Assembly: GCF_040958095.1 (NCBI RefSeq)
Contig: NC_091172.1
Coordinates: 29,679,070 to 29,743,069 of the forward strand
DNA: 64,000 nucleotides
Direction: 5' to 3'
Source: Procambarus clarkii
Lineage: Eukaryota; Arthropoda; Malacostraca; Decapoda; Cambaridae
Shown: positions 1-64,000 of the stretch, piece after piece
Position numbering within the stretch: position 1 is the stretch's first letter
Layout of the letters: every line of letters starts with the position of its first letter
Position numbers and translations under genes: made by a program
Notes under the pieces: generated by a model
Database searches by the model: none
Told to the model about the DNA's origin: nothing
What the model saw: the letters and a program-made list of their open reading frames with translations, nothing else

Positions 1-410
1 GGTTAGGTGGAACAACGATACATGGGGGAGACGGTAAAGGGGGATTGGAACAGTAAAAACTATGGGTTAGAATGGTGTTTGGAGGGATAGAATAACACGA
101 TTAAAGAGGGGAGGGAGGTCCTTGGTAGAGTTCAACAGGGACTAGGAATAACAGTTGATATAATTAGAACATGAGTATGTTGTAATTATCCTCATACTAG
201 TATGTGAGGGGGAGTGGTGGAGTGAGGGTAGGAGGGGGAGGTGGAGTGAGGGGTAGGAGTGAGAGATGGAGTGAGAGGGGGGGGGCATAACAAACCAGGG
301 GTCACATCAGAAGACGATAGATGAAGCAGACTATGGACTCGGTCATCCGTATTATTTCACGGCGAGTAACCACCCTCCATTTCCCTCCCTCTGTAGTCTT
401 CATGATTCAG
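1..410. other. unassigned G-rich sequence
   Basis: No gene or repeat family was recognised. The stretch is purine/G-rich, with runs such as GTGAGGGGGAGTGG between about 200 and 290. It opens with GGTTAGG, a single copy of an arthropod telomere-like motif, which is not enough to call anything. Confidence 0.5.
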
Positions 411-471
411 CACATTCTCTTTCTCTCTCTCTTTCTCTCTCTGTCTCTGTCTCTCTCTCTCTCTCTCTCTG

Positions 472-537
<66 letters not shown>
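411..537. repeat. (CT)n microsatellite with TCTG interruptions
   Basis: An almost pure CT tract of about 120 bp, broken by two GTCTCTGT blocks near 442 and 471. The open frames across it are only repeated Leu/Ser or Arg/Glu and are not genes. Confidence 0.97.
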
Positions 538-539
<2 letters not shown>

Positions 540-654
540 CTGCACCAAGGAGATCGTCTATCACGCCACATCGGCAATTTCAGAAAATTTATTCTTACCG
601 TTGAGATGTAATAACAAAGAAGGAAATGAATTAAAGAAGACCAAAGACCCTCCC

Positions 655-765
655 CTAACTACCATAACAACCCCGCCTTCCTCCCTTACCCTACAATCTC
701 CCCTAACACCCCCTCCCTTACCCTACAATCTCCCCTAACACCCCTTCCCTTACCCTACAACCACC
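655..765. repeat. short C-rich tandem repeat, unit about 32 bp
   Basis: A unit containing CTTACCCTACAATCTCCCC occurs about two and a half times, followed by a partial copy. The flanks (600-655 and 765-1010) hold no recognised feature. Confidence 0.75.
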
Positions 766-1009
766 CACTTTCCCCTCCCAAAACCATGGAACTTTGTGAC
801 GTGTGGATTATTTTGTAGGTTTGGGTAGTGTGAGAGTGTTTTTAGGTAGTAGCCATTGTTTGGAGGCGTGGGAGCTTTAGCTGATGGTGTGGAAGCTTTA
901 GTTCAAAGCAAGGGAGCTTTAGCTGTTGACGAGAGGTGAGGGGGAAGCTTAACTAGAAGATGTAGACATTTGTGAACCCTATAAATGAATGATGTGTACA
1001 AGAATTAGG

Positions 1010-1168
1010 AAGAAGGGAAAGGAACTATCAGGAAGAACGCATTAAGCCATTGTGACTATATAGCACTGGGAAGGGGTCAGGATAAGGATTTGGGGTGGGA
1101 AGGGGGGAAAGGAATGGTGCCCAACCACTAGGACGGTCGGGGATTGAACGCCGACCTGCATGAAGCGA
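1010..1168 (-). mobile_element. tRNA-derived SINE, family E (partial)
   Basis: On the minus strand this reads as the B box of a tRNA-like promoter (GGCGTTCAATCCCCGACC). A body follows with ACCACTAGG..GGGCACCATTCC, then AAATCCTTATCCTGACCCC and the signature GTGCTATATAGTC. The same order of blocks recurs at 23351, 38453, 52256 and 59638. The 59638 copy also keeps the A box, which identifies the family as a Pol III retroposon. Here the A-box end is lost near 1168. The family assignment comes from comparing the copies within this window. Confidence 0.8.
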
Positions 1169-1287
1169 GTGGGAGTGGCTGATGGGATCCCAATGGAGTG
1201 AAGAGGGGAAGGAGGGGAGTAAAGGAGATGGAGGAAGGTGTAGGTGAAGGAAAATATTGGAAATGTGAAAGATAGAGTTATGACAGT

Positions 1288-1421
<134 letters not shown>

Positions 1422-1732
1422 GTAGTTTAGCTACTCTTGCTCTCGTTCGTCAGAAAGCTGGGTGTTTGAAGGGATGTCAGTGTGTTAATGAGGCACTAGT
1501 CAACTAGTTAGCAGACACACCTCATCTCCCAATCAAACACTTGAGGGCGACCCTCAAATATCATGTTAAAAAATCAAATGAGTGAAACTTACTGAAGGAG
1601 AAAGTGAGAAAGAGCTTGAACTTACGAACATGACCAGTGAATATGAAGAGTCACGTCTGCAAAGACAACAATATGCGAGTAAATTACTTTTTTGAACATG
1701 AATTTATGATAAAATATTTTTTAATCTCTTTC

Positions 1733-1852
<120 letters not shown>

Positions 1853-2023
1853 ATTGTTATTAAATTAAGGTGTTTGATCTTGGCGCGGTATGCTTGGGAT
1901 GTGTAAATGACACATCAGAGGCAGCCTGTCAGGGGAGACAAGAACTAATCAAACACTACACAAAAGTGTATATATGTGTATACGTATGTATGTGAATATG
2001 TGTGTGTGTATATGTCTGTGTGT

Positions 2024-2365
2024 GTACTCACCTTGTTGTGCTTGTGGGGGTTGAGCTCTGGCTCTTTGGTCCCACATCTCTACTGTCAATCAACTGGTGT
2101 ACAGGTTCCTGAGCCTACTGGGCTCTATCATATCTACACTTGAAACTGTGTATGGAGTCAGCCTCCACCACATCACTGCCTAATGCATTTCATCTGTTAA
2201 CTACTCTGACTCTGAAAAAGTTCTTTCTAATGTCCCTGTGGCTCATGTGGGTACTCAGTTTCCACCTGTGTCCCCTAGTGCGTGTGCCCCTTGTGTTAAA
2301 TAGCCTGTCTTTATCTACCCTGTCAATTCCTCTTAGAATCTTGTACGTGGTGATCATATCCCCCC
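2024..2365 (-). mobile_element. LINE-X (CR1/Jockey-like) 3' end, degenerate
   Basis: Minus-strand translation from about 2365 gives RGDMITTYKILRGIDRVDKD, then RGHRWKLSTHMSHRDIRKNF. This is the same C-terminal signature as the long LINE copy at 56515-56690 (RGDMITTYKIVTGIDKIDRE). The frame continues as WNALGSDVVEADSIHSFK and meets a stop near 2120. The 3' UTR then carries GTTGATTGACAGT, AGAGCTCAACCCCC and ACAAGGTGAGTACAC, running into GT/CA-rich DNA (1960-2023). This UTR is the same sequence as the tail of the SINE at 18261-18556. The element is a non-autonomous 5'-truncated fragment. Confidence 0.85.
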
Positions 2366-2498
2366 TGTGTATGTGTGTGTACATACACATACATAACAGT
2401 GTGTGTGCGAGTGTATGTGTGTGACTGTTCAGTCCTTGCATATGTTGTGTGACACAACTAACGCAGTGTGTGTCCATGCCCTGCATTAAAATGCATGC

Positions 2499-2582
2499 TT
2501 GTTGTTGTTGTTGTCTTATATTCAGCTACCCTGAACAAAATTTCCAAGTAGCACGGGCTATGGAGAGCCCGTAGTGGACTTA
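2499..2582 (-). mobile_element. short retroposon 3' end with (AAC)n tail
   Basis: Minus strand: CTACGGGCTCTCCATAGCCC, then CGTGCTACTTGGAA, a TTC/GAA hairpin region, and (AAC)n. The plus strand shows this as GTTGTTGTTGTTG followed by GTAGCACGGGC. Seven copies occur in the window (2499, 4861, 15113, 17266, 25409, 34673 and 47169). Two hairpins are conserved: ACGGGCT..AGCCCGT and GGAAC..GTTCC. The trinucleotide tail suggests retroposition. No coding capacity is visible and the parent element is unknown. Confidence 0.7.
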
Positions 2583-3065
2583 AGATGCATGCAGTGTCTC
2601 CGTATAATCTACCCTATTCTTTAGTAGGGATCCATTTCCCCCTCACTCGCACATGTCCTTAGAGATCCTTCTTCTTCACCCAAACATATCCTTAGACATC
2701 CCTCTCTCCGAGACGCAGACTACACCACGTCCACCCTCACATTTCCTACCCCGCACATCGCTGTTTGACCATCGTTAGCGCCCTCGGTAAATACTCCAAC
2801 ACGACGGAGAGCTGAAAACTGGAATCCAATCCTGCAGTCTGGGATGGAAACTGGAACCTTAGTCAAGAAGATTCGTTCTAGTGAACTTGAGCACGGTCCC
2901 AGAGCAACAAACTTGAGGAAGATAACTTTAGGAGCATGAGGGAGAGACAGAGCAGACACCAGCACAGAGCTGCTCCTCTTCTGTCCAAACTTACTCTTCT
3001 CAAGTTATAATGGACTGATTTCTTGTATGGCCAGACTCGACCTTCAACTTCTGAAAGTTACACAT
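2583..3065. other. no recognised gene
   Basis: Mixed-composition DNA. An 81-residue open frame on the minus strand (2720-2965) has no recognisable motif and no flanking gene signals, so it is not called. Confidence 0.5.
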
Positions 3066-3069
3066 GGTA

Positions 3070-3071
<2 letters not shown>

Positions 3072-3161
<90 letters not shown>
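3072..3161. repeat. compound (GA)n(GACA)n microsatellite
   Basis: About 68 bp of GA pass into five ACAG units. Confidence 0.97.
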
Positions 3162-3697
3162 GATAGTAGTAATTGGGGACCTGGGAGTAAATCTCATTGT
3201 CGGGTCATGTTCCAGGGGGAAAGCTTCTACCATAAGGTTTGCTATGAGCTCTCATATGGAAGAGCTTTCCCTTCCCTATGGAAGGGAAAACTCTCAGCCA
3301 GCCAGCAAGCAAGAGTCAGAAGTCGTCTGCTCCTTTACCTCCTGTGTAAAGGAAAAAGAAGTCACTTGACCATTCACCGCTAATCACAGTTATCACTAAT
3401 CTCCACCGACCAATCACCAAACAGCACCGCAGTTCACCAATCAGATTCAACCATCCACCAATCACCCAATGGCAGCCCAGTTCGATAATGCCAATCAAGC
3501 AATATTTACGAGGGAACAATCCAGCGACGAGATGCTGCTGTTTATCTCCGTTAAAACCAGCGATTAGGAAAACGATAATCTCTTGAATTAATTTTTACAA
3601 CCAATTAAACGCTAAATTAAGTGACCTTTTTTTTTGGTGGGAAAATGTGGCGCTGGAAATAATAAAGTGGCAACTGAGCGCGAGGTACTGTCATATT

Positions 3698-4305
3698 TTG
3701 TTAATATGGCTGTATTTGTTTGTTGTTGTTTGAACACCTGCTTGTTAATGTGGTTGTATTTGTTTGTTTTTTTGAACACCTGCTTGTTAGTATGGCTGTA
3801 TTTGTTTGTTGTTGCTTGAACACCTGCTTGTTAATGTGGTTGTATTTGTTTGTTGTTGTTTGAACACCTGCTTGTTAATGTGGTTGTATTTGTTTGTTAG
3901 TTTTTTGAACACCTGCTTGTTAGTATGGCTGTATTTGTTTGTTGTTGTTTGAACACCTGCTTGTTAATGTGGTTGTATTTGTTTGTTGTTGTTTGAACAC
4001 CTGCTTGTTAATGTGGTTGTATTTGTTTGTTTTTTTGAACACCTGCTTGTTAGTATGGCTGTATTTGTTTGTTGTTGTTTGAACACCTGCTTGTTAATGT
4101 GGTTGTATTTGTTTGTTAGTTTTTTGAACACCTGCTTGTTAGTATGGCTGTATTTGTTTGTTGTTGTTTGAACACCTGCTTGTTAATGTGGCTGTATTTG
4201 TTTGTTGTTTGAACACCTGCTTGTTAATGTGGCTGTATTTGTTTGTTGTTTGAACACCTGCTTGTTAATGTGGCTGTATTTGTTTGTTGTTTGAACACCT
4301 GCTTG
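3698..4305. repeat. 44-bp minisatellite, about 14 copies
   Basis: GAACACCTGCTTGTTAATGT occurs 14 times at 40-46 bp spacing, separated by TGTATTTGTTTGTTGTTG. Length differences lie in the T/G-rich part, where TTGTTG units are gained or lost. The last three units are the shortest and most alike, pointing to recent expansion at the right end. Confidence 0.95.
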
Positions 4306-4589
4306 TTTGTTTCGCCAGATAAACTGTGTACAGTTTGCTGTTGAAACTATATAGTCAATCATTTAATTATCTAACTTTGTTTATAAATAATTATATACTT
4401 TGTAACTCCCCTAATTGACATAATTTCAAGTATATTATTAATCTATAATATACGAAGTAATGTTGCTATACCAAACTTGGACCTATAACATGTGCTTTAT
4501 AATTGTGCTTTTAGACCTGCTTTACAACGTGTGTTTCGTGGCTGGAAGACTGCATGCGTGTTCCAGGCGAGAGCGCTGGAGGGTTAATG

Positions 4590-4860
4590 TTTCTGGCTGT
4601 GGTAAAGGTTAGATGCAGCGATAAAGGTTTGCTTCTGTGGTAAGAGTTATAGTGCTGTGGTGAAGGTTAGTTGACGGGATACATGTTTTGCTGGTGTGAT
4701 CAAAGTTATTGCTGTGGTCAGGGTTAGTTGCTGTGGTCAAGGTTAGTTGTGGTAATAAGAACTAGGAATTATTATTAATGTTAGTTTCTGTGGCAAAAGT
4801 CAGTTGCTGAGCTGAAAGTTGTCTAAGATTAGCTACTGTATGTTGTTTAGATTTAGCTAC
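4590..4860. repeat. degenerate tandem repeat of GCTGTGGTCAAGGTTAGTT
   Basis: About ten diverged copies of a unit near 20 bp, e.g. around 4660, 4715, 4730 and 4785. It is older than the neighbouring 44-bp array. The preceding interval 4310-4590 is AT-rich with nothing recognised. Confidence 0.6.
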
Positions 4861-4910
4861 TCAGAAAGTAGTGTCCATGTAGCACGGTCTATGGTGAGCC
4901 CGTAGTAGCT
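4861..4910 (-). mobile_element. (AAC)n-tail element, core hairpin only
   Basis: GTAGCACGGTCTATGGTGAG followed by CCCGTAGTAG. This copy lacks the GTT-rich end and abuts the LINE-Z fragment to the right. Confidence 0.6.
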
Positions 4911-4939
4911 ACTGTAGTGAAAGCTACAGTGGTCTCCAC

Positions 4940-5266
4940 CACTCAGGATGGTTAGTCATACAGGTTCATGTGATCAGTAGCCTGCACTGGCAAATTTTGA
5001 GTTCAATGTGAGAATATCTTCAAGAACACGAGAGTGAATAAAGTAATTGCAAAGCTCCAGGTACCTCATGCCAACTGGTATGAAAGGTCTAATAACTGGG
5101 CATTCGGTGATATAGTGTGGGAAATCATGCCGCAGTTCCTGCTCACAGAGATGGCACCTGGAGTGCTCAGGATTGGGAGATCCGTCACCTGCAGCTACCT
5201 GCCACCCAACCTGATCCTGGCAACCACTGTGTCCCACAGTCTCCTGAACATTTTGTGCTTCCAATA
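4940..5266 (-). pseudogene. LINE-Z (RNase H-type) C-terminus and 3' UTR
   Basis: The minus-strand frame (5264 to 4974, 96 residues) reads WQVAAGDGSPNPEHSRCHLC, then EQELRHDFPHYITECP, and ends ILTLNSKFASAGY followed by a stop. The C-x2-C..H-x4-C arrangement is the cysteine-histidine motif found after RNase H at the C-terminus of many I/Jockey-group non-LTR retrotransposons. The UTR below 4974 holds CTGTATGACTAACCATCCTG. The element is likely the 3' end of the family whose reverse transcriptase and RNase H lie at 62465-64000. It is 5'-truncated and lacks any polymerase. Confidence 0.8.
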
Positions 5267-5499
5267 AATGTAAGTTTCAGATCTAAACGAATCACAGTTT
5301 TTTATACTGGTGCTTTCAGGTTTTTGGGAGTCAGTAATTTCTCTCCTATCAAACCTGTTTGGAACAATATAGTCATGACACGAGTTTTTTTTTTATTATT
5401 AATACATGAGGTACATCTGCATTAGTGCAGCTACCCTAGACTATATGAAGTGGAGTACAGTGTGTCAAAAAAGCTAACTAGGTGATGCTAAAAAATCCC

Positions 5500-5597
5500 C
5501 ATCACACAGGATGGTTAGTCATACAGAGGCATGTGATGGGCAGTCTGCACTGGCAGACTCCAGAAGCATTTTGAGGATATCAACAACACAAGAGTGA
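5500..5597 (-). mobile_element. LINE-Z 3' end, second copy
   Basis: Shares with 4940-5045 the blocks AGGATGGTTAGTCATACAG, CTGCACTGGCA and ACACAAGAGTGA. Only the last codons and the UTR remain. A T-rich stretch and ATACATGAGG lie just upstream at 5385-5410. Confidence 0.7.
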
Positions 5598-5621
5598 CTA
5601 AGGCAGCAGTGGTAATACAAG

Positions 5622-5716
5622 TCCCCATCTCGCAGGATGGTTAGTCATACAGAGCCATATGTTTAGTAGCCTGCACTGGCAAATTTTGGGTGCACTGTGA
5701 GGATAATGACACGAGT
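5622..5716 (-). mobile_element. LINE-Z 3' end, third copy
   Basis: Again AGGATGGTTAGTCATACAG, then AGCCTGCACTGGCAAATTTT and a diverged end near ATGACACGAG. It lies in the same orientation as the two copies to its left, so three truncated 3' ends stack within 800 bp. Confidence 0.7.
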
Positions 5717-6780
5717 ACATGGAGGCAGGTGTATGAATCTCTACGGACATAGCATGCCACATTTCACTATGTGAGTCGACGTTAACACTTGAAGGTAAAC
5801 ACGAACAAATGAATATTCTGATACGTGGTATGTATAGTAAAGGTGTATTAGTAGAGAAACAGGAGGATCTAGGAAGAGAAACTGAAAGTAAATAAGGCAG
5901 AAAAGATAAAAAGCGTAAAAAGGAGAGATAAAAAAAAAGCCAGAGCAAATAAATGAAGACCGAGTGAGCATCTAAGCATCATGTAACCGGTCCTATCTGA
6001 TCCTACCCGCGCTAAAATCCCCCCTTACACTCGTTAGGGGAATTGAAACACCTATTATGTTGCTATTTTCCTTATTTTAACACTTTTCCCGACGTCACGT
6101 CTGGACATTTGCATAAATAATTTGCATAGCGAACGCGGCCTCTCGCATTCAGTAAACTGGAGCGATTAAGTGAGTATTTAAAGTTGGATGTTTGTTGGGA
6201 AGCAGCCTGGTAGAGGCGCCCCAGCACCGTCGCAACCACCACCTTGCCAAGTGACCTTGGAATAAAAGCCAGGAGCCTGGCCGCTGCCTTGTCAAGTCAG
6301 CTCAGTGTATGAGTCAGCCACTGACAAGACTTTACAGCTCCTAAAATAATAGTACTTATAGGAATTACTTGATCAAGCATACCAATAGGTACTATTGGTC
6401 CCTACAAAAGTTCAGGTCTTGTAGTACTGAAATAACCCAAATGGCGTTTTAGAAAATGAGACATATAAAAAGCAACTAACCTAACCTTGACTGCCCAAGG
6501 AAACCTAGGCCTAATACTTGCTACTGTAGGCCTACTATAGTACATATTTGTATTATACAAGTCCTAGGAATGTGTGAATCTGCAGTTAAGTTTTCTCTCG
6601 GTCTCTAATGGTACAACTAATGACATTAATGGTACAACACAAACGTGTTTGTGGTTCAGGTGTAGTAATTTATATGTTTGAACAGATACTTGCTATAGGT
6701 ACCGTCATTTTAGGAGAAAAAGTTGCCGTTTCATTAAGTAACTCAGCAACTTTTTAAGTAACGGGAAAGTGCATTCTAAC
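5717..6780. other. low-repeat stretch without a recognised gene
   Basis: One of the less repetitive parts of the window. Short open frames (e.g. minus strand 5598-5971) are hydrophobic noise. It holds a small cluster of regulatory-like motifs at 6091-6127 and a TATA-like AATAAAAG at 6261 followed by TCAGT at 6302. The spacing is wrong for a standard TATA-initiator pair, so no promoter is called there. Confidence 0.4.
6091..6127. promoter_or_regulatory. CRE-like site plus two octamer motifs
   Basis: GACGTCAC (CRE-like) at 6091-6098 is followed by two perfect ATTTGCAT octamers (6107-6114 and 6120-6127), 13 bp apart. Octamers bind POU-domain factors and CRE sites bind CREB/ATF in animals. No downstream gene is visible, so function is speculative. 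Confidence 0.25.
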
Positions 6781-6782
6781 TA

Positions 6783-7060
6783 ACCACACTAACAACATCA
6801 CCCCCAGGCCAGACCCCACTAACCACACCCCAGGCCAGACCCCACTAACCACACCCCAGGCCAGACCCCACTGACCACACCCCAGGCCAGACTCCACTAA
6901 CCACATCCCAGGCCAGACCCCACTAACCACACCCCAGGCCAGACCCCACTAACCACACCCCAGGCCAGACCCCACTAACCACACCCCAGGCCAGACCCCA
7001 CTAGCCACATCCCAGGCCAGACCCCACTAGCCACACCCCAGGCCAGGCTCCACTAACCAC
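6783..7060. repeat. 26-bp minisatellite, 10 copies
   Basis: A unit built on ACCACACCCCAGGCCAGACC repeats ten times at exactly 26 bp spacing, with only scattered substitutions (CTAGCC, CATCCC). Confidence 0.97.
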
Positions 7061-7261
7061 CACAATCCACCAGCCACTCCCCAGACCATCCATCAGAGTG
7101 TCGAGGGGCCGCTCAGCCGGGATAAGGCGGATCGCTGAGATCCATTTCCAGCTTGGCGCCCCAGAGCCGGATTTCTCAACGTGTCGCCTCGCTCAGAATG
7201 TCTTTCCTTCATTCCAAAGTAACATTTAGGTGCATATGTTCCTGTATTTGTTCCCAACGCT

Positions 7262-7980
7262 GCGTCGTCGTCCAGTGACGCATGCAGCTGATAAAGCGTC
7301 GTCGTCCAGTGACGCATGCAGCTGATAAAGCGTCGTCGTCCAGTGACGCATGCAGCTGATAAAGCGTCGTCGTCCAGTGAGGCATACAGCCATAAAGCGA
7401 CGTCGTCCAGTGACGCATACAGCCATAAAGCGGCGTCGTCCAGTGACGCATGCAGCTTATAAAGCGACGTCGTCCAGTGACGCATACAGCCATAAAGCGA
7501 CGTCGTCCAGTGACGCATACAGCCATAAAGCGTCGTCGTCCAGTGAGGCATACAGCCATAAAGCGACGTCGTCCAGTGACGCATACAGCCATAAAGCGAC
7601 GTCGTCCAGTGACGCATGCAGCTTATAAAGCGTCGTCGTCCAGTGAGGCATACAGCCATAAAGCGACGTCGTCCAGTGACGCATGCAGCTTATAAAGCGA
7701 CGTCGTCCAGTGACGCATGCAGCTTATAAAACGTCGTCGTCCAGTGACGCATGCAGCTTATAAAGCGACGTCGTCCAGTGACGCATGCAGCTTATAAAAC
7801 GTCGTCGTCCAGTGACGCATGCAGCTTATAAAGCGACGTCGTCCAGTGACGCATGCAGCCATAAAGCGACGTCGTCCAGTGACGCATACAGCCATAAAGC
7901 GATGTCGTCCAGTGACGCATACAGCCATAAAGCGACGTCGTCAAGTGACGCATACAGCCACGTCGTCTAGGGACTTATAA
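7262..7980. repeat. 33/34-bp CpG-rich minisatellite, about 21 copies
   Basis: Two interleaved unit types share GTCGTCCAGTGACGCAT. One ends GCAGCTTATAAAG (34 bp) and the other ACAGCCATAAAG (33 bp). Open frames exist on both strands (e.g. KRRRPVTH or HWTTSLYGCM repeats), but they change register with unit length and are not credible genes. Most units carry GACGTC and several carry TTATAAA. Confidence 0.95.
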
Positions 7981-8014
7981 AACACACACACACACTCGCT
8001 TCAGTGCAGTGACA

Positions 8015-8480
8015 AATGATTTCATCTCCAGCATCCATCGCCAGCATCCTCATCCTCTCCCTCCCACCTCACTTACTGGCAGCCATCACTCACCTGTCCC
8101 CCATCCATCTCTACTCCCTTCCACATAACCCCTATTCCACTCTTACGTCTCCTTTCCCCTCAATCTTCATTTCCACCTCAATTCCACAATACGCAGATAT
8201 TAACATCTTTCTTACCATGGATCCCTTACTATGTTTGGGCCCTGTTCCTCCTGTGCCTCTCTACTAAACCACTTTTTCTTCATCTCCCTATTGTCTCTTC
8301 ACCCTGTCTATGTCTTTCCCATTTCATACCACTCATTTCACCCTCTCAGTCTCCCTTCTCCCTGTTGAAGCTCTTCTTATCTCTCCCTATTTCAGCCATT
8401 CGCCCTGTGTTTCTTGTGTCTTCTCTCCTCTCTATCTCTCTTCTCTCGTACCGCTACTCCCTTTCCTTCCCTCCTCTCTC
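8015..8480. repeat. pyrimidine-rich low-complexity tract
   Basis: About 460 bp strongly biased to C and T, with many CTCCCTCCC-like runs. The frames on it are Ser/Pro/Leu-rich artefacts. 8480-8740 has nothing recognised. Confidence 0.7.
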
Positions 8481-8740
8481 CCTCCCAAGGGCCGCAGTGG
8501 GAACATCTCAGCTGTACTAACAGCTGTTAATGAGGAAATAGCCGTCACCGCCTCGCCTCATATCGTCACTCATAAATCCCGGTAAACAAAAGACTCTCCT
8601 CTCACAAAACGCCTTAAATGAAACGCTGTGGAGAGACGCAAGACCGCGGCGAATATTCATTCTTTTTCATAACAAACATCTTGATGAAATATAACAATTT
8701 TACAATGCAGGCGATGGGTCACAATAACGTGGCTGAAGTA

Positions 8741-8883
8741 TGTTGACCAGACCACACACTAGAAGGTGAAGGGACGACGACGTTTCGGTCCGTCCTGGAC
8801 CATTCTCAAGTCGATTGAGAATGGTCCAGGACGGACCGAAACGTCGTCGTCCCTTCACCTTCTAGTGTGTGGTCTGGTCAACA
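8741..8883. mobile_element. palindromic Penelope-like terminal repeat
   Basis: A near-perfect inverted repeat. The left arm begins TGTTGACCAGACCACACACT, runs through GACGACGTTTCGGTCCGTCC, and meets its complement at about 8812 (CTCAAGTCGATTGAG). Related copies lie at 15972, 22717, 32702 and 50735. The 50735 copy is embedded in a Penelope-like reverse transcriptase (50143-51110), which supports assignment to that element class. Each arm has GGTCC-AGGAC-GGACC followed by GAAACGTC, resembling stem II and the GAAA core of hammerhead motifs known in Penelope-like elements. The CUGANGA part is degenerate. Confidence 0.7.
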
Positions 8884-8946
8884 CAATTTTACAAGCATGC
8901 TGACTAGGTTGTGGCAGCCTCTCCGTCTTGTAGACACACTGGCCAA

Positions 8947-9200
8947 GGGGCCAGATTCACGAAGCAGATACGCAAGCACCTACGAACCTGTCCATCTTTT
9001 CTCAATCATTGGCGGCTTTGTTTACAATTATTAAACAGTTAATGAGCTCCGAAGCACCAGGAGGCTGTTTATAACAATAACAACAGTTGATTGGGAAGTT
9101 TTCATGCTTGTAAACTGTTTAATAAATGTAACCAAAGCCGTCAAAGATTGAGGAAAGATGTTCGTAAGTACTTGCGTAACTCCTTCGTGAATCTAGCCCC
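8947..9200 (+). mobile_element. MITE-1, long terminal inverted repeats
   Basis: Starts GGGGCCAGATTCACGAAGCA and ends TTCGTGAATCTAGCCCC. The terminal inverted repeats extend inward about 90-100 bp (CTTACGAAC, TTGGCGGCTTTG and AAACAGT pair across). The centre holds GAAGCACCAGGAGGCTG. No transposase is encoded, so it is a non-autonomous DNA-transposon-like or foldback element. Other copies: 31157, 37688, 40609, 48690 (diverged) and 58958. Confidence 0.8.
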
Positions 9201-9734
9201 CTGGATCTGTGGTGCCTACTGTTGGAACCTCCTGTGGTTCTCTTCCAGTGCCAACCAATGTGAACCAGCAGCCACCAAAATAATAATGAGCCATGGTGAC
9301 ACCTCTATCACATTCATTAATTCATTAAATTAATTTGATATCATCGTGAATTATTAATATCTAGGTTAAAATGCAATTTGGCTTGAAAATACCAACTACC
9401 TGATGCACATGTAGTGTAGTGTACCACAGTCATGGTACCAGCTACACATGTAGTGGATGACAACATTAATGTCCACTGTTACGTATGATGTTATACGTAT
9501 ACGTTATACGACACATCCAAGTGCTTATATCATTGGTTTCATATATGGAGGACAAAATGAGTGCACAAAACAAATATTCATATCGGTCAGTGGGGAAGAA
9601 TGATGAATGTAAATCAGCTTTCCTTAGGACGGGAAATTAAGATGATTGTCTGGAGCGTGAATAACTGAGTCGGTTTCAGACGTTTCTTGAACTGTCTTGA
9701 ATAGATGAGTTGTGAGTGGATGGATAGGTGAGGT

Positions 9735-9860
9735 TGGTGGTGTTAGCCAGACCAAGCCTAGTCTGGCTCATGGGTGGTTATAGATAGGAGCTGCCTCGTA
9801 TGGGCTAATAGGCTTTCTGCAGTTACCTTTGTTCTTATGTTCTTATGTTCTTAAACTCCA
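9735..9860 (+). mobile_element. retroposon 3' end with (TTCTTATG)n tail
   Basis: GCTGCCTCGTATGGGC, CTTTCTGCAGTTACC and then TTCTTATG repeated two to three times. A short-unit tail after a unique block is typical of retroposon 3' ends. Only one copy lies in this window. 9200-9735 has nothing recognised. Confidence 0.45.
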
Positions 9861-10066
9861 CTCTCCCCCACCTCGGGCTTGGGGAGGTAAGACCTGCTTC
9901 TTCCAGGTATCGCGGGTCAGGTGACAAGAACACCAACATACAGGGTCGTGTAGGATCAAAGAAAAGCTCCAGTAACACTAAGTAACAGTAACACTTCTTA
10001 ATTTTCTGTATGTTGGCCGCCCACAGACCTCTTTATCACCGCTGCCCTCTGCACCATCCCGGAAAC

Positions 10067-10202
10067 AGTGACACGGACGGAACAGTGACACGGACGGAAC
10101 ACGGACACGGGCGGAACACGGACACGGGCGGAACACGGACACGAGCGGAACACGGACACGGGCGGAACACGGACACGGGCGGAACACGGACACGGGCGGG
10201 CA
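10067..10202. repeat. 17-bp minisatellite, about 8 copies
   Basis: Unit GGAACACGGACACGGGC repeats six times at 17 bp, preceded by two variant units with CAGTGACACGGAC. Open frames (TRAEHGHGRNTD or SARVRVPPVSVF) are repeat artefacts. Confidence 0.95.
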
Positions 10203-10317
10203 AGGAAGAATAACAATCATGTCCCCCAACTGTCCTCGAAGAAAAAACAAAAGCAATACGACAATTTTTTTTATACAAACGCTAAACAGATCACAAAAAT
10301 CTAGTCATCGTTAGCTG

Positions 10318-10384
10318 GCACCTTGACCTTTGACCCCTGTACATACCACATAACCTTGACCGCGTGTCCGTGACCTTGACGTGG
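10318..10384. promoter_or_regulatory. cluster of nuclear-receptor half-sites
   Basis: TGACCTTTGACCC at 10324-10336 is a perfect direct repeat with 1-bp spacing (AGGTCA type, read on the minus strand). TGACCTTGA at 10371-10379 fits the extended half-site TCAAGGTCA bound by monomeric FTZ-F1/ERR-type receptors. AACCTTGACC lies between them at 10352. Four related half-sites in 67 bp exceed what one expects by chance, but the cluster could also be a degenerate ACCTTGAC tandem repeat. No linked gene is visible. Confidence 0.35.
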
Positions 10385-10768
10385 CCCTGTGATGTGGTTA
10401 CACAACCACAGTGAACCTTGAAAGTGACGTGATAGAAGCGAACATGAATAGGGGGTTGAGGACAGCGCCAGGAGGCCCCTCACGGCATGAAAGATAACGG
10501 GACATTGCTCAGGTCCTCAGGATATCAAGACCAAGTTTGGTATACCAAGGTGTATACAGTATACAATACACTATATCTAACAACAGCTAGTATCCTCGAA
10601 CTGGTATTCAGATCCTCCAGAAATTAATAGTAACTATTATATCGATGAATGGAATGTATAATTGTATAACAGTCCACATTGTATACTCCTGGTGTATTGA
10701 AGGCCACAACAGCCTAACGAATCAACCTGACAGGTAGTAGGCCTAAATAATCAAGCCAATCTTGAGGT

Positions 10769-10835
10769 TACCTTGAGGTGTTTCCGGGGCGTAGCGTCCT
10801 AGCGGCCCGGTCGTCGACCAGGCTTCCATGCGGCC
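10769..10835 (-). mobile_element. tail-1 fragment of SINE or LINE-Y
   Basis: Minus strand: CCTGGTCGACGACCGGGCCG, then CTACGCCCCGGAAACACCTC and AAGGTAACCTCAAG. It matches the tail shared by the SINEs at 20127, 33003 and 44044 and by LINE-Y at 34044. Only the tail remains, so the parent cannot be told. Confidence 0.7.
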
Positions 10836-10839
10836 TATG

Positions 10840-11600
10840 CGTAATATACTCCGTGACCAACATATCCAAGGGCAGGACATGCTTGATATATACGCAGGCC
10901 ACAGGGAACGTAACCGGCTTGTCAGTGTGTGAGAGCAATTAACGCCTCGGGCAATAACGCAGAGTGCCTACGCCGTTATCATCAAACAATGAGGACGAGA
11001 GGAAGGGATGACCCCCCGAGTCACCGTGGTAGTGAGAGATATTAATGGAACAATGAGAGAGAGAGACTTTTGAGGTGGAAGAGAACAGGTGAGACATTTT
11101 CTTCAAGAGACGCAGTTAATGTAGCAAGCAACATCCCCCCCCCCACCCCAACCCCACACCCCCCACACCCCCCCACTAGAGGTCCGTGCCTCTAGTGGAG
11201 CTCGGTAACGCCAACGTTTTCCTCTACTGCCAAGTTACTGCATTAATTTCGGTGGAGACGAGGCTGTATCTCACCGGAGTGACTCCACCAAGCTCGTGGA
11301 CCCTCTTACTGGCGATAGAAAACGGAGTCCGACTCGTTTATGGGGCACTTGGAGCAATTTTTTCTTTACGAGAGATCCGAGAGGAGCACTAAAGGCATTG
11401 GTCGAGAGTAGGAGGAGAGTAATGTGTGGGGCGAGGGCAAGGGGGGGGGGAGGGGTGGAGAAGGTGATGGAGGAATGTTAAGTGAAAGGAAGAGGTTAAA
11501 TAATATTGAAGAAATTACACGGAGATCAAGATATTTAAATGGAAAGCAGAGATGGGAAAGACAGAAAAGAAGATTCGACAGAATTTAAATGTGCGTGGAC
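10840..11600. other. no recognised gene
   Basis: Unassigned sequence with a C-rich run at 11130-11175 and a G-run near 11442. An open plus frame at 11186-11481 has no recognisable domain and no gene context. Confidence 0.4.
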
Positions 11601-11601
11601 T

Positions 11602-11680
<79 letters not shown>

Positions 11681-11738
11681 ATATGAGGGAAGTGTGTTAT
11701 GATGTCCTGCTTGCGGGGGGGGGGAGGGGGGGGGGGGT
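11602..11738. repeat. (GT)n microsatellite and G-run
   Basis: GT from 11602 to 11679, then an A-interrupted G-run at about 11716-11738. A short CA tract follows at 11762-11776. Confidence 0.95.
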
Positions 11739-11899
11739 GACGTTATCTGATGAGATTCAGGACACACACACACACAAGGTCTCGTGCTCCTGTTTATATT
11801 TTGTTTGGTTTTAGGAAATGAATCAATCACAGCTGACTGATAATAGCAACCAAACACCTTCATATCCAAACACCTGTCCCTAGTCTTGTTATTATTTTC

Positions 11900-11985
11900 T
11901 TTCTATCCATCAGTCTATCCATCTACTCATCCATCCATCAATCAATCGATCTATCCTTCAATGCCTCTACCTATCCATCTGTCTC
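11900..11985. repeat. imperfect (ATCC/ATCT)n tetranucleotide repeat
   Basis: TCTATCCATC-like units with many substitutions. Confidence 0.7.
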
Positions 11986-12273
11986 TCTTTCCCTTATGGA
12001 ATATGTAATTGTATAATGTGTGTGTGTGGCCGCCACAAACAGCAGACCAGTGGTGAGAAATACTAATAAAAATAATAGTTACCCCCTTACGCTGATACAG
12101 GGCAGTGGCTTGAGAAGCTTTTAAAAACCTCCGAAGCTTTTATGCGAGTACGTGAAAATTATTGACAGCCGGACATTTCTGGTAATTTTTCCGAGATAAA
12201 TGAATAATGGTGCTTTTTACTGTAAGACAACAAAATTGCCAAAAAGTTGGTTTCAGAAATATTTAACTGTAAA

Positions 12274-12476
12274 AGGCGGGCAGTGCCAAAAATCGTCGTG
12301 GGGGTCTGAATGTGACCCTGACACGCTGTTCTCTTTTGAATTGTGGCGACCCCGACCAGCCCTGAGTGTGGTATGGTCACAACAGCGGCTCTGGAGGCAC
12401 TTGATCTTCACCCAGGGCGTCCTGGTAACTGACTCCTGGCCGTCTTGGCTGGCAAGATGGTCCCTGCGTCCGCCAT
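12274..12476 (+). other. 203-bp near-invariant sequence, copy 1
   Basis: This block aligns without gaps to the reverse complement of 48024-48226. Only two bases differ (GTAACT versus GTAAGT, and CTGGCC versus CTGCCC), giving 201/203. Upstream DNA (about 12035-12273) is homologous to 48227-48470 but strongly diverged: shared islands are GTGGCTTGAGAA, TTTATGCGA, GAATAATGGTGC and AAATATTTAA. Downstream homology ends abruptly at GCGTCCGCCAT. Both strands are open: the plus strand reads QCQKSSWGSECDPDTLFSFE, and the minus strand reads IKCLQSRCCDHTTLRAGRGR and ends DDFWHCPP. It could be a coding exon, with CTG/GTAAGT as a good donor in the other copy, an RNA gene, or a recently converted repeat. 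I do not recognise the product. Confidence 0.55.
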
Positions 12477-12596
12477 GGCAACCATGCCCATTAATCTTAT
12501 TTACAAATGGGGGAAATAGAGGGGAAATGTCCATCATGAAGCTAGCTCGAGCGAGATCCACTAATGGGTTGATAGATCATTAACTCTGCTCGTACA

Positions 12597-12655
12597 ATGA
12601 GTGGGACTCATTATGTGTGGGACTCATTATGAGTGCGGCTCATTATGAGTGGGAC
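12597..12655. repeat. 17-bp tandem repeat, about 3-4 copies
   Basis: GAGTGGGACTCATTATG and variants in tandem. Confidence 0.8.
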
Positions 12656-12727
12656 TGTCATTACTGTCGTATTGACGACGAGTTCAATAACAATATAAAA
12701 TGCGCTGTCTAATACTATTTTTATCGT

Positions 12728-12857
12728 ATGTTCAATCAAGATGAGTGGCAGTGCTCAGTCTTTATGACGGTATGTTCACTCGCAGGATGAGTGACAGTGC
12801 CCAAAACTGTCCTTATGACGGAATGTTCACTCGCAGGATGAGTGATACTGCCCAATA
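12728..12857. repeat. about 60-bp tandem repeat, 2-2.5 copies
   Basis: Blocks GATGAGTGACAGTGCCCA and TTATGACGGAATGTTCACTC recur in order. Confidence 0.75.
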
Positions 12858-13097
12858 TATTCGCCCTTTGAGGCAAAATTAAATTCGGAAAGCGTAGAGA
12901 GGGGAAACTCATGCAAGGATTTGATCAAGGAGACACAAATGCGAATTTGAACATTTTGATTCAGGATGTGTTCTTTTTTTATAGAAAAATATATAGGCAA
13001 ATTATGGCTTGAAAATAGGGTTATATTTAAAAAAAATCCTAAATATCGACATAGACGTAAATTGAGAAATTTCAAGTGAAAATATTTTGATACAAAT

Positions 13098-13205
13098 ATC
13101 ACAATCCAAGCCAATTTTACATCACAATCCAAGCCTATATTATCACAATCCAAGCCAATTTTACATCATAATCCAAGCCTATTTTATCACAATCCAAGCA
13201 AAATT
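13098..13205. repeat. about 25-bp tandem repeat, 4-5 copies
   Basis: TCACAATCCAAGCC followed by AATTTTACA or TATTTTA alternates. Confidence 0.85.
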
Positions 13206-13462
13206 GCATTACTCGTGTAGCAACAAATTGTTCTACCCAGTTTCCCATTTAATCAGAGCACAAGATAAACGTCCAATAAGCATGACAGAAAACTTCAACA
13301 TAACCCAACTGGTGATTGTTAGTTGAAAGTCTTACCAATATTGCCAGGGCCTCGACAAGATCACAATTACATGTCAAAGTTCAAGTTTCCAGTTGTACAA
13401 TATGAAACAAATATCCTCCACTTACTATAAACCGAAGGCCAGGAACTAAATTGTGTGTGTGT

Positions 13463-13576
13463 ATACTCACCTATTTGTGTTTGCGGGGGTTGAGCTTTGG
13501 CTCTTTGGTTCCACCTCTCAACCGTCAATCAACTGGTGTACAGATTCCTGAGCCTATACTGGGCTCTATCATGTGT

Positions 13577-13658
<82 letters not shown>
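13463..13658 (-). mobile_element. LINE-X 3' UTR (tail 2) and adjoining (GT)n
   Basis: Plus-strand TACTCACCTATTTGTG, GGGGGTTGAGCTTTGGCTC and TCAATCAACTGGTGTACAGA are the antisense of the LINE-X UTR seen at 2024-2110. Short GT sequence lies on the left, and a pure GT tract at 13572-13658 interrupts the element on the right. No coding part remains. Confidence 0.8.
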
Positions 13659-13660
<2 letters not shown>

Positions 13661-13997
13661 ACTACCCTTCCTGCAACAGAGTGAAGTACACTTGGACAAA
13701 CGGAAGAGCTCTCATACTATCAAATGGGTCAGGCAGGGAACCTCTCTCTCCCTCTCTCTCACTACTCTCAACATCACATATCTGCATGTAGATTATTTAA
13801 CTATATATCTCTTACACAACAATTCCCTACAATTTTCTCTGTGTATTGAAAGAGAAGCGTCAGAGGTGGAGCTACTGGGCGACATAACCAGAGAGCATGG
13901 GGAGGGGGATTGTGTGAAATCCTGGTTTAGGCTTCAGTGGAAGCCTCTGGAATCCTAGTGGGTGCGGTAGTAGACCAGGTTGTAATTCTTTTGACGG

Positions 13998-14073
13998 TGT
14001 CGTGGCGCAGTGGACTAGAGCGTGCCTGGGAACACCCAGAGCATAGGTTCGAATCCTCATCACGGCTAATGTG
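13998..14073 (+). mobile_element. tRNA-like head of a SINE
   Basis: GTGGCGCAGTGGACTAGAGC fits a Pol III A box with its D-loop. GGTTCGAATCC at about 14046-14056 is a perfect B box. The 5' CGTG can pair with CACG near 14066. The mid-region does not fold as a clean anticodon arm, so a SINE head is likelier than a working tRNA gene. The next 35 bp are T-rich and lead into a minisatellite. Confidence 0.55.
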
Positions 14074-14109
14074 GATTTGTTCTTTTATATAACTCTTAAT
14101 GTCTTATTT

Positions 14110-14370
14110 TCTCTCGACCCAGTGTGACCCCTGGCACGCTGTGACCCCTGGCACGCTGTGACCCCTGGCACTGTGTGACCCCTGGCACTGTGACCCCTGG
14201 CACTGTGTGACCCCTGGCACTATGTGACCCTGGCACTGTGTGACCCCTGGCACTGTATGACCCCTGGCACTGTGTGACCCCTGGCACTGTGACCCCTGGC
14301 ACTGTGACCCCTGGCACTGTATGACACCTGGCACTGTATGACACCTGGCACTGTGTGACCCCTGGCACTG
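14110..14370. repeat. 17-bp minisatellite, about 15 copies
   Basis: Unit GTGACCCCTGGCACTGT with 14-17 bp length variants. Frames through it read repeated VPGVTQCQG and are artefacts. Confidence 0.95.
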
Positions 14371-14454
14371 TTTGATCATGCATATCGCAGTGCCAGTGCC
14401 ACAAGGACTCAGGCAGCACCAGGATCACTCATATCCTATGTTCAAACTTATATC

Positions 14455-14606
14455 TTTAGTTCCAGTGTGGGGTCCAGTGTGGGGTCCAGTGTGGGGTCCA
14501 GTGTGGGGTCCAGTGTGGGGTCCAGTGTGGGGTCCAGTGTGGGGTCCAGTGTGGGGTCCAGTATGGGGTCCAGTATGGGGTCCAGTGTGGGGTCCAGTGT
14601 GGGGTC
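14455..14606. repeat. 12-bp minisatellite, 12 copies
   Basis: GTCCAGTGTGGG repeats almost perfectly, with two ATGGGG variants. Because the unit is a multiple of three, it yields VWGP or TGPH repeat frames. It follows the 17-bp array after 85 bp. Confidence 0.97.
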
Positions 14607-14609
14607 GCT

Positions 14610-15110
14610 TCAATACCAGACCTGACCTAATCCCTGGAGTGTCCAATCCCGCTCAGGTTAGATTGGCTGCCGTCTAGACCCCACCAATCAGCCCCCCCCC
14701 TCACAACCCACAACCTCTCCACCTTCCCTTGCTTCTCCTCCCGTGTAAGTTCGGGAAGATATCTGACACTGAGATACCATCAAGGGTCGAGACTGTGTTT
14801 CCAGCGACGTGAGAAAGAAAAAGTTAATCATAAGATCCGTTTTTTGTTACGAGGTTGAACAAGAAGACTTCGGAGGTTCATCAGTTACTCTTCAACACTC
14901 AACACTGCTTCGTCCCACACAACACTAATGGGTTTGTTTTTCCGGTATCTCATCATCTTCCCAAGAAGCAACAAAATAATTTCCGTGTTTTTCTAAGTGT
15001 CTAACGACTGGACTGAGGTGATTCTAAATTGTTGAGCAGCCTGGGAACGATGATAGTTTTGCGTGTTGTGTTGGTAGAAGTTCTAGTTGCATCATGGGGG
15101 AGTTAAGACA
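14610..15110. other. no recognised gene
   Basis: Mixed-composition DNA with no repeat family or coding signal recognised. Confidence 0.45.
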
Positions 15111-15112
15111 CT

Positions 15113-15186
15113 CTGCGGGCTCACCATAGCCCGTGCTACTTGGAACTTTTTGTTCCAGGTAGCGAATCTTTAACAACATCATCATG
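15113..15186 (+). mobile_element. (AAC)n-tail element
   Basis: CTGCGGGCTCACCATAGCCC, GTGCTACTTGGAAC, TTTTTGTTCCAGGTAGCGAA and TCTTTAACAACATCATCATG. The tail has drifted from AAC to ATC. Confidence 0.75.
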
Positions 15187-15484
15187 GGGGTCTGGTGACG
15201 GCTCAGTCTTAGCGTCCAGGTCGGCAGTAGACAAACTTTCTTAATTGGTTTGATGAGAAGGGTTGATGCTCTGAGTGTGCAGCTGATAGGTGTTTACTGT
15301 AGAGGGATTGTGAAGGAAACAATCAGTACCTGAGCAGCTGCAGCCGTGCAGGTGGTAGAGTGTCAAAGGAGGATGGATCAGACTCATGATGAAGACTATT
15401 AGTGAGTCTCACTCAGGTGCAGAGACCACACAGCCCTGAGTTACTCCTGACAGATTGCAGCAACTTGCAAGACATAACAAGTAA

Positions 15485-15830
15485 GTGAACCAAGTGCTAT
15501 ATCCAGGTATATCCAAGTGTTATATATATCCAAGTGTTATATCCAGGTATATCCAAGTGTTATATATATCCAAGTGTTATATCCAGGTATATCCAAGTGT
15601 TATATATATCCAAGTGTTATATCCAGGTATATCCAAGTGTTATTGGTCCAGGGAACCAAGTGTTATATCCAGGTATATCCAAGTGTTATATATATCCACG
15701 TGTTATATCCAGGTATATCCAAGTGTTATTGGTCCAGGGAACCAAGTGTTATATCCAGATATATCCAAGTGTTATTGTTCCAGGTATATCCAAGGTTATA
15801 TCCAGGTGTTATATCCCGGTAAGAAAATTT
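15485..15830. repeat. compound minisatellite of TATCCAGG/TATCCAAGTGT units
   Basis: Two short unit types (CCAAGTGTTATATCCAGG and CCAAGTGTTATATATAT) alternate in 41-bp pairs, with two insertions of TTGGTCCAGGGAA. All three frames are open because stops are absent. Confidence 0.9.
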
Positions 15831-15971
15831 CCCTGGAACATAAGTAAGATATAACACTTCCGGTTCCAAGGAAACTTGAAGACGCTGAATGATGTCTATT
15901 CTGGGACAGTGTTGGCAGAATGATTATCATCAAGAATGAGAATGGAACACGACACATGATTTATCTCACTT

Positions 15972-16046
15972 TGACCAGACCACACACTAGAAGGTGAAGG
16001 GACGACGACGACGTTTCGGTCCGTCCTGGACCATTCTCAAGTCGAT
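15972..16046 (-). mobile_element. Penelope-like terminal repeat, single arm
   Basis: TTGACCAGACCACACACTAG through GTTTCGGTCCGTCC to CTCAAGTCGATTA. It has one extra GAC triplet in the GACGACGAC run compared with 8741. The partner arm of the palindrome is absent. Confidence 0.75.
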
Positions 16047-16084
16047 TATCTCACTGGTGGTGGAGGCGCTCGGTGCGATAGAGT

Positions 16085-16480
16085 AATGATTTGGGACTCT
16101 AAAAGTGCTTCCAACTTTCGCTTGATCATTCGTGTGTACCACCAAACGATACTCCATACATCCTGAAAAATTAATAATATTTTATCTAATCTAGCCATAA
16201 TGTTTTGGGTGGAGGTGGCTTCTATAACTTCACTCAGTATATTCCACTTGTTAACTACCCATACAGGATACGCAAACCAGTATTTCCTTACATTTCTTTG
16301 GTTCATTTGCATTTCCAGCTTCCACCTATGTCCTCTCCTTCTACTTTCTCTCAATTTAAGGAGGATATATTCAGACTCATCTTGTCTATTCCTCGCAGTA
16401 TCTTATATGAAGTGATCATATTTCCTGCTTCTTCTCTCATAATATCAGGTTATAAGATTTAGTTCGATTAACCTGTTTTC
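16085..16480 (-). pseudogene. LINE-X C-terminal fragment
   Basis: The minus strand reads RRRGHRWKLEMQMNQRNVRK, then VNKWNILSEVIEATS. This matches in order the C-terminus of the LINE at 56600-56780 (RSHRYKLAKHRCRRNIRKFT, WNKLGEKVVEAKT). Upstream (16380-16440) the frame is broken. The open stretch below 16200 has lost similarity. It is a decayed, 5'-truncated copy. Confidence 0.8.
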
Positions 16481-16543
16481 GTAGGCGCAACCCCGTTTAT
16501 TCTAATCTTGTTGCAAACTTCTCAACTTTTCAATGCTGGTCTT

Positions 16544-16817
16544 GTGTTGCACGGGGCCGGACGTGTTGCACGGGGCCGGACGTGTTGAACGGGGCCGGAC
16601 GTGTTGCACGGGGCCGGACGTGTTGCACGGGGCCGGACGTGTTGCACGGGGCCGGACGTGTTGCACGGGGCCGGACGTGTTGAACGGGGCCGGACGTGTT
16701 GAACGGGGCCGGACGTGTTGCACGGGGCCGGACGTGTTGCACGGGGCCGGACGTGTTGCACGGGGCCGGACGTGTTGAACGGGGCCGGACGTGTTGCACG
16801 GGGCCGGACGTGTTGCA
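16544..16817. repeat. 19-bp minisatellite, 14 copies
   Basis: GTGTTGCACGGGGCCGGAC repeats 14 times with one variable base (GCAC or GAAC). It is GC- and CpG-rich. The frames on both strands are repeat artefacts. Confidence 0.97.
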
Positions 16818-16983
16818 CACTACAGCACAAAGTAGCGAGAGCAGCGCCATCTGACACCATGAGGGTCGGGGCCCAATGTTATATGTACTCGGCGACTGTA
16901 TGGTGGGGCCCAGGAGCTGCTTATATTCCTTAACACACTACACATATAGATGATTACACATGCACATATAAAAGCACAAGTAC

Positions 16984-17119
<136 letters not shown>

Positions 17120-17265
17120 TCACTTTCATTTAGTTAAAGCGGTGCCTGGAGGCGTCTCTCCTTCTCTCCCTCAATATCAATCCAATACGTGTGAAGTGGA
17201 GGCGTCCGGCTCCAGCCGGACGCACCTCACCCCAACATGTTGACGCCTAGCTGGCTTTTTCTTGT

Positions 17266-17334
17266 TGATGGGATCACCATAACCCGTGCTACTTGGAACT
17301 TTTTCTTCCAGTTAGCTAATCTTAAACAACAACA
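17266..17334 (+). mobile_element. (AAC)n-tail element
   Basis: GGATCACCATAACCCGTGCT, ACTTGGAAC, TTTTTCTTCCAG and TCTTAAACAACAACAG. Confidence 0.75.
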
Positions 17335-17353
17335 GCCTAGCTGGCTCTTCAAG

Positions 17354-17530
17354 CACCCCGTCCTCCTAAGGCTCCCCAAATGTCATGAAAACCCGTCAAT
17401 TTAAAGTGGTCTCTCCTAACTTACCAGAGGACCCAAAACAGAAAACGGGACAGTACGTCACTTTCGCCAGCCGCTTCCATTTTCTAGTACGACAATTTTT
17501 GGCCCTTAGGTAACGCATACGAGCGAAAAG
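17354..17530 (+). repeat. dispersed repeat, pair with 42763-42935
   Basis: Shares CCCGTCCTCCTAAGG, AGAGGACCCAAAACAGAAAA, CGGGACAGTACGTCACTTTC and CATACGAGC with the second copy, in the same order and orientation. The class is unknown. This copy continues into GAAAAGCGACG, whereas the other is cut by a TA microsatellite at the same point. Confidence 0.75.
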
Positions 17531-17639
17531 CGACGTTTGTTTGTGGTTGAAGACAGGTTGTAAAGACGACCCGCCGACCTGTTAATAGGTCGTGGCTCTT
17601 CACGACCCGCTCGCCGCAAACATCAGCAGGAATAGTGTG

Positions 17640-17960
17640 GACAGTTTAAACATTAGCAACAGCAGCAGCAGGAGGAACAGGAGCAGTAGCAACGAAGGAA
17701 GAAGCTGCAGTAGCAGCAGCAGAACAGTAGCAGGGAACAATCGCAGCAGTGGGAACAGCATCAGATAACAGTAGTAACATCAACAGCTTCAGCAGCTGTG
17801 AGAGAATCTGGAGCAGCACAAAACAGTAAGAATAATAAGAGCAACAACAGACGCAGCAAGAGAGAGTAAACACAGCGTGTAACAGTGATAATAATAATAA
17901 AACCAACAAACACATCCGAGCTTGACAAGTAGCACAAAACTCGCCACTTTCCAATAACTA
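17640..17960. repeat. imperfect CAG/CAA-type trinucleotide-rich region
   Basis: AGCAACAGCAGCAGCAGGAG and similar interrupted triplets; older and less regular than the other microsatellites. A CA/CG-rich low-complexity patch follows at 18020-18085. Confidence 0.65.
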
Positions 17961-18124
17961 GACAATATGAAAGCAAAAATAAGCCTTTAAGAATATTTTG
18001 AAATCCCAGAATGCTGCCATCGCACGAACGTACGCACGCACGCGCACACACACGCACGCACAGGCACGCACGCACACACACAAAAATAAAAAGGAAGAGG
18101 AAAAAAAGCAAGAGAAAAAAAGTA

Positions 18125-18240
18125 GTTAGTAAACAGTTGATTGACAGATGAGAGGCGGGCCGAAAGAGCAAAGCTCAACCCCCGCAAACACAACTAGGTG
18201 AATACAACCAGGTGAATACACACACACACACACACACATA
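18125..18240 (+). mobile_element. tail-2 module (LINE-X 3' UTR) with (CA)n end
   Basis: After an A-rich stretch come AAACAGTTGATTGACAGATG, GGCCGAAAGAGCAAAGCTCA, ACCCCCGCAAACACAACTAG, a doubled GGTGAATACAAC and (CA)n. It is identical in layout to the end of the SINE that starts 20 bp further right, so it is probably a SINE or LINE copy missing its 5' part. Confidence 0.75.
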
Positions 18241-18260
18241 CACACACAGGGGGGATCTAG

Positions 18261-18556
18261 GGGAGCCGGAGGCCGAGCGGACAGCACGCTGGACACGTGA
18301 TCCTGTGGTCCCGGGTTCGATTCCGGGCGCCGGCGAGAAGCAATGGGCAGAGTTTCTTTCACCCTAATGCCTCTGTTAACTAGCAGTAAATAGGTACCTG
18401 GGAGTTAGTCAGCTGTCACGGGCTGCTTCCTGGGGTGTGTGTGTGTGGTGTGAAAAAAAAATAATAGTAACAGTTGATTGACAGTTCAGAAGCGGGCCGA
18501 AAGAGCAGAGCTCAACCCTCGCAAGCACATCAAGGTGAGTATAATTAGGTGAGTAC
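18261..18556 (+). mobile_element. modular SINE, head A, core, tail 2 (complete)
   Basis: The tRNA-like head has an A box at 18270-18280 (AGGCCGAGCGG) and a B box at 18314-18324 (GGTTCGATTCC). GGGCGCCGG near 18325 can pair with the 5' CCGG. The core (about 18347-18435) holds AGAGTTTCTTTCACC, GCCTCTGTTAACTAGCAG, TAGGTACCTGGGAGTTAG and GGGCTGCTTCCTGGGG. A GT/A-rich linker follows, then tail 2: AGTTGATTGACAG, GAGCAGAGCTCAACC and AAGGTGAGTATAATTAGGTG. The same core occurs with other heads and tails at 20127, 21371, 30434, 33003, 43048 and 44044. It is a Pol III retroposon needing a LINE partner for mobility. Confidence 0.88.
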
Positions 18557-18613
18557 ATACACACGCATATTATATGCTCAAAATTATCAAAATAATTGTT
18601 ATTCCGAGTCTGA

Positions 18614-18799
18614 CACCACCACCACAACCACCACCACCCCCACCACCACCACAACCACCACCACCACCACCCCCACCACCACTACCACCACCCCCACCAC
18701 CACCACCACCACTACCACCACCCCCACCACCACCACCACCACAACCACCATCACCACCACCACCACCACTACCACCACCCCCACCACCACCACCTCCAC
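18614..18799. repeat. (ACC)n trinucleotide array
   Basis: CCACCACCACAACCACCACC with CCCCACC and ACTACC variants. Poly-Thr/Pro or poly-Val frames are artefacts. Confidence 0.95.
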
Positions 18800-19045
18800 C
18801 GTCGCGTCAACAAACAAACAAACAAACAATTCTGTGGCATGTTTCCGCTTCCAAATTGACCAGGAAAATTAAATCGCCAAAACAAAAAAAAATAAGCCCC
18901 GGTCCTGGCCGGAAACTGGTAAAAGCCGACAGATAGACGCAAGCATTCCGGCCAGTCGAGCAGGAATAAAAAGACCAATGTTTACCTTATTTCCGGCTTG
19001 AGCTACAAGGAATATTTTTGTTTCCAATGTGAGCGTTGGAGAAGA

Positions 19046-19806
19046 CCTCGTGTGTGTGTCCCACCACACCATCGACGGTGTGGGACACCTCGTGTGTGTG
19101 TCCCACCACACCATCGACGGTGTGGGACACCTCGTGTGTGTGTCCCACCACACCATCGACGGTGTGGGACACCTCGTGTGTGTGTCCCACCACACCATCG
19201 ACGGTGTGGGACACCTCGTGTGTGTGTCCCACCACACCATCGACGGTGTGGGACACCTCGTGTGTGTGTCCCACCACACCATCGACGGTGTGGGACACCT
19301 CGTGTGTGTGTCCCACCACACCATCGACGGTGTGGGACACCTCGTGTGTGTGTCCCACCACACCATCGACGGTGTGGGACACCTCGTGTGTGTGTCCCAC
19401 CACACCATCGACGGTGTGGGACACCTCGTGTGTGTGTCCCACCACACCATCGACGGTGTGGGACACCTCGTGTGTGTGTCCCACCACACCATCGACGGTG
19501 TGGTGGGACACCTCGTGTGTGTGTCACACCACACCATCGACGGTGTGGTGGGACACCTCGTGTGTGTGTCCCACCACACCATCGACGGTGTGGGACACCT
19601 CGTGTGTGTGTCCCACCACACCATCGACGGTGTGGGACACCTCGTGTGTGTGTCCCACACACCATCGACGGTGTGGGACACCTCGTGTGTGTGTCCCACC
19701 ACACCATCGACGGTGTGGGACACCTCGTGTGTGTGTCCCACCACACCATCGACGGTGTGGGACACCTCGTGTGTGTGTCCCACCACACCATCGACGGGGT
19801 GGGACA
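19046..19806. repeat. 42-bp minisatellite of hairpin units, 18 copies
   Basis: Each unit carries GTGTCCCACCACACC, ATCGAC and GGTGTGGGACAC, so it can fold on itself. Copies are nearly identical. Two units near 19500 and 19545 carry an extra GTG (GGTGTGGTGGGACAC) that makes the hairpin perfect, and one near 19650 lacks CCA. The period is a multiple of three, which leaves frames open on both strands (VCVSHHTIDGVGHL, WWDTHTRCPTPSMV). No start context, signal peptide or flanking exon was seen. Confidence 0.97.
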
Positions 19807-20126
19807 TAATTGGTAATAATTAAATATAAGGTGGCAATAATTAAACCCAAATAACATTGCAACTTCTGACATTCGGACTGACAGACAGACATTCTCTTTC
19901 CAGCCCGTCTTCCAAAAATAGGGAGGTAAATGTAACAGCCCCATAAGTGCAATTATGTACTATGCATGGCAGTCAGGAAATGTACTTATTATACTTAGTA
20001 TTAAAACGTACTGTCACTTCGGAGGATGGGTTGACTTTTTACTATAGATAATAATGGTTATCGATCGAATAGAAGAAATCTATTCTCTCCACCGATCTTT
20101 AGTGGTGCAGTTTGTCACCTGTGGTG
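19807..20126. other. no recognised gene
   Basis: AT-rich sequence with no assigned repeat. Confidence 0.5.
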
Positions 20127-20377
20127 GTTATCTTGAGGTTATCTTGAGATGATTTCGGGGCTTTAGTGTCCACGCGGCCCGGTCCTCGACCAGGCCTCCA
20201 CCCCCAGGAAGCAGCCCGTGACAGCTGACTAACACCCAGGTACCTATTTTACTGCTAGGTAACAGGGGCATAGGGTGAAAGAAACTCTGCCCATTGTTTC
20301 TCGCCGGTGGCTGGGATTGAACCCAGGACCACAGGATCACAAGTCCAGCGTGCTGTCCGCTCGGCCGACCGGCTCCC
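20127..20377 (-). mobile_element. modular SINE, head A, core, tail 1
   Basis: Minus strand from 20377: GGGAGCCGGTCGGCCGAGCG (A box region), GGTTCAATCCCAG (B box), core with AGAGTTTCTTTCACCC and TAGGTACCTGGGTGTTAGTC, then GGAGGCCTGGTCGAGGACCG and GAAATCATCTCAAGATAACC. The head and core match 18261, but the tail is the LINE-Y type instead of the LINE-X type. Confidence 0.88.
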
Positions 20378-20379
20378 TT

Positions 20380-20593
20380 CTCTGGTGTCTCTCCTATCTG
20401 AACCCGAGGACCAGGTCACATCCTCGGTGTTTCCACGTGGCCATTCTCTCTAAAGATAATTGGATAATTATCATGCCTATCTTCTGTAATAATTCTATAT
20501 CTTCCCTCGTTTTAGTCCTCTCCCTGTCTTGTTAATTATCTCTATCTCTCCTTATATCTGGTTTTATCACTCTACCTATATGTTAATCCAGTG

Positions 20594-20632
<39 letters not shown>
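20380..20632. repeat. unassigned sequence ending in (CT)n
   Basis: 20380-20595 has no recognised feature. A pure CT tract runs from 20596 to 20632. Confidence 0.7.
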
Positions 20633-20635
<3 letters not shown>

Positions 20636-20774
20636 CCCCTTCTTTATGTCACTCTTATCATCTTCGTGATGGGAGCCCTGACGTACAGGAACGATATAAG
20701 GCAAAAAAAAAACACTTAAGATTGGACAGAGGCAAATTGCTACTTGATATTCTGCATGACGTGAAGTCTATCAC

Positions 20775-20986
20775 CCAAGGCCGTGTATGTGTGTTGGTGT
20801 ATATGTGTGTGTTGGTGTATGTGTGTGTTGGTGTATGTGTGTGTGTTGTTGGTATGTGGATATGTTGTGTGTATGTCACTGTATTTACTATTTGTGTCTG
20901 CAGAATCGAGCTATTAGCTCTTGGACTCCGCCTTTCTAATATTGTCGGTGTATATATGTGTTGTTGCGAATGGGTGTATGTTACTG

Positions 20987-21025
<39 letters not shown>
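20775..21025 (-). mobile_element. tail-3 fragment between GT-rich repeats
   Basis: 20775-20860 is a tandem GTGTGTTGGTGTATGT repeat. 20888-20950 holds ATTTGTGTCTGCAGAATCGA and GCTATTAGCTCTTGGACTCC, the antisense of a retroposon tail that recurs at 30434-30500 with a SINE attached. A GT tract follows at about 20988-21025. No coding remnant was found. Confidence 0.65.
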
Positions 21026-21029
<4 letters not shown>

Positions 21030-21211
21030 TGTGGGTTGTGATGTCTCTCTTTTCGCTATAGAATTTAATGCAGAATAAGAGCGTTCTTAAGGAAGTTTTG
21101 TTAGAGATGAACCCCTGTCTCCTTGCTGTACAACAGAGCTCACTCCCCTCCGGTTTGATACATCTGCTTCTGGCTTAATTAAGATCGCAAGACGGGCTCG
21201 AAGATCAAGCG

Positions 21212-21321
21212 GTTGAGTGCGCGTGAGTGTGCGTGAGTGCGGTTGAGTGCGCGTGAGTGTGCGTGAGTGCGCGTGAGTGTGCGTGAGTGTGCGTGAGTGC
21301 GGTTGAGTGCGTGCGCGTGTG
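21212..21321. repeat. 10-bp minisatellite (GCGTGAGTGT)n
   Basis: About 11 copies of GCGTGAGTGT or GCGTGAGTGC, some GGTTGAGTGC. Confidence 0.95.
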
Positions 21322-21370
21322 TAACTAACAGGCCAACTACTGAGCATCTCCAGGCCACAGTCACAAAAGA

Positions 21371-21529
21371 GACTGTCTAACTCCCATTTGCCTATTTACT
21401 GTTTGGTGAACAGAGGCATGAGATGAAAGGAAACGCTGCCATTTTTGTTTCTTCTCCTCCGGCTGGGCTTCGAACCCCCGGTCTACGAATGAGAATTGAA
21501 GTCGTTCACCGCTTGACCACTGAGACCTA
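21371..21529 (-). mobile_element. modular SINE, head D and core
   Basis: Minus strand: AGTGGTCAAGCGGTGAACG (A box), GGGTTCGAAGCCC (B box), then a core with GCAGCGTTTCCTTTCATCTC, ATGCCTCTGTTCACC, AGTAAATAGG and GGGAGTTAGACAGTCT. The head differs from heads A and B, but the core blocks are in the same order. The end runs into the 10-bp minisatellite, so no LINE-type tail is evident. Confidence 0.75.
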
Positions 21530-21539
21530 ATCCACACCC

Positions 21540-22017
21540 TCCTTCTCTCCCTTCCCTCCCCCCCCCCACTCCCTCTCTGTCTCCCTCCCTTACATCTCCT
21601 CCCTCATTCTCTCCCTCACTCTTCCCTCAGACCATCCACATCTTTGTAAATTGTCCATCATTCCCTCACCCACTTCCCACACTCCCACTTGCTCACCTCC
21701 ACCCCACATCTTTCACCCCCAATCTCTCACCCCCACTACTCCCTCTCCCCCACTACCCCCCTCACCCCACTACCCCCCAACACCCACACCACCCCCACCA
21801 TCCCGGCAGAAGAAGCCCTTGTCCCCACACAGCCTGAAGCTCTCTCACGCCTACAGATGTAAATTCTGAATATTCTGCTAGTATGGTAGTGAATTGTATA
21901 GTGGTGGTGGTGGTGGTGGTGGTGGTGGTAGTGGTAGTGGTGGTGGTGGTGGTGGTGGTAGTTGAGGGGGGGGTGGTGGTGGTGGTGGTAGTTGAGGGGG
22001 GGGGGGGGTGGTGGTGG
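21540..22017. repeat. C-rich low complexity then (GGT)n array
   Basis: 21540-21800 is pyrimidine/C-rich with CCCCCACTACC-like runs. 21899-22017 is GGT/GTT trinucleotide with G-runs. Confidence 0.85.
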
Positions 22018-22039
22018 CTGGACTTGTTATAGCGGTGTG

Positions 22040-23245
22040 TGTGTGTACTTACCTACCAGTACTGACCCATCATCAACAATAGGGAGGGTGAGACTTGGCT
22101 CTCTATGTCCTCCACCAATTGGCCTGATCACGTTTTTCATTTATTATTTTTTTCTTTATTACTTTTACTCTGATGGCGTTTGTACTATTATTCGTGTCTA
22201 GAATTTAAGTTGTGGATGGAGGAGGCTTCTATGACATCTTCCTTCAGAGCGTTCCACTTACTGACGACTCGTATAGAAAAAGAATAATGTTATATATTAT
22301 TTCGACGCCTTTCTCTTTACGGCTTTCACTTGTGACCTATTGTTTTCTTTTCTTCTAATGTAAAGAAGCTGTTCTTTCCCACCTTGTTCATTCCCATCAG
22401 TATCTTGCATGAATTGATCATGTCCTCTCTGTGCCTTCTCTAGGATTGTGAGTTTCAATTTCCTTAAATTGTCGTAGGAGCTTAGTCCTATTAATTCAGT
22501 ACTGGGCTGTTGGCTAACTAGAGCACTGTTTAAAGTTCAGTTGTGTGGTTTGTGTTTAGTTGTTCTGTGTCCTTGTTTTAAACCAATGTTGTGTTTGTTA
22601 CCTTTTCATATGCTGCTTATGTTATCCTGTTTAGGTGAGTCTCTGGTGTCTGCCACTCAATTATATCAACTCTCACAAATCTTAATTAAGTCTTGCAGAC
22701 GAGGAGTTACAATAACGTGGCTGAAGTATGTTGACCAGACCACACACTAGAAAATAAAGGGACGACGACGTTTCGGTCCGTCCTGGACACAATCCGACTT
22801 GAGAATGGTCCAGGACGGACCGAAATGTCGTCGTCCCTTCACCTTCTAGTGTGTGTGATCTAGTCAACTTAACAAAGTCTTATTCCGGTTTCTGAAGTTG
22901 TCGTTCACTTACGTTATCGAGTTCTTCCGGCCTCTTATCTCCTTTCCCATCTTAATTATCTTAGTCTTCTTGAGATTTAACTTACAGAAATTAGTTATGC
23001 CCACTATTGGAGTTCATCAAGGTCTCAGCACAGCTGCAACCATGGACACGTAACGAGTTCAGTCCCTCGGCTTGAAGCTTCAAACAAATTAGGAACATTA
23101 ATGATTCTAGAACCGAGCCTTGAGAAACTCTCCTCTTTACTTCCGTCTCAGAATGTGACCCTTTGTTTTCTGTCTGTCAGGTACTCCTCCTTATCCAGTG
23201 TTTTCCCAATTGTCCTGTTTTGTCTCATGAAATTAGCATTTCATG
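22040..23245 (-). pseudogene. decayed LINE-X-like element split by a Penelope-like repeat
   Basis: The right part (22870-23245) reads on the minus strand RVSQGSVLESLMFLI, a recognisable remnant of the reverse-transcriptase block VPQGSVLGP. It is followed by LQAEGLNSLRVHGC and then stops. The left part (22040-22500) contains RGHDQFMQDTDGNEQ, a degraded counterpart of RGDMITTYKI..GIDK, and ends at GT repeats with TACTTACCTACCAG. A Penelope-like palindrome sits between them at 22717-22869, with an AT/GT-rich filler at 22500-22710. Several stops and shifts rule out function. Confidence 0.65.
22717..22869. mobile_element. palindromic Penelope-like terminal repeat
   Basis: ATAACGTGGCTGAAGTATGT lies just before TGACCAGACCACACACTAG. 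Two arms meet at GACACAATCCGACTTGAGAA. The arms have diverged more than at 8741: the left lost part of AGGTGAAG, and the right has GAAATGTC where others have GAAACGTC. Confidence 0.7.
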
Positions 23246-23350
23246 AAAAATAATGTTACATGTTTTTTTCTCCAGTACAAATTCGGCCACACTTTTGCCA
23301 AATAAAAATTCGGACACGCCTCGTAAGTCTAGTGTTAATGCACACATGTT

Positions 23351-23545
23351 AGGGAAGGGAGGGAATTATCAGGAGAAAGTACGAAACCATTACAACTATA
23401 TAGCACTTAGAAGTGGTCAGGATAAGGATTTGGGATGGGACTGGGGGAAAGGAATAGTTCCCAACCACTTGGGACGGTCAGGGATTGAACATCGACTTGC
23501 ATGAAGCTCTACCGTCGCTCTACCGTCGCTCTACCGTCCAGTCCA
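23351..23545 (-). mobile_element. SINE family E with triplicated head segment
   Basis: Plus strand shows CAACTATATAGCACTTAGAA, AGGATAAGGATTTGGGATGG, GGACGGTCAGGGATTGAAC and CATGAAGC. The head end has CTCTACCGTCG three times in a row, a local tandem duplication of the A-box side. Confidence 0.8.
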
Positions 23546-23999
23546 AGAGGTTGAGGAGCCACGTTAAGGGTGTCGATATTTGATTATGATACGAAGTGTA
23601 TACGCATGCGCACCACGGAGGAGTCAAGTGCCTCTCCGTGCAGCATGAAGAGGGCGCCACTATGCGCCGTGTGGAGGCCCTAGGAGACTGAGCCATCAAA
23701 GACGGGTATATGGTCTTGATTGTGTGCTCCAATACACACCTAATTAGTGACTTCATATGAGCAGCTTGTTGAGAGAGCCGAGGAGCAGGCGTCTTGTCTG
23801 TGAGGAAATGGTCGTGAGTGTCTGAGGGAATGTGTGAGTATGTTTATGAGAGTGCTTCAGAGAATGTGTGTTTGAGTGCATGATAATTTATATTAGTGAA
23901 TGTGTGTGTGTGTGAGTGAATGTGCTTGTGTACAAGTGTATGTTAGCAAGGATATGAGAGTGAATGAAAGAATTGCGTGCGTACGTGAGTGTGTATATG
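23546..23999. other. no recognised gene; GTGAGTGT-rich right half
   Basis: 23546-23800 is unassigned. 23810-23995 is low-complexity GTGAGTGTGTG-like sequence with many substitutions. Confidence 0.5.
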
Positions 24000-24365
24000 C
24001 TCACATAATGGTGCTAGAGAAGGTTGAGCTTTAGCTCACTTGTCCCGGCTCTCACCCTTAAACCAACTAGTACTCACCTAATTATACAAACCTAATAGTG
24101 AATAGATACCCGAGATTATCGGTCTCTTAAGAAATTTGCATATAAGACGGCTTATAGAGTCTATAGACTTCAGAGCTTACTCTTACACTGGAAATGTTCT
24201 AAATAATAAGTCACATTTCAACACAAGGTTTCGATCTGTGTCCCCTTGTTCCTGTACCACCCATCTCAAAATATTATGTCCCTTGTCCTCCATCTCAATA
24301 CCTCCACCCCCCCTGAGAATTTTGTACGTGGTAATCATGTCTCCAACACTCCCTTCTGGTGATAT
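24000..24365 (-). pseudogene. LINE-X 3' end, strongly decayed
   Basis: Antisense of the UTR (GGTTGAGCTTTAGCTC, CCCGGCTCTCACCC) and of the C-terminus (GAATTTTGTACGTGGTAATC corresponds to the MITTYKI codons). The order and spacing match 2024-2365, but all frames are broken. Confidence 0.65.
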
Positions 24366-24373
24366 GGGGTTTA

Positions 24374-24500
24374 ATTTATAAAAATAATTTATTCACAAGA
24401 AGGTACAATGAGTTGGGGAGATTACATATGATTGGCGTTTGTACATTCTTGTAAAGTTACTAACACTCATAGCATTTTGGGCAGGTCCTTAATCTAACAT
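24374..24500 (-). mobile_element. 3' part of the head-C SINE
   Basis: GGGCAGGTCCTTAATC and ACATTCTTGTAAAGTTAC are shared with the SINE at 43048. Here the 3' end is better kept and ends, on the minus strand, CCTTCTTGTGAATAAATTA. The head and core are missing. 24500-24930 is AT-rich with nothing recognised. Confidence 0.6.
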
Positions 24501-24929
24501 ATCAGGTTATATGAAAAGGTACATTGTAGTACTTGCATTTGCAGTAATGTACATTGTAATAAGTACATTATAGTACTTATTAAATATCTATTAGCTATAA
24601 CGGTATTAAGTACTGTTGTTCTTAATGTAACTACAACCAGTAGTTACGTTACATTCAACGTCACCTCATCTCCAGCAACTCATTTATTCGATGAGCTTTC
24701 TAAAGTTTATTCCAAATAATTTTAGTGAAAACTAATATTTGATACTAATTTGCATATTAATAACTGGTCGAAGGTATGTGTATACCAGAGCCTCTTAACT
24801 CGTCAACTGGCATGATTGACGTGTACCTAAACATGCCAGTCAACCGAGGAATGACAGATCGCTGATGAGATCAAGATCTGTGTCTGTCAAGATCGTACTT
24901 GACGCAAGCACAGCAAGCATAAGGGTGTT

Positions 24930-25230
24930 GATGACTGAGAGAGAGAGTAAGGTAAAGATGAGAAGATGAGGAGAATGTAAGAGACAAAGGAAGGGGTAGG
25001 GATTGGGGGAAGAGGGAAGGGGGGGGGGAAGGGGGAAATAGAGGGTTGACGAGTGAGAACGTTGGAGAGGAGATGAATGAAGATGAGAAGTGTGGAAAGG
25101 GAAAGAGAGTGAGATAAGAACAAGGGGTTTGGGAGAGAGAAAAGAGAGTAGGAAGTAGATGATGAAAGTCAATAAAAAGTTGAGAATGGAAGTAAACAGA
25201 GGAGGAGGAGGAAGAGATGATGATAAAGTG
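24930..25230. repeat. purine-rich low-complexity tract
   Basis: GAGAAGATGAGGAGAATG-like sequence on the plus strand for about 300 bp. Ser/Leu/Pro-rich antisense frames are artefacts. Confidence 0.7.
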
Positions 25231-25408
25231 AGTAAGAAGGGGAATACCAAATATAATGTTAGGTAGAACTGATGAGTCAGAAGCTAAATTCACTCACCTT
25301 CACTCACCTGTATTGAATATATTCGAATATCCACTGAGAGTGAACCTGAGTGAACAGGTTCTCCCAAAATGCTATAGAACCCTCCATTACACGTTTCCCT
25401 TCAAAGGC

Positions 25409-25489
25409 ACTACGGGCTCACCATAGCCCGTGCTACTTGGATTTTTTTTCTTCCAGGTAGTGAATCTTAAACAACAACAACAACAACAA
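25409..25489 (+). mobile_element. (AAC)n-tail element with a long tail
   Basis: ACTACGGGCTCACCATAGCC, CGTGCTACTTGGA, CTTCCAGGTAGTGAATC and TTAAACAACAACAACAACAA. This is the longest AAC tail among the seven copies, suggesting a younger insertion. Confidence 0.8.
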
Positions 25490-25719
25490 TGTTTACCTTC
25501 GTGCGAGATCCACCACGCCTTATAATAGAGGAAGCAGTCACTGACATAAGTGTCCGTCCTGCGCTTGAAACAATGAATCCAAACACCCCTCCCAACCCCC
25601 ATTATATACCCGGTAACGAGTTTTATCACAAGCCAAGAATCCTATTACCAAACCAGCAAATATATGAGTCTTTTCTGAAGCTAAAATGATTCAGTTTGGA
25701 TCTATTGTTTGGTGATGTA

Positions 25720-25798
<79 letters not shown>
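25720..25798. repeat. (GT)n microsatellite
   Basis: A pure GT tract of about 78 bp. The preceding 25490-25720 has no recognised gene. Confidence 0.97.
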
Positions 25799-25800
<2 letters not shown>

Positions 25801-25847
25801 TGCGCCCCGTGATGCTATTGCCTGGCTTCTCGCCGTTTTGGTATTAA

Positions 25848-25960
25848 TGTCCGTATTTTGTACGTGGTAAACATGTCTCCAATACTCCCTTCTGTCTTCC
25901 AGTGATATGAGATTTAATTAAAATTTTATTTAAATTAACCTAATATATATATATATATAT
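25848..25960 (-). mobile_element. short LINE-X fragment next to (AT)n
   Basis: TTTTGTACGTGGTAAACATG and TCTCCAATACTCCCTTCTG match 24315-24360 and so the antisense of the MITTYKI region. A short AT tract lies at 25943-25960. 25960-26240 has nothing recognised. Confidence 0.55.
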
Positions 25961-26239
25961 TCTGTAAATATATGTTGAGCGAAAGCATTTTTTTTAAAGT
26001 TTTGCTTTCATTCTCTCCCACTGCCTTCACTGCCTTCACTGTCGCTGCCTTCATTCACTGCTGCACCGTGGGACAAGCGCTGCCTTCTCCAGTTACGCGG
26101 CACTCTGCCAATTTCCTGTACTGGCAGCTTCACATTCCAGTCACCCAGTTCCCACTCTGGTTCCCCTTAACCAATTATTATTTTGCTGCCCACCTCACCC
26201 CTCACCACCGACTGTGAGTTCCCGTGTGTGTGTGTGTCT

Positions 26240-26462
26240 TCCTTACCTCCCCTCCAGTGAGGTAACTCACACATGAGTTTACCTCCTAGCCCTCCCCTCC
26301 AGTGAGGTAACTCACACATGAGTTTACCTCATAACCCTCCCTTCCAGCTTACCTCACACATGAGTTTACCTCATAACCCTCCCTTCCAGTGAGGTAACTC
26401 ACACATGAGTTTACCTCATAACCCTCCCTTCCAGCTTACCTCACACATGAGTTTACTTCAAA
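26240..26462. repeat. about 45-bp minisatellite, 5 copies with deletions
   Basis: CCAGTGAGGTAACTCACACA and TGAGTTTACCTCATAACCCT recur. Two units lack GTGAGGTAA (34-bp form), giving an alternating pattern. Each GAGGTAACTCACAC contains a short inverted repeat. C-runs follow at 26467-26500. Confidence 0.9.
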
Positions 26463-26790
26463 CCCGCCCCCCCCCCATCCCCCCCCCATCCCCCCCCCCC
26501 TGCGAGCCGACAGCGCCGACACACCGAACAACGGACCCGTCAATTCCCTTCAACCTGTCAAAAGTGCTAAAAGAAACAAGCAGTTACTGGCCGCCTTAGG
26601 ACGGGCTCAGGCGCCGTAAAAACACGACTGCCTTAACAACCTTCAATCACTGGTAACTTGGGTTGTTAGGAAGGATGGGGCGTGGATGGGGGTGACGAGG
26701 GAGATGGGAAGGAGGAGGGGGGGGGAAGGGAGAGAGGGAGGAGAGGCAACGTGAGGGGTGGAGGAAGAGTAACGAAGCAGAGACAGGTAA

Positions 26791-26792
<2 letters not shown>

Positions 26793-26859
<67 letters not shown>

Positions 26860-27060
26860 TGAGGTAACGGAGGTAATGAGTGACGGAAGGTAACAGGAGA
26901 AGATAGGTAATGAGATGGGTAACGAATGAGGGAGATACGAGGAAGGAACGAAGGACAGATGGGCAACTTGGTAGGGAGGTAGTAAGGTAACGAAAGAGGT
27001 GATAACGAGGGAGGCAGGTAGGTAGGTAGGGAGGGAGGAAGGTAGCGAGCCGTGTAAATA
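26793..27060. repeat. (GA)n and degenerate GGTAAC-rich sequence
   Basis: A pure GA tract from 26793 to 26856, followed by about 200 bp rich in GAGGTAACG and GGTAGGTAGG. Confidence 0.85.
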
Positions 27061-27200
27061 ACGAGAGAGAGAGCTAACGAGAGGCAAGGAAGTGCGAGAG
27101 TGATGATTGGTAACAACAAGTTATAATGAGCTGTTGAATGCATCTCGTCTCGAGTGAAGAATGGCTTCAAGATGTTAATGGCAGAGTGAAGGAGCACTTC

Positions 27201-28828
27201 AGGAGCAAGACAAGCACTCCAGGAGCAAGACAAGCACTCCAGGAAGCAAGACAAGCACTCCAGGAAGCAAGACAAGCACTCCAAGAGCAAGACAAGCACT
27301 CCAGGAGCAAGACAAGCACTCCAGGAGCAAGACAAGCACTCCAAGAGCAAGACAAGCACTCCAAGAGCAAGACAAGCACTCCAGGAGCAAGACAAGCACT
27401 CCAGGAGCAAGACAAGCACTCCAGGAGCAAGACAAGCACTCCAGGAGCAAGACAAGCACTCCAGGAGCAAGACAAGCACTCCAGGAGCAAGACAAGCACT
27501 CCAAGAGCAAGACAAGCACTCCAGGAGCAAGACAAGCACTCCAGGAGCAAGACAAGCACTCCACGACCAAGACAAGCACTCCAGGAAGCAAGACAAGCAC
27601 TCCAGGACCAAGACAAGCACTCCAGGAACAAGACAAGCACTCCAGGAACAAGACAAGCACTCCAGTACCAAGACAAACACTCCAGAAGCAAGACAAGCAC
27701 TCCAAGAGCAAGACAAGCACTCCAGGAGCAAGACAAGCACTCCAGGAGCAAGACAAGCACTCCAAGAGCAAGACAAGCACTCCAAGAGCAAGACAAGCAC
27801 TCCAGGAGCAAGACAAGCACTCCAGGAGCAAGACAAGCACTCCAGGAGCAAGACAAGCACTCCAGGAGCAAGACAAGCACTCCAGGAGCAAGACAAGCAC
27901 TCCAAGAGCAAGACAAGCACTCCAAGAGCAAGACAAGCACTCCAGGAGCAAGACAAGCACTCCAAGAGCAAGACAAGCACTCCAGGAGCAAGACAAGCAC
28001 TCCAGGAGCAAGACAAGCACTCCAGGAGCAAGACAAGCACTCCAAGAGCAAGACAAGCACTCCAAGAGCAAGACAAGCACTCCAGGAGCAAGACAAGCAC
28101 TCCAGGAGCAAGACAAGCACTCCAGGAGCAAGACAAGCACTCCAGGAGCAAGACAAGCACTCCAGGAGCAAGACAAGCACTCCAGGAGCAAGACAAGCAC
28201 TCCAAGAGCAAGACAAGCACTCCAGGAGCAAGACAAGCACTCCAGGAGCAAGACAAGCACTCCACGACCAAGACAAGCACTCCAGGAAGCAAGACAAGCA
28301 CTCCAGGACCAAGACAAGCACTCCAGGAACAAGACAAGCACTCCAGGAACAAGACAAGCACTCCAGTACCAAGACAAACACTCCAGAAGCAAGACAAGCA
28401 CTCCAAGAGCAAGACAAGCACTCCAGGAGCAAGACAAGCACTCCAGGAGCAAGACAAGCACTCCAAGAGCAAGACAAGCACTCCAAGAGCAAGACAAGCA
28501 CTCCAGGAGCAAGACAAGCACTCCAGGAGCAAGACAAGCACTCCAGGAGCAAGACAAGCACTCCAGGAGCAAGACAAGCACTCCAGGAGCAAGACAAGCA
28601 CTCCAGGAGCAAGACAAGCACTCCAAGAGCAAGACAAGCACTCCAGGAGCAAGACAAGCACTCCAGGAGCAAGACAAGCACTCCACGACCAAGACAAGCA
28701 CTCCAGGAAGCAAGACAAGCACTCCAGGACCAAGACAAGCACTCCAGGAACAAGACAAGCACTCCAGGAACAAGACAAGCACTCCAGTACCAAGACAAAC
28801 ACTCCAGAAGCAAGACAAGCACTCCAGG
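27201..28828. repeat. 20-bp minisatellite with 421-bp higher-order repeat
   Basis: About 80 copies of AGGAGCAAGACAAGCACTCC and its AAGAGC variant. Marker units (CACGACC, AGGAAGC, AGGACC, two AGGAAC, AGTACC with AAACAC, AGAAGC) occur in the same order three times, starting at about 27561, 28262 and 28683. The last interval is 421 bp, or 21 units. The middle interval is 701 bp, the same pattern with 14 extra units. The first block also ends with the same 15-unit order. Long frames of 550-720 codons on both strands arise only because the array lacks stops. Confidence 0.97.
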
Positions 28829-28976
28829 AGCCATACTAGACACGCAAAACTCATATGTGCTCACTTAAGAAACTTTTAATACGTACGTCATTAAGTTAAT
28901 TTGAACTGGTTCACGGAGCTTCGGCGTGTAGTGAGAGCTCGTTAAGACATGATCATTAATGATAAGTCATACCGTT

Positions 28977-29180
28977 AAGATATGACATGTCAGGTGAAGT
29001 AGAGGGTAGATATGACATGCCAGCTGAAGCAACGAGTAGATATGACATGTCAGGTGAAGCAGAGAGTAGATATGACATGCCAGCTGAAGCAGCAGGTGTC
29101 AGTTGAACAGGTAGATATCAGTTTTCAGGAGAAGCAAGAGGTAGATATGAGGGTGCCAGCAGAAGCAAGAGGTAGATAGT
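28977..29180. repeat. about 39-bp tandem repeat, 4-5 copies
   Basis: GTAGATATGACATG followed by CAGGTGAAGC or CAGCTGAAGC alternates, fading toward 29180. Confidence 0.85.
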
Positions 29181-29242
29181 AGACAAACCAGTTGAAGCTC
29201 GGCAGACCATTAACGAGCGAACTCGCTGATGCGTGGCTTCCC

Positions 29243-29330
29243 ATTGGCTGCCCAATATCACGTGACCTTCTAAGGGTTATCGACGGGTACGTGACGTCAG
29301 AGCTCTTCCGTGTGCTATCTTGTTCAGTCA
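29243..29330 (+). promoter_or_regulatory. promoter-like patch (CCAAT, E-box, CRE, Inr)
   Basis: ATTGG (inverted CCAAT) at 29243-29247, TCACGTGAC (E-box) at 29258-29266, a perfect palindromic CRE TGACGTCA at 29292-29299, and an arthropod-type initiator TCAGT at 29324-29328. The density and order resemble a TATA-less animal promoter. No downstream exon was recognised: the next 450 bp are the TTAGG-containing duplication. It could also be the promoter of a transposon. Confidence 0.35.
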
Positions 29331-29389
29331 AATAAATATCGACCTCTCCTCCGGGAGGATATCCGCTCTAGGGAATGGGTTGGGGATGA

Positions 29390-29805
29390 TTACATAATTT
29401 GTGCTGTTATCTACTCTCTATCCATGGTTAGGTTAGGTTAAGGTGACTTTAGGTTAGGTTAGGTTTCATTACATTTGGTTACGTTAATACGATATATTAT
29501 TTAAGATAATGTTATATATGGAAATCGAAAACTATTTCAGTGTGCCCTCTAATTCCGTTAATATAAATTAAAATTTCTTAAAGAAAACGTTATCAGCATA
29601 AACTTTGTATATTTTAAACCAAGTACTTCATTACATTAAAGTTATAACTTGAGAATAATCTCTATTTACGACAAAGTTTCATTAAACTTGCCAGTTTACA
29701 TGTAAACTATTTCAGGAACCGTAATATGCTTTCAGACCCTCACAAATACCTAGATAACTATCCAGGCGGATTGAGGCTGGGTATGGCTTCTCATGGTAAT
29801 GGATT
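29390..29805 (+). repeat. TTAGG-containing segment, inverted pair with 58555-58957
   Basis: Starts GGTTAGGTTAGGTTAAGG and TAGGTTAGGTTAGG, then AT-rich DNA with TACGTTAATACGAT, TTATAACTTGAGAATAATC, CCAGTTTACATGTAAACT, AATATGCTTTCAGACC and GGCTTCTCATGGTAA. Each block has a recognisable counterpart, in order, on the minus strand of 58555-58957. Many substitutions separate the two. The TTAGG-like array is at the same end of both copies. The class is unknown. Confidence 0.75.
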
Positions 29806-30117
29806 TGCTGTGATGACAGGCTCATTAATGTATTAAAACTCAATATGCTCCTCACTACATCAATTTATGCTCCCCAAGATTAACAAAATATTCCCTGGGA
29901 AGGTAGCCATGTTGCCCGTCACTCTCCAGTTGCGGCCAGTGTGAGCTGGAACACAGGGGGGGGGGGGTGGCACGCGCGTGCAATATATCTCATTCTTTGG
30001 TCACTAGGTACTGCAATTTGTATAATAGGGGACACTTTAAGTGAAATATGTCCTTGTTAAACATTACTCGTCATGATTACCCTCTATTTATCACCTGCAG
30101 CACCATTTTGCCTGATG

Positions 30118-30425
30118 CTTGTGTTTGTGTGTGTGTGTGTGTGTGTGGGGGGGGGTGTGTGGTGGGGGTGTGTGTGGTGGGGGTGTGTGTGGTGGGTGTG
30201 GGGGGGGGTGTGTGGTGGGGGTGTGTGTGGTGGGGGTGTGTGTGGTGGGTGTGGGGGGGGGGGGTGGGGGGGTGCGTGGGTGGTGTGTGTGTGTGGTGGG
30301 TGTGGGGGGGGGGGGTGTGGGTGTGGGTGTGTGTGGGTGTGTGTATGTGTACGTGTGGTGGTGGGTGTGTGTGGTGGGTGTGTATGGGTGTGTGTGTGTA
30401 CGTGTGGGGGGGGAGGATGTCTGTG
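30118..30425. repeat. (GT)n/GGGTGT low-complexity region
   Basis: GTGTGTGGTGGGGGTGTGTG-type units with G-runs up to 13. The preceding 29806-30117 has nothing recognised apart from a G-run at 29958. Cys/Gly/Val frames are artefacts. Confidence 0.9.
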
Positions 30426-30433
30426 TGTATTTT

Positions 30434-30728
30434 TACTATTTGTGTCTGCAGAATCAAGCTATTAGCTCTTGGACCCCGCCTTTCTAACCAATCTATTTTT
30501 CCTCTATTATATCTACTACATATATTTATCTCTAACACACACACACACACATCCTCAGGAAGCAGCCCGTGGAAGCTGTCTAACGTCCAGGTACCTATTT
30601 ACTGCTAGGTGAACAGGGGCATCATGATGAAACAATCTCTGCCCATTTGTTTGTTTCCGCCTCTGCCGGGAATCGAACCCGGGCCCTTAGGACTACGATC
30701 CCTGAGGGAGCGCTATCCCACTCGGGAA
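30434..30728 (-). mobile_element. modular SINE, head B, core, tail 3
   Basis: Minus strand from 30728: CCCGAGTGGGATAGCGCTCC (A-box side), GGGTTCGATTCCCGG (B box), a core with AGAGATTGTTTCATC, GCCCCTGTTCACCTAGCAG and TAGGTACCTGGACGTTAG, and CGGGCTGCTTCCTGAGG. A CA/TA linker follows, then tail 3: GAAAGGCGGGGTCCAAGAGC and TGATTCTGCAGACACAAATA, running into CA repeats. Tail 3 alone is found at 20888. So one core is seen with a third kind of tail. Confidence 0.75.
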
Positions 30729-30729
30729 C

Positions 30730-31096
30730 ATCACCTACTCTCATATATCAAGTTCACCAGTGGTTATTTACTTAATAACTACTGGATTAATATCTTCCTA
30801 TGATTAATTATAATTTGATAAGACATATTTATTACACGTTACAGGCAGAAACTGCATATATTAGCTAACATGAAGGGCTTCTGGGACTCACCACCAGAAA
30901 TATATTTGTTTATTATTCAATTTCGATCCTCGGGGTTGTGTAGTAGAGACCAACTCAAGTTATATACGGTTTACGTAAAGCTACGACTGGTCTGGAGATG
31001 TCGTAGCGCAAGGCGGTGTTCTTAGGAAGACTGGCGTTCTTAAATGCCTTCCTGAATCCCGACGTAACCGCCACGACCATGGTAAGAACGGAAACT
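30730..31096. other. no recognised gene
   Basis: AT-rich to mixed DNA without an assigned family. Confidence 0.45.
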
Positions 31097-31417
31097 TTGC
31101 GTAACTGCTTCGTGAATCTGGCCCCCCAGGTCCACCCCCCATCGAACTTCCTTCCTGGGACCCAGATTCACGAAACAGTTACGCCAGTACTTACGAATGT
31201 GTAAATCTTTCCATAATCTTTGGCGGCTTTGGTTATATTTATTAAACAGTTTACAAGCATGAAAACTTGCCAATCAACTGTTGTTATTGTTATAAACAGC
31301 CTCCTGGTGCTTCGGAGCTCATTAACTGTTTAATAATTGTAAACAAAGCCGCCAAAGATTGTTAAAAGATGTATAGGTTCGTAAGTGCTTGTGTAAATGC
31401 TTCGTGAATCTGGCCCC
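31097..31417 (-). mobile_element. MITE-1 copy with an adjoining terminal fragment
   Basis: The full copy spans 31157-31417 (GGGACCCAGATTCACGAAAC to TTCGTGAATCTGGCCCC), with inner CAGCCTCCTGGTGCTTCGG in the opposite orientation to 8947. Just left, 31097-31128 is a lone end of another copy (GTAACTGCTTCGTGAATCTG), so two insertions lie side by side. Confidence 0.8.
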
Positions 31418-31419
31418 TC

Positions 31420-31890
31420 GTTATTTCCTCACTCTGGGCTAAATCAGCGCTCCTCTTACCCGTCTTTGGGAAAGCTGGGAAAAATTTATCAAGACTGAGG
31501 CTGTGATCCTCACCTGGGCTGAAGGTTTAGTGCTAACCCTTCCTGCAAACACAAAGGATTTTTATATAGAAAAACAAAATATTCGTGGTGTCAGTACCAG
31601 AGTGTACTAATCTTTCTTTTTCACGCGCTACGTTCTACAAAGCTTCCGGCTTGTGTACTCTGACACAGTGATAAAATGATAAAGCATCATGTTCGTGATT
31701 GTGTATGTCATGTTCGTGGGTGTAAAAGAGAGAACAGGGGGGGATATAGAGACATTGGACAGAGAGCTGGCATGGTTCTCTCTGAGGGAGGCGGTGACAG
31801 AGAAGAGGATCAATAGAAGCATTTGTACGATGACCTGTACTGTGAAGGGTGAGTTTATTGCTCGCTCGAATTGTGTGTGCATGACTGTGA
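31420..31890. other. no recognised gene
   Basis: Open frames on both strands reach in here from the adjoining minisatellite. None shows a motif. Confidence 0.4.
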
Positions 31891-31892
31891 AG

Positions 31893-32345
31893 CAGCTGTG
31901 TATATAGGACTGTCTTTGCAACGGGCTTGTATATAGGACTGTCTCTGCAACAGGCTTGAATCCAGGACTGTCTTTGCAACAGGCTTGTATACAGGACTGT
32001 CTCTGCAACTGGGTTGTATACAGGACTGTCTCTGCAACTGGGTTGTATACAGGACTGTCTCTGCAACTGGGTTGTATACAGGACTGTCTCTGCAACTGGG
32101 TTGTATACAGGACTGTCTCTGCAACTGGGTTGTATACAGGACTGTCTCTGCAACTGGGTTGTATACAGGACTGTCTCTGCAACTGGGTTGTATACAGGAC
32201 TGTCTCTGCAACTGGGTTGTATACAGGACTGTCTCTGCAACTGGGTTGTATACAGGACTGTCTCTGCAACTGGGTTGTATACAGGACTGTCTCTGCAACT
32301 GGGTTGTATACAGGACTGTCTCTGCAACTGGGTTGTATACAGGAC
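31893..32345. repeat. 29-bp minisatellite, 15-16 copies
   Basis: ACAGGACTGTCTCTGCAACT followed by GGGTTGTAT. Twelve central copies are identical, while the left four differ (GGGCTTGTATATAGG, CAGGCTTGAATCC). This is a homogenised core with a degenerate edge. Frames of more than 200 codons on both strands are artefacts. Confidence 0.97.
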
Positions 32346-32701
32346 TCTCCCTTAATACTGGGCATTGTCAGGGTCAATATCTCGATAGAGAAAGAGGCCA
32401 TAAAGGTTATTGCAATAATTTTTTTTATTACTTGCAAGAAATACTTTATTTGCAACAATATTTTTTTACTTGCAACAGAGCTTTATTAGTGGCATGAATT
32501 ACTGCATTACTTGCAAGAAATACTTTATTGCAATAATAAAAATATTGTAAGAATACTTTACTACTTTACTAAGGTGTTACTATAACACTTTATTACTTCA
32601 GGCGATTACTTTCTTCCAAGAATGTCTTTTTTTTTCATTAATTAATTTATTACGTCCAGTATTTACTTTATTACTTACGATAATTGATCAATAATTGATC
32701 A
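32346..32701. repeat. AT-rich degenerate tandem sequence
   Basis: TTACTTGCAAGAAATACTTT recurs about four times with drift between 32425 and 32570; the rest is T/A-rich. Confidence 0.55.
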
Positions 32702-32812
32702 AATCGACTTGAGAATGGTCCAGGACGGACCGAAACGTCGTCGTCCCTTCACTTTCTAGTGTGTGGTCTGGTCAACATATTTCAGCCACGTTATTGTGTG
32801 ACTCATCGCTTG
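32702..32812 (+). mobile_element. Penelope-like terminal repeat with hammerhead-like core
   Basis: CGACTTGAGAAT, GGTCC (32717-32721), loop AGGAC, GGACC (32727-32731), GAAAC (32732-32736) and GTC. This matches stem II plus the GAAA-C-stem III-GUC order of a hammerhead. In the 5' core strand, CTTGAGAAT replaces the CUGANGA consensus. It continues to TGGTCAACATATTTCAGCCA and CGTTATTGTGTGACTC. Confidence 0.65.
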
Positions 32813-33002
32813 TATTGATCATTAACTTGAAAGGGTTAAAGAGAAGAGGCGAGAGGACTGTCTTCGGTAACAGGTAATTTGGAACAGACGGTCCAAAGGT
32901 CTAACAGGAGGTCATTCAGTATAGTGACCGTTGGTAAGACATTTGCAGCACTCTGACCTCTGACAAACTGAGGTCAGAGCCGGCAATCTTGTCCTCAGGG
33001 TG

Positions 33003-33293
33003 ATAACCTCAAGATAACCTCAAGATAACCTCAGGATAATCTTGAGATTATCTTGAGATGCTTTCGGGGCTTAGCGTCCCCGCGGCCCCGTCCTCGACCA
33101 GGCCTCCTTTTTTGTTACACACCCCCAGGAAGCAGCAGCCCGTAGTAGCTGTCTAACTCCCAGGTACCTATTTACTGCTAGGTAATAAGAGCATCAGGTT
33201 GAAAGAAACTCTGCCCATTTGTTTCCGCCTCCACCGGGGATCGAACCTCAGGACTACGAATCCGAAGCTCTGTCCATTCAGCTATCAGGCTCC
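33003..33293 (-). mobile_element. modular SINE, head B, core, tail 1
   Basis: Minus strand from 33293: GGGAGCCTGATAGCTGAATG (A box region), GGTTCGATCCCCGG (B box), a core with AGAGTTTCTTTCAACC, TAGGTACCTGGGAGTTAG and CGGGCTGC, then GGAGGCCTGGTCGAGGACGG, CTAAGCCCCGAAAGCATCTC and about five AAGATAACCTC-type units. The head is that of 30434, but the tail is that of 20127. Confidence 0.88.
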
Positions 33294-33299
33294 CTACAA

Positions 33300-33735
33300 T
33301 TTGCAGAGTTGGTTGATGGTTGTGGTTGAGTATTTCCCTAACCAAGCAGTTGGCTGAGGTGTGGCAACACTGCTCCCCGGTCAAGTTGGGAATACAGGTA
33401 CTTGCATGATGGAGGAGGCTGTGTAGATGTGGTTGTTGGGCGGGTCGTCTCAGGCGCTCGTCTGCCTCAGACAGCTTCAGCACGCTTGTAGGGCCATTCA
33501 GACGAGCTGGTAGTTAGGACTCCATAGCTCAGTACGCAGCGTTGGTTGGTCGCCTGGTAGTCCTTGAAGCGGTGATCTTCGACACAGATGTTACATTTTG
33601 CGGCTTGAAGTGTACACGTCTTAGTGTAGTGAGTGTAGGGAAAACACTTGTGGCACTGTTTTAGGGTACAACACCTCTCCTTGCTGATTTGACGAGGTGT
33701 GGAACACATCACAAAACATCGGGATCCATTTTCAG
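33300..33735 (-). pseudogene. gag-like ORF1 fragment with zinc knuckles
   Basis: The minus strand (33712 downward) reads CCTLKQCHKCFPYTHYTKTC, TLQAAKCNICVEDHRFKDY and then QATNQRCVLSYG. Two C-x2-C..H..C arrays resemble the CCHC knuckles of ORF1 proteins of arthropod non-LTR retrotransposons. A shift near 33470 leads to LKLSEADERLRRPAQQPHL and the frame ends near 33300. The 5' part may continue beyond a nested LINE-Y insert (33844-34125). It is degenerate and cannot encode a full ORF1. Confidence 0.6.
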
Positions 33736-33843
33736 CAGCATGGGGGCAGCCTCAGCTGGAGCTGGAGACTGCCTTCATAGGTGATCGTTGACTGTCGTCC
33801 ACCCAAATGAATTTCGCTGCAGTCAAGGTGCAAAAGCAGAGGT

Positions 33844-34125
33844 GCAACAGGTACTCTGAGAGAGAACTCTATCAACATCAGAGGCCGGAGACTGTTCAAC
33901 ACGCTTCCACTACATATAAGGGGCATAACTGGCCGACCCCTCACAGTGTTCAAGAGAGAACTGGATAAGCACCTCCAAAGGATACCTGATCAACCAGGCT
34001 GTGACTCATACGTCAGGCTGCGAGCAGCCGCGTCCAACAGCCTGGTCGATCAGTCCAGCAACCAGGAGGCCTGGTCGACGACCGGGCCGCGGGGACGCTA
34101 AGCCCCGGAAGCACCTCAAGGTAAG
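33844..34125 (+). pseudogene. LINE-Y C-terminus and tail (partner of SINE tail 1)
   Basis: The open frame 33844-34101 (86 codons) reads ATGTLRENSINIRGRRLFNT, LPLHIRGITGRPLTVFKREL, DKHLQRIPDQPGC and ends SNQEAWSTTGPRGR followed by TAA at 34099-34101. This is the usual C-terminal layout of CR1-like reverse-transcriptase proteins. The last coding bases and the UTR (34044-34125: GGAGGCCTGGTCGACGACCG, GGGACGCTAAGCCCCGGAAG, CACCTCAAGGTAA) are the same sequence as the tails of the SINEs at 20127, 33003 and 44044. The copy is 5'-truncated. Confidence 0.8.
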
Positions 34126-34129
34126 GTCC

Positions 34130-34670
34130 GGTTATGCAAGCTGCTGCCGGCGGTAACATCAGGAACAGGCCGATCAGAGACGATGGTGCTCACACGGCGA
34201 ACGAAAACAGTTCTCACAGCCTGTTACTGTCTCAGGGCCGTATAGAGCCGTGTTGGCTGCCTTTAGGGCATCCTGAAGTGGAGTTGAGGTCCATTGCCGT
34301 CGTCATCGATGTCGACTGAGGCAACGTTGGTGATTCCAGCTAAGATATCGAGAATTACGCCCTGGTGTTGGGTGTGGGTTCCTCTCAACCGCAATCTTGT
34401 GTATCATTGTCGACGTGTACCAGGAGCGAGGGCGAAGTCAGAACAATTCACCTGGTATCTTCCTCAACGGGCTGAAGTACCGATGGAAAAAAATGCTGTC
34501 TCGCTCTCTGTAAGGCTCGCCGCTCGCTGGACGCTGCGGGGGTACTAGACGACATGACTTCTGACTCAGCAAGCTTAGCGGTCCAGCTTAAATAGCTCAT
34601 CTTCAGCCTTATGCTCCCTGCTTGTTTTCCCATGGAATTCGAGCCTCTGATCTTCGCAGGTCCGTGGTTG
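34130..34670. other. possible 5' part of gag-like ORF1, unproven
   Basis: Frames on both strands are short (plus 34294-34548, minus 34448-34774). Its position beyond the LINE-Y insert suggests it may continue the minus-strand ORF1 of 33300-33735, but no motif confirms this. Confidence 0.25.
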
Positions 34671-34672
34671 CT

Positions 34673-34745
34673 CACTACGGGCTCACCATAGCCCCTGCTA
34701 CTTCCAACTTTTTGTTCCAGGTAGCAAATCTTAAACAACAACAAC
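34673..34745 (+). mobile_element. (AAC)n-tail element
   Basis: ACTACGGGCTCACCATAGCC, CCTGCTACTTCCAAC, TTTTTGTTCCAGGTAGC and AATCTTAAACAACAACAACC. A G-to-C change disrupts the first hairpin. Confidence 0.75.
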
Positions 34746-35245
34746 CCTGGTTGCTGCTGGGTGAGCACGAGCAACTAATTAGGAACCAATGCCCAATCGG
34801 TTCCTCTTTTGCAAGGTTCAGACCGCCACCGCTCGCGAGGCGTGCCACTTAAGCGGGCTTACATTGTATCGAACACTTGCTTCTCAGAGCCTACGAGAGA
34901 TACAAGGAATTGCAAACAATTTGCCTAATCACACACACAGAAACACGTCCCATATTTCAAGCAAAATTGCAGCAACTTACGAGACAACTCAGCTCAAATG
35001 AATGACATGGTTGGTAGTTTTAATTCCCAGTTGGTACAAGACACCGTCCTCAGCTCGATATTTCCACCCTTGTCATTCTCTGTCACTAGAAAAACAACTG
35101 TTTGGGAGCATTGTTCTGCAGTTTATGATGACAAGTATTAATTACTAGCGGGACATTTTTGTCTAATTATGAGTAAAAGAACGCCAGAGTGCGATTACTG
35201 GCTAATGAGCTAATGTGGAGAGTATTTATCAACTGGCGACCCCCG
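34746..35245. other. no recognised gene
   Basis: Unassigned. The short frame 34789-35001 has no motif. Confidence 0.45.
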
Positions 35246-35246
35246 C

Positions 35247-35943
35247 AGGGTAAGGTAGAAGAGACAGTAACAAGGAAGGAACAAGAGGGATGGCAACGTG
35301 AAGGGACGGTAAGGTAGAAGAGACAGTAACAAGGAAGGAACAAGAGAGATGGCAACGTGAAGGGACGGTAAGGTACAAGAGACAGTAACAAGGAAGGAAC
35401 AAGAGAGATGGCAACGTGAGGGGACGGTAAGGTACAAGAGACAGTAACAAGGAAGGAACAAGAGGGATGGCAACGTGAAGGGACGGTAAGGTACAAGAGA
35501 CAGTAACAAGGAAGGAACAAGAGAGATGGCAACGTGAGGGGACGGTAAGGTACAAGAGACAGTAACAAGGAAGGAACAAGAGAGATGGCAACGTGAGGGG
35601 ACGGTAAGGTACAAGAGACAGTAACAAGGAAGGAACAAGAGAGATGGCAACGTGAGGGGACGGTAAGGTAGAAGAGACAGTAACAAGGAAGGAACAAGAG
35701 GGATGGCAACGTGAGGGGACGGTAAGGTACAAGAGACAGTAACAAGGAAGGAACAAGAGAGATGGCAACGTGAGGGGACGGTAAGGTAGAAGAGACAGTA
35801 ACAAGGAAGGAACAAGAGGGATGGCAACGTGAGGGGACGGTAAGGTACAAGAGACAGTAACAAGGAAGGAACAAGAGAGATGGCAACGTGAGGGGACGGT
35901 AAGGTAGAAGAGACAGTAACAAGGAAGGAACAAGAGGGATGGG
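35247..35943. repeat. 59-bp minisatellite, about 12 copies
   Basis: Unit blocks: GGTAAGGTACAAGAGACAGT, AACAAGGAAGGAACAAGAGA and GATGGCAACGTGAGGGGAC. Variable sites (TAC or TAG in the first block, GAGAGAT or GAGGGAT, TGAAGGG or TGAGGGG) form a mosaic along the array. The unit is not a multiple of three, so antisense frames cycle through three registers; they are not genes. Confidence 0.97.
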
Positions 35944-35944
35944 G

Positions 35945-36570
35945 ATACAAGTGGGAAGGGAGAGAGAGAAAGATATTTTACATAGAGGAGCGTCCTAACA
36001 AAGAGGTGGTGGGCGCGGAACACAGTATTAAAGAACACACCGCAAGCTTCATTCTTAGAGACCGGAGCTTAGTCTTAGTTGGAGACTGGTCTTAGTCTGT
36101 CTCTGATCCTCTTACCCCGCTCACTTCTCCTTACGGTCGACCGGAACGGAAAGGAGGAAAACTTTGTACTTCAAATAAACAGATATATTATCTTTTCCTG
36201 ATATACTTAGCTGAATATAGCCCATGTGTTTTTCTCTATGGCTTTCACATGCTTTACCATTCTCAAGGAAAGGAAGTCTGGTAATGATTATCGATCTTCC
36301 CCCACTGTTTTTTTTTTGGGGGGGAGGGGGAAGTAAAGAAGATGGAGAGACATAAGCGAAGAGAAACGTTTCGAAATTGACAATATTGTGTGAGATATGA
36401 CATGAGGCGGGCTGTCCGCCTTGCTGACACGATGTGAGTGTGTTGGCAGCTAAGCTAAGCTTGTCCCTCTCTCTTGTTAGGGAGTTGTGAGTGTGTGTGA
36501 GGTTCCTCCCATGTATTCCTGCACATATGGGCCCCAGTCAGACGCCCAGTCACAGGGCCCCGGCGGAAGA
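35945..36570. other. no recognised gene; includes a dispersed-repeat flank
   Basis: 36411-36480 (GGGCTGTCCGCCTTGCTGAC, ACGATGTGAGTG) matches the flank of the GT microsatellite at 1288. The remainder is unassigned. Confidence 0.5.
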
Positions 36571-36710
36571 GGTCCTCAGTCGTAACGCCAGGCCCTCAGT
36601 CGTAACGCCAGGCCCTCAGTGGTAACGCCAGGCCCTCAGTCGTAACGCCAGGCCCTCAGTGGTAACGCCAGGCCCTCAGTCGTAACGCCAGGCCCTCAGT
36701 CGTAACGCCA
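36571..36710. repeat. 20-bp minisatellite, 7 copies
   Basis: GGCCCTCAGTCGTAACGCCA with one variable base (TCG or TGG). Confidence 0.97.
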
Positions 36711-36837
36711 ATCACCCCCAAAGACTCGGAGATGAACCCCCCACACAACCAGGGGGAGACAACCCCCCAAAACTGTGCACAGGTAAACTCAGGATATAAA
36801 TGTAACAGATGTTATTTTAAAAGCGGCCAAAAAATTA

Positions 36838-36945
36838 GTCGGAGCTATGAAGAGGCTTCGAACCAATGCTCTGGGTACTCTCAAACACAGATTCGAACAC
36901 GCCTCACGGCTCCTACTGATCTCCCCATTGGTACATCACGCTAAT
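36838..36945 (-). mobile_element. possible tRNA-like SINE fragment
   Basis: Minus strand: GAGTACCCAGAGCATTGGTT, with CGAAGCCTC completing a B-box-like GGTTCGAAGCC. ACCCAGAGCAT plus the B box resembles 14033-14056 in the head at 13998. No A box was found. Confidence 0.4.
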
Positions 36946-37687
36946 GTGATTTGTGTGTGCCTTTAAAACAGTGTAACTACTGTGAGACACATTATACCGA
37001 AGACATGCATTAGACTGAACAACAATGTCTCAAAATGGATGACACTGCGACTTGTTATGGACTAGGGTAAGGCCGTAACTATAAATTAATTAAAATGGCT
37101 TGTGTTAAAATTTGCATACTTGTGTGCATGTGTGATTACATACTTGATTAATGTGATTAATTAATTTAAGTGATTAATTTGAATATCACCTTATTATGTA
37201 CAACAAATATTTGCACAATGTACTGCACAATATGTAATATGTTGGCCTATCAAGGTAGGCCTAGGTAGAGATAATTTGAGTTAACAAGATTGGATTACAG
37301 TGTATATACAGTCTCTAATGTATACTATCAACTTGCTTTAGAACTCACAAGGAGATAATGGCGAATGATATTATTTAAGCTGGAAGTTCCATTTACGTCA
37401 ATTATAAAGAGTTAAAAATATTGGAATTAATCTATAGATTAAGTTTTTTGTGGACACTTCCAGCTGTTGGTGGAGTAAATTATTAATGCCAGGCTGGACA
37501 CGGCCATGTTGACACTTGTCAACTGTACTATGAGAGGAAGCGTGACAACCTTACTTGTAGGGAAGTGTTAAGTGTTACTGGAAGGTGCTGGTGTAGCTGG
37601 ATACTGATTATGGAGTATAGGGAAGTATTTACGAATAGCTAGAAGAATTAATTCATATTGTATTGGAAGATACAACTTGTCTGCCCA
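36946..37687. other. AT-rich stretch without a recognised gene
   Basis: TAATTAATT-rich DNA with no repeat family assigned. Confidence 0.5.
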
Positions 37688-37946
37688 GGGGTCAGATTCA
37701 CGAAGCAGTTACGCAAGCACTTACGAACGTGTACATCTTTCTTCCATTTTTGGCGACTTTGTTTACAATTATTAAACAGTTAATGAGCTCCGAAGCACCA
37801 GGAGGCTGTTTATAACAATAACAACAGTTGATTGGCAAGTTTTCATGCTTGTAAACTGTTTAATAAATGTAACCAAAGCCGTCAAAGATTGAGGAAAGAT
37901 GTACACGTTCGTAAGTGCTTGCGTAACTGCTTCGTGAATCTGGCCC
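37688..37946 (+). mobile_element. MITE-1, well preserved
   Basis: GGGGTCAGATTCACGAAGCA to GCTTCGTGAATCTGGCCC. The terminal inverted repeats keep CAAGCACTTACGAACGTGTA and its complement. CAGG occurs on both sides of GGTCAG..CTGGCC and could be a target duplication, but other copies do not show the same. Confidence 0.85.
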
Positions 37947-37949
37947 AGG

Positions 37950-38450
37950 ATGGTTAGTGTAGCTGTGGTAATATTAGCATATAGCTTTGCACTTGCTCCC
38001 CTGGTCAACATAGTAGATGTGTAGGTGTTGCAGGTGTTAGGGCAGAGTGCACTGCAACACGACGCAACATGATAAATGATAAATAGGCTTAAAAGTTCCC
38101 GAAGATGAGTGGAAATGTCAACACTAAGGAGAAATGCCGACAGACCACTGGAACATTATCTAAAAAATGCGGAGTTTCGAACCAAATATGATTTCAACGA
38201 AGATTCAACAGAGCAGAAGTTGATAAACACATTGGACATAATCTTACCAAAGCGAACATAAGAGTCATAAATACTCATCCACCGCCTAAGTAAAACTGAC
38301 ACGAGAAATGAGTAACATTTAGTGGGCCAGCCAGAGGCTAGGCTCCTCCGTGGGTCCTAACCCGCGCAACACTATCCCTGCGAGAAAAAAATATATGATA
38401 CTGATTTACTTAGGTTAACCGTTTCTTATGGTGAGTACTTCCATAGTCAT
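37950..38450. other. no recognised gene
   Basis: Unassigned, mixed composition. Confidence 0.5.
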
Positions 38451-38452
38451 TG

Positions 38453-38610
38453 CCCAACCACTTGGGCTGGAAGGTAGACGTTCAATCCCCGACCGTCCAA
38501 GTGGTTGGGCACCATTCCTTCCCTCCGTCCCATCTCAAATCATTATTGTGACCCCTTCCCAGTGCTATATAGTCATCATGGCTAGACGCTTTCCCCTCGC
38601 TTAATAATAC
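38453..38610 (+). mobile_element. SINE family E, head internally deleted
   Basis: GCCCAACCACTTGGGCTGGA, then AGGTAGACGTTCAATCCCCG: the sequence between A box and B box is shortened by about 25 bp compared with 59638. The body is intact (CAAGTGGTTGGGCACCATTC, CAGTGCTATATAGTC). Confidence 0.85.
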
Positions 38611-39049
38611 ATGTCAATACAATGTCAACTGCCTTGTGTTGAAGCTTCGTGCGCCTTACTCAGTCGTTTCTATATATATTGGAATTTGGATCGTAGCGGC
38701 ATTTTTTTTTTCTGAGTAAGCTGTAAATTACCCGATGTCATGAATATATTTTTGTTTTAATACTGTTTTATCTTTTACCTTATGTCTCATTTAATTTCTA
38801 CATCACTGACTTACAGAGAAGACATACCTGTATTTTGTATCCAGTTGGAAGCTGAACTGTTAGCTGTACCTGTAAGTAATTAGAAACATTAGTGCAGTTA
38901 TTCATAATATGACTAAAACATTCTTATCAGAAAAAAAACATTTATAAGCATACTAAAAATGGGAAGGGTATCTAGAACAGCAATTTATCATACTATCAAG
39001 AACAATCAAAACAAATTGAAGCATCAAAATGAAATTATAAAGTGTATAT

Positions 39050-39130
39050 AGCCAGCTAGAAGGCCTGGTCGTGGACCGGGCCGCGGGAATGCTAAGCCCC
39101 GAAATCCTCTCAAGATAACCTCAAGGTAGG
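39050..39130 (+). mobile_element. tail-1 fragment of SINE or LINE-Y
   Basis: GAAGGCCTGGTCGTGGACCG, GGCCGCGGGAATGCTAAGCC and CTCAAGATAACCTCAAGGTA. 38612-39050 has nothing recognised. Confidence 0.75.
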
Positions 39131-39311
39131 CCAAAACAAACCCCAGAAGCTTCAAGATACTCCTAATAAACACTATAGACTATACAACCGCTGATCAGGT
39201 TTCACCAGGAGTCTACATGATAACTCTCTACTCCCCATGTGAATATCCGAGGAAATATATGCATGGATATCCTTAGGACATACTTAAGGATATCCGAGCC
39301 TTCAACAATAT

Positions 39312-40105
39312 TGCAACACACCTACAGTCATACAGTAACCAGTCTGCAACATATATACAGTCATACAGTAACCAGACTGCAACATATCTACAGTCATACA
39401 GTAACTAGTCTGCAACACACCTACAGTCATACAGTAACCAGTCTGCAACACACCTACAGTCATACAGTAACTAGTCTGCAACACACCTACAGTCATACAG
39501 TAACTAGTCTGCAACATATATACAGTCATACAGTAACTAGTCTGCAACACACCTACAGTCATACAGTAACTAGTCTGCAACACACCTACAGTCATACAGT
39601 AACTAGTCTGCAACATACCTACAGTCATACAGTAACTAGTCTGCAACACACCTACAGTCATACAGTAACTAGTCTGCAACACACCTACAGTCATACAGTA
39701 ACTAGTCTGCAACATATATACAGTCATACAGTAACCAGACTGCAACATATCTACAGTCATACAGTAACTAGTCTGCAACACACCTACAGTCATACAGTAA
39801 CTAGTCTGCAACATACCTACAGTCATACAGTAACTAGTCTGCAACACACCTACAGTCATACAGTAACTAGTCTGCAACACACCTACAGTCATACAGTAAC
39901 TAGTCTGCAACACACCTACAGTCATACAGTAACTAGTCTGCAACACACCTACAGTCATACAGTAACTAGTCTGCAACACACCTACAGTCATACAGTAACC
40001 AGTCTGCAACACACCTACAGTCATACAGTAACCAGACTGAACATATTACAGTCATACAGTAACCAGACTACAACATATCTACAGTCATACAGTAACCAGT
40101 CTGCA
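39312..40105. repeat. 33-bp minisatellite, about 24 copies, with 363-bp period
   Basis: CAGTCATACAGTAACTAGTC followed by TGCAACACACCTA. The marker pair CATATATACAG and ACCAGACTGCAACATATCTA occurs at about 39350 and 39713, exactly 11 units apart. The 332-codon plus frame and 240-codon minus frame are artefacts of the 3n period. Confidence 0.97.
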
Positions 40106-40608
40106 AGAACACTGCAGCCAGAATCCAACATGATGTCCAATACAAACTTTACGAAGTATAGCAAATCAAATTTTTCCTCTAAAAATGCTATTAATAATTT
40201 CTCACCGCACCAACACGGTCAACAAACAGGTCACTAATCTTTCCGCTCTTGCACTTATGACCTGTTATATTTACTGGGTCTTAAATTACAGTTTTACGAT
40301 TGGGAAGTGGGTGGTAACAAATGCTTAGTGCCACACTAATATTGAGTGCCACACTTGGCACACACCCGGGTCTCACTCCCCCTTCCTGCAGTGCCACTGT
40401 CCACTTAAGAGGAACACCTCAAGTCACTTAGGGGGAAGAGTCCTACACTCAGCCTTACAACCCCGTGGCAAGTGAGGTGAACCGGCCGGTCCCGGGTCTC
40501 CAGCCTAAGCCTCCACAGACACTAGCCGGGGCTACTTGCTGGAGATTTGCCCGCCACAAAATTTGATAGCCTAGGTCGCCAGTCTAGCTAATGCTCTTAT
40601 CAAGACCA
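40106..40608. other. no recognised gene
   Basis: Unassigned. Confidence 0.5.
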
Positions 40609-40865
40609 GGGGTCCAGATTCACGAAGCAGTTTCGCAAGTACTTACGAACGTGTACATCTTTCCTGAATCTTTGACGGCTTTGGTTACATTTATTAAACA
40701 GTTTACAAGCATGAAAACTTCCCAGTCAACTGTTGTTATTGTTATAAACAGCCTCCTGGTGCTTCGGAGTTCATTAAATTGTTAATAATTGTAAACAAAG
40801 CCGCCGAAGATTGAGAAAAGATGTACAGGTTCGTAGGTGCTTGCGTAACTGCTTCGTGAATCTGC
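40609..40865 (-). mobile_element. MITE-1
   Basis: GGGGTCCAGATTCACGAAGC to GCTTCGTGAATCTGC, centre CAGCCTCCTGGTGCTTCGG. The last bases of the right terminus (GGCCCC) are missing. Confidence 0.8.
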
Positions 40866-40933
40866 AGATAATTTATATAAATACAGTGGTAAATTTGCCC
40901 CAGCTAAAAAGTTTTCTTAATTGTGTTCAGTAT

Positions 40934-41204
40934 TCCAATCCAGCCCCAGGCAAACACTATAGAGGGTGAAGATCAATCCAGCCCCAGGCAAACACTATAG
41001 AGGGTGAAGATCAATCCAGCCCCAGGCAAACACTATAGAGGGTGAAGATCAATCCAGCCCCAGGCAAACACTATAGAGGGTGAAGATCAATCCAGCCCCA
41101 GGCAAACACTATAGAGGGTGAAGATCAATCCAGCCCCAGGCAAACACTATAGAGGGTGAAGATCAATCCAGCCCCAGGCAAACACTATAGAGGGTGAAGA
41201 TAGG
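40934..41204. repeat. 38-bp minisatellite, 7 identical copies
   Basis: AATCCAGCCCCAGGCAAACA and CTATAGAGGGTGAAGATC repeat seven times with no differences that I can see. Confidence 0.97.
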
Positions 41205-42760
41205 AGTAAAACAAAAAAAAACTATGAAAACAAATAATAAAACAATTTACTAGAACCAAAGTACATTGGCTTAGGGCCAAAAATATCTTAACTGTCACTA
41301 AGTGGCAACATCACGCGCTGAAATTCAGCAACAATATGGCAACACTTCTCAAAATTAATATTAGCAGAACGCATTAGGCTTTTACTTTACTCAAATTTTC
41401 CAGCAGAAGCAATTACTATAAATTCACTTATATTATAGTTGCCTTTATCTTTTCATCAACAACATACACACACAGTTAATCTGGATCAAATAAATTATAG
41501 TGCAACACAAATCTATACTTACTTTGAAGACATTTTATTTGTAATTTTTTTATATCGTAACAGTACGAGTAATTTCCCTAATTGTTGCAGCAGCTGAAGC
41601 AGTGAAACTGAACCGGCTGTTGCATGGTGCGCTTGTCTAAACATGTCATGCAACCATCAAATTTGTCATACAATTACGAGGTGAACCCAGCATGCCTGAC
41701 ATTTCCGCTTCACTTATCAAAATATTCCTTCAGTCATTATGTCTGATGTTATTACCAAGTGAGGGACGACGTGCGCAACATATTCATGAGATATTCAGTC
41801 CAGTATTTTACACACTAAGAGACAGAGATAACGACAGAGTGAGTACACAACCTGGAAAGATTTCAACCACTAATCACCTCCTTCCTCTGCTCTCTAAAGA
41901 TACAAATTAGCTTACAAATTTATATACGGCCTAGATTTATTGTCAGTTAGGCAACCTATCCTTACGCTTAATATACTGTAATTCCAGCGTATTCATGTAA
42001 TTCAAAGCACCACAATATTGATGTTTCTTTGGACTAACTAGAAGCGTCCTTGACAGATTACACGGGTGCTGACAGATATTCTCAGGACTGCCAGAGATTA
42101 TTTGTGTTAAGATCTCTGAATGTATGTATTGAGACTTTATCTGAACTATAGTGTGTTATTTTGGGTATTCAGAGTGGCAAGAGCTCTGACGTTATTCCCT
42201 TCGTCACCACTCAGATCACGTGACAAGATGGGCCAATGTGAGGTAATTTGAGTCATTGAGCGTCACTTATCAAATATCAGAGGATGCTCAATCTATGGTG
42301 CTCTGTGGTCAGTCTGAGTGCTCGCCTATTTAGAGCCCCTCTACGCTGGTCCAAGCCCATAGCTTGAGCAAGGACGTTCTCAACTGAAGCATCTTCAACA
42401 AGTTTAAAAGAAAAAGCTAAGCCCTCAAGAAAATAATTATCAAAAGAACGCACCAAGAACTAAACTTTCAAGTGACATTTATTTCTCACAAAAATCTAAT
42501 AAAAACATAGAACTCGGTACAAAATTTCTCCTCGTTCGCAGGAGAAATAACAGTTAAGCTGAGAAACTGGCCTGGGGAACAATTAATTAATAGTTTCCTA
42601 CCAGAAGGGAAAGTTGTGAAAACTTGTGTTGCTAAACATTGTCCAGAGAGCCTCAGGAGTCTGGTCTACTTACACTGCCCCCAGTGTAGGCCCTCTCATA
42701 CCTCATAAACTCCCCTCACATATACACTGAGTGCTCACAGAAAGCAACCAGCTCACAAGT
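41205..42760. other. long unassigned AT-rich stretch
   Basis: The largest interval without a recognised repeat. Frames are short (e.g. plus 41692-41910) and motif-free. GATCACGTGAC at 42214 is an isolated E-box. This is where single-copy host sequence is most likely, but I see no coding exon. Confidence 0.4.
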
Positions 42761-42762
42761 CA

Positions 42763-43290
<528 letters not shown>

Positions 43291-43454
43291 ACATACACTG
43301 TATGTGGTGGACATACATCGTAAATGTATGGGCCACGTCTGTGGTAGAAAATAATAGCTAAATATAAATAATAAACAGTTCAAGAAGACATGAACTGTAT
43401 ACACAAAGACTGGTGCTGGACCAGTCTGTGTCATGACGGTATTCACCGTTGTCA

Positions 43455-43664
43455 TGAGTCTTCGGGTCCAAGTTCGAGTGAGGCTTCGGGTCCAAGTTCG
43501 AGTGAGGCTTCGGGTCCAAGTTCGAGTGAGGCTTCGGGTCCAAGTTCGAGTGAGGCTTCGGGTCCAAGTTCGAGTGAGGCTTCGGGTCCAAGCCCTATGA
43601 GACGTTTAGGGCTGTAACTTTGTACTCTACTGTACTCTACTTTGTACTCTACTTTGTACTCTAC
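43455..43664. repeat. 24-bp minisatellite (6 copies) and 15-bp repeat
   Basis: GAGGCTTCGGGTCCAAGTTC with GAGT repeats from 43455 to about 43597 (frame SSSEASGP). Then TTTGTACTCTACTGTACTC-type units run from 43617 to 43664. 43665-44040 is A/T-rich with nothing recognised. Confidence 0.95.
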
Positions 43665-44043
43665 ACAGGTGAGTGTTGCTGCATCTTGACAAATCTAAAT
43701 TTATTGTGAAATTAAAAATGGTAGACTGTTTCTAACATAATTTTTCAAATTGTACCAAAGTGAAAAATTACCACAAGAAGAAATGGTAGGCCTAAGGAAG
43801 CCTTAGGACGTCTTATCTTCAACAGGCAAAGATAAATATGAGAAAACAAAGAATAAAAGACAAAAATAAAAAAAATCTTAAAAAATATAAATAAAAAGTA
43901 GATAATTAATAGTATTTTTTTCCTAAATACTATTTTCGTTTTCCATTATATATAAATTTGCCTGGAAGTACATTACACTGAAGTTATAAGTAATCATGAA
44001 GTTGCTAAATTAAAAGATTACTGAAGGTTGTACTCTTACGAGG

Positions 44044-44290
44044 GTTATCTTATCTTGAGATGATTTCGGGGCTTTAGTGTCCCCGCGGTCCGGTCCTCGA
44101 CCAGGCCTCCACCCCCCAGGAAGCAGCCCGTGACAGCTGACTAACACCCAGATACCTATTTTACTGCTAGGTAACAGGGGCATAGGGTGAAAGAAACCCT
44201 GCCCATTGTTTCTCGCCTGCGCCTGGGATCGAACCCGGGACCACAGGATCACAAGTCCAGTGTGCTGTCCGCCGGGTCGACCAGGTCCCT
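44044..44290 (-). mobile_element. modular SINE, head A, core, tail 1
   Basis: Minus strand from 44290: GGGACCTGGTCGACCCGGCG, GGTTCGATCCCAGG (B box), a core with AGGGTTTCTTTCACCC and TAGGTATCTGGGTGTTAGTC, then GGAGGCCTGGTCGAGGACCG and ATCATCTCAAGATAAGATAA. It is closest to the copy at 20127. Confidence 0.87.
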
Positions 44291-44680
44291 CTGTCTGTGC
44301 TGCTCTGTCTATGACTTTGTATCTTTAGTATATTTTTGTCTGTTTTTTTGTCTTTCTATTTTATTGTCGATCTCCGTCTCTGTATTTATCTCTCTGCATG
44401 TCATTTCTGTTTCACACTGTCTGTTTCTATGTCTTTCTCTGTCTCTTTGAATATCTAAGTGGTAAGTCAGTGTTGAATACATCAGTGGGATGTATTCCCA
44501 CTAGATAACTAGGTAGTTATCTAGTGTTGTATAGTTGTATACGTCAACAGGCAACTATCAAGTGTTGTATGAGACAATTGGCAGCAATTCACTATTATAT
44601 ACACCACCAGACAGCTATCAAGTGTTGTATACATCAGCAGGTGAGTATCCAAAGTTCTATACATCTCCGGGAAGTAATTG
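44291..44680. repeat. TCTGT-rich stretch and degenerate tandem repeat
   Basis: 44300-44450 is rich in CTGTCTGT and TTTCTGT. 44515-44680 has about four diverged copies of a 36-40-bp unit with CAACTATCAAGTGTTGTAT. Confidence 0.6.
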
Positions 44681-45014
44681 AACTTAACTCCAAACGTATC
44701 ACCTGATACGTCCGTTCTTACACTACTCGAGACGCTATTGCGAAAATTATTTTCACATGCTCCACTTTTCAGGTCATTTGTGATTTATATAACAAGAATT
44801 TCGTTTAAATTGTCAAGTAACATGTAAAATCGTCATGCCAGCACCAGCTGCACTCACCCATGAAGTCATGATTCGTCATTAGTAATGACAAGTGGTTGTA
44901 TTAGTACAATCATGCACAGTGTAATTACCGAAAAAGACAAGTGAATATGAATTATGGGATAGAAAGGCAAAACTATAGAGTAGATTTTTTGTAACAAGGT
45001 AAGAGTAATATAAG

Positions 45015-45018
<4 letters not shown>

Positions 45019-45067
<49 letters not shown>

Positions 45068-45332
45068 TATATTTTGGTAGCAGTCTTTCCTGTAGACATA
45101 TTTTATTAAATATGACCGAAAAAGTAAGATTAATAATTCTAACACGAATTTTCTCAATCTTTCGTACATTATGCTTCACTGTTGGAGGTAAATCAAAAAT
45201 CACTTCTCCAAAATAAAAATGAATTTTGGAGAAGTGATTTTTGATTTACCTCCAACAGTGAAGCATAATGTACGAAAGATTGAGAAAATTCGTGTTAGAA
45301 TTATTAATCTTACTTTTTCGGTCATATTTAAT

Positions 45333-45413
<81 letters not shown>
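45019..45413. repeat. foldback element between two (TA)n tracts
   Basis: Arms 45099-45214 and 45223-45339 are essentially perfect complements around an 8-nt loop (AAAAATGA). The arm reads TAAATATGACCGAAAAAGTA, AGATTGAGAAAATTCGTG in reverse sense and GTGAAGCATAATGTACG. TA tracts flank it at 45019-45064 and 45337-45413. It is probably a terminal repeat of an unknown transposon in head-to-head arrangement. Confidence 0.85.
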
Positions 45414-45418
<5 letters not shown>

Positions 45419-45429
45419 TAAGAGTAGGG

Positions 45430-45960
45430 AAAATAGAGCACTGATTAATAAGCAAATATAGCAACTACCAAAGAACTAAACAAGGGGGGGGGGGTAATAA
45501 CAAGCCAATTACCCAACAATAAACACCAGGAAACAGTGACCTTAACAATCCTACAATAGACACAAGTGCTACTTTACACAATACACAGTTTATACATCAT
45601 TGTATTATCTGGCCACAGCACCACAACACTCTGCCAAATTGTTCCCCCAGTTAACCTACCCCCCCCCCCTACCCCATTGCAAGTTCCTCAGCCCCATTGC
45701 AAGCACCGACATGGTTTTCCCGCTTCTCACCCCCCATTCTTGCAGTCCCCCAGTATGGTGTGCATGCCGCCCGCTTCCTTGTTCCAAGCTCTGGCATGGT
45801 GGTTCCAAGTCTGCTCAATTAACTACCCGCCGCCAATGGGGGGCGCGCCCCCTGGGGGGGGGCTCATTAAGTGTAGTCAATTCAAGCGAATTAATGATAT
45901 TAACACTGCCTTGGGACAACATTGCCAACATCATGATACATTTACCTGAAAGGGTAAATG
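45430..45960. other. no recognised gene; C-rich middle
   Basis: A G-run lies at 45485-45493, with C-rich low complexity at 45655-45760. Proline-rich frames are motif-free. Confidence 0.45.
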
Positions 45961-45965
45961 TGTTT

Positions 45966-46240
45966 GAGTTTATGGGGGTGCTCTGTATGTTTATGGGGAG
46001 TTCTGTATGTTGTCCTGTATGTTTATGGGGGTTCTGTATGTTCTCCTGTATGTTTATGGGAGGTTCTGTATGTTTATGGGGGTTCTGTATGTTCTCCTTT
46101 ATGCTTATGGGGGTTCTGAATGTTCTCCTGTATGCTTATGGGGGTTCTGTATGTTCTCGGGGCCCAGTTTGTTTAAGGGATCACTGAAAGTTTAAGGGAT
46201 CACTATATATTAAAGGGAGCACTGTATGTTTAAGGCTTAG
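45966..46240. repeat. degenerate repeat of TGTATGTTTATGGGGGTTC
   Basis: About eight units of 18-33 bp with drift, ending in TTTAAGGGATCACT repeats near 46170-46220. Confidence 0.75.
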
Positions 46241-46299
46241 ACACCCGGGGGTGTTGGAGCTGGCTTATTCCTCCCTTACTCATGTCTCATGTCTTTGTT

Positions 46300-46660
46300 C
46301 TCTCCTCCTATCTTTTATTATAGGTATTCCTTTATCTCCTCATTTTCTAGCCTGCCTCTCCCCCGCTTCTTTTATTTCTCCTCTTCTATCTATCTATCCT
46401 TCTTTGCCTTACTCTTTATCTCCCTCCTCTCTTCCCTTTCCTCACACTCTCTCACTTCCCTGCTCCTTGCCTCTGAATTCCCCTTCCCACGCTTTCTCCT
46501 CTTTCTCTCGGCTCCCTTTCACTTTCTCTCACTACCACTCACCTTCTCTCACTTCCCATTACATTCCTTCACTTCTCCTCCCTTTCTCTCACCTCCCCCT
46601 CACCCAGTCTCTTCCTCCCCCCATCACCGCCCTTCAACCGCCCCCCCCCAGTCCCCTTCA
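46300..46660. repeat. pyrimidine-rich low-complexity tract
   Basis: CTCCCTCCTCTCTTCCC-like DNA for about 360 bp; Ser/Pro/Leu frames only. Confidence 0.7.
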
Positions 46661-46829
46661 GTTAATTATTAAAATGACTTGTCTTTTGATGGCTTTTCAG
46701 AATGGCAATTTCAAAATCCAATCTGAGTTTCGACTGTGTTTGCCTGCCGTTGGCCAACACTATTAAACATTAATCTTGGGTTTATTTCTGTGTTTTGGGT
46801 TATTATTTCTCACTGTTTTATTGCAGGAC

Positions 46830-47105
46830 TGCCTTCCCCACCACCACCCCCACTGACGCCACCACCAGCACCTCCACCACTATCACCACCAGCACCTCCA
46901 CCACTATCACCACCAGCACCTCCACCACTATCACCACCTCCATCAACACCAGCACCTCCACCACCATCACCACTACCTCCATCATCACTACCACCTCTTC
47001 CGTTAGCATTACCAAGACTACCGCTTTCACAAGCCCCATCACAACCACCACCACCACAACCACAACCACCACAATCATTACCTCCTCCACAACCACCACC
47101 ACTAC
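46830..47105. repeat. (ACC)n-derived 24-bp minisatellite
   Basis: ACCAGCACCTCCACCACTAT with CACC repeats about four times, flanked by irregular ACC/ATC triplets. Confidence 0.9.
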
Positions 47106-47168
47106 CATGGTCCTGTCATTGACTAAGCAGGGGGCAGTAATTCATGTTTGTTGTTTAATGTCTTTGAC

Positions 47169-47318
47169 AGGTTGTTGTTGTTGTTATAGATTCAGCTACT
47201 CGGAACAAGTTCCAAGTAGCACGGGCTATGGTGAGCCCGTAGTGGACTTACCTGGCACAGGAGCGGGGCAAGTAGCACGGGCTATGGTGAGCCTGTAGTG
47301 AACTTACCTGACACAGGA
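47169..47318 (-). mobile_element. (AAC)n-tail element with internal tandem duplication
   Basis: GTTGTTGTTGTTATAGATTC, then AAGTAGCACGGGCTATGGTG and AGCCCGTAGTGGACTTACCT, followed by a second AAGTAGCACGGGCTATGGTG and GACTTACCTGACACAGGAGC-type end. About 65 bp including the hairpin is duplicated. This copy shows that the element extends past the hairpin into TTACCTGGCACAGGAGCGG. Confidence 0.75.
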
Positions 47319-47319
47319 G

Positions 47320-48023
47320 CGGTGGTCTTGACAGGCTGATAGACAATGCCAGATAAGTGCAATTATCTACGAGAAGTGACGTGAATATTGTGGAATTAAT
47401 GGGATACGACGTAAAGTGTTGGCAAGTGAGGTGGAGCGAGGGACCGTGTACCACTATGACCAGGTAACTAATTTAACGACGCCTGATACCAGGAAAAAGA
47501 ACAAAAAGATCACTAGTGCCAATACGATAATTACCGAATGAAATTGATGATAAGTTGGTAGTAGGAGGAGTTGAAGTTACAAGAAATGGTGATAGATAAT
47601 GTAAGAGGTGTGAGGCGTGAGGCGTGCAGCAAGAGGCGTGAGGCAAGAAGCGTGAGGTACGGCATGACCCCACAAGTCTAGCTACAGAGGCCGTCCATCA
47701 ACACACAGCAGGAGCTGCGCCTCACAGATCCCAACCTGCCGCCTCGTCACCCCAACTTGTCAAGGTGGTGGTGCAGGAAATCAAGAGATATCACGACAGG
47801 AACCACCCACTAGCTGAACCTCTCGCAGTTTTTCTCCTGGCGGGGAGTGCAAGCCATATTTAGTCACTCATACCTTTTGGGGGCGTTACTGTAGGAACAC
47901 CTAAGAGATAAAAGATAAGATGGTTGGGAAGACGAAGGCAGGAGAGGCCAGTGATATTGAGGGAGAAATGCCATCTCAGGATGTGAAGCGTCAAGAAGAA
48001 ATAAACTGAGGGAAATGGAAGAT
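47320..48023. other. no firm gene; possible exon-like frame near 47690
   Basis: The plus frame from about 47686 to 47811 is open (RPSINTQQELRLTDPNLPPR) after a CTACAG acceptor-like site, but a second frame is equally open and no homology is recognised. 47600-47660 is a GAGGCGTGAGGC repeat. Confidence 0.3.
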
Positions 48024-48226
48024 ATGGCGGACGCAGGGACCATCTTGCCAGCCAAGACGGGCAGGAGTCACTTACCAGGACGCCCTGGGTGAAGATCAAG
48101 TGCCTCCAGAGCCGCTGTTGTGACCATACCACACTCAGGGCTGGTCGGGGTCGCCACAATTCAAAAGAGAACAGCGTGTCAGGGTCACATTCAGACCCCC
48201 ACGACGATTTTTGGCACTGCCCGCCT
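48024..48226 (-). other. 203-bp near-invariant sequence, copy 2
   Basis: The reverse complement matches 12274-12476 at 201 of 203 positions with no gaps. In the copy-1 orientation this copy has GTGTAG just before CAGGCGGGC and CTG/GTAAGTGACT at the internal position. These would serve as acceptor and consensus donor for an exon of about 150 bp. In the opposite orientation the block starts ATGGCGGACGCAGGG. The left boundary (48024) coincides with the end of homology. The right flank to about 48470 is homologous to copy 1 but strongly diverged. The function is unknown. Confidence 0.55.
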
Positions 48227-48589
48227 GCTACACACTTAAATATTTTCAAAACAAACTTTAATAAACAATTTATTTTTTCTAATAATAATATGCACCATTA
48301 TTCACTAATCTCGAGAAAATTAGTAGAAATTTTCTACTGTCGATAATTTACCCATAATCGCATAAAGCCAAAGCGATTCCTCCACTGCTTCAAAGGTTTC
48401 TCAAGCCACAGTCTCTTTTTTCAGATTTAGGGGTAACAATTTTTTTTTTAAGTATTTCTCACCGCTATGCCTCACTCACTGGCGACCACCCACACGTTAG
48501 ACAATTACATATTTTATAAGGGAAAGTGACAGAGAAAGATTTAGGCAAAGACAGGGAAAGAGAGACCGAAAAAGAGACAGAGACAGTTG

Positions 48590-48675
48590 ATAGGTGGATA
48601 AATATATATTATGGATAGATGGATGAATGGATGCATGGAGAGATATATACATAAATGGATAGATGATGGATAGGG
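48590..48675. repeat. imperfect (GATA/GATG)n repeat
   Basis: GGATAGATGGATGAATGGAT and similar tetranucleotides. Confidence 0.75.
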
Positions 48676-48689
48676 TCATCATGAGGATC

Positions 48690-48890
48690 CTTCCTCAATC
48701 TTTGGTTCCGTTCAGTAAACGGTTTATGATCATAGAAGCTTCCCAATGATATGTAATTGTTATAAAGAGTCTCCTGGAGCTTCGGAGCTCATAAACTATT
48801 TAAGAAATGTAAACAAAGCCGCCAAAGATCGAGAAAGAATGTACAGTTTCGTAAAGTACTTGCGTAAATGCTTAATAAATCCGGCCCCGT
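48690..48890 (-). mobile_element. MITE-1, diverged and left-truncated
   Basis: CTTCCTCAATCTTTGG, GAGTCTCCTGGAGCTTCGGA, AACAAAGCCGCCAAAGATCG and CTTAATAAATCCGGCCCC. The left terminal repeat is missing. Confidence 0.65.
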
Positions 48891-49253
48891 GCTAAGGAAG
48901 TCCAGCAACAAAAAACGTGATGGAGCGAGAAAACGAAAGACCCGACAGGGGTGACTATCATATACCTTTCCGCTATCAGAGTTGATTACCCGTGATACCA
49001 TTACCCAAGCCGGCTACTGCACCCAATTACGGGAGGTTCATCCCGTATATTCCGCTTAGTGTATGACCTTAGCTGGGGGTAAACAGAGGGGACGCAAACA
49101 GTATACGGGAAACAGAAGCAAACGGTACACGAACAACAGGAGCAAACCAATCACTGCACGCCGTAGTGAGGAATGCTTTGAAACAATTTCTACAGGAATT
49201 AATAATTAGATATATGTTAAAATGGACGTATTTTGTAGAAATATACAGGAACA

Positions 49254-49472
49254 GGAGCACTCTGCTGGCATACAGGATCCCTTAACCACTCGACCAACAC
49301 GACCGGACAAAAGAGGATGGTAGTGAGGTGAGGTGATTTGATAAAATATCATGCCCAAGATTACCAACCGAGTGCCAGCGGGGGGATGGAAATAGCCTCG
49401 GCTACCATCCTCTTTTGTCCGGTCGTGTTGGTCGAGTGGTTAAGGGATCCTGTACGCCAGCAGAGTGCTCCT
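49254..49472. mobile_element. inverted pair of tRNA-like SINE heads
   Basis: Arms of 70 bp (49254-49323 and 49403-49472) are complementary with one mismatch, separated by about 80 bp. The right arm carries TTGGTCGAGTGGTTAAGGGA (A-box type of Leu/Ser tRNAs). Beyond it lies GGGTTCGAGTCAC (B box, about 49480-49492). The left arm ends before a B box is reached. (TA)n follows at 49515-49582. Confidence 0.7.
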
Positions 49473-49514
49473 GGCAGTATGGGTTCGAGTCACTTCTGGG
49501 GTGTGAGTTTTCAG

Positions 49515-49582
<68 letters not shown>
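49515..49582. repeat. (TA)n microsatellite
   Basis: A pure TA tract of about 66 bp, directly 3' of the tRNA-like head. Confidence 0.97.
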
Positions 49583-49585
<3 letters not shown>

Positions 49586-49998
49586 CATGTTAGGAGCCTA
49601 TGTCTTAGGCTATGTTGGGTTAGGTCTGGTTGAGTTAGGCTGCGTAAGGCTCTGATGAGTAAAGTTGAGACAATGAATGAAGTCTCGATGCTTGCAAGAG
49701 CATTGCTTCCTTCACAATCATTGAATGCTTGTGTGCTACCAATTGCAAACTGAACTCCATCGAATATTTGTAATTTCATTGGATATTTAACATCTAAAAA
49801 TGAGTACTAACAGAGTCTAGTTCAGCGAAGTCACTTGTATACTGTTTGAGAGAGATTACTGGCAAGAGATTTAAGAAGTTAACAATTAATATGCCATTAG
49901 GTTTGTTAGTGAGTGAGAGTAGTGTGCGAGCACCTAGGACCGACTAGAGGTTCTAAGGTGACGTCCATCAAGCATTGCATCTTCCAACACAAGTTGAG

Positions 49999-50099
49999 AC
50001 ATCTGATGTTCTGTTGAGACATCAGATGTTCGGACATCTGCAAGATGTCCGAGCATTCTAAAGAACATTCAGGCAACACTGAGCGGGCAGTGTTGCCTG
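49999..50099. other. three consecutive perfect hairpins
   Basis: ACATCTGATGT/ACATCAGATGT (49999-50009 and 50019-50029), TCGGACATCT/AGATGTCCGA (50030-50039 and 50043-50052) and CAGGCAACACTG/CAGTGTTGCCTG (50070-50081 and 50088-50099). They lie just upstream of the Penelope-like coding remnant, so they may belong to its leader. Confidence 0.6.
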
Positions 50100-50142
50100 T
50101 TCGCTATATACTGACCTTAGGGCGAGTTCCAACACATTTTCC

Positions 50143-51110
50143 ATGCGGTTCACAAAACTTTTGTCCCTTCGATTACATACAATTTTACGTTATCATCTGA
50201 TTAACTTGGTTAACAAGTTAAACAATGCTTCAATCAATTGGAATGTTAAATTAGTCAGTTTTGATACTTGTTCTCTATTTGCTAATGTTCCTGTGGATAG
50301 TATACTTTTTTTATCTATCATAAGTTGGTTCATCATGAATAACTTTTGTCATCTGATATAACTGTCAATCTTGTAAGACTGTATAAAAGAGGATAAATTT
50401 ATTTTTAATAATGAGTATTATCTTCAGCCTTCCAGAATGGAAATGGGACATCTGCTCTCTCCATTTCATTAGAATTTTGACATGGAATTAAAAATATTTT
50501 ATAAATTAATCCCTGGAATTTAGTCGAAAGTTTAGATAAGTTAAAATATTTTGTGCATTTGGTCTTATTTAAGTGTAAACTTAGAAAAAAATTATTGATC
50601 AATTCTCTCCTACAACATTTACTATAGGGACTAAAAATAATATATGTTTGCCATTTCTTAATATTGAAATTCACCGGGAAGATTTTTCTCCTAAGTATAG
50701 CTTATACTGTATAGACAAAACCTACAAACATGAATGATGACCAAACAAATCAGAAAGTCATCAGAAAGTGGAGAAACGACGGAGTTTCGGTCCGTCCTCG
50801 ACCATTATCAAGCCTAATCGTTTCGACGGACCGAAACGTCGTCGATTCTTTATTTTCTGGTGTGTGGTTTGGTCATTATGTCTCCAGCCACGGTACTGTG
50901 ACTCGTCTACAAACTTGTACATGTAATGTTAAACAATCCATGTTTCCTTCTGTGTATTTAAGAGCGCGTCGCATTGTTTGTTCGGAGTTTTTGGGTAGAG
51001 AGGCTTCAGAATAGTTTCTATTGGAGTTAAGCTTTTCTACCACACCTAATTTTTCTGGAATTCATCAACATCAAATCGTTCCTCCTACGTATGCATGTTT
51101 AACATGTTAA
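50143..51110 (+). pseudogene. Penelope-like reverse transcriptase, fragmented
   Basis: 50143-50361 reads LNNASINWNVKLVSFDTCSL, FANVPVDSI, the block usually written S-F-D-x-x-S-L-F-T-N-V-P in Penelope-like elements. After a shift come EMGHLLSPF (counterpart of MGxPLSP, about 50437) and LPFLNIEIHREDFS..YSLY (about 50647-50710). The frame then stops. 50730-50905 is a terminal-repeat palindrome. Beyond it, FPSVYLRARRIVCSEFLGRE (50947-51003) resembles the thumb block LRALRIC. No GIY-YIG endonuclease was found. Shifts and stops exclude activity. Confidence 0.7.
50735..50905. mobile_element. Penelope-like terminal repeat inside the RT remnant
   Basis: ACCAAACAAATCAGAAAGTC, GAGTTTCGGTCCGTCCTCGA, CCATTATCAAG, then CGACGGACCGAAACGTCGTC and TGTGTGGTTTGGTCATTATG, CCACGGTACTGTGACTC. 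Two imperfect arms are head to head. It interrupts the RT between the palm end and the thumb. Confidence 0.65.
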
Positions 51111-51640
51111 TACTCATTTGAAAACGCTGTTAACAGCTTAAAATCATTTGATTTACATGTGGTGTCGACTTAGTGGAACACAATTGGTAAACTATTAGCT
51201 AGGAACGTAGTGATAACTGAATCATTTACAAAGTACTATGTAAAGTTTGATGCACTTTATACAAAAATAACTCAGCAGTAAACCCAATGTGGCAAAGAAC
51301 ACACTGGGAACGATCTATACACTTGAGAACTACACTACACAAATTCTAGCCTCAAAAAAATGAAAAAGAGATTTGTTTCGTAATTCTTAATTTCCACTTA
51401 AAGAAATTATTTCCCACCATTATTTCCAAGAAATAATAAAAGAGAACAGAACCAGATGATCAATATATCAGAGGATCGAACACAAGACCAGCAAAGTTAC
51501 TATCATCTTAACGAAATCAAATATAGAAGCCTAAAAACTCGGCGTGGCGCATTAAGTAATGACAAACTTTGGACCCGTCTTCTTCAAGTGAGGCCAATTT
51601 TAGCGTGAATTTGTGAGTAGTTAGTAATGTTGGAGGCAGC
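51111..51640. other. no recognised gene
   Basis: AT-rich, possibly the decayed 3' part of the Penelope-like element; no motif after 51110. Confidence 0.45.
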
Positions 51641-51727
51641 CTGCCGCGTCCTGCAGGCTGCCTACCCCTGCCACCTCCTGCAGGCTGCCTACCCCTGTCG
51701 CCTCCTGCAGGCTGCCTACCCCTGCTC
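51640..51727. repeat. 30-bp tandem repeat, 3 copies
   Basis: CTCCTGCAGGCTGCCTACCC with CTGCCAC or CTGTCGC. CCTGCAGG palindromes recur in each unit. Confidence 0.95.
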
Positions 51728-51960
51728 ATACACTCACAACTCACTCTCTGCGATGTGTCTGGCTCTATCCGGGAGTTAGCAAACTGTTGTGGGTTGCATC
51801 CTGGGGTCAGTCGTTGGCCTGAGGGGGGGGGGGAGGTATGGGTGCAACCAGGGTGAGTCAAACAGGCTTCTTGTCCCAGACAATGGGAAATGAACACTCA
51901 TTTTGTTGATGTATGTACCTATCTAGTTGTGCCCACGTAATTGTACCCGTTGTTCCGCAG

Positions 51961-52008
51961 GTGTCATCAGCCTCCATCTTCGCCATCAACATCTTCAAGG
52001 TAGACTAA
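51961..52008 (+). CDS. candidate small coding exon, product unknown
   Basis: A good acceptor context (TTGTACCCGTTGTTCCGCAG, AG at 51959-51960) precedes GTG TCA TCA, an open stretch reading VSSASIFAINIFKVD and then TAA at 52006-52008. A donor-like AAG/GTAGAC at 51999-52000 would alternatively make a 39-bp internal micro-exon (VSSASIFAINIFK). The sequence is C-rich at third positions, unlike the AT-rich neighbourhood. No similar exon or homology is recognised nearby, and the ORF is short enough to be chance. Confidence 0.22.
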   Translation: MSSASIFAINIFKVD

Positions 52009-52009
52009 A

Positions 52010-52255
52010 TTAAAAGTTACCAACACGTGCAATGTCGTAGTTATCATCTTTAACCAATGTTGCAGTAACTTTTCGAGCCAAAATGTATAATATATGAACT
52101 CAACGTCAATGACGAAATTTGATTTCCAGTCCTTTCACTCTGCGTTTCCTCGTGCACTCTGTACGGAACTCGGGGGAGGGGAAACGAGTTTAAGTATACA
52201 TCAATTCTGATAAAGTAAGACGCAAAAGCCAAGGGCTCCAGAGCAGAGTAAACGA
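52010..52255. other. no recognised gene
   Basis: Unassigned. Confidence 0.5.
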
Positions 52256-52330
52256 AGTTCGGCGCGTTCTATCCGCGACCGTCCAAGTGGTTGGATACCA
52301 TTCCTTCCCCCCGTCCCATCCCAAAAAATG
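52256..52330 (+). mobile_element. SINE family E, short fragment
   Basis: CCGCGACCGTCCAAGTGGTT, GGATACCATTCCTTCC and CCCGTCCCATCCCAAA, covering the B-box end to the start of the body. Confidence 0.7.
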
Positions 52331-53080
52331 AGAAATATTGAATAGATTACAAACATTCTCCCCGGCGTCTGAGAGTCGTCAGTCGCTTCCACAACGGCCG
52401 CCTTTCCAACCTCGCTTGAGACGCCGCACGTGAAGGGGGCGCTGCCCCTCCGTCACACGCAGGGGGGCGCTGCCGGTGCTGCTGGAACTTGAGACCGAAT
52501 GAGTAACTCCTTTGTGAGTCAAGTCCGTTGCATAGTTACACCTCAAACACCTTTCCAACAACGACACAGACCTCCACCCCCCCCCCCCCCCACCAACCAC
52601 TCACACACCCCCACAAACAAACCGTACACACTCAAAGCACCGCTGGATGTTAGTCAACAACTAGAACAAATAAACATGTGGTCTCAGTGTCCTGTATTTG
52701 TTTCACTTGCACATAAACATTCGGTTACACGATGCCATATGCCCCATTTTCTGTTGGTTTTCTAATTGGAATTCGATAATTATGGTCGACTGCGCAATAC
52801 TCGACGAACCCTAACGGTTAGGCTGTAATCAGCAGTTGGGGGAAAAAAAGAGACTCTTTTTAAGCAGTTTCAGCTCGGACAAAACAGTTTATTGAAAATA
52901 CAAATGTGCTTTCAAATATTTTGTGAATTTAAATAATTTGCTAACAACGTCAATGCACAAAGTTACTGGGATACAATAGTCTCATTTACACTGGTTATTG
53001 AGAGCGGTAACAGCGGCTGAAGTAGTTACTGTTCTGTCATCTGTACACCGTCAGGGGAAACCGTGACTCCTGTCCCCTGA
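52331..53080. other. no recognised gene; C-run at 52577-52592
   Basis: Unassigned; small open frames across the C-run are artefacts. Confidence 0.45.
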
Positions 53081-53451
53081 CAACCCGTTCTCGCAAATTT
53101 AATAAGTCAATATTGACTTATTAACTACGTGCATAGGTGATATACTAAACATAATAGATACCCTTAAAAAGATTCATAGAAAACACCGACCTTACCTAAC
53201 CTTGTTAGTATCTTAAGATAAGCATCTTATTGCTTCGTAATTACAATTATTACTTAACCTATACCTATTATAGGTTAGGTAATAATTGTAATTACGAAGC
53301 AATAAGATGCTTATCTTAACATACTAAGTAGGTTAGGTAAGGTCGGTGTTTTCTATGAAGCTTTTCAAGGGAAACTATTATGTTAAGTATGTCACCTATG
53401 CACATATTTAATAAGTCAATATTGACTTATTAAATTTACGAGAACGGGTTG
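53081..53451. mobile_element. 370-bp foldback element
   Basis: Outer ends CAACCCGTTCTCG and CGAGAACGGGTTG are complementary, and the arms stay matched inward to about 53262/53270 (TTACCTAACC, AAGATAAGCATCTTATTGCT, CGTAATTACAATTATTACTT). Each outer end also has its own palindrome, AATAAGTCAATATTGACTT. The arms differ by a few substitutions. It has no coding capacity. It is probably an inverted dimer of a short transposon end. Confidence 0.85.
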
Positions 53452-53459
53452 CCCCTGAC

Positions 53460-53510
53460 CCCCACCTGTCCCCTGACCCCCACCTGTCCCCTGACCCCCC
53501 ACCTGTCCAC
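53460..53510. repeat. 17-bp repeat CCCCCACCTGTCCCCTGA
   Basis: Three copies; the same CCTGTCCCCTGAC also lies left of the foldback at 53069, so the foldback may have inserted into this array. Confidence 0.85.
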
Positions 53511-53514
53511 TACC

Positions 53515-53670
53515 TGATAAAGCACACGAGAAAGATTCACAAACTTCAACGATGCACAACAAGAATAGTCATGCTATGGAGATGAGCGAGCGGGACCATC
53601 AGAGGAGATACGATCACAACATACAAGATACTGAGGGCAATTGACAAAATACAGTAGATAAAGCTTTATC
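53515..53670 (+). pseudogene. LINE-X-like fragment
   Basis: The plus strand reads KIHKLQRCTTRIVM and, after a shift, IRGDTITTYKILRAIDKI, corresponding to INKLEKVQRHATK and RGDMITTYKIVTGIDKI in 56398-56570. The part between is deleted and several stops are present. Confidence 0.7.
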
Positions 53671-54829
53671 TAATTACATTTCTATTAATAATGGCTTGTC
53701 GCCCAAGATTACTTATTCTGAAGCACTGTTTCACTTCCCCGATGTCTGTATTTAATGTAATAAATAACACATTAATGTTATGACAGATAACATCCGGATA
53801 ACGAAGATAACTTTGGCCGATAATTGTAACGTATAGATTGAGCACAAGGTCAGGCAAGGCTCGGACAATACAGTAACACTTGAAACAAGCTACAGGTAAA
53901 TTACAAGTAATGAGTACTTTCCCATCCCTGAATTACTGCGTTGATAACTTCTATCCCCTCCACCACCCTTATCCCACGTGACTATAAGATTACTACACAT
54001 AAAACTTAAAAAAAAAAATTAAACGAGCAGAAAATCCCAGATTTTACCTCTACAACTCCATCTGAAAATTTATCCCTCCTGGGGGGACAAATTTTCCCTT
54101 CCATTTCAGGAAAAATTCCGGCACCGTGCAATGTTCCCTGCCCCGCACGGCTCAAGTGTTCCCTGCCGATACACAATTTCCTTAAAACATAAATAGCTCC
54201 TTCCGCTTCACAAACCTTTTCAGATCCAGCACAGACCTCCTCTGCGTTAAAGCCTCCTCGACTGAAAATGCCTGGTCTGACGCAAACAGAATCCAGCTTC
54301 ATCTTTGGCGGCGCTGAATATGGCACTCCAAGACGCTGGAAATCGCGTCAAATGAAAACTGATTTTCTAAATAGGTTCTTAGAGTTCCCAGCGGGGAAGC
54401 GAGGCGTCGGGATTTTGAAGTATGGGGGATGACTTTAAGTCACTCTCAGCTGGTGTTTGGTGGTCTGGTGCCAGCACTCAGCTGGTGTTGCCATGTCCTT
54501 CACAGCCACCACCATGGCCACAATGGTGGCCACCTCGCCATGGCCACAACAACTGCCTGGCATGGTGATGGCAGGATAGGCTTCATCGGCTGGCTTTATT
54601 AGTTAATGAGTTCAACAAACTCATTAGTGTGGGAGGAGGAGGAGCGAGACTCACAGTGACTGGAGACGTGGAGGGAGCGACCGGGAGACCTGGGTGGTGG
54701 TGGTGGCAGCTGGAACACACACTCCCTTACAACACCTTTCCTGCCCAACAGTCTCCATTCCTTTTCCCCTTATCTACCTTTATTTCCCCCCTCTCTCTCC
54801 CTCCCTCAGCTTGGCTGCGAGAGGGAGAG

Positions 54830-54830
<1 letters not shown>
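53671..54830. other. no recognised gene
   Basis: Unassigned. 54006-54326 is open on the minus strand but motif-free. 54690-54830 is pyrimidine-rich on the right. Confidence 0.45.

Positions 54831-54831
<1 letters not shown>

Positions 54832-54890
<59 letters not shown>
54832..54890. repeat. (CA)n tract at the 5' junction of LINE-X
   Basis: A pure CA tract ending exactly where the LINE sequence begins (GAGAGAGGGCCAGAGACC). Confidence 0.97.
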
Positions 54891-54893
<3 letters not shown>

Positions 54894-56816
54894 AGAGGGC
54901 CAGAGACCAAAAGACACAAAAATGGAATCAATACAGGAAGAGGCCAAACCCCCAAACATACCAGCGATACAAAGATGCGAGAAACAACTACACAGCAGTG
55001 AGGAAAGAGGCAGAAAGAAATTTTGAAAAAGGGATTGCGGACAAATGTAAAACAGAACCAGGTCTATTCTACAAATTCATAAACAACAAATTGCAGGTAA
55101 AGGATAATATCCAGAGGTTGAAAATGGGAAACAGATTCACGGAAAATGAAAAGGAAATGTGTGAAACATTAAACGAAAAATTCCAAAGTGTGTTTGTACA
55201 AAATGAAATCTTCAGGGAACCAGACACAATAAGAATTCCAGGGAACAACATAGAGCACATAGAGGTGTCTAGAGATGAAGTGGAAAATATGCTAAAGGAG
55301 CTAAGTAAGAACAAAGCAGTTGGTCCAGATGGAGTTTCACCATGGGTTCTGAGAGAATGTGCACCTGAGCTCAGCATTCCACTTCGGCTGATTTTTCAGG
55401 CATCCCTGCTTACAGGAGTTGTAGCTGATGTGTGGAAAAAGGCTAACATAGTTCCAATCTACAAAAGTGGCAGCAGGGAAGACCCCCTTAATTATAGCCC
55501 TGTATCATTGACAAGTGTAATAGTCAAAATATTGGAAAAAATAATTAAAACTAAATGGGTAGAACACCTGGAGAGAAATAATATAATACCAGACAGACAG
55601 TATGGTTTTCGATCAGGAAGATCCTGTGTATCGAATTTACTCAGTTTCTATGATCGAGCCACAGAGATATTACAGGAAAGAGATGGTTGGGTTGACTGCA
55701 TCTATCTGGACCTAAAAAAGGCTTTTGACAGAGTTCCACATAAGAGGTTGTTCTGGAAACTGGAAAATATTGGAGGGGTGACAGGTAAGCTTCTAACATG
55801 GATGAAAAATTTTCTGACTGATAGAAATATGAGGGCAGTAATCAGAGGCAATGTATCGGACTGGAGAAATGTCACAAGTGGAGTACCACAGGGTTCAGTT
55901 CTTGCACCGGTGATGTTCATTGTCTATATAAATGATCTACCAGTTGGTATACAGAATTATATGAACATGTTTGCTGATGATGCTAAGATAATAGGATGGA
56001 TAAAAACTTAGATGACTGTCATGCCCTTCAAGAAGACCTGGACAAAAGAAGTATATGGAGCACCACTTGGCAAATGGAATTTATTAATGTGAATAAATGC
56101 CATGTTATGGAATGTGGAATAGGAGAACATAGACCCCACGCAATCTATAAATTATATGAGAAATCTTTAAAGAATTCTGACAAAGAAAGAGATCTAGGGG
56201 TAGTTCTTGATTGAAAACTATCACCTGAGGACCACATAAAGAAAGTTGTGCGAGGAGCCAATGCCACGCTTTCTAACTTCAAAATTGCTTTTAAATACAT
56301 GGATGGCGAAATACTAAAGAAATTGTTCATGACTTCTGTTAGGCCAAAGCTAGAATATGCAGCGGTTGTGTGGTGCCCATATCTTAAGAAGCACATCAAC
56401 AAACTGGAAAAGGTGCAAAGACATGCTACTAAGTGGCTCCCAGAACTGAAGGGCAAGAGCTACGAGGAGAGGTTAGAGGCATTAAATATGCCAAAACTAG
56501 AAGACAAAAGAAAAAGAGGTGATATGATCACTACGTACAAAATAGTAACAGGAATTGATAAAATCGATAGGGAAGATTTCCTGAGACCTGGAACTTTAAA
56601 AACAAGAAGTCATAGATATAAACTAGCTAAACACAGATGCCGAAGAAATATAAGAAAATTCACTTTCGCGAACAGAGTGGTAGACGGTTGGAACAAGTTA
56701 GGTGAGAAGGTGGTGGAGGCCAAGACTGTCAGTAGTTTCAAAGCGTTATATGACAAAGAGTGCTGGGAAGAGGGACACCACGAGCGTAGCTCTCATCCTG
56801 TAACTACACTTAGGTA

Positions 56817-56817
<1 letters not shown>
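54891..56817 (+). pseudogene. LINE-X (CR1/Jockey-like) reverse transcriptase, nearly intact
   Basis: The first frame runs to 56011. A linker (YKDARNNYTAVRKEAERNFE) is followed by RT blocks NKAVGPDGVSPWVLREC, VPIYKSGSREDPLNYSPVSL, YGFRSGRSC, YLDLKKAFDRVPHKRL (motif A), SGVPQGSVLAPVMFIVYIND (motif B) and MNMFADDAKI (catalytic motif C). A frameshift near 55995 moves to DDCHALQEDLDK. An in-frame TGA at 56212-56214 interrupts, then EYAAVVWCPYLKK, RGDMITTYKIVTGIDKIDRE and WNKLGEKVVEAKTV follow to the stop at 56817. No endonuclease domain is present: the copy is 5'-truncated at the CA tract. There is almost no 3' UTR (GTAATTA, then CA repeat). The full frame starting at 54629 includes the CA tract and upstream DNA and is not the real protein. 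Confidence 0.9.

Positions 56818-56819
<2 letters not shown>

Positions 56820-56893
<74 letters not shown>
56820..56893. repeat. (CA)n tract at the 3' end of LINE-X
   Basis: A pure CA tract beginning four bases after the LINE stop region; mirrors the tract at 54832. Confidence 0.97.
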
Positions 56894-56895
<2 letters not shown>

Positions 56896-57365
56896 ATGTA
56901 CGCGCGCGCATACACTACGGAACTTCATCTGAGAGTAATCACCAAAGCTGTTTATACGCGGAATATTTTCACCAACAAGTCACGTTTTTATATTAGTCAG
57001 ATTAAAAAACAAAAACAGATGTATCGTGCGCTTAGACATTGTTTATCACAAGCCCCTCCAACACAATTATGAATATACATGTGTGTGTTGTTGTCTGTAT
57101 GTCTGATTCTGTCTGCCTGTCAGTTTCTGTCAATGTCGGTCGTGGCGGAGGAGACCAATCTGCACCGAGAGACTGTTTGAAACGTGTGTGGGTGAAAATT
57201 GTTCCGTTTCACGACACTCTCAGTACAACACCAGAACACTTTCCTCTCGTTCGCTTGTGGTGGATTGTAATAATTATTCAGGTATCGCTGGATGGTGGCG
57301 GCGAGCGAGAGGCAGCTAACCTTAATGACAGATCACACCTGAAGAGAAGAGGTTTCCTGGGAGGG
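56894..57365. other. no recognised gene
   Basis: Unassigned; includes a GTCTGTATGTCTG-rich patch at 57080-57125. Confidence 0.5.
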
Positions 57366-57366
57366 C

Positions 57367-57428
<62 letters not shown>

Positions 57429-57433
57429 GAGAC
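57366..57433. repeat. (GACA)n microsatellite
   Basis: About 16 ACAG units. Confidence 0.97.
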
Positions 57434-57544
57434 AGGAGAGGGAAGGAGGAGGAGGAGGGGTGTCGACAAGGAATGATAGGTGCGTCCTGGAGAAGGTTGC
57501 CAAGTCTACACGACCCTCCAGGAACTGAGTCAGCGTGGCCATCC

Positions 57545-57765
57545 GGCTGCCTGCTGCTGCTGCTGTCACTTCTGCCAGCCCCTTCTGCTGCTGCTGCTTC
57601 TGTTCCTGCTGCTACTCTTACTGCTTCTACTGCTGTTGCTGCTGCTCCTGTTCCTGCTGCTGCTCTTGTTCCTATGTTGCGGCTGCTTCTGTTCCTGCTG
57701 CTGCTGTTGTTCCTGTGCTGGTGCTGCTCCTGCTGCTACTCCTATTGCTCTTACAGCTGCTGCTG
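57545..57765. repeat. imperfect CTG-type trinucleotide array
   Basis: GCTGCTGCTTCTGTTCCTGC-like triplets; Cys/Leu/Ala-rich frames are artefacts. 57766-58260 has no recognised gene. Confidence 0.85.
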
Positions 57766-58261
57766 CCGACGTCACCACATATGTGAAGTCACCACATATT
57801 TGGGTGCTACATGTATTAGTCATAAGATGTCCTATATTTGCACCATCAGATGGAAGACGGGTTGCAGGCGCCTCAACCAACATTGTAATCACATCTCGGC
57901 TTCTCTGCCTGTGGGGGTGAGGTTCACGGTCTCGCCAGGGCGCTCCAGCGCGGGTAGCTAAGCTGGACCTGTGCTGCAGGGCTCTGTGTAGGCTAGCGGG
58001 GGTCACAGGAGTCATCCTGTGACCCCCAACATCTGTCATGTTGGATGTTTTCCCAACTCAGATGTTTTCGCGATTGGACAAGCGTCAGATTTAAGGTAGT
58101 TTTTGCCTATCCTTATTACGCTGTTTTAAAATTTTACTAAAGCATCAAAATTTAGACGTTGTGGTTCAGAGCGTCAATATTTAAGTGTGTTTTAAGTGTG
58201 AGGACAAGTTGCATCCTCAGAGGAAGTAATGTTCTTAGTCTGCTTCGTATTCTTTGTCCGT

Positions 58262-58360
58262 CTATTGAAATTGAAATTGAAATTGAAATAAGTTTATTGA
58301 GGTAAAATACACACAAAGGGATGAGGTAGCTCAAGCTATTCTCACCCCGTTCAATACATC
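58262..58360 (-). mobile_element. retroposon 3' end with (ATTTCA)n tail
   Basis: Minus strand: GGGGTGAGAATAGCTTGAGC, TACCTCATCCCTTTGTGTG, TATTTTACCTCAATAAACTT, then ATTTCAATTTCAATTTCAAT. AATAAA sits just before the hexamer tail. A second copy is at 62316-62388. The parent element is unknown. Confidence 0.75.
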
Positions 58361-58554
58361 GTGTTAATACATACATATAAACACATCACAAACAATAAAC
58401 ATATTACCAAACATTCTGAGAGATAAACGTCTACATTTTCTCCTATATACAAGTAATCTATTCTACAATCTGCTGTGGTGGCAAGACTTCCCGACATTAG
58501 TTAAGATAAGAGGCCCAATGAGTTGCTTACAGGAACTGATAGAACCCGTCGTCT

Positions 58555-58957
58555 AATCAAATTCGTTACCATGAGAAGCCATAACCCACCATCAAATCAC
58601 CTGGATAGTTATCTAGATTTTTTTTAGATGGTCTGAAAGCATATTAAGGTTCCAGTAATAGTCTACATGTAAACTGGCAAACGAACCTTTGTCCTAAACA
58701 GGTATTATTCTCAAGTTATAACTTTATTATATTATAAATCATTGGATTATAATATACAAAATATATTCTGAAAAAGTTTTTTTTTAAGAATTTGGTGTCC
58801 TGTCAACTGAATTCGAAGGGACACTAAAATAGTTTTAGAATTCCATATTTCACATAATAGTCAATAATACACCATATTAACGTAATCAAACATAATAAAA
58901 CCTAACCTAACCTAACCAAAAGAGACCTTAACCTAACCTAACAATAGATAGAGAGTA
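58555..58957 (-). repeat. TTAGG-containing segment, inverted partner of 29390-29805
   Basis: Plus strand holds ATGAGAAGCC, GAAAGCATATTAAGGTTC, TACATGTAAACTGG, TTATTCTCAAGTTATAAC, ATTAACGTAATC and CCTAACCTAACCTAACC, all in reverse order to the first copy. A MITE-1 copy begins immediately after the TTAGG-like array, at 58958. Confidence 0.75.
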
Positions 58958-59206
58958 GGGGCCAGATTCACGAAAGTACTTACGCAAGCACTTACGAACG
59001 TGTACATCTTTCCTTAATCTTTGACGGCTTTGGTTACATTTATTAAACAGTTTACAAGCATGAAAACTTCCCATTCAACTGTTGTTATTGTTATAAACAG
59101 CCTCCTGGTGCTTCGGAGTTCATTAACTGTTTAATAATTGTAAACAAAGCCGCCAAAGATTGAGAAAAGATGTAAAGGTTCGTAAGTGCTTTCGTGAATC
59201 TGGCCC
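58958..59206 (-). mobile_element. MITE-1
   Basis: GGGGCCAGATTCACGAAAGT to CTTTCGTGAATCTGGCCC; centre CAGCCTCCTGGTGCTTCGG. TAG flanks both ends (GAGTAG and TAGATA). Confidence 0.85.
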
Positions 59207-59637
59207 TAGATATTTATGTAGTCGTTCTATATCAATTTCCATGAGCGAGTTTCCCCCCCCCCTCCCCCTAAGGACACGTGATGTGTGCCTTGCGGTGGGG
59301 AGGGAGGCAGGCGGGCCGAGCAACATTGCTAGTGCTGGTTACAACGTTGCAACCTTGTGTGTGCAATAACAGTAATGACAGACAAATGTATTGAAGTCGC
59401 GGTTGGTATTAACAAGCAGATGAGGTGATTTAGACACATTTTGTCCAAGGTATTTTAAGGAGTATCATTCTTTCGACAGTAATTTGTTCGTTCTGGAGGT
59501 AATATGAAGCTTCTTGAAGAATCTCTAAATCTTGAAAGGCGTTCCACCGTTCAGAGCAGATGCTGCGGAAGCCGGTGGTGGTGGTCCAGCTACTGGCGGT
59601 GGATGCGACACATTTCCTCCTCTGCTCACTCCCTGTC
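59207..59637. other. no recognised gene
   Basis: Unassigned; C-run at 59250-59265. Confidence 0.5.
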
Positions 59638-59828
59638 GAAGCCCAACCACTTGGGCTAGACGGTAGAGCGACGGTCTTGCTTCATGCAGGTCGGCGTTCA
59701 ATCCCCGACCGTTCACAAGTGGTTGGTCACCATTCATTTCCTCCGTCCCATCCCAAATCCTTATCCTGACTCCTTCCAAGTGCTATATAGTCGTAATGGC
59801 TTGGCGCTCTCTCCTGATAGTTCCGTTC
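59638..59828 (+). mobile_element. SINE family E, reference copy
   Basis: Head: CACTTGGGCTAGACGGTAGA (A-box type, TGGGCTAGACGG), then GGTCGGCGTTCAATCCCCGA (B box GTTCAATCC) about 40 bp later. Body: AGTGGTTGGTCACCATTC, CCAAATCCTTATCCTGACTC, CAAGTGCTATATAGTCGTAA and GGCGCTCTCTCCTGATAG. No modular-core blocks are present, so this is a separate SINE family. Confidence 0.87.
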
Positions 59829-60029
59829 CTTTCACTCCCTGTCAAGACCCAGCCAAGAACTCCTCCACTCCCACCACACGGGTGAAGCCACTCGCTCCAG
59901 CCGTCTCCACCTGCATCACGGCCAAAACGTCCACCCATTATTGTAATGATTTGTATTAGTTGTTAGGAAAAAAGTTTCTCGAATCCTAATACCACCTCAC
60001 ACCCCGCAACATCCACTACTATTGAAACC

Positions 60030-60262
60030 ACCATAACCACGGCACCACCACCATCATGGCACCACCACCACCATGGCACCACCACAATCATGGCACCACC
60101 ACAATCACGGCCCCAAATGAGTTACCATGTAACCCTTTCGTTCCCCCACCCCCTAGCACCCTGGTCCAAAGGCACCCTGACCCCCCAGTCACCCTGGCAC
60201 TCTGGCACCCAGGCACTCTGGCACCCGTGGCACCCGTGGCACCGTGGCACCCAGGCACCAAC
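60030..60262. repeat. two short-unit arrays (ACCATGGC and CTGGCACC)
   Basis: 60030-60115: CACCACCACCATGGCACC-type units. 60160-60262: CTGGCACCCAGGCACTCTGG-type units. 59829-60030 and 60263-60688 hold no recognised gene. Confidence 0.85.
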
Positions 60263-60688
60263 CAGGGGATAAAGAGTCAGCCCCTGAGCTCAGCCCGAGG
60301 AAAAGCGTGGACCCAAGAAATATATGAGGAAGGTGAGGGCGGACGAGGCGCAGAGAACAGCAGCCCTTCACTCTCTTATTTTGTGACTTGCAGTAGATGA
60401 TGATAGTGAGAGGGGTGAGAGATGAGTTAGGAGGCGCGATGATGAGGATAATGCTGATGGTGATGAAAGTTGCATGGCCTGGCGAGGCTGGACATGTCAC
60501 ACTTCATGCTGATGAAGGTATAAAGTGAGGGGTTTAGTGACCACTTAGACGACGAGAGGGCGCCTCCAACAACACCATTCATGTATCAACACGACAAAAT
60601 TGCTTGAGCAAAACAAGGGAGAAACATGGCGGACAAGAACGGAGCAAGAGGACGGAACACAGGAAAGAAATGAACAACCGAAACATGT

Positions 60689-60689
60689 A

Positions 60690-60757
<68 letters not shown>

Positions 60758-60862
60758 TCAGTTAATTATATGAACTAAAAAATAACAGTAAATTACGTGA
60801 AGATATTCAAAAGAGGGAGAGAGTGAGAGAGAGAGACAGACAGAGACAGACAGAGACAGAGA
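60689..60862. repeat. (TA)n microsatellite and GAGACAGA repeat
   Basis: TA from 60689 to 60754, then a GAGAGAGACAGACAGAGACA-type repeat at 60814-60862. C-run at 61000-61017. Confidence 0.95.
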
Positions 60863-61072
60863 TAAAGTGAGAAGCAACAAATATTCACGTAATCAGGGAA
60901 ACATCCAGGTGACAGATGACCCGTCAAAACAAGATACTCTTCCGCACATTTGGTTATCATCTGTGTCTCCGTCTCCACTATCCATCACCTCCTACCCCCC
61001 TCCCCCCCCCCCCCCCGAGGCCCCCACACACACCTCACACTCCACACAAGTCTTCCTCTGACACCGCCATAA

Positions 61073-61530
61073 AGGAACACCTCTACGCACCGCGACACAG
61101 ACAAAGGAACACCTCTACGCACCACGACACCACAAAGGAACACCTCAACGCACCACGACACCACAAAGGAACACCTCTACGCACCACGACACCACAAAGG
61201 AACACCTCAACGCACCACGACACCACAAAGGAACACTTCAACGCACCACGACACCACAAAGGAACACCTCTACGCACCACGACACCACAAAGGAACACTT
61301 CAACGCACCACGACACCACAAAGGAACACTTCAACGCACCACGACACCACAAAGGAACACCTCTACGCACCGCGACACCACAAAGGAACACCTCTACGCA
61401 CCGCGACACCACAAAGGAACACTTCAACGCACCGCGACACCACAAAGGAACACCTCTACGCACCGCGACACCACAAAGGAACACTTCAACGCACCACGAC
61501 ACCACAAAGGAACACCTCTACGCACCACGA
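61073..61530. repeat. 31-bp minisatellite, about 15 copies
   Basis: AAAGGAACACCTCTACGCAC followed by CACGACACCAC. Variable sites: CCTCTAC, CCTCAAC or CTTCAAC, and CACG or CGCG, again a mosaic. Frames are artefacts. Confidence 0.97.
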
Positions 61531-62212
61531 AACAGAAACTTCAAGGATTTTCCTCCATAAATCGTGACGTGCACTTAAGTGCGGCCACAGAATTAATGTT
61601 GGTCCGGAAGGTGGAACTTTTCTACTGCACGTCACCTTGAGTAATGGTCCCGGAAAATTCATAGCGCGCTACCGTAAGTCGCCGCAATATATATTATCCC
61701 CCGGGGGCCGTTGTCAAGTTGCCGGAGCCTCAATATTGGACTTGACCCGTTAAGTAGGTTTTAAATGTATCAGTCTACTGACAGAGGGTTATAATCATCT
61801 CTGATTATAACCAATCAAATAATCACCTCTGATTATAACCAATCAAATAATCACCTCTGATTATAACCGATCCTGGGCAGTAATAATTGTCCAGGACTAC
61901 TCGAAACGTTATCAATTCCTTCGTTTTCAAAAGTTTGGGTTGGGTGTCCAGTCCATATGTACACTGATTACATATTTTCTTCCGTTTTTTTTTTAAGTTT
62001 TCTTGTTATCAAAATAAAAATATCTGAAAATTCTATATTAGATCGAACCAGAACTAAAATATAAATTAAAGTCAACCATAAATAATAGTTTATAATTGAA
62101 TCAGGTTTTTATGATAAAAAGACTATAACGTAAACCGCGACAATGAAACCAAAGGTATGTTGGAGTGTGTTTTTTCAGTTGAGGGTTCCATGCCGGTGCT
62201 GCGTATCTGGGA
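61531..62212. repeat. mostly unassigned, with a 28-bp repeat
   Basis: Three copies of GATTATAACCAATCAAATAA with TCACCTCT lie at 61790-61875. Elsewhere nothing is recognised; 61980-62160 is AT-rich. Confidence 0.7.
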
Positions 62213-62464
62213 GTGGCTCACATCATCACCAGCAACACCACCATCATCACTATCACCACCAGTAACATCATCACGACAACCATTATCACCAACACCATCA
62301 CCACTGCCAACATAACGGGGTGAGAATAGCTTGAGCTACCTCATCCCTTTGTGTGTATTTTACCTCAATAAACGTATTTCAATTTCTGCCAACATCATCA
62401 CCATCACCATCAACACCACCACCATCACCACCATCACCTCCGTCAGCACAATACCGCCACCACC
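62213..62464 (+). mobile_element. (ACC/ATC)n array with inserted (ATTTCA)-tail retroposon
   Basis: ACCACCATCATCACTATCAC-type triplets at 62213-62315 and 62396-62464 are separated by a copy of the 58262 element (62316-62388: GGGGTGAGAATAGCTTGAGC to AATAAACGTATTTCAATTTC). Confidence 0.8.
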
Positions 62465-64000
62465 ATGAGACTCGTGAAATGGACTGAAGACTACCTCACA
62501 GGGAGGAAAGCCAAGGTCTGCTTCAACGGAGCAGCCTCGAGAACAATGAGTATGGAACTCGGGGCCCCCCTAAAGGAGGGGTCTTGAGCCCCTCACACTA
62601 TTCAAAATACTTATGAACACCATTGCAAATATTGACTTTCCGGAAGGAACACAACAAGTGGGATATGCAGATGATGTACTAATACAAGCCCCAACCTTGA
62701 GGAGAAATAAAAGTCCTTTGAGCTCCTTAGAAGGAAATGTGTTGAACACGGTTTCACTCTCTCCCACAAACAAAACAAAAGCACATTGTCATCACAAGCG
62801 AAGAGAAAATGAAGAACTACAAATTAATGGTGTAACACTTGAATGGGTTGACCACTATCGGTACCTTGGCGTCACTGTCGGCTCTAACAAGGGAAAGAAA
62901 GAGGAGGTCAACCAACTCATACAAACATGCAAAAGTCGACTCAGGGCACTGAAAGCTATGACCTGGAATGGACATGGAGCCTCTATTGCCGTGCTTAAAA
63001 TGATGTACACAGCCTATGTGCGCTCCGTCATAGACTATGCCGCACCAGTTTTATGCACCTATCCCAAGCGATATGAATAAGCTTGAAAGCAGACAAAATG
63101 ACAATCATAACAATCATTCTTGGAGTCCCAAGAACTGCTGAAACATGTAATCTACGGGAGGAGTTGTGTCTCACCAGTGTTAGTAGCAGAATCAGGGAAC
63201 TGAATGCTAAGCTTGCAATTAAGATAGCCAGAGATCCCCATTACAATGATCTTGCCAAGAAAAAACTGAGTTCTGTGGTACTCACAGGAGGAAACAGGGA
63301 AAACAAACAATGGCAACACCGGTCAGTCTGCTACCTGGAAGAACTTCACCTGCTTGAACAAGCCCGTGAGCTCCTGCCTGTAGAGAGGTTACAACCCCTC
63401 CCCCCCCCCCCCCCGGGAGGACGACCCATGTAGGATTATTATCAACGAGATGACAATGAAAAAATCTAACATGATACCACAAGAAAAGAGCCACAAGTAT
63501 CTTGAGGAAATTTATAAAGAAGCTGCAAATGAATGAGATCAAATCTACACTGATGAGGTCAGCTAATCCTGCCAGTGACAGGGCTGGTGCAGCATACACT
63601 GTAATTAGGAATAATGTCTTTCAAAACGCAAGTGAAGAAAACACATATTGACAACTATGCATCTTCAACGCAAGTAGAACTAATTACCATTATTATAGCA
63701 TTAAAATTTCTTGAAAGAAACACTAACAGTGCAGTGATCTGCAGTGATTCAAAAGCAGCACTACAAAGCCTTAATAAACATCGGGCACAAAACCTTGCCA
63801 TAGTTGCTGAAATCAAGAGAGCTGTGAGAGTACTAACCAATCAGGGAAGAGTCGTCAAATTTCTGTGGATCCCCTCCCATGTTGGATTCTGGAAATGAAC
63901 GAGCAGATGTGCAGGCTGCTGAAGGAGACCATATTGTATACTGCATACCCACGACTCCTCTACATATTAGAGGTATTGTCAGGCAATATCCCCGTGACAA
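62465..64000 (+). pseudogene. LINE-Z reverse transcriptase and RNase H, broken, runs off the edge
   Basis: Frame 1 (62465-62587): WTEDYLTGRKAKVCFNGAAS. Frame 2 (to 63080): FKILMNTIANIDFPEGTQQV, GYADDVLIQAP (catalytic YADD), YRYLGVTVGSNKGKKEEVNQ and RSVIDYAAPVLCTYPKRY. Then VPRTAETCNLREELCLTSVS from 63083. RNase H: IYTD near 63543, STQVELITIIIALKFL (catalytic E), VICSDSKAALQSLNKH (catalytic D) and LWIPSHVGFW (catalytic H), then after a shift ERADVQAAEG. At least four shifts or stops occur. An RT followed by RNase H fits the I/Jockey superfamily. The C-terminal cysteine motif would lie beyond 64000; the 4940-5266 fragment probably shows it. The 5' truncation falls in the ACC array. Confidence 0.88.

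Follow-up and report, generated by a model that had tools for sequence, protein, structure and literature searches.

The closest described process is ectopic (interlocus) gene conversion between dispersed repeats, which the block reported here resembles in three respects: an in-register step in identity lies within common repeat sequence, donor and recipient are on one chromosome, and no fixed differences separate them. Unlike such conversion, the tract extends 115 bp past the common repeat and ends without homology, making it one-sided. Templated insertions and microhomology-mediated break-induced replication, as set out in parts of PMC8421209, likewise involve a short stretch copied from elsewhere and a non-homologous junction, but here the left side is anchored in long repeat homology and the event is known from sequence alone. 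A third comparison is with modular SINEs that have a common central domain, for example Nin-SINE as presented in parts of PMC11121367. The repeat family at our locus is similarly short and high-copy with a shared core, and has at least two clearly different 5' parts together with a common 3' part with a GACAGACAGACA-like end. ARAGORN found no tRNA at the heads of the 16 loci scanned, and the family differs from such SINEs in that, outside the core-picked sample, the core shows no greater conservation than the remainder of the element.

The window, by which we mean the whole 64,000-nucleotide stretch of Procambarus clarkii DNA that was analysed, contains at 12274-12476 a block of 203 bp that matches the reverse complement of 48024-48226 at 201/203 positions, in inverted orientation and with no indel. 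The window copies mismatch at two bases of the block, 156 and 166 when its first base is numbered 1. The near-identity and sharp step claimed in the preliminary description are thus borne out. BLAST merges the block and the upstream homology into a single match of 507 columns at 82.6%; the upstream part by itself aligns at 214/284 (75%), plus gaps, and identity is far higher inside the tract than in this homologous flank. To the right of the block no homology was detectable between the two loci, the flank score of 11 being reached by 45/500 shuffles. As read from the letters, GGCGG at block bases 2-6 (12275-12279) and CCGCC at 197-201 (12470-12474) appear to form a short inverted repeat at the edges. 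The features of the two loci, called A/W1 and B/W2 after their copies (W1 and W2 being the alleles in the window), are as follows.

11987-12273, + strand: locus A/W1, the 5' portion of an old insertion of a high-copy interspersed repeat (family consensus matched at 231/286, 81%; 75% to 48227-48526)
12275-12361, + strand: block bases 2-88, derived from the interior of that repeat (family consensus matched at 85/87; matches genome-wide)
12362-12476, + strand: block bases 89-203, outside the repeat (four places only, all on scaffold C23)
12477-12720, + strand: right flank of locus A/W1, unrelated to the right flank of the other locus
48227-48526, - strand: locus B/W2, the 5' portion of another, separate old insertion of this family (255/298, 86%, to the consensus)
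48139-48225, - strand: block bases 2-88 at locus B/W2 (repeat piece)
48024-48138, - strand: block bases 89-203 at locus B/W2, with a derived GTAAGT
47846-48020, - strand: right flank of B/W2; L077, on another scaffold, is an old relative, and the homology starts 3 bases past the block end

The block is a composite of a repeat piece (bases 2-88) and locus-specific sequence (bases 89-203). Searched with the whole block, the 4.03-Gb assembly yielded 1,625 first-look candidates, and 40 of them were scored; such candidate counts are not counts of confirmed copies. Among the 40 scored, four places are full-length and lie on scaffold C23, from 29.59 to 29.73 Mb; the other 36 are confined to approximately bases 1-88, with 90-97% identity. 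When bases 89-203 were searched alone in the same assembly, there were four candidates and four matches, at the same C23 places and within 135 kb. The family that contains the first 87 bp of the block numbers at least hundreds to thousands of copies, and beyond base 88 the other family copies run on into the common 3' part. The preliminary description had named thousands of copies with the same boundaries as the mark of an ordinary young transposon fragment. The whole block was found at four places, probably two loci, and an ordinary young transposon with the block's boundaries was rejected, bases 89-203 being present at those four places only.

Haplotypic (false) duplication is an established concept in genome assembly. 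As expected of it, two contig ends here share sequence and come together precisely at a gap: C23:29569655-29670035 and 29670536-29769922 are the same ~100-kb stretch, abutting the two sides of a 500-N gap, and the listed matching pieces are 92-99.7% identical, shifted tandem-array matches aside. Judged from the position of the gap rather than from reads, the overlap most likely represents two unmerged haplotypes lying side by side. Each copy of the stretch carries both blocks, and the four blocks are probably two loci on two haplotypes: locus A at C23 29592987, with window allele W1, and locus B at 29626463, with window allele W2. Gene and repeat counts are doubled across the overlap, which covers the whole window. 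This arrangement bears on the possibility that a misassembly duplicated the block between the loci. A probable haplotype duplication, joined at a gap, is indeed present in the scaffold and speaks for such an error. Against it, both ~100-kb copies have both blocks, and three of the four blocks show private differences; we regard this explanation as extremely unlikely. In the tandem-masked ~99-kb haplotype copy that contains the window there are 176 dispersed pairs; among the 40 most identical, only two reach 98.6% or more, and these are 60 and 72 bp long, which makes 203 bp at 99% exceptional within that copy.

The haplotype overlap provides a free test of polymorphism against divergence that can tell copying from constraint, and should the overlap prove to be a real duplication, the comparison would still be one of recent against older copies. 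The four block copies show six differences, all singletons (two each in A, B and W2, none in W1), and fixed differences between A/W1 and B/W2 number 0/203. Haplotype differences in the block, 2/203 and 4/203, are no fewer than in the 300-bp or 1000-bp flanks (Fisher, four comparisons, p = 0.53, 0.64, 0.76 and 1.0). The ratio of polymorphic to fixed differences is 6/0 in the block versus 11/71 in the upstream part (274 gap-free columns; p = 2.3e-5), with 5/0 in the 115 bp and 1/0 in the 87-bp core, the latter count being too small to judge. Because long purifying selection would lower both classes of difference whereas recent copying lowers only fixed differences, the data point to the block having become recent at both loci through copying, and not to long purifying selection. 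Of the causes listed in the preliminary description, local gene conversion, or an equivalent templated copy, is therefore the best supported, and strong selection is opposed by the normal divergence between haplotypes.

The opposing view would be that the block is a functional unit (a regulatory element, an exon or an RNA) that strong purifying selection has preserved at each locus, the remainder of an old inverted duplication having decayed around it. A repeat piece that departs little from the family consensus at either locus (84-85/87), a GC content of 59% and one open frame on each strand are in its favor. Against it, the haplotypes differ in the block as fast as in the flanks, and at 15% of the neutral rate the probability of at least six differences is 3e-4 (0.0095 at 30%); the left homology is that of the repeat, at family-background identity, and no match was obtained in Pfam (four frames), PDB (one frame) or, at the gathering score, Rfam (the window). 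We consider this view quite improbable for the block as a whole; for the 87-bp core alone, the differences are too few to exclude strong selection.

No candidate product emerged from database searches. Pfam, with four frames across both window copies of the block, and PDB, with one frame, each gave 0 matches, and Rfam, run on the window, gave none at the gathering score, the two sub-threshold matches around the block having E above 7. The statement that neither a protein family nor an RNA could be recognised is consequently upheld in these three collections. Both strands are open, as had been reported, with one frame each, and this is weak evidence because 239/3000 block shuffles are equally open. 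A protein exon was rejected on the Pfam and PDB results; a known RNA was rejected on the Rfam result. The splice donor proposed earlier reads GTAAGT in one window copy and GTAACT in the other, as described, although the view of it as a shared donor lost from one copy does not hold: A, W1 and B, which make up three of the four copies, all read GTAACT, and GTAAGT occurs in W2 only, so that it is a derived base in W2 rather than the remnant of a common splice donor.

The left flanks look like separate old insertions of one repeat, their likeness being family resemblance, because the 75% identity between W1 and W2 is no better than that of W2 to unrelated family members. The left part of W2 is 72-77% identical to the tail-picked family loci that align over at least 200 bp (7/20) and 78-83% identical to six loci picked for left-part similarity. 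The left part searched alone gave 1,219 first-look candidates in the assembly, and A/W1 is absent from the 40 of these that were scored as matches to the W2 left part. The flank described earlier as homologous and full of changes does align with gaps, but as family resemblance only. An ancient inverted duplication kept by selection was rejected, with the left homology at family-background identity and block variation between haplotypes normal.

Is the core of the repeat itself conserved? The family consensus was built from 28 of 50 fetched loci, ten of which were picked for core similarity; the other 22 were omitted for having another head, a short match or none. Built from 19 members not picked on the core, the consensus still matches the block core at 84/87. 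Identity to the consensus in tail-picked members is 0.81 for the upstream part (n = 10/12), 0.83 for the core (n = 12) and 0.91 for the tail, and in upstream-picked members it is 0.87 (n = 6), 0.85 (n = 4/6) and 0.87, respectively. These two samples, neither of them picked by core similarity, show no special conservation of the core across the family. A family-wide conserved core was thus rejected as the cause of the identity step (core 0.83/0.85 versus left part 0.81/0.87 in the tail-picked/upstream-picked members), and the conserved SINE core first read from the core-picked alignment was dropped, that sample having itself been chosen on the core. The earlier suggestion of a repeat with a younger core was right that a repeat is involved, in bases 2-88 only, and wrong in that the core is no more conserved family-wide.

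At the two loci, by comparison, the block core is close to the consensus (84-85/87), and the left parts are at 0.81 (A) and 0.85 (B). Differences from the consensus number 3/87 in the core versus 53/286 in the left part at locus A (p = 2e-4), and 2/87 versus 44/298 at locus B (p = 6e-4). Core-picked copies elsewhere reach 0.966 to the consensus (L005 and L007, among ~1,600 candidates). The near-consensus core at both loci exceeds what copying alone explains, since a donor of uniform age should not give the excess; it may reflect a particular donor, constraint in the past, or a previous conversion with a younger repeat copy as its source. Two further explanations are relevant here. The block may have come to both loci from a third, younger source that was lost or not assembled, whether a small mobile unit or another copy of the repeat to which the 115 bp had become attached beforehand. 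The repeat piece does look younger than the left parts of both loci, and the GGCGG and CCGCC at the block ends, read from sequence alone, may also speak for such a source; yet the 115 bp occur nowhere else in the assembly, and the left parts continue in register into the core at both loci, unlike an insertion. We hold a third source to be unlikely. Very improbable, in our estimate, is an exapted element, composed of the repeat piece and the 115 bp, that sits at two inverted sites, was once constrained and is now kept alike by repeated conversion between them; the past constraint would account for the near-consensus core.

We favor, with a probability of about 0.72, one-sided ectopic gene conversion or templated repair between inverted repeat copies ~35 kb apart as the ordinary cause of the block. 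We describe it as one-sided or templated repair, and not as classical two-sided conversion, because there is no homology on the right. The starting point would be two old, separately inserted copies of one repeat in opposite orientation, ~35 kb apart, followed by a recent event in which one locus received at least part of the 203 bp from the other. In the recipient, the repeat would have been broken and its free end would have paired with the donor's repeat piece through the homology on the left; synthesis would then have passed through the repeat core into the donor's 115 bp of locus-specific sequence, and the freshly made end would have been joined to the recipient's right side without homology. 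The four assembly copies would then be the donor and recipient loci on two haplotypes. The composite block, the separate left repeat copies, the absence of homology on the right and the absence of fixed differences are observed; how the repair proceeded, that it happened once and not as repeated conversion, and the direction of transfer are inferred.

For direction, the right flank of B has one old relative elsewhere (L077, on C25; 70%), and the homology begins 3 bases after the block end. This single 3-bp coincidence weakly suggests a breakpoint at the block edge in B, with A as the donor, and slightly favors A to B because it is the right flank of B that has the breakpoint there. In an empty-site comparison, the other half of L077 matched the window flanks no better than shuffles did.

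Ordinary DNA repair, and not the presence of a new gene or RNA, probably accounts for the block. Where repeats abound in a genome, near-identity of this kind needs no selection: unrelated repeat copies provide the local anchor, and repair then copies unique sequence together with the repeat.

The common 3' part of the family, searched alone, gave 1,588 first-look candidates in the assembly. A second, different head is common to 9/24 core-picked loci (L031, L032, L034, L035, L037 and L041-L044), which constitute a second family with the core and 3' part in common; for hundreds of bases its copies seem almost the same, and by this token the family appears to be the younger. A tRNA-like stretch was seen in L008, by eye only. 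A literature search with the letters of the repeat found no paper, which does not make the family undescribed, and one on decapod SINEs returned nothing on topic among the titles listed; phage, plasmid and viral collections gave no match.

The sole tRNA call in the window, Thr (tgt) at 20302-20373 (- strand), lies inside a dispersed repeat (20139-20384 is 92.7% like 44050-44297), and ARAGORN makes the same call in L049:1727-1798; the window call is probably a SINE head and not a tRNA gene. Putative retrotransposon remains are present at 54569-56008 (+ strand), where a 480-aa frame matches RVT_1 with E 1.2e-25, and at 62574-63895 (+ strand), with weaker RVT_1 and RNase H matches (E 0.017 and 1.8e-4). 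Positions 53081-53402 pair with 78844-78523, past the window end, over 322 bp at 96% identity inverted and 92% direct, a palindrome-like arrangement.
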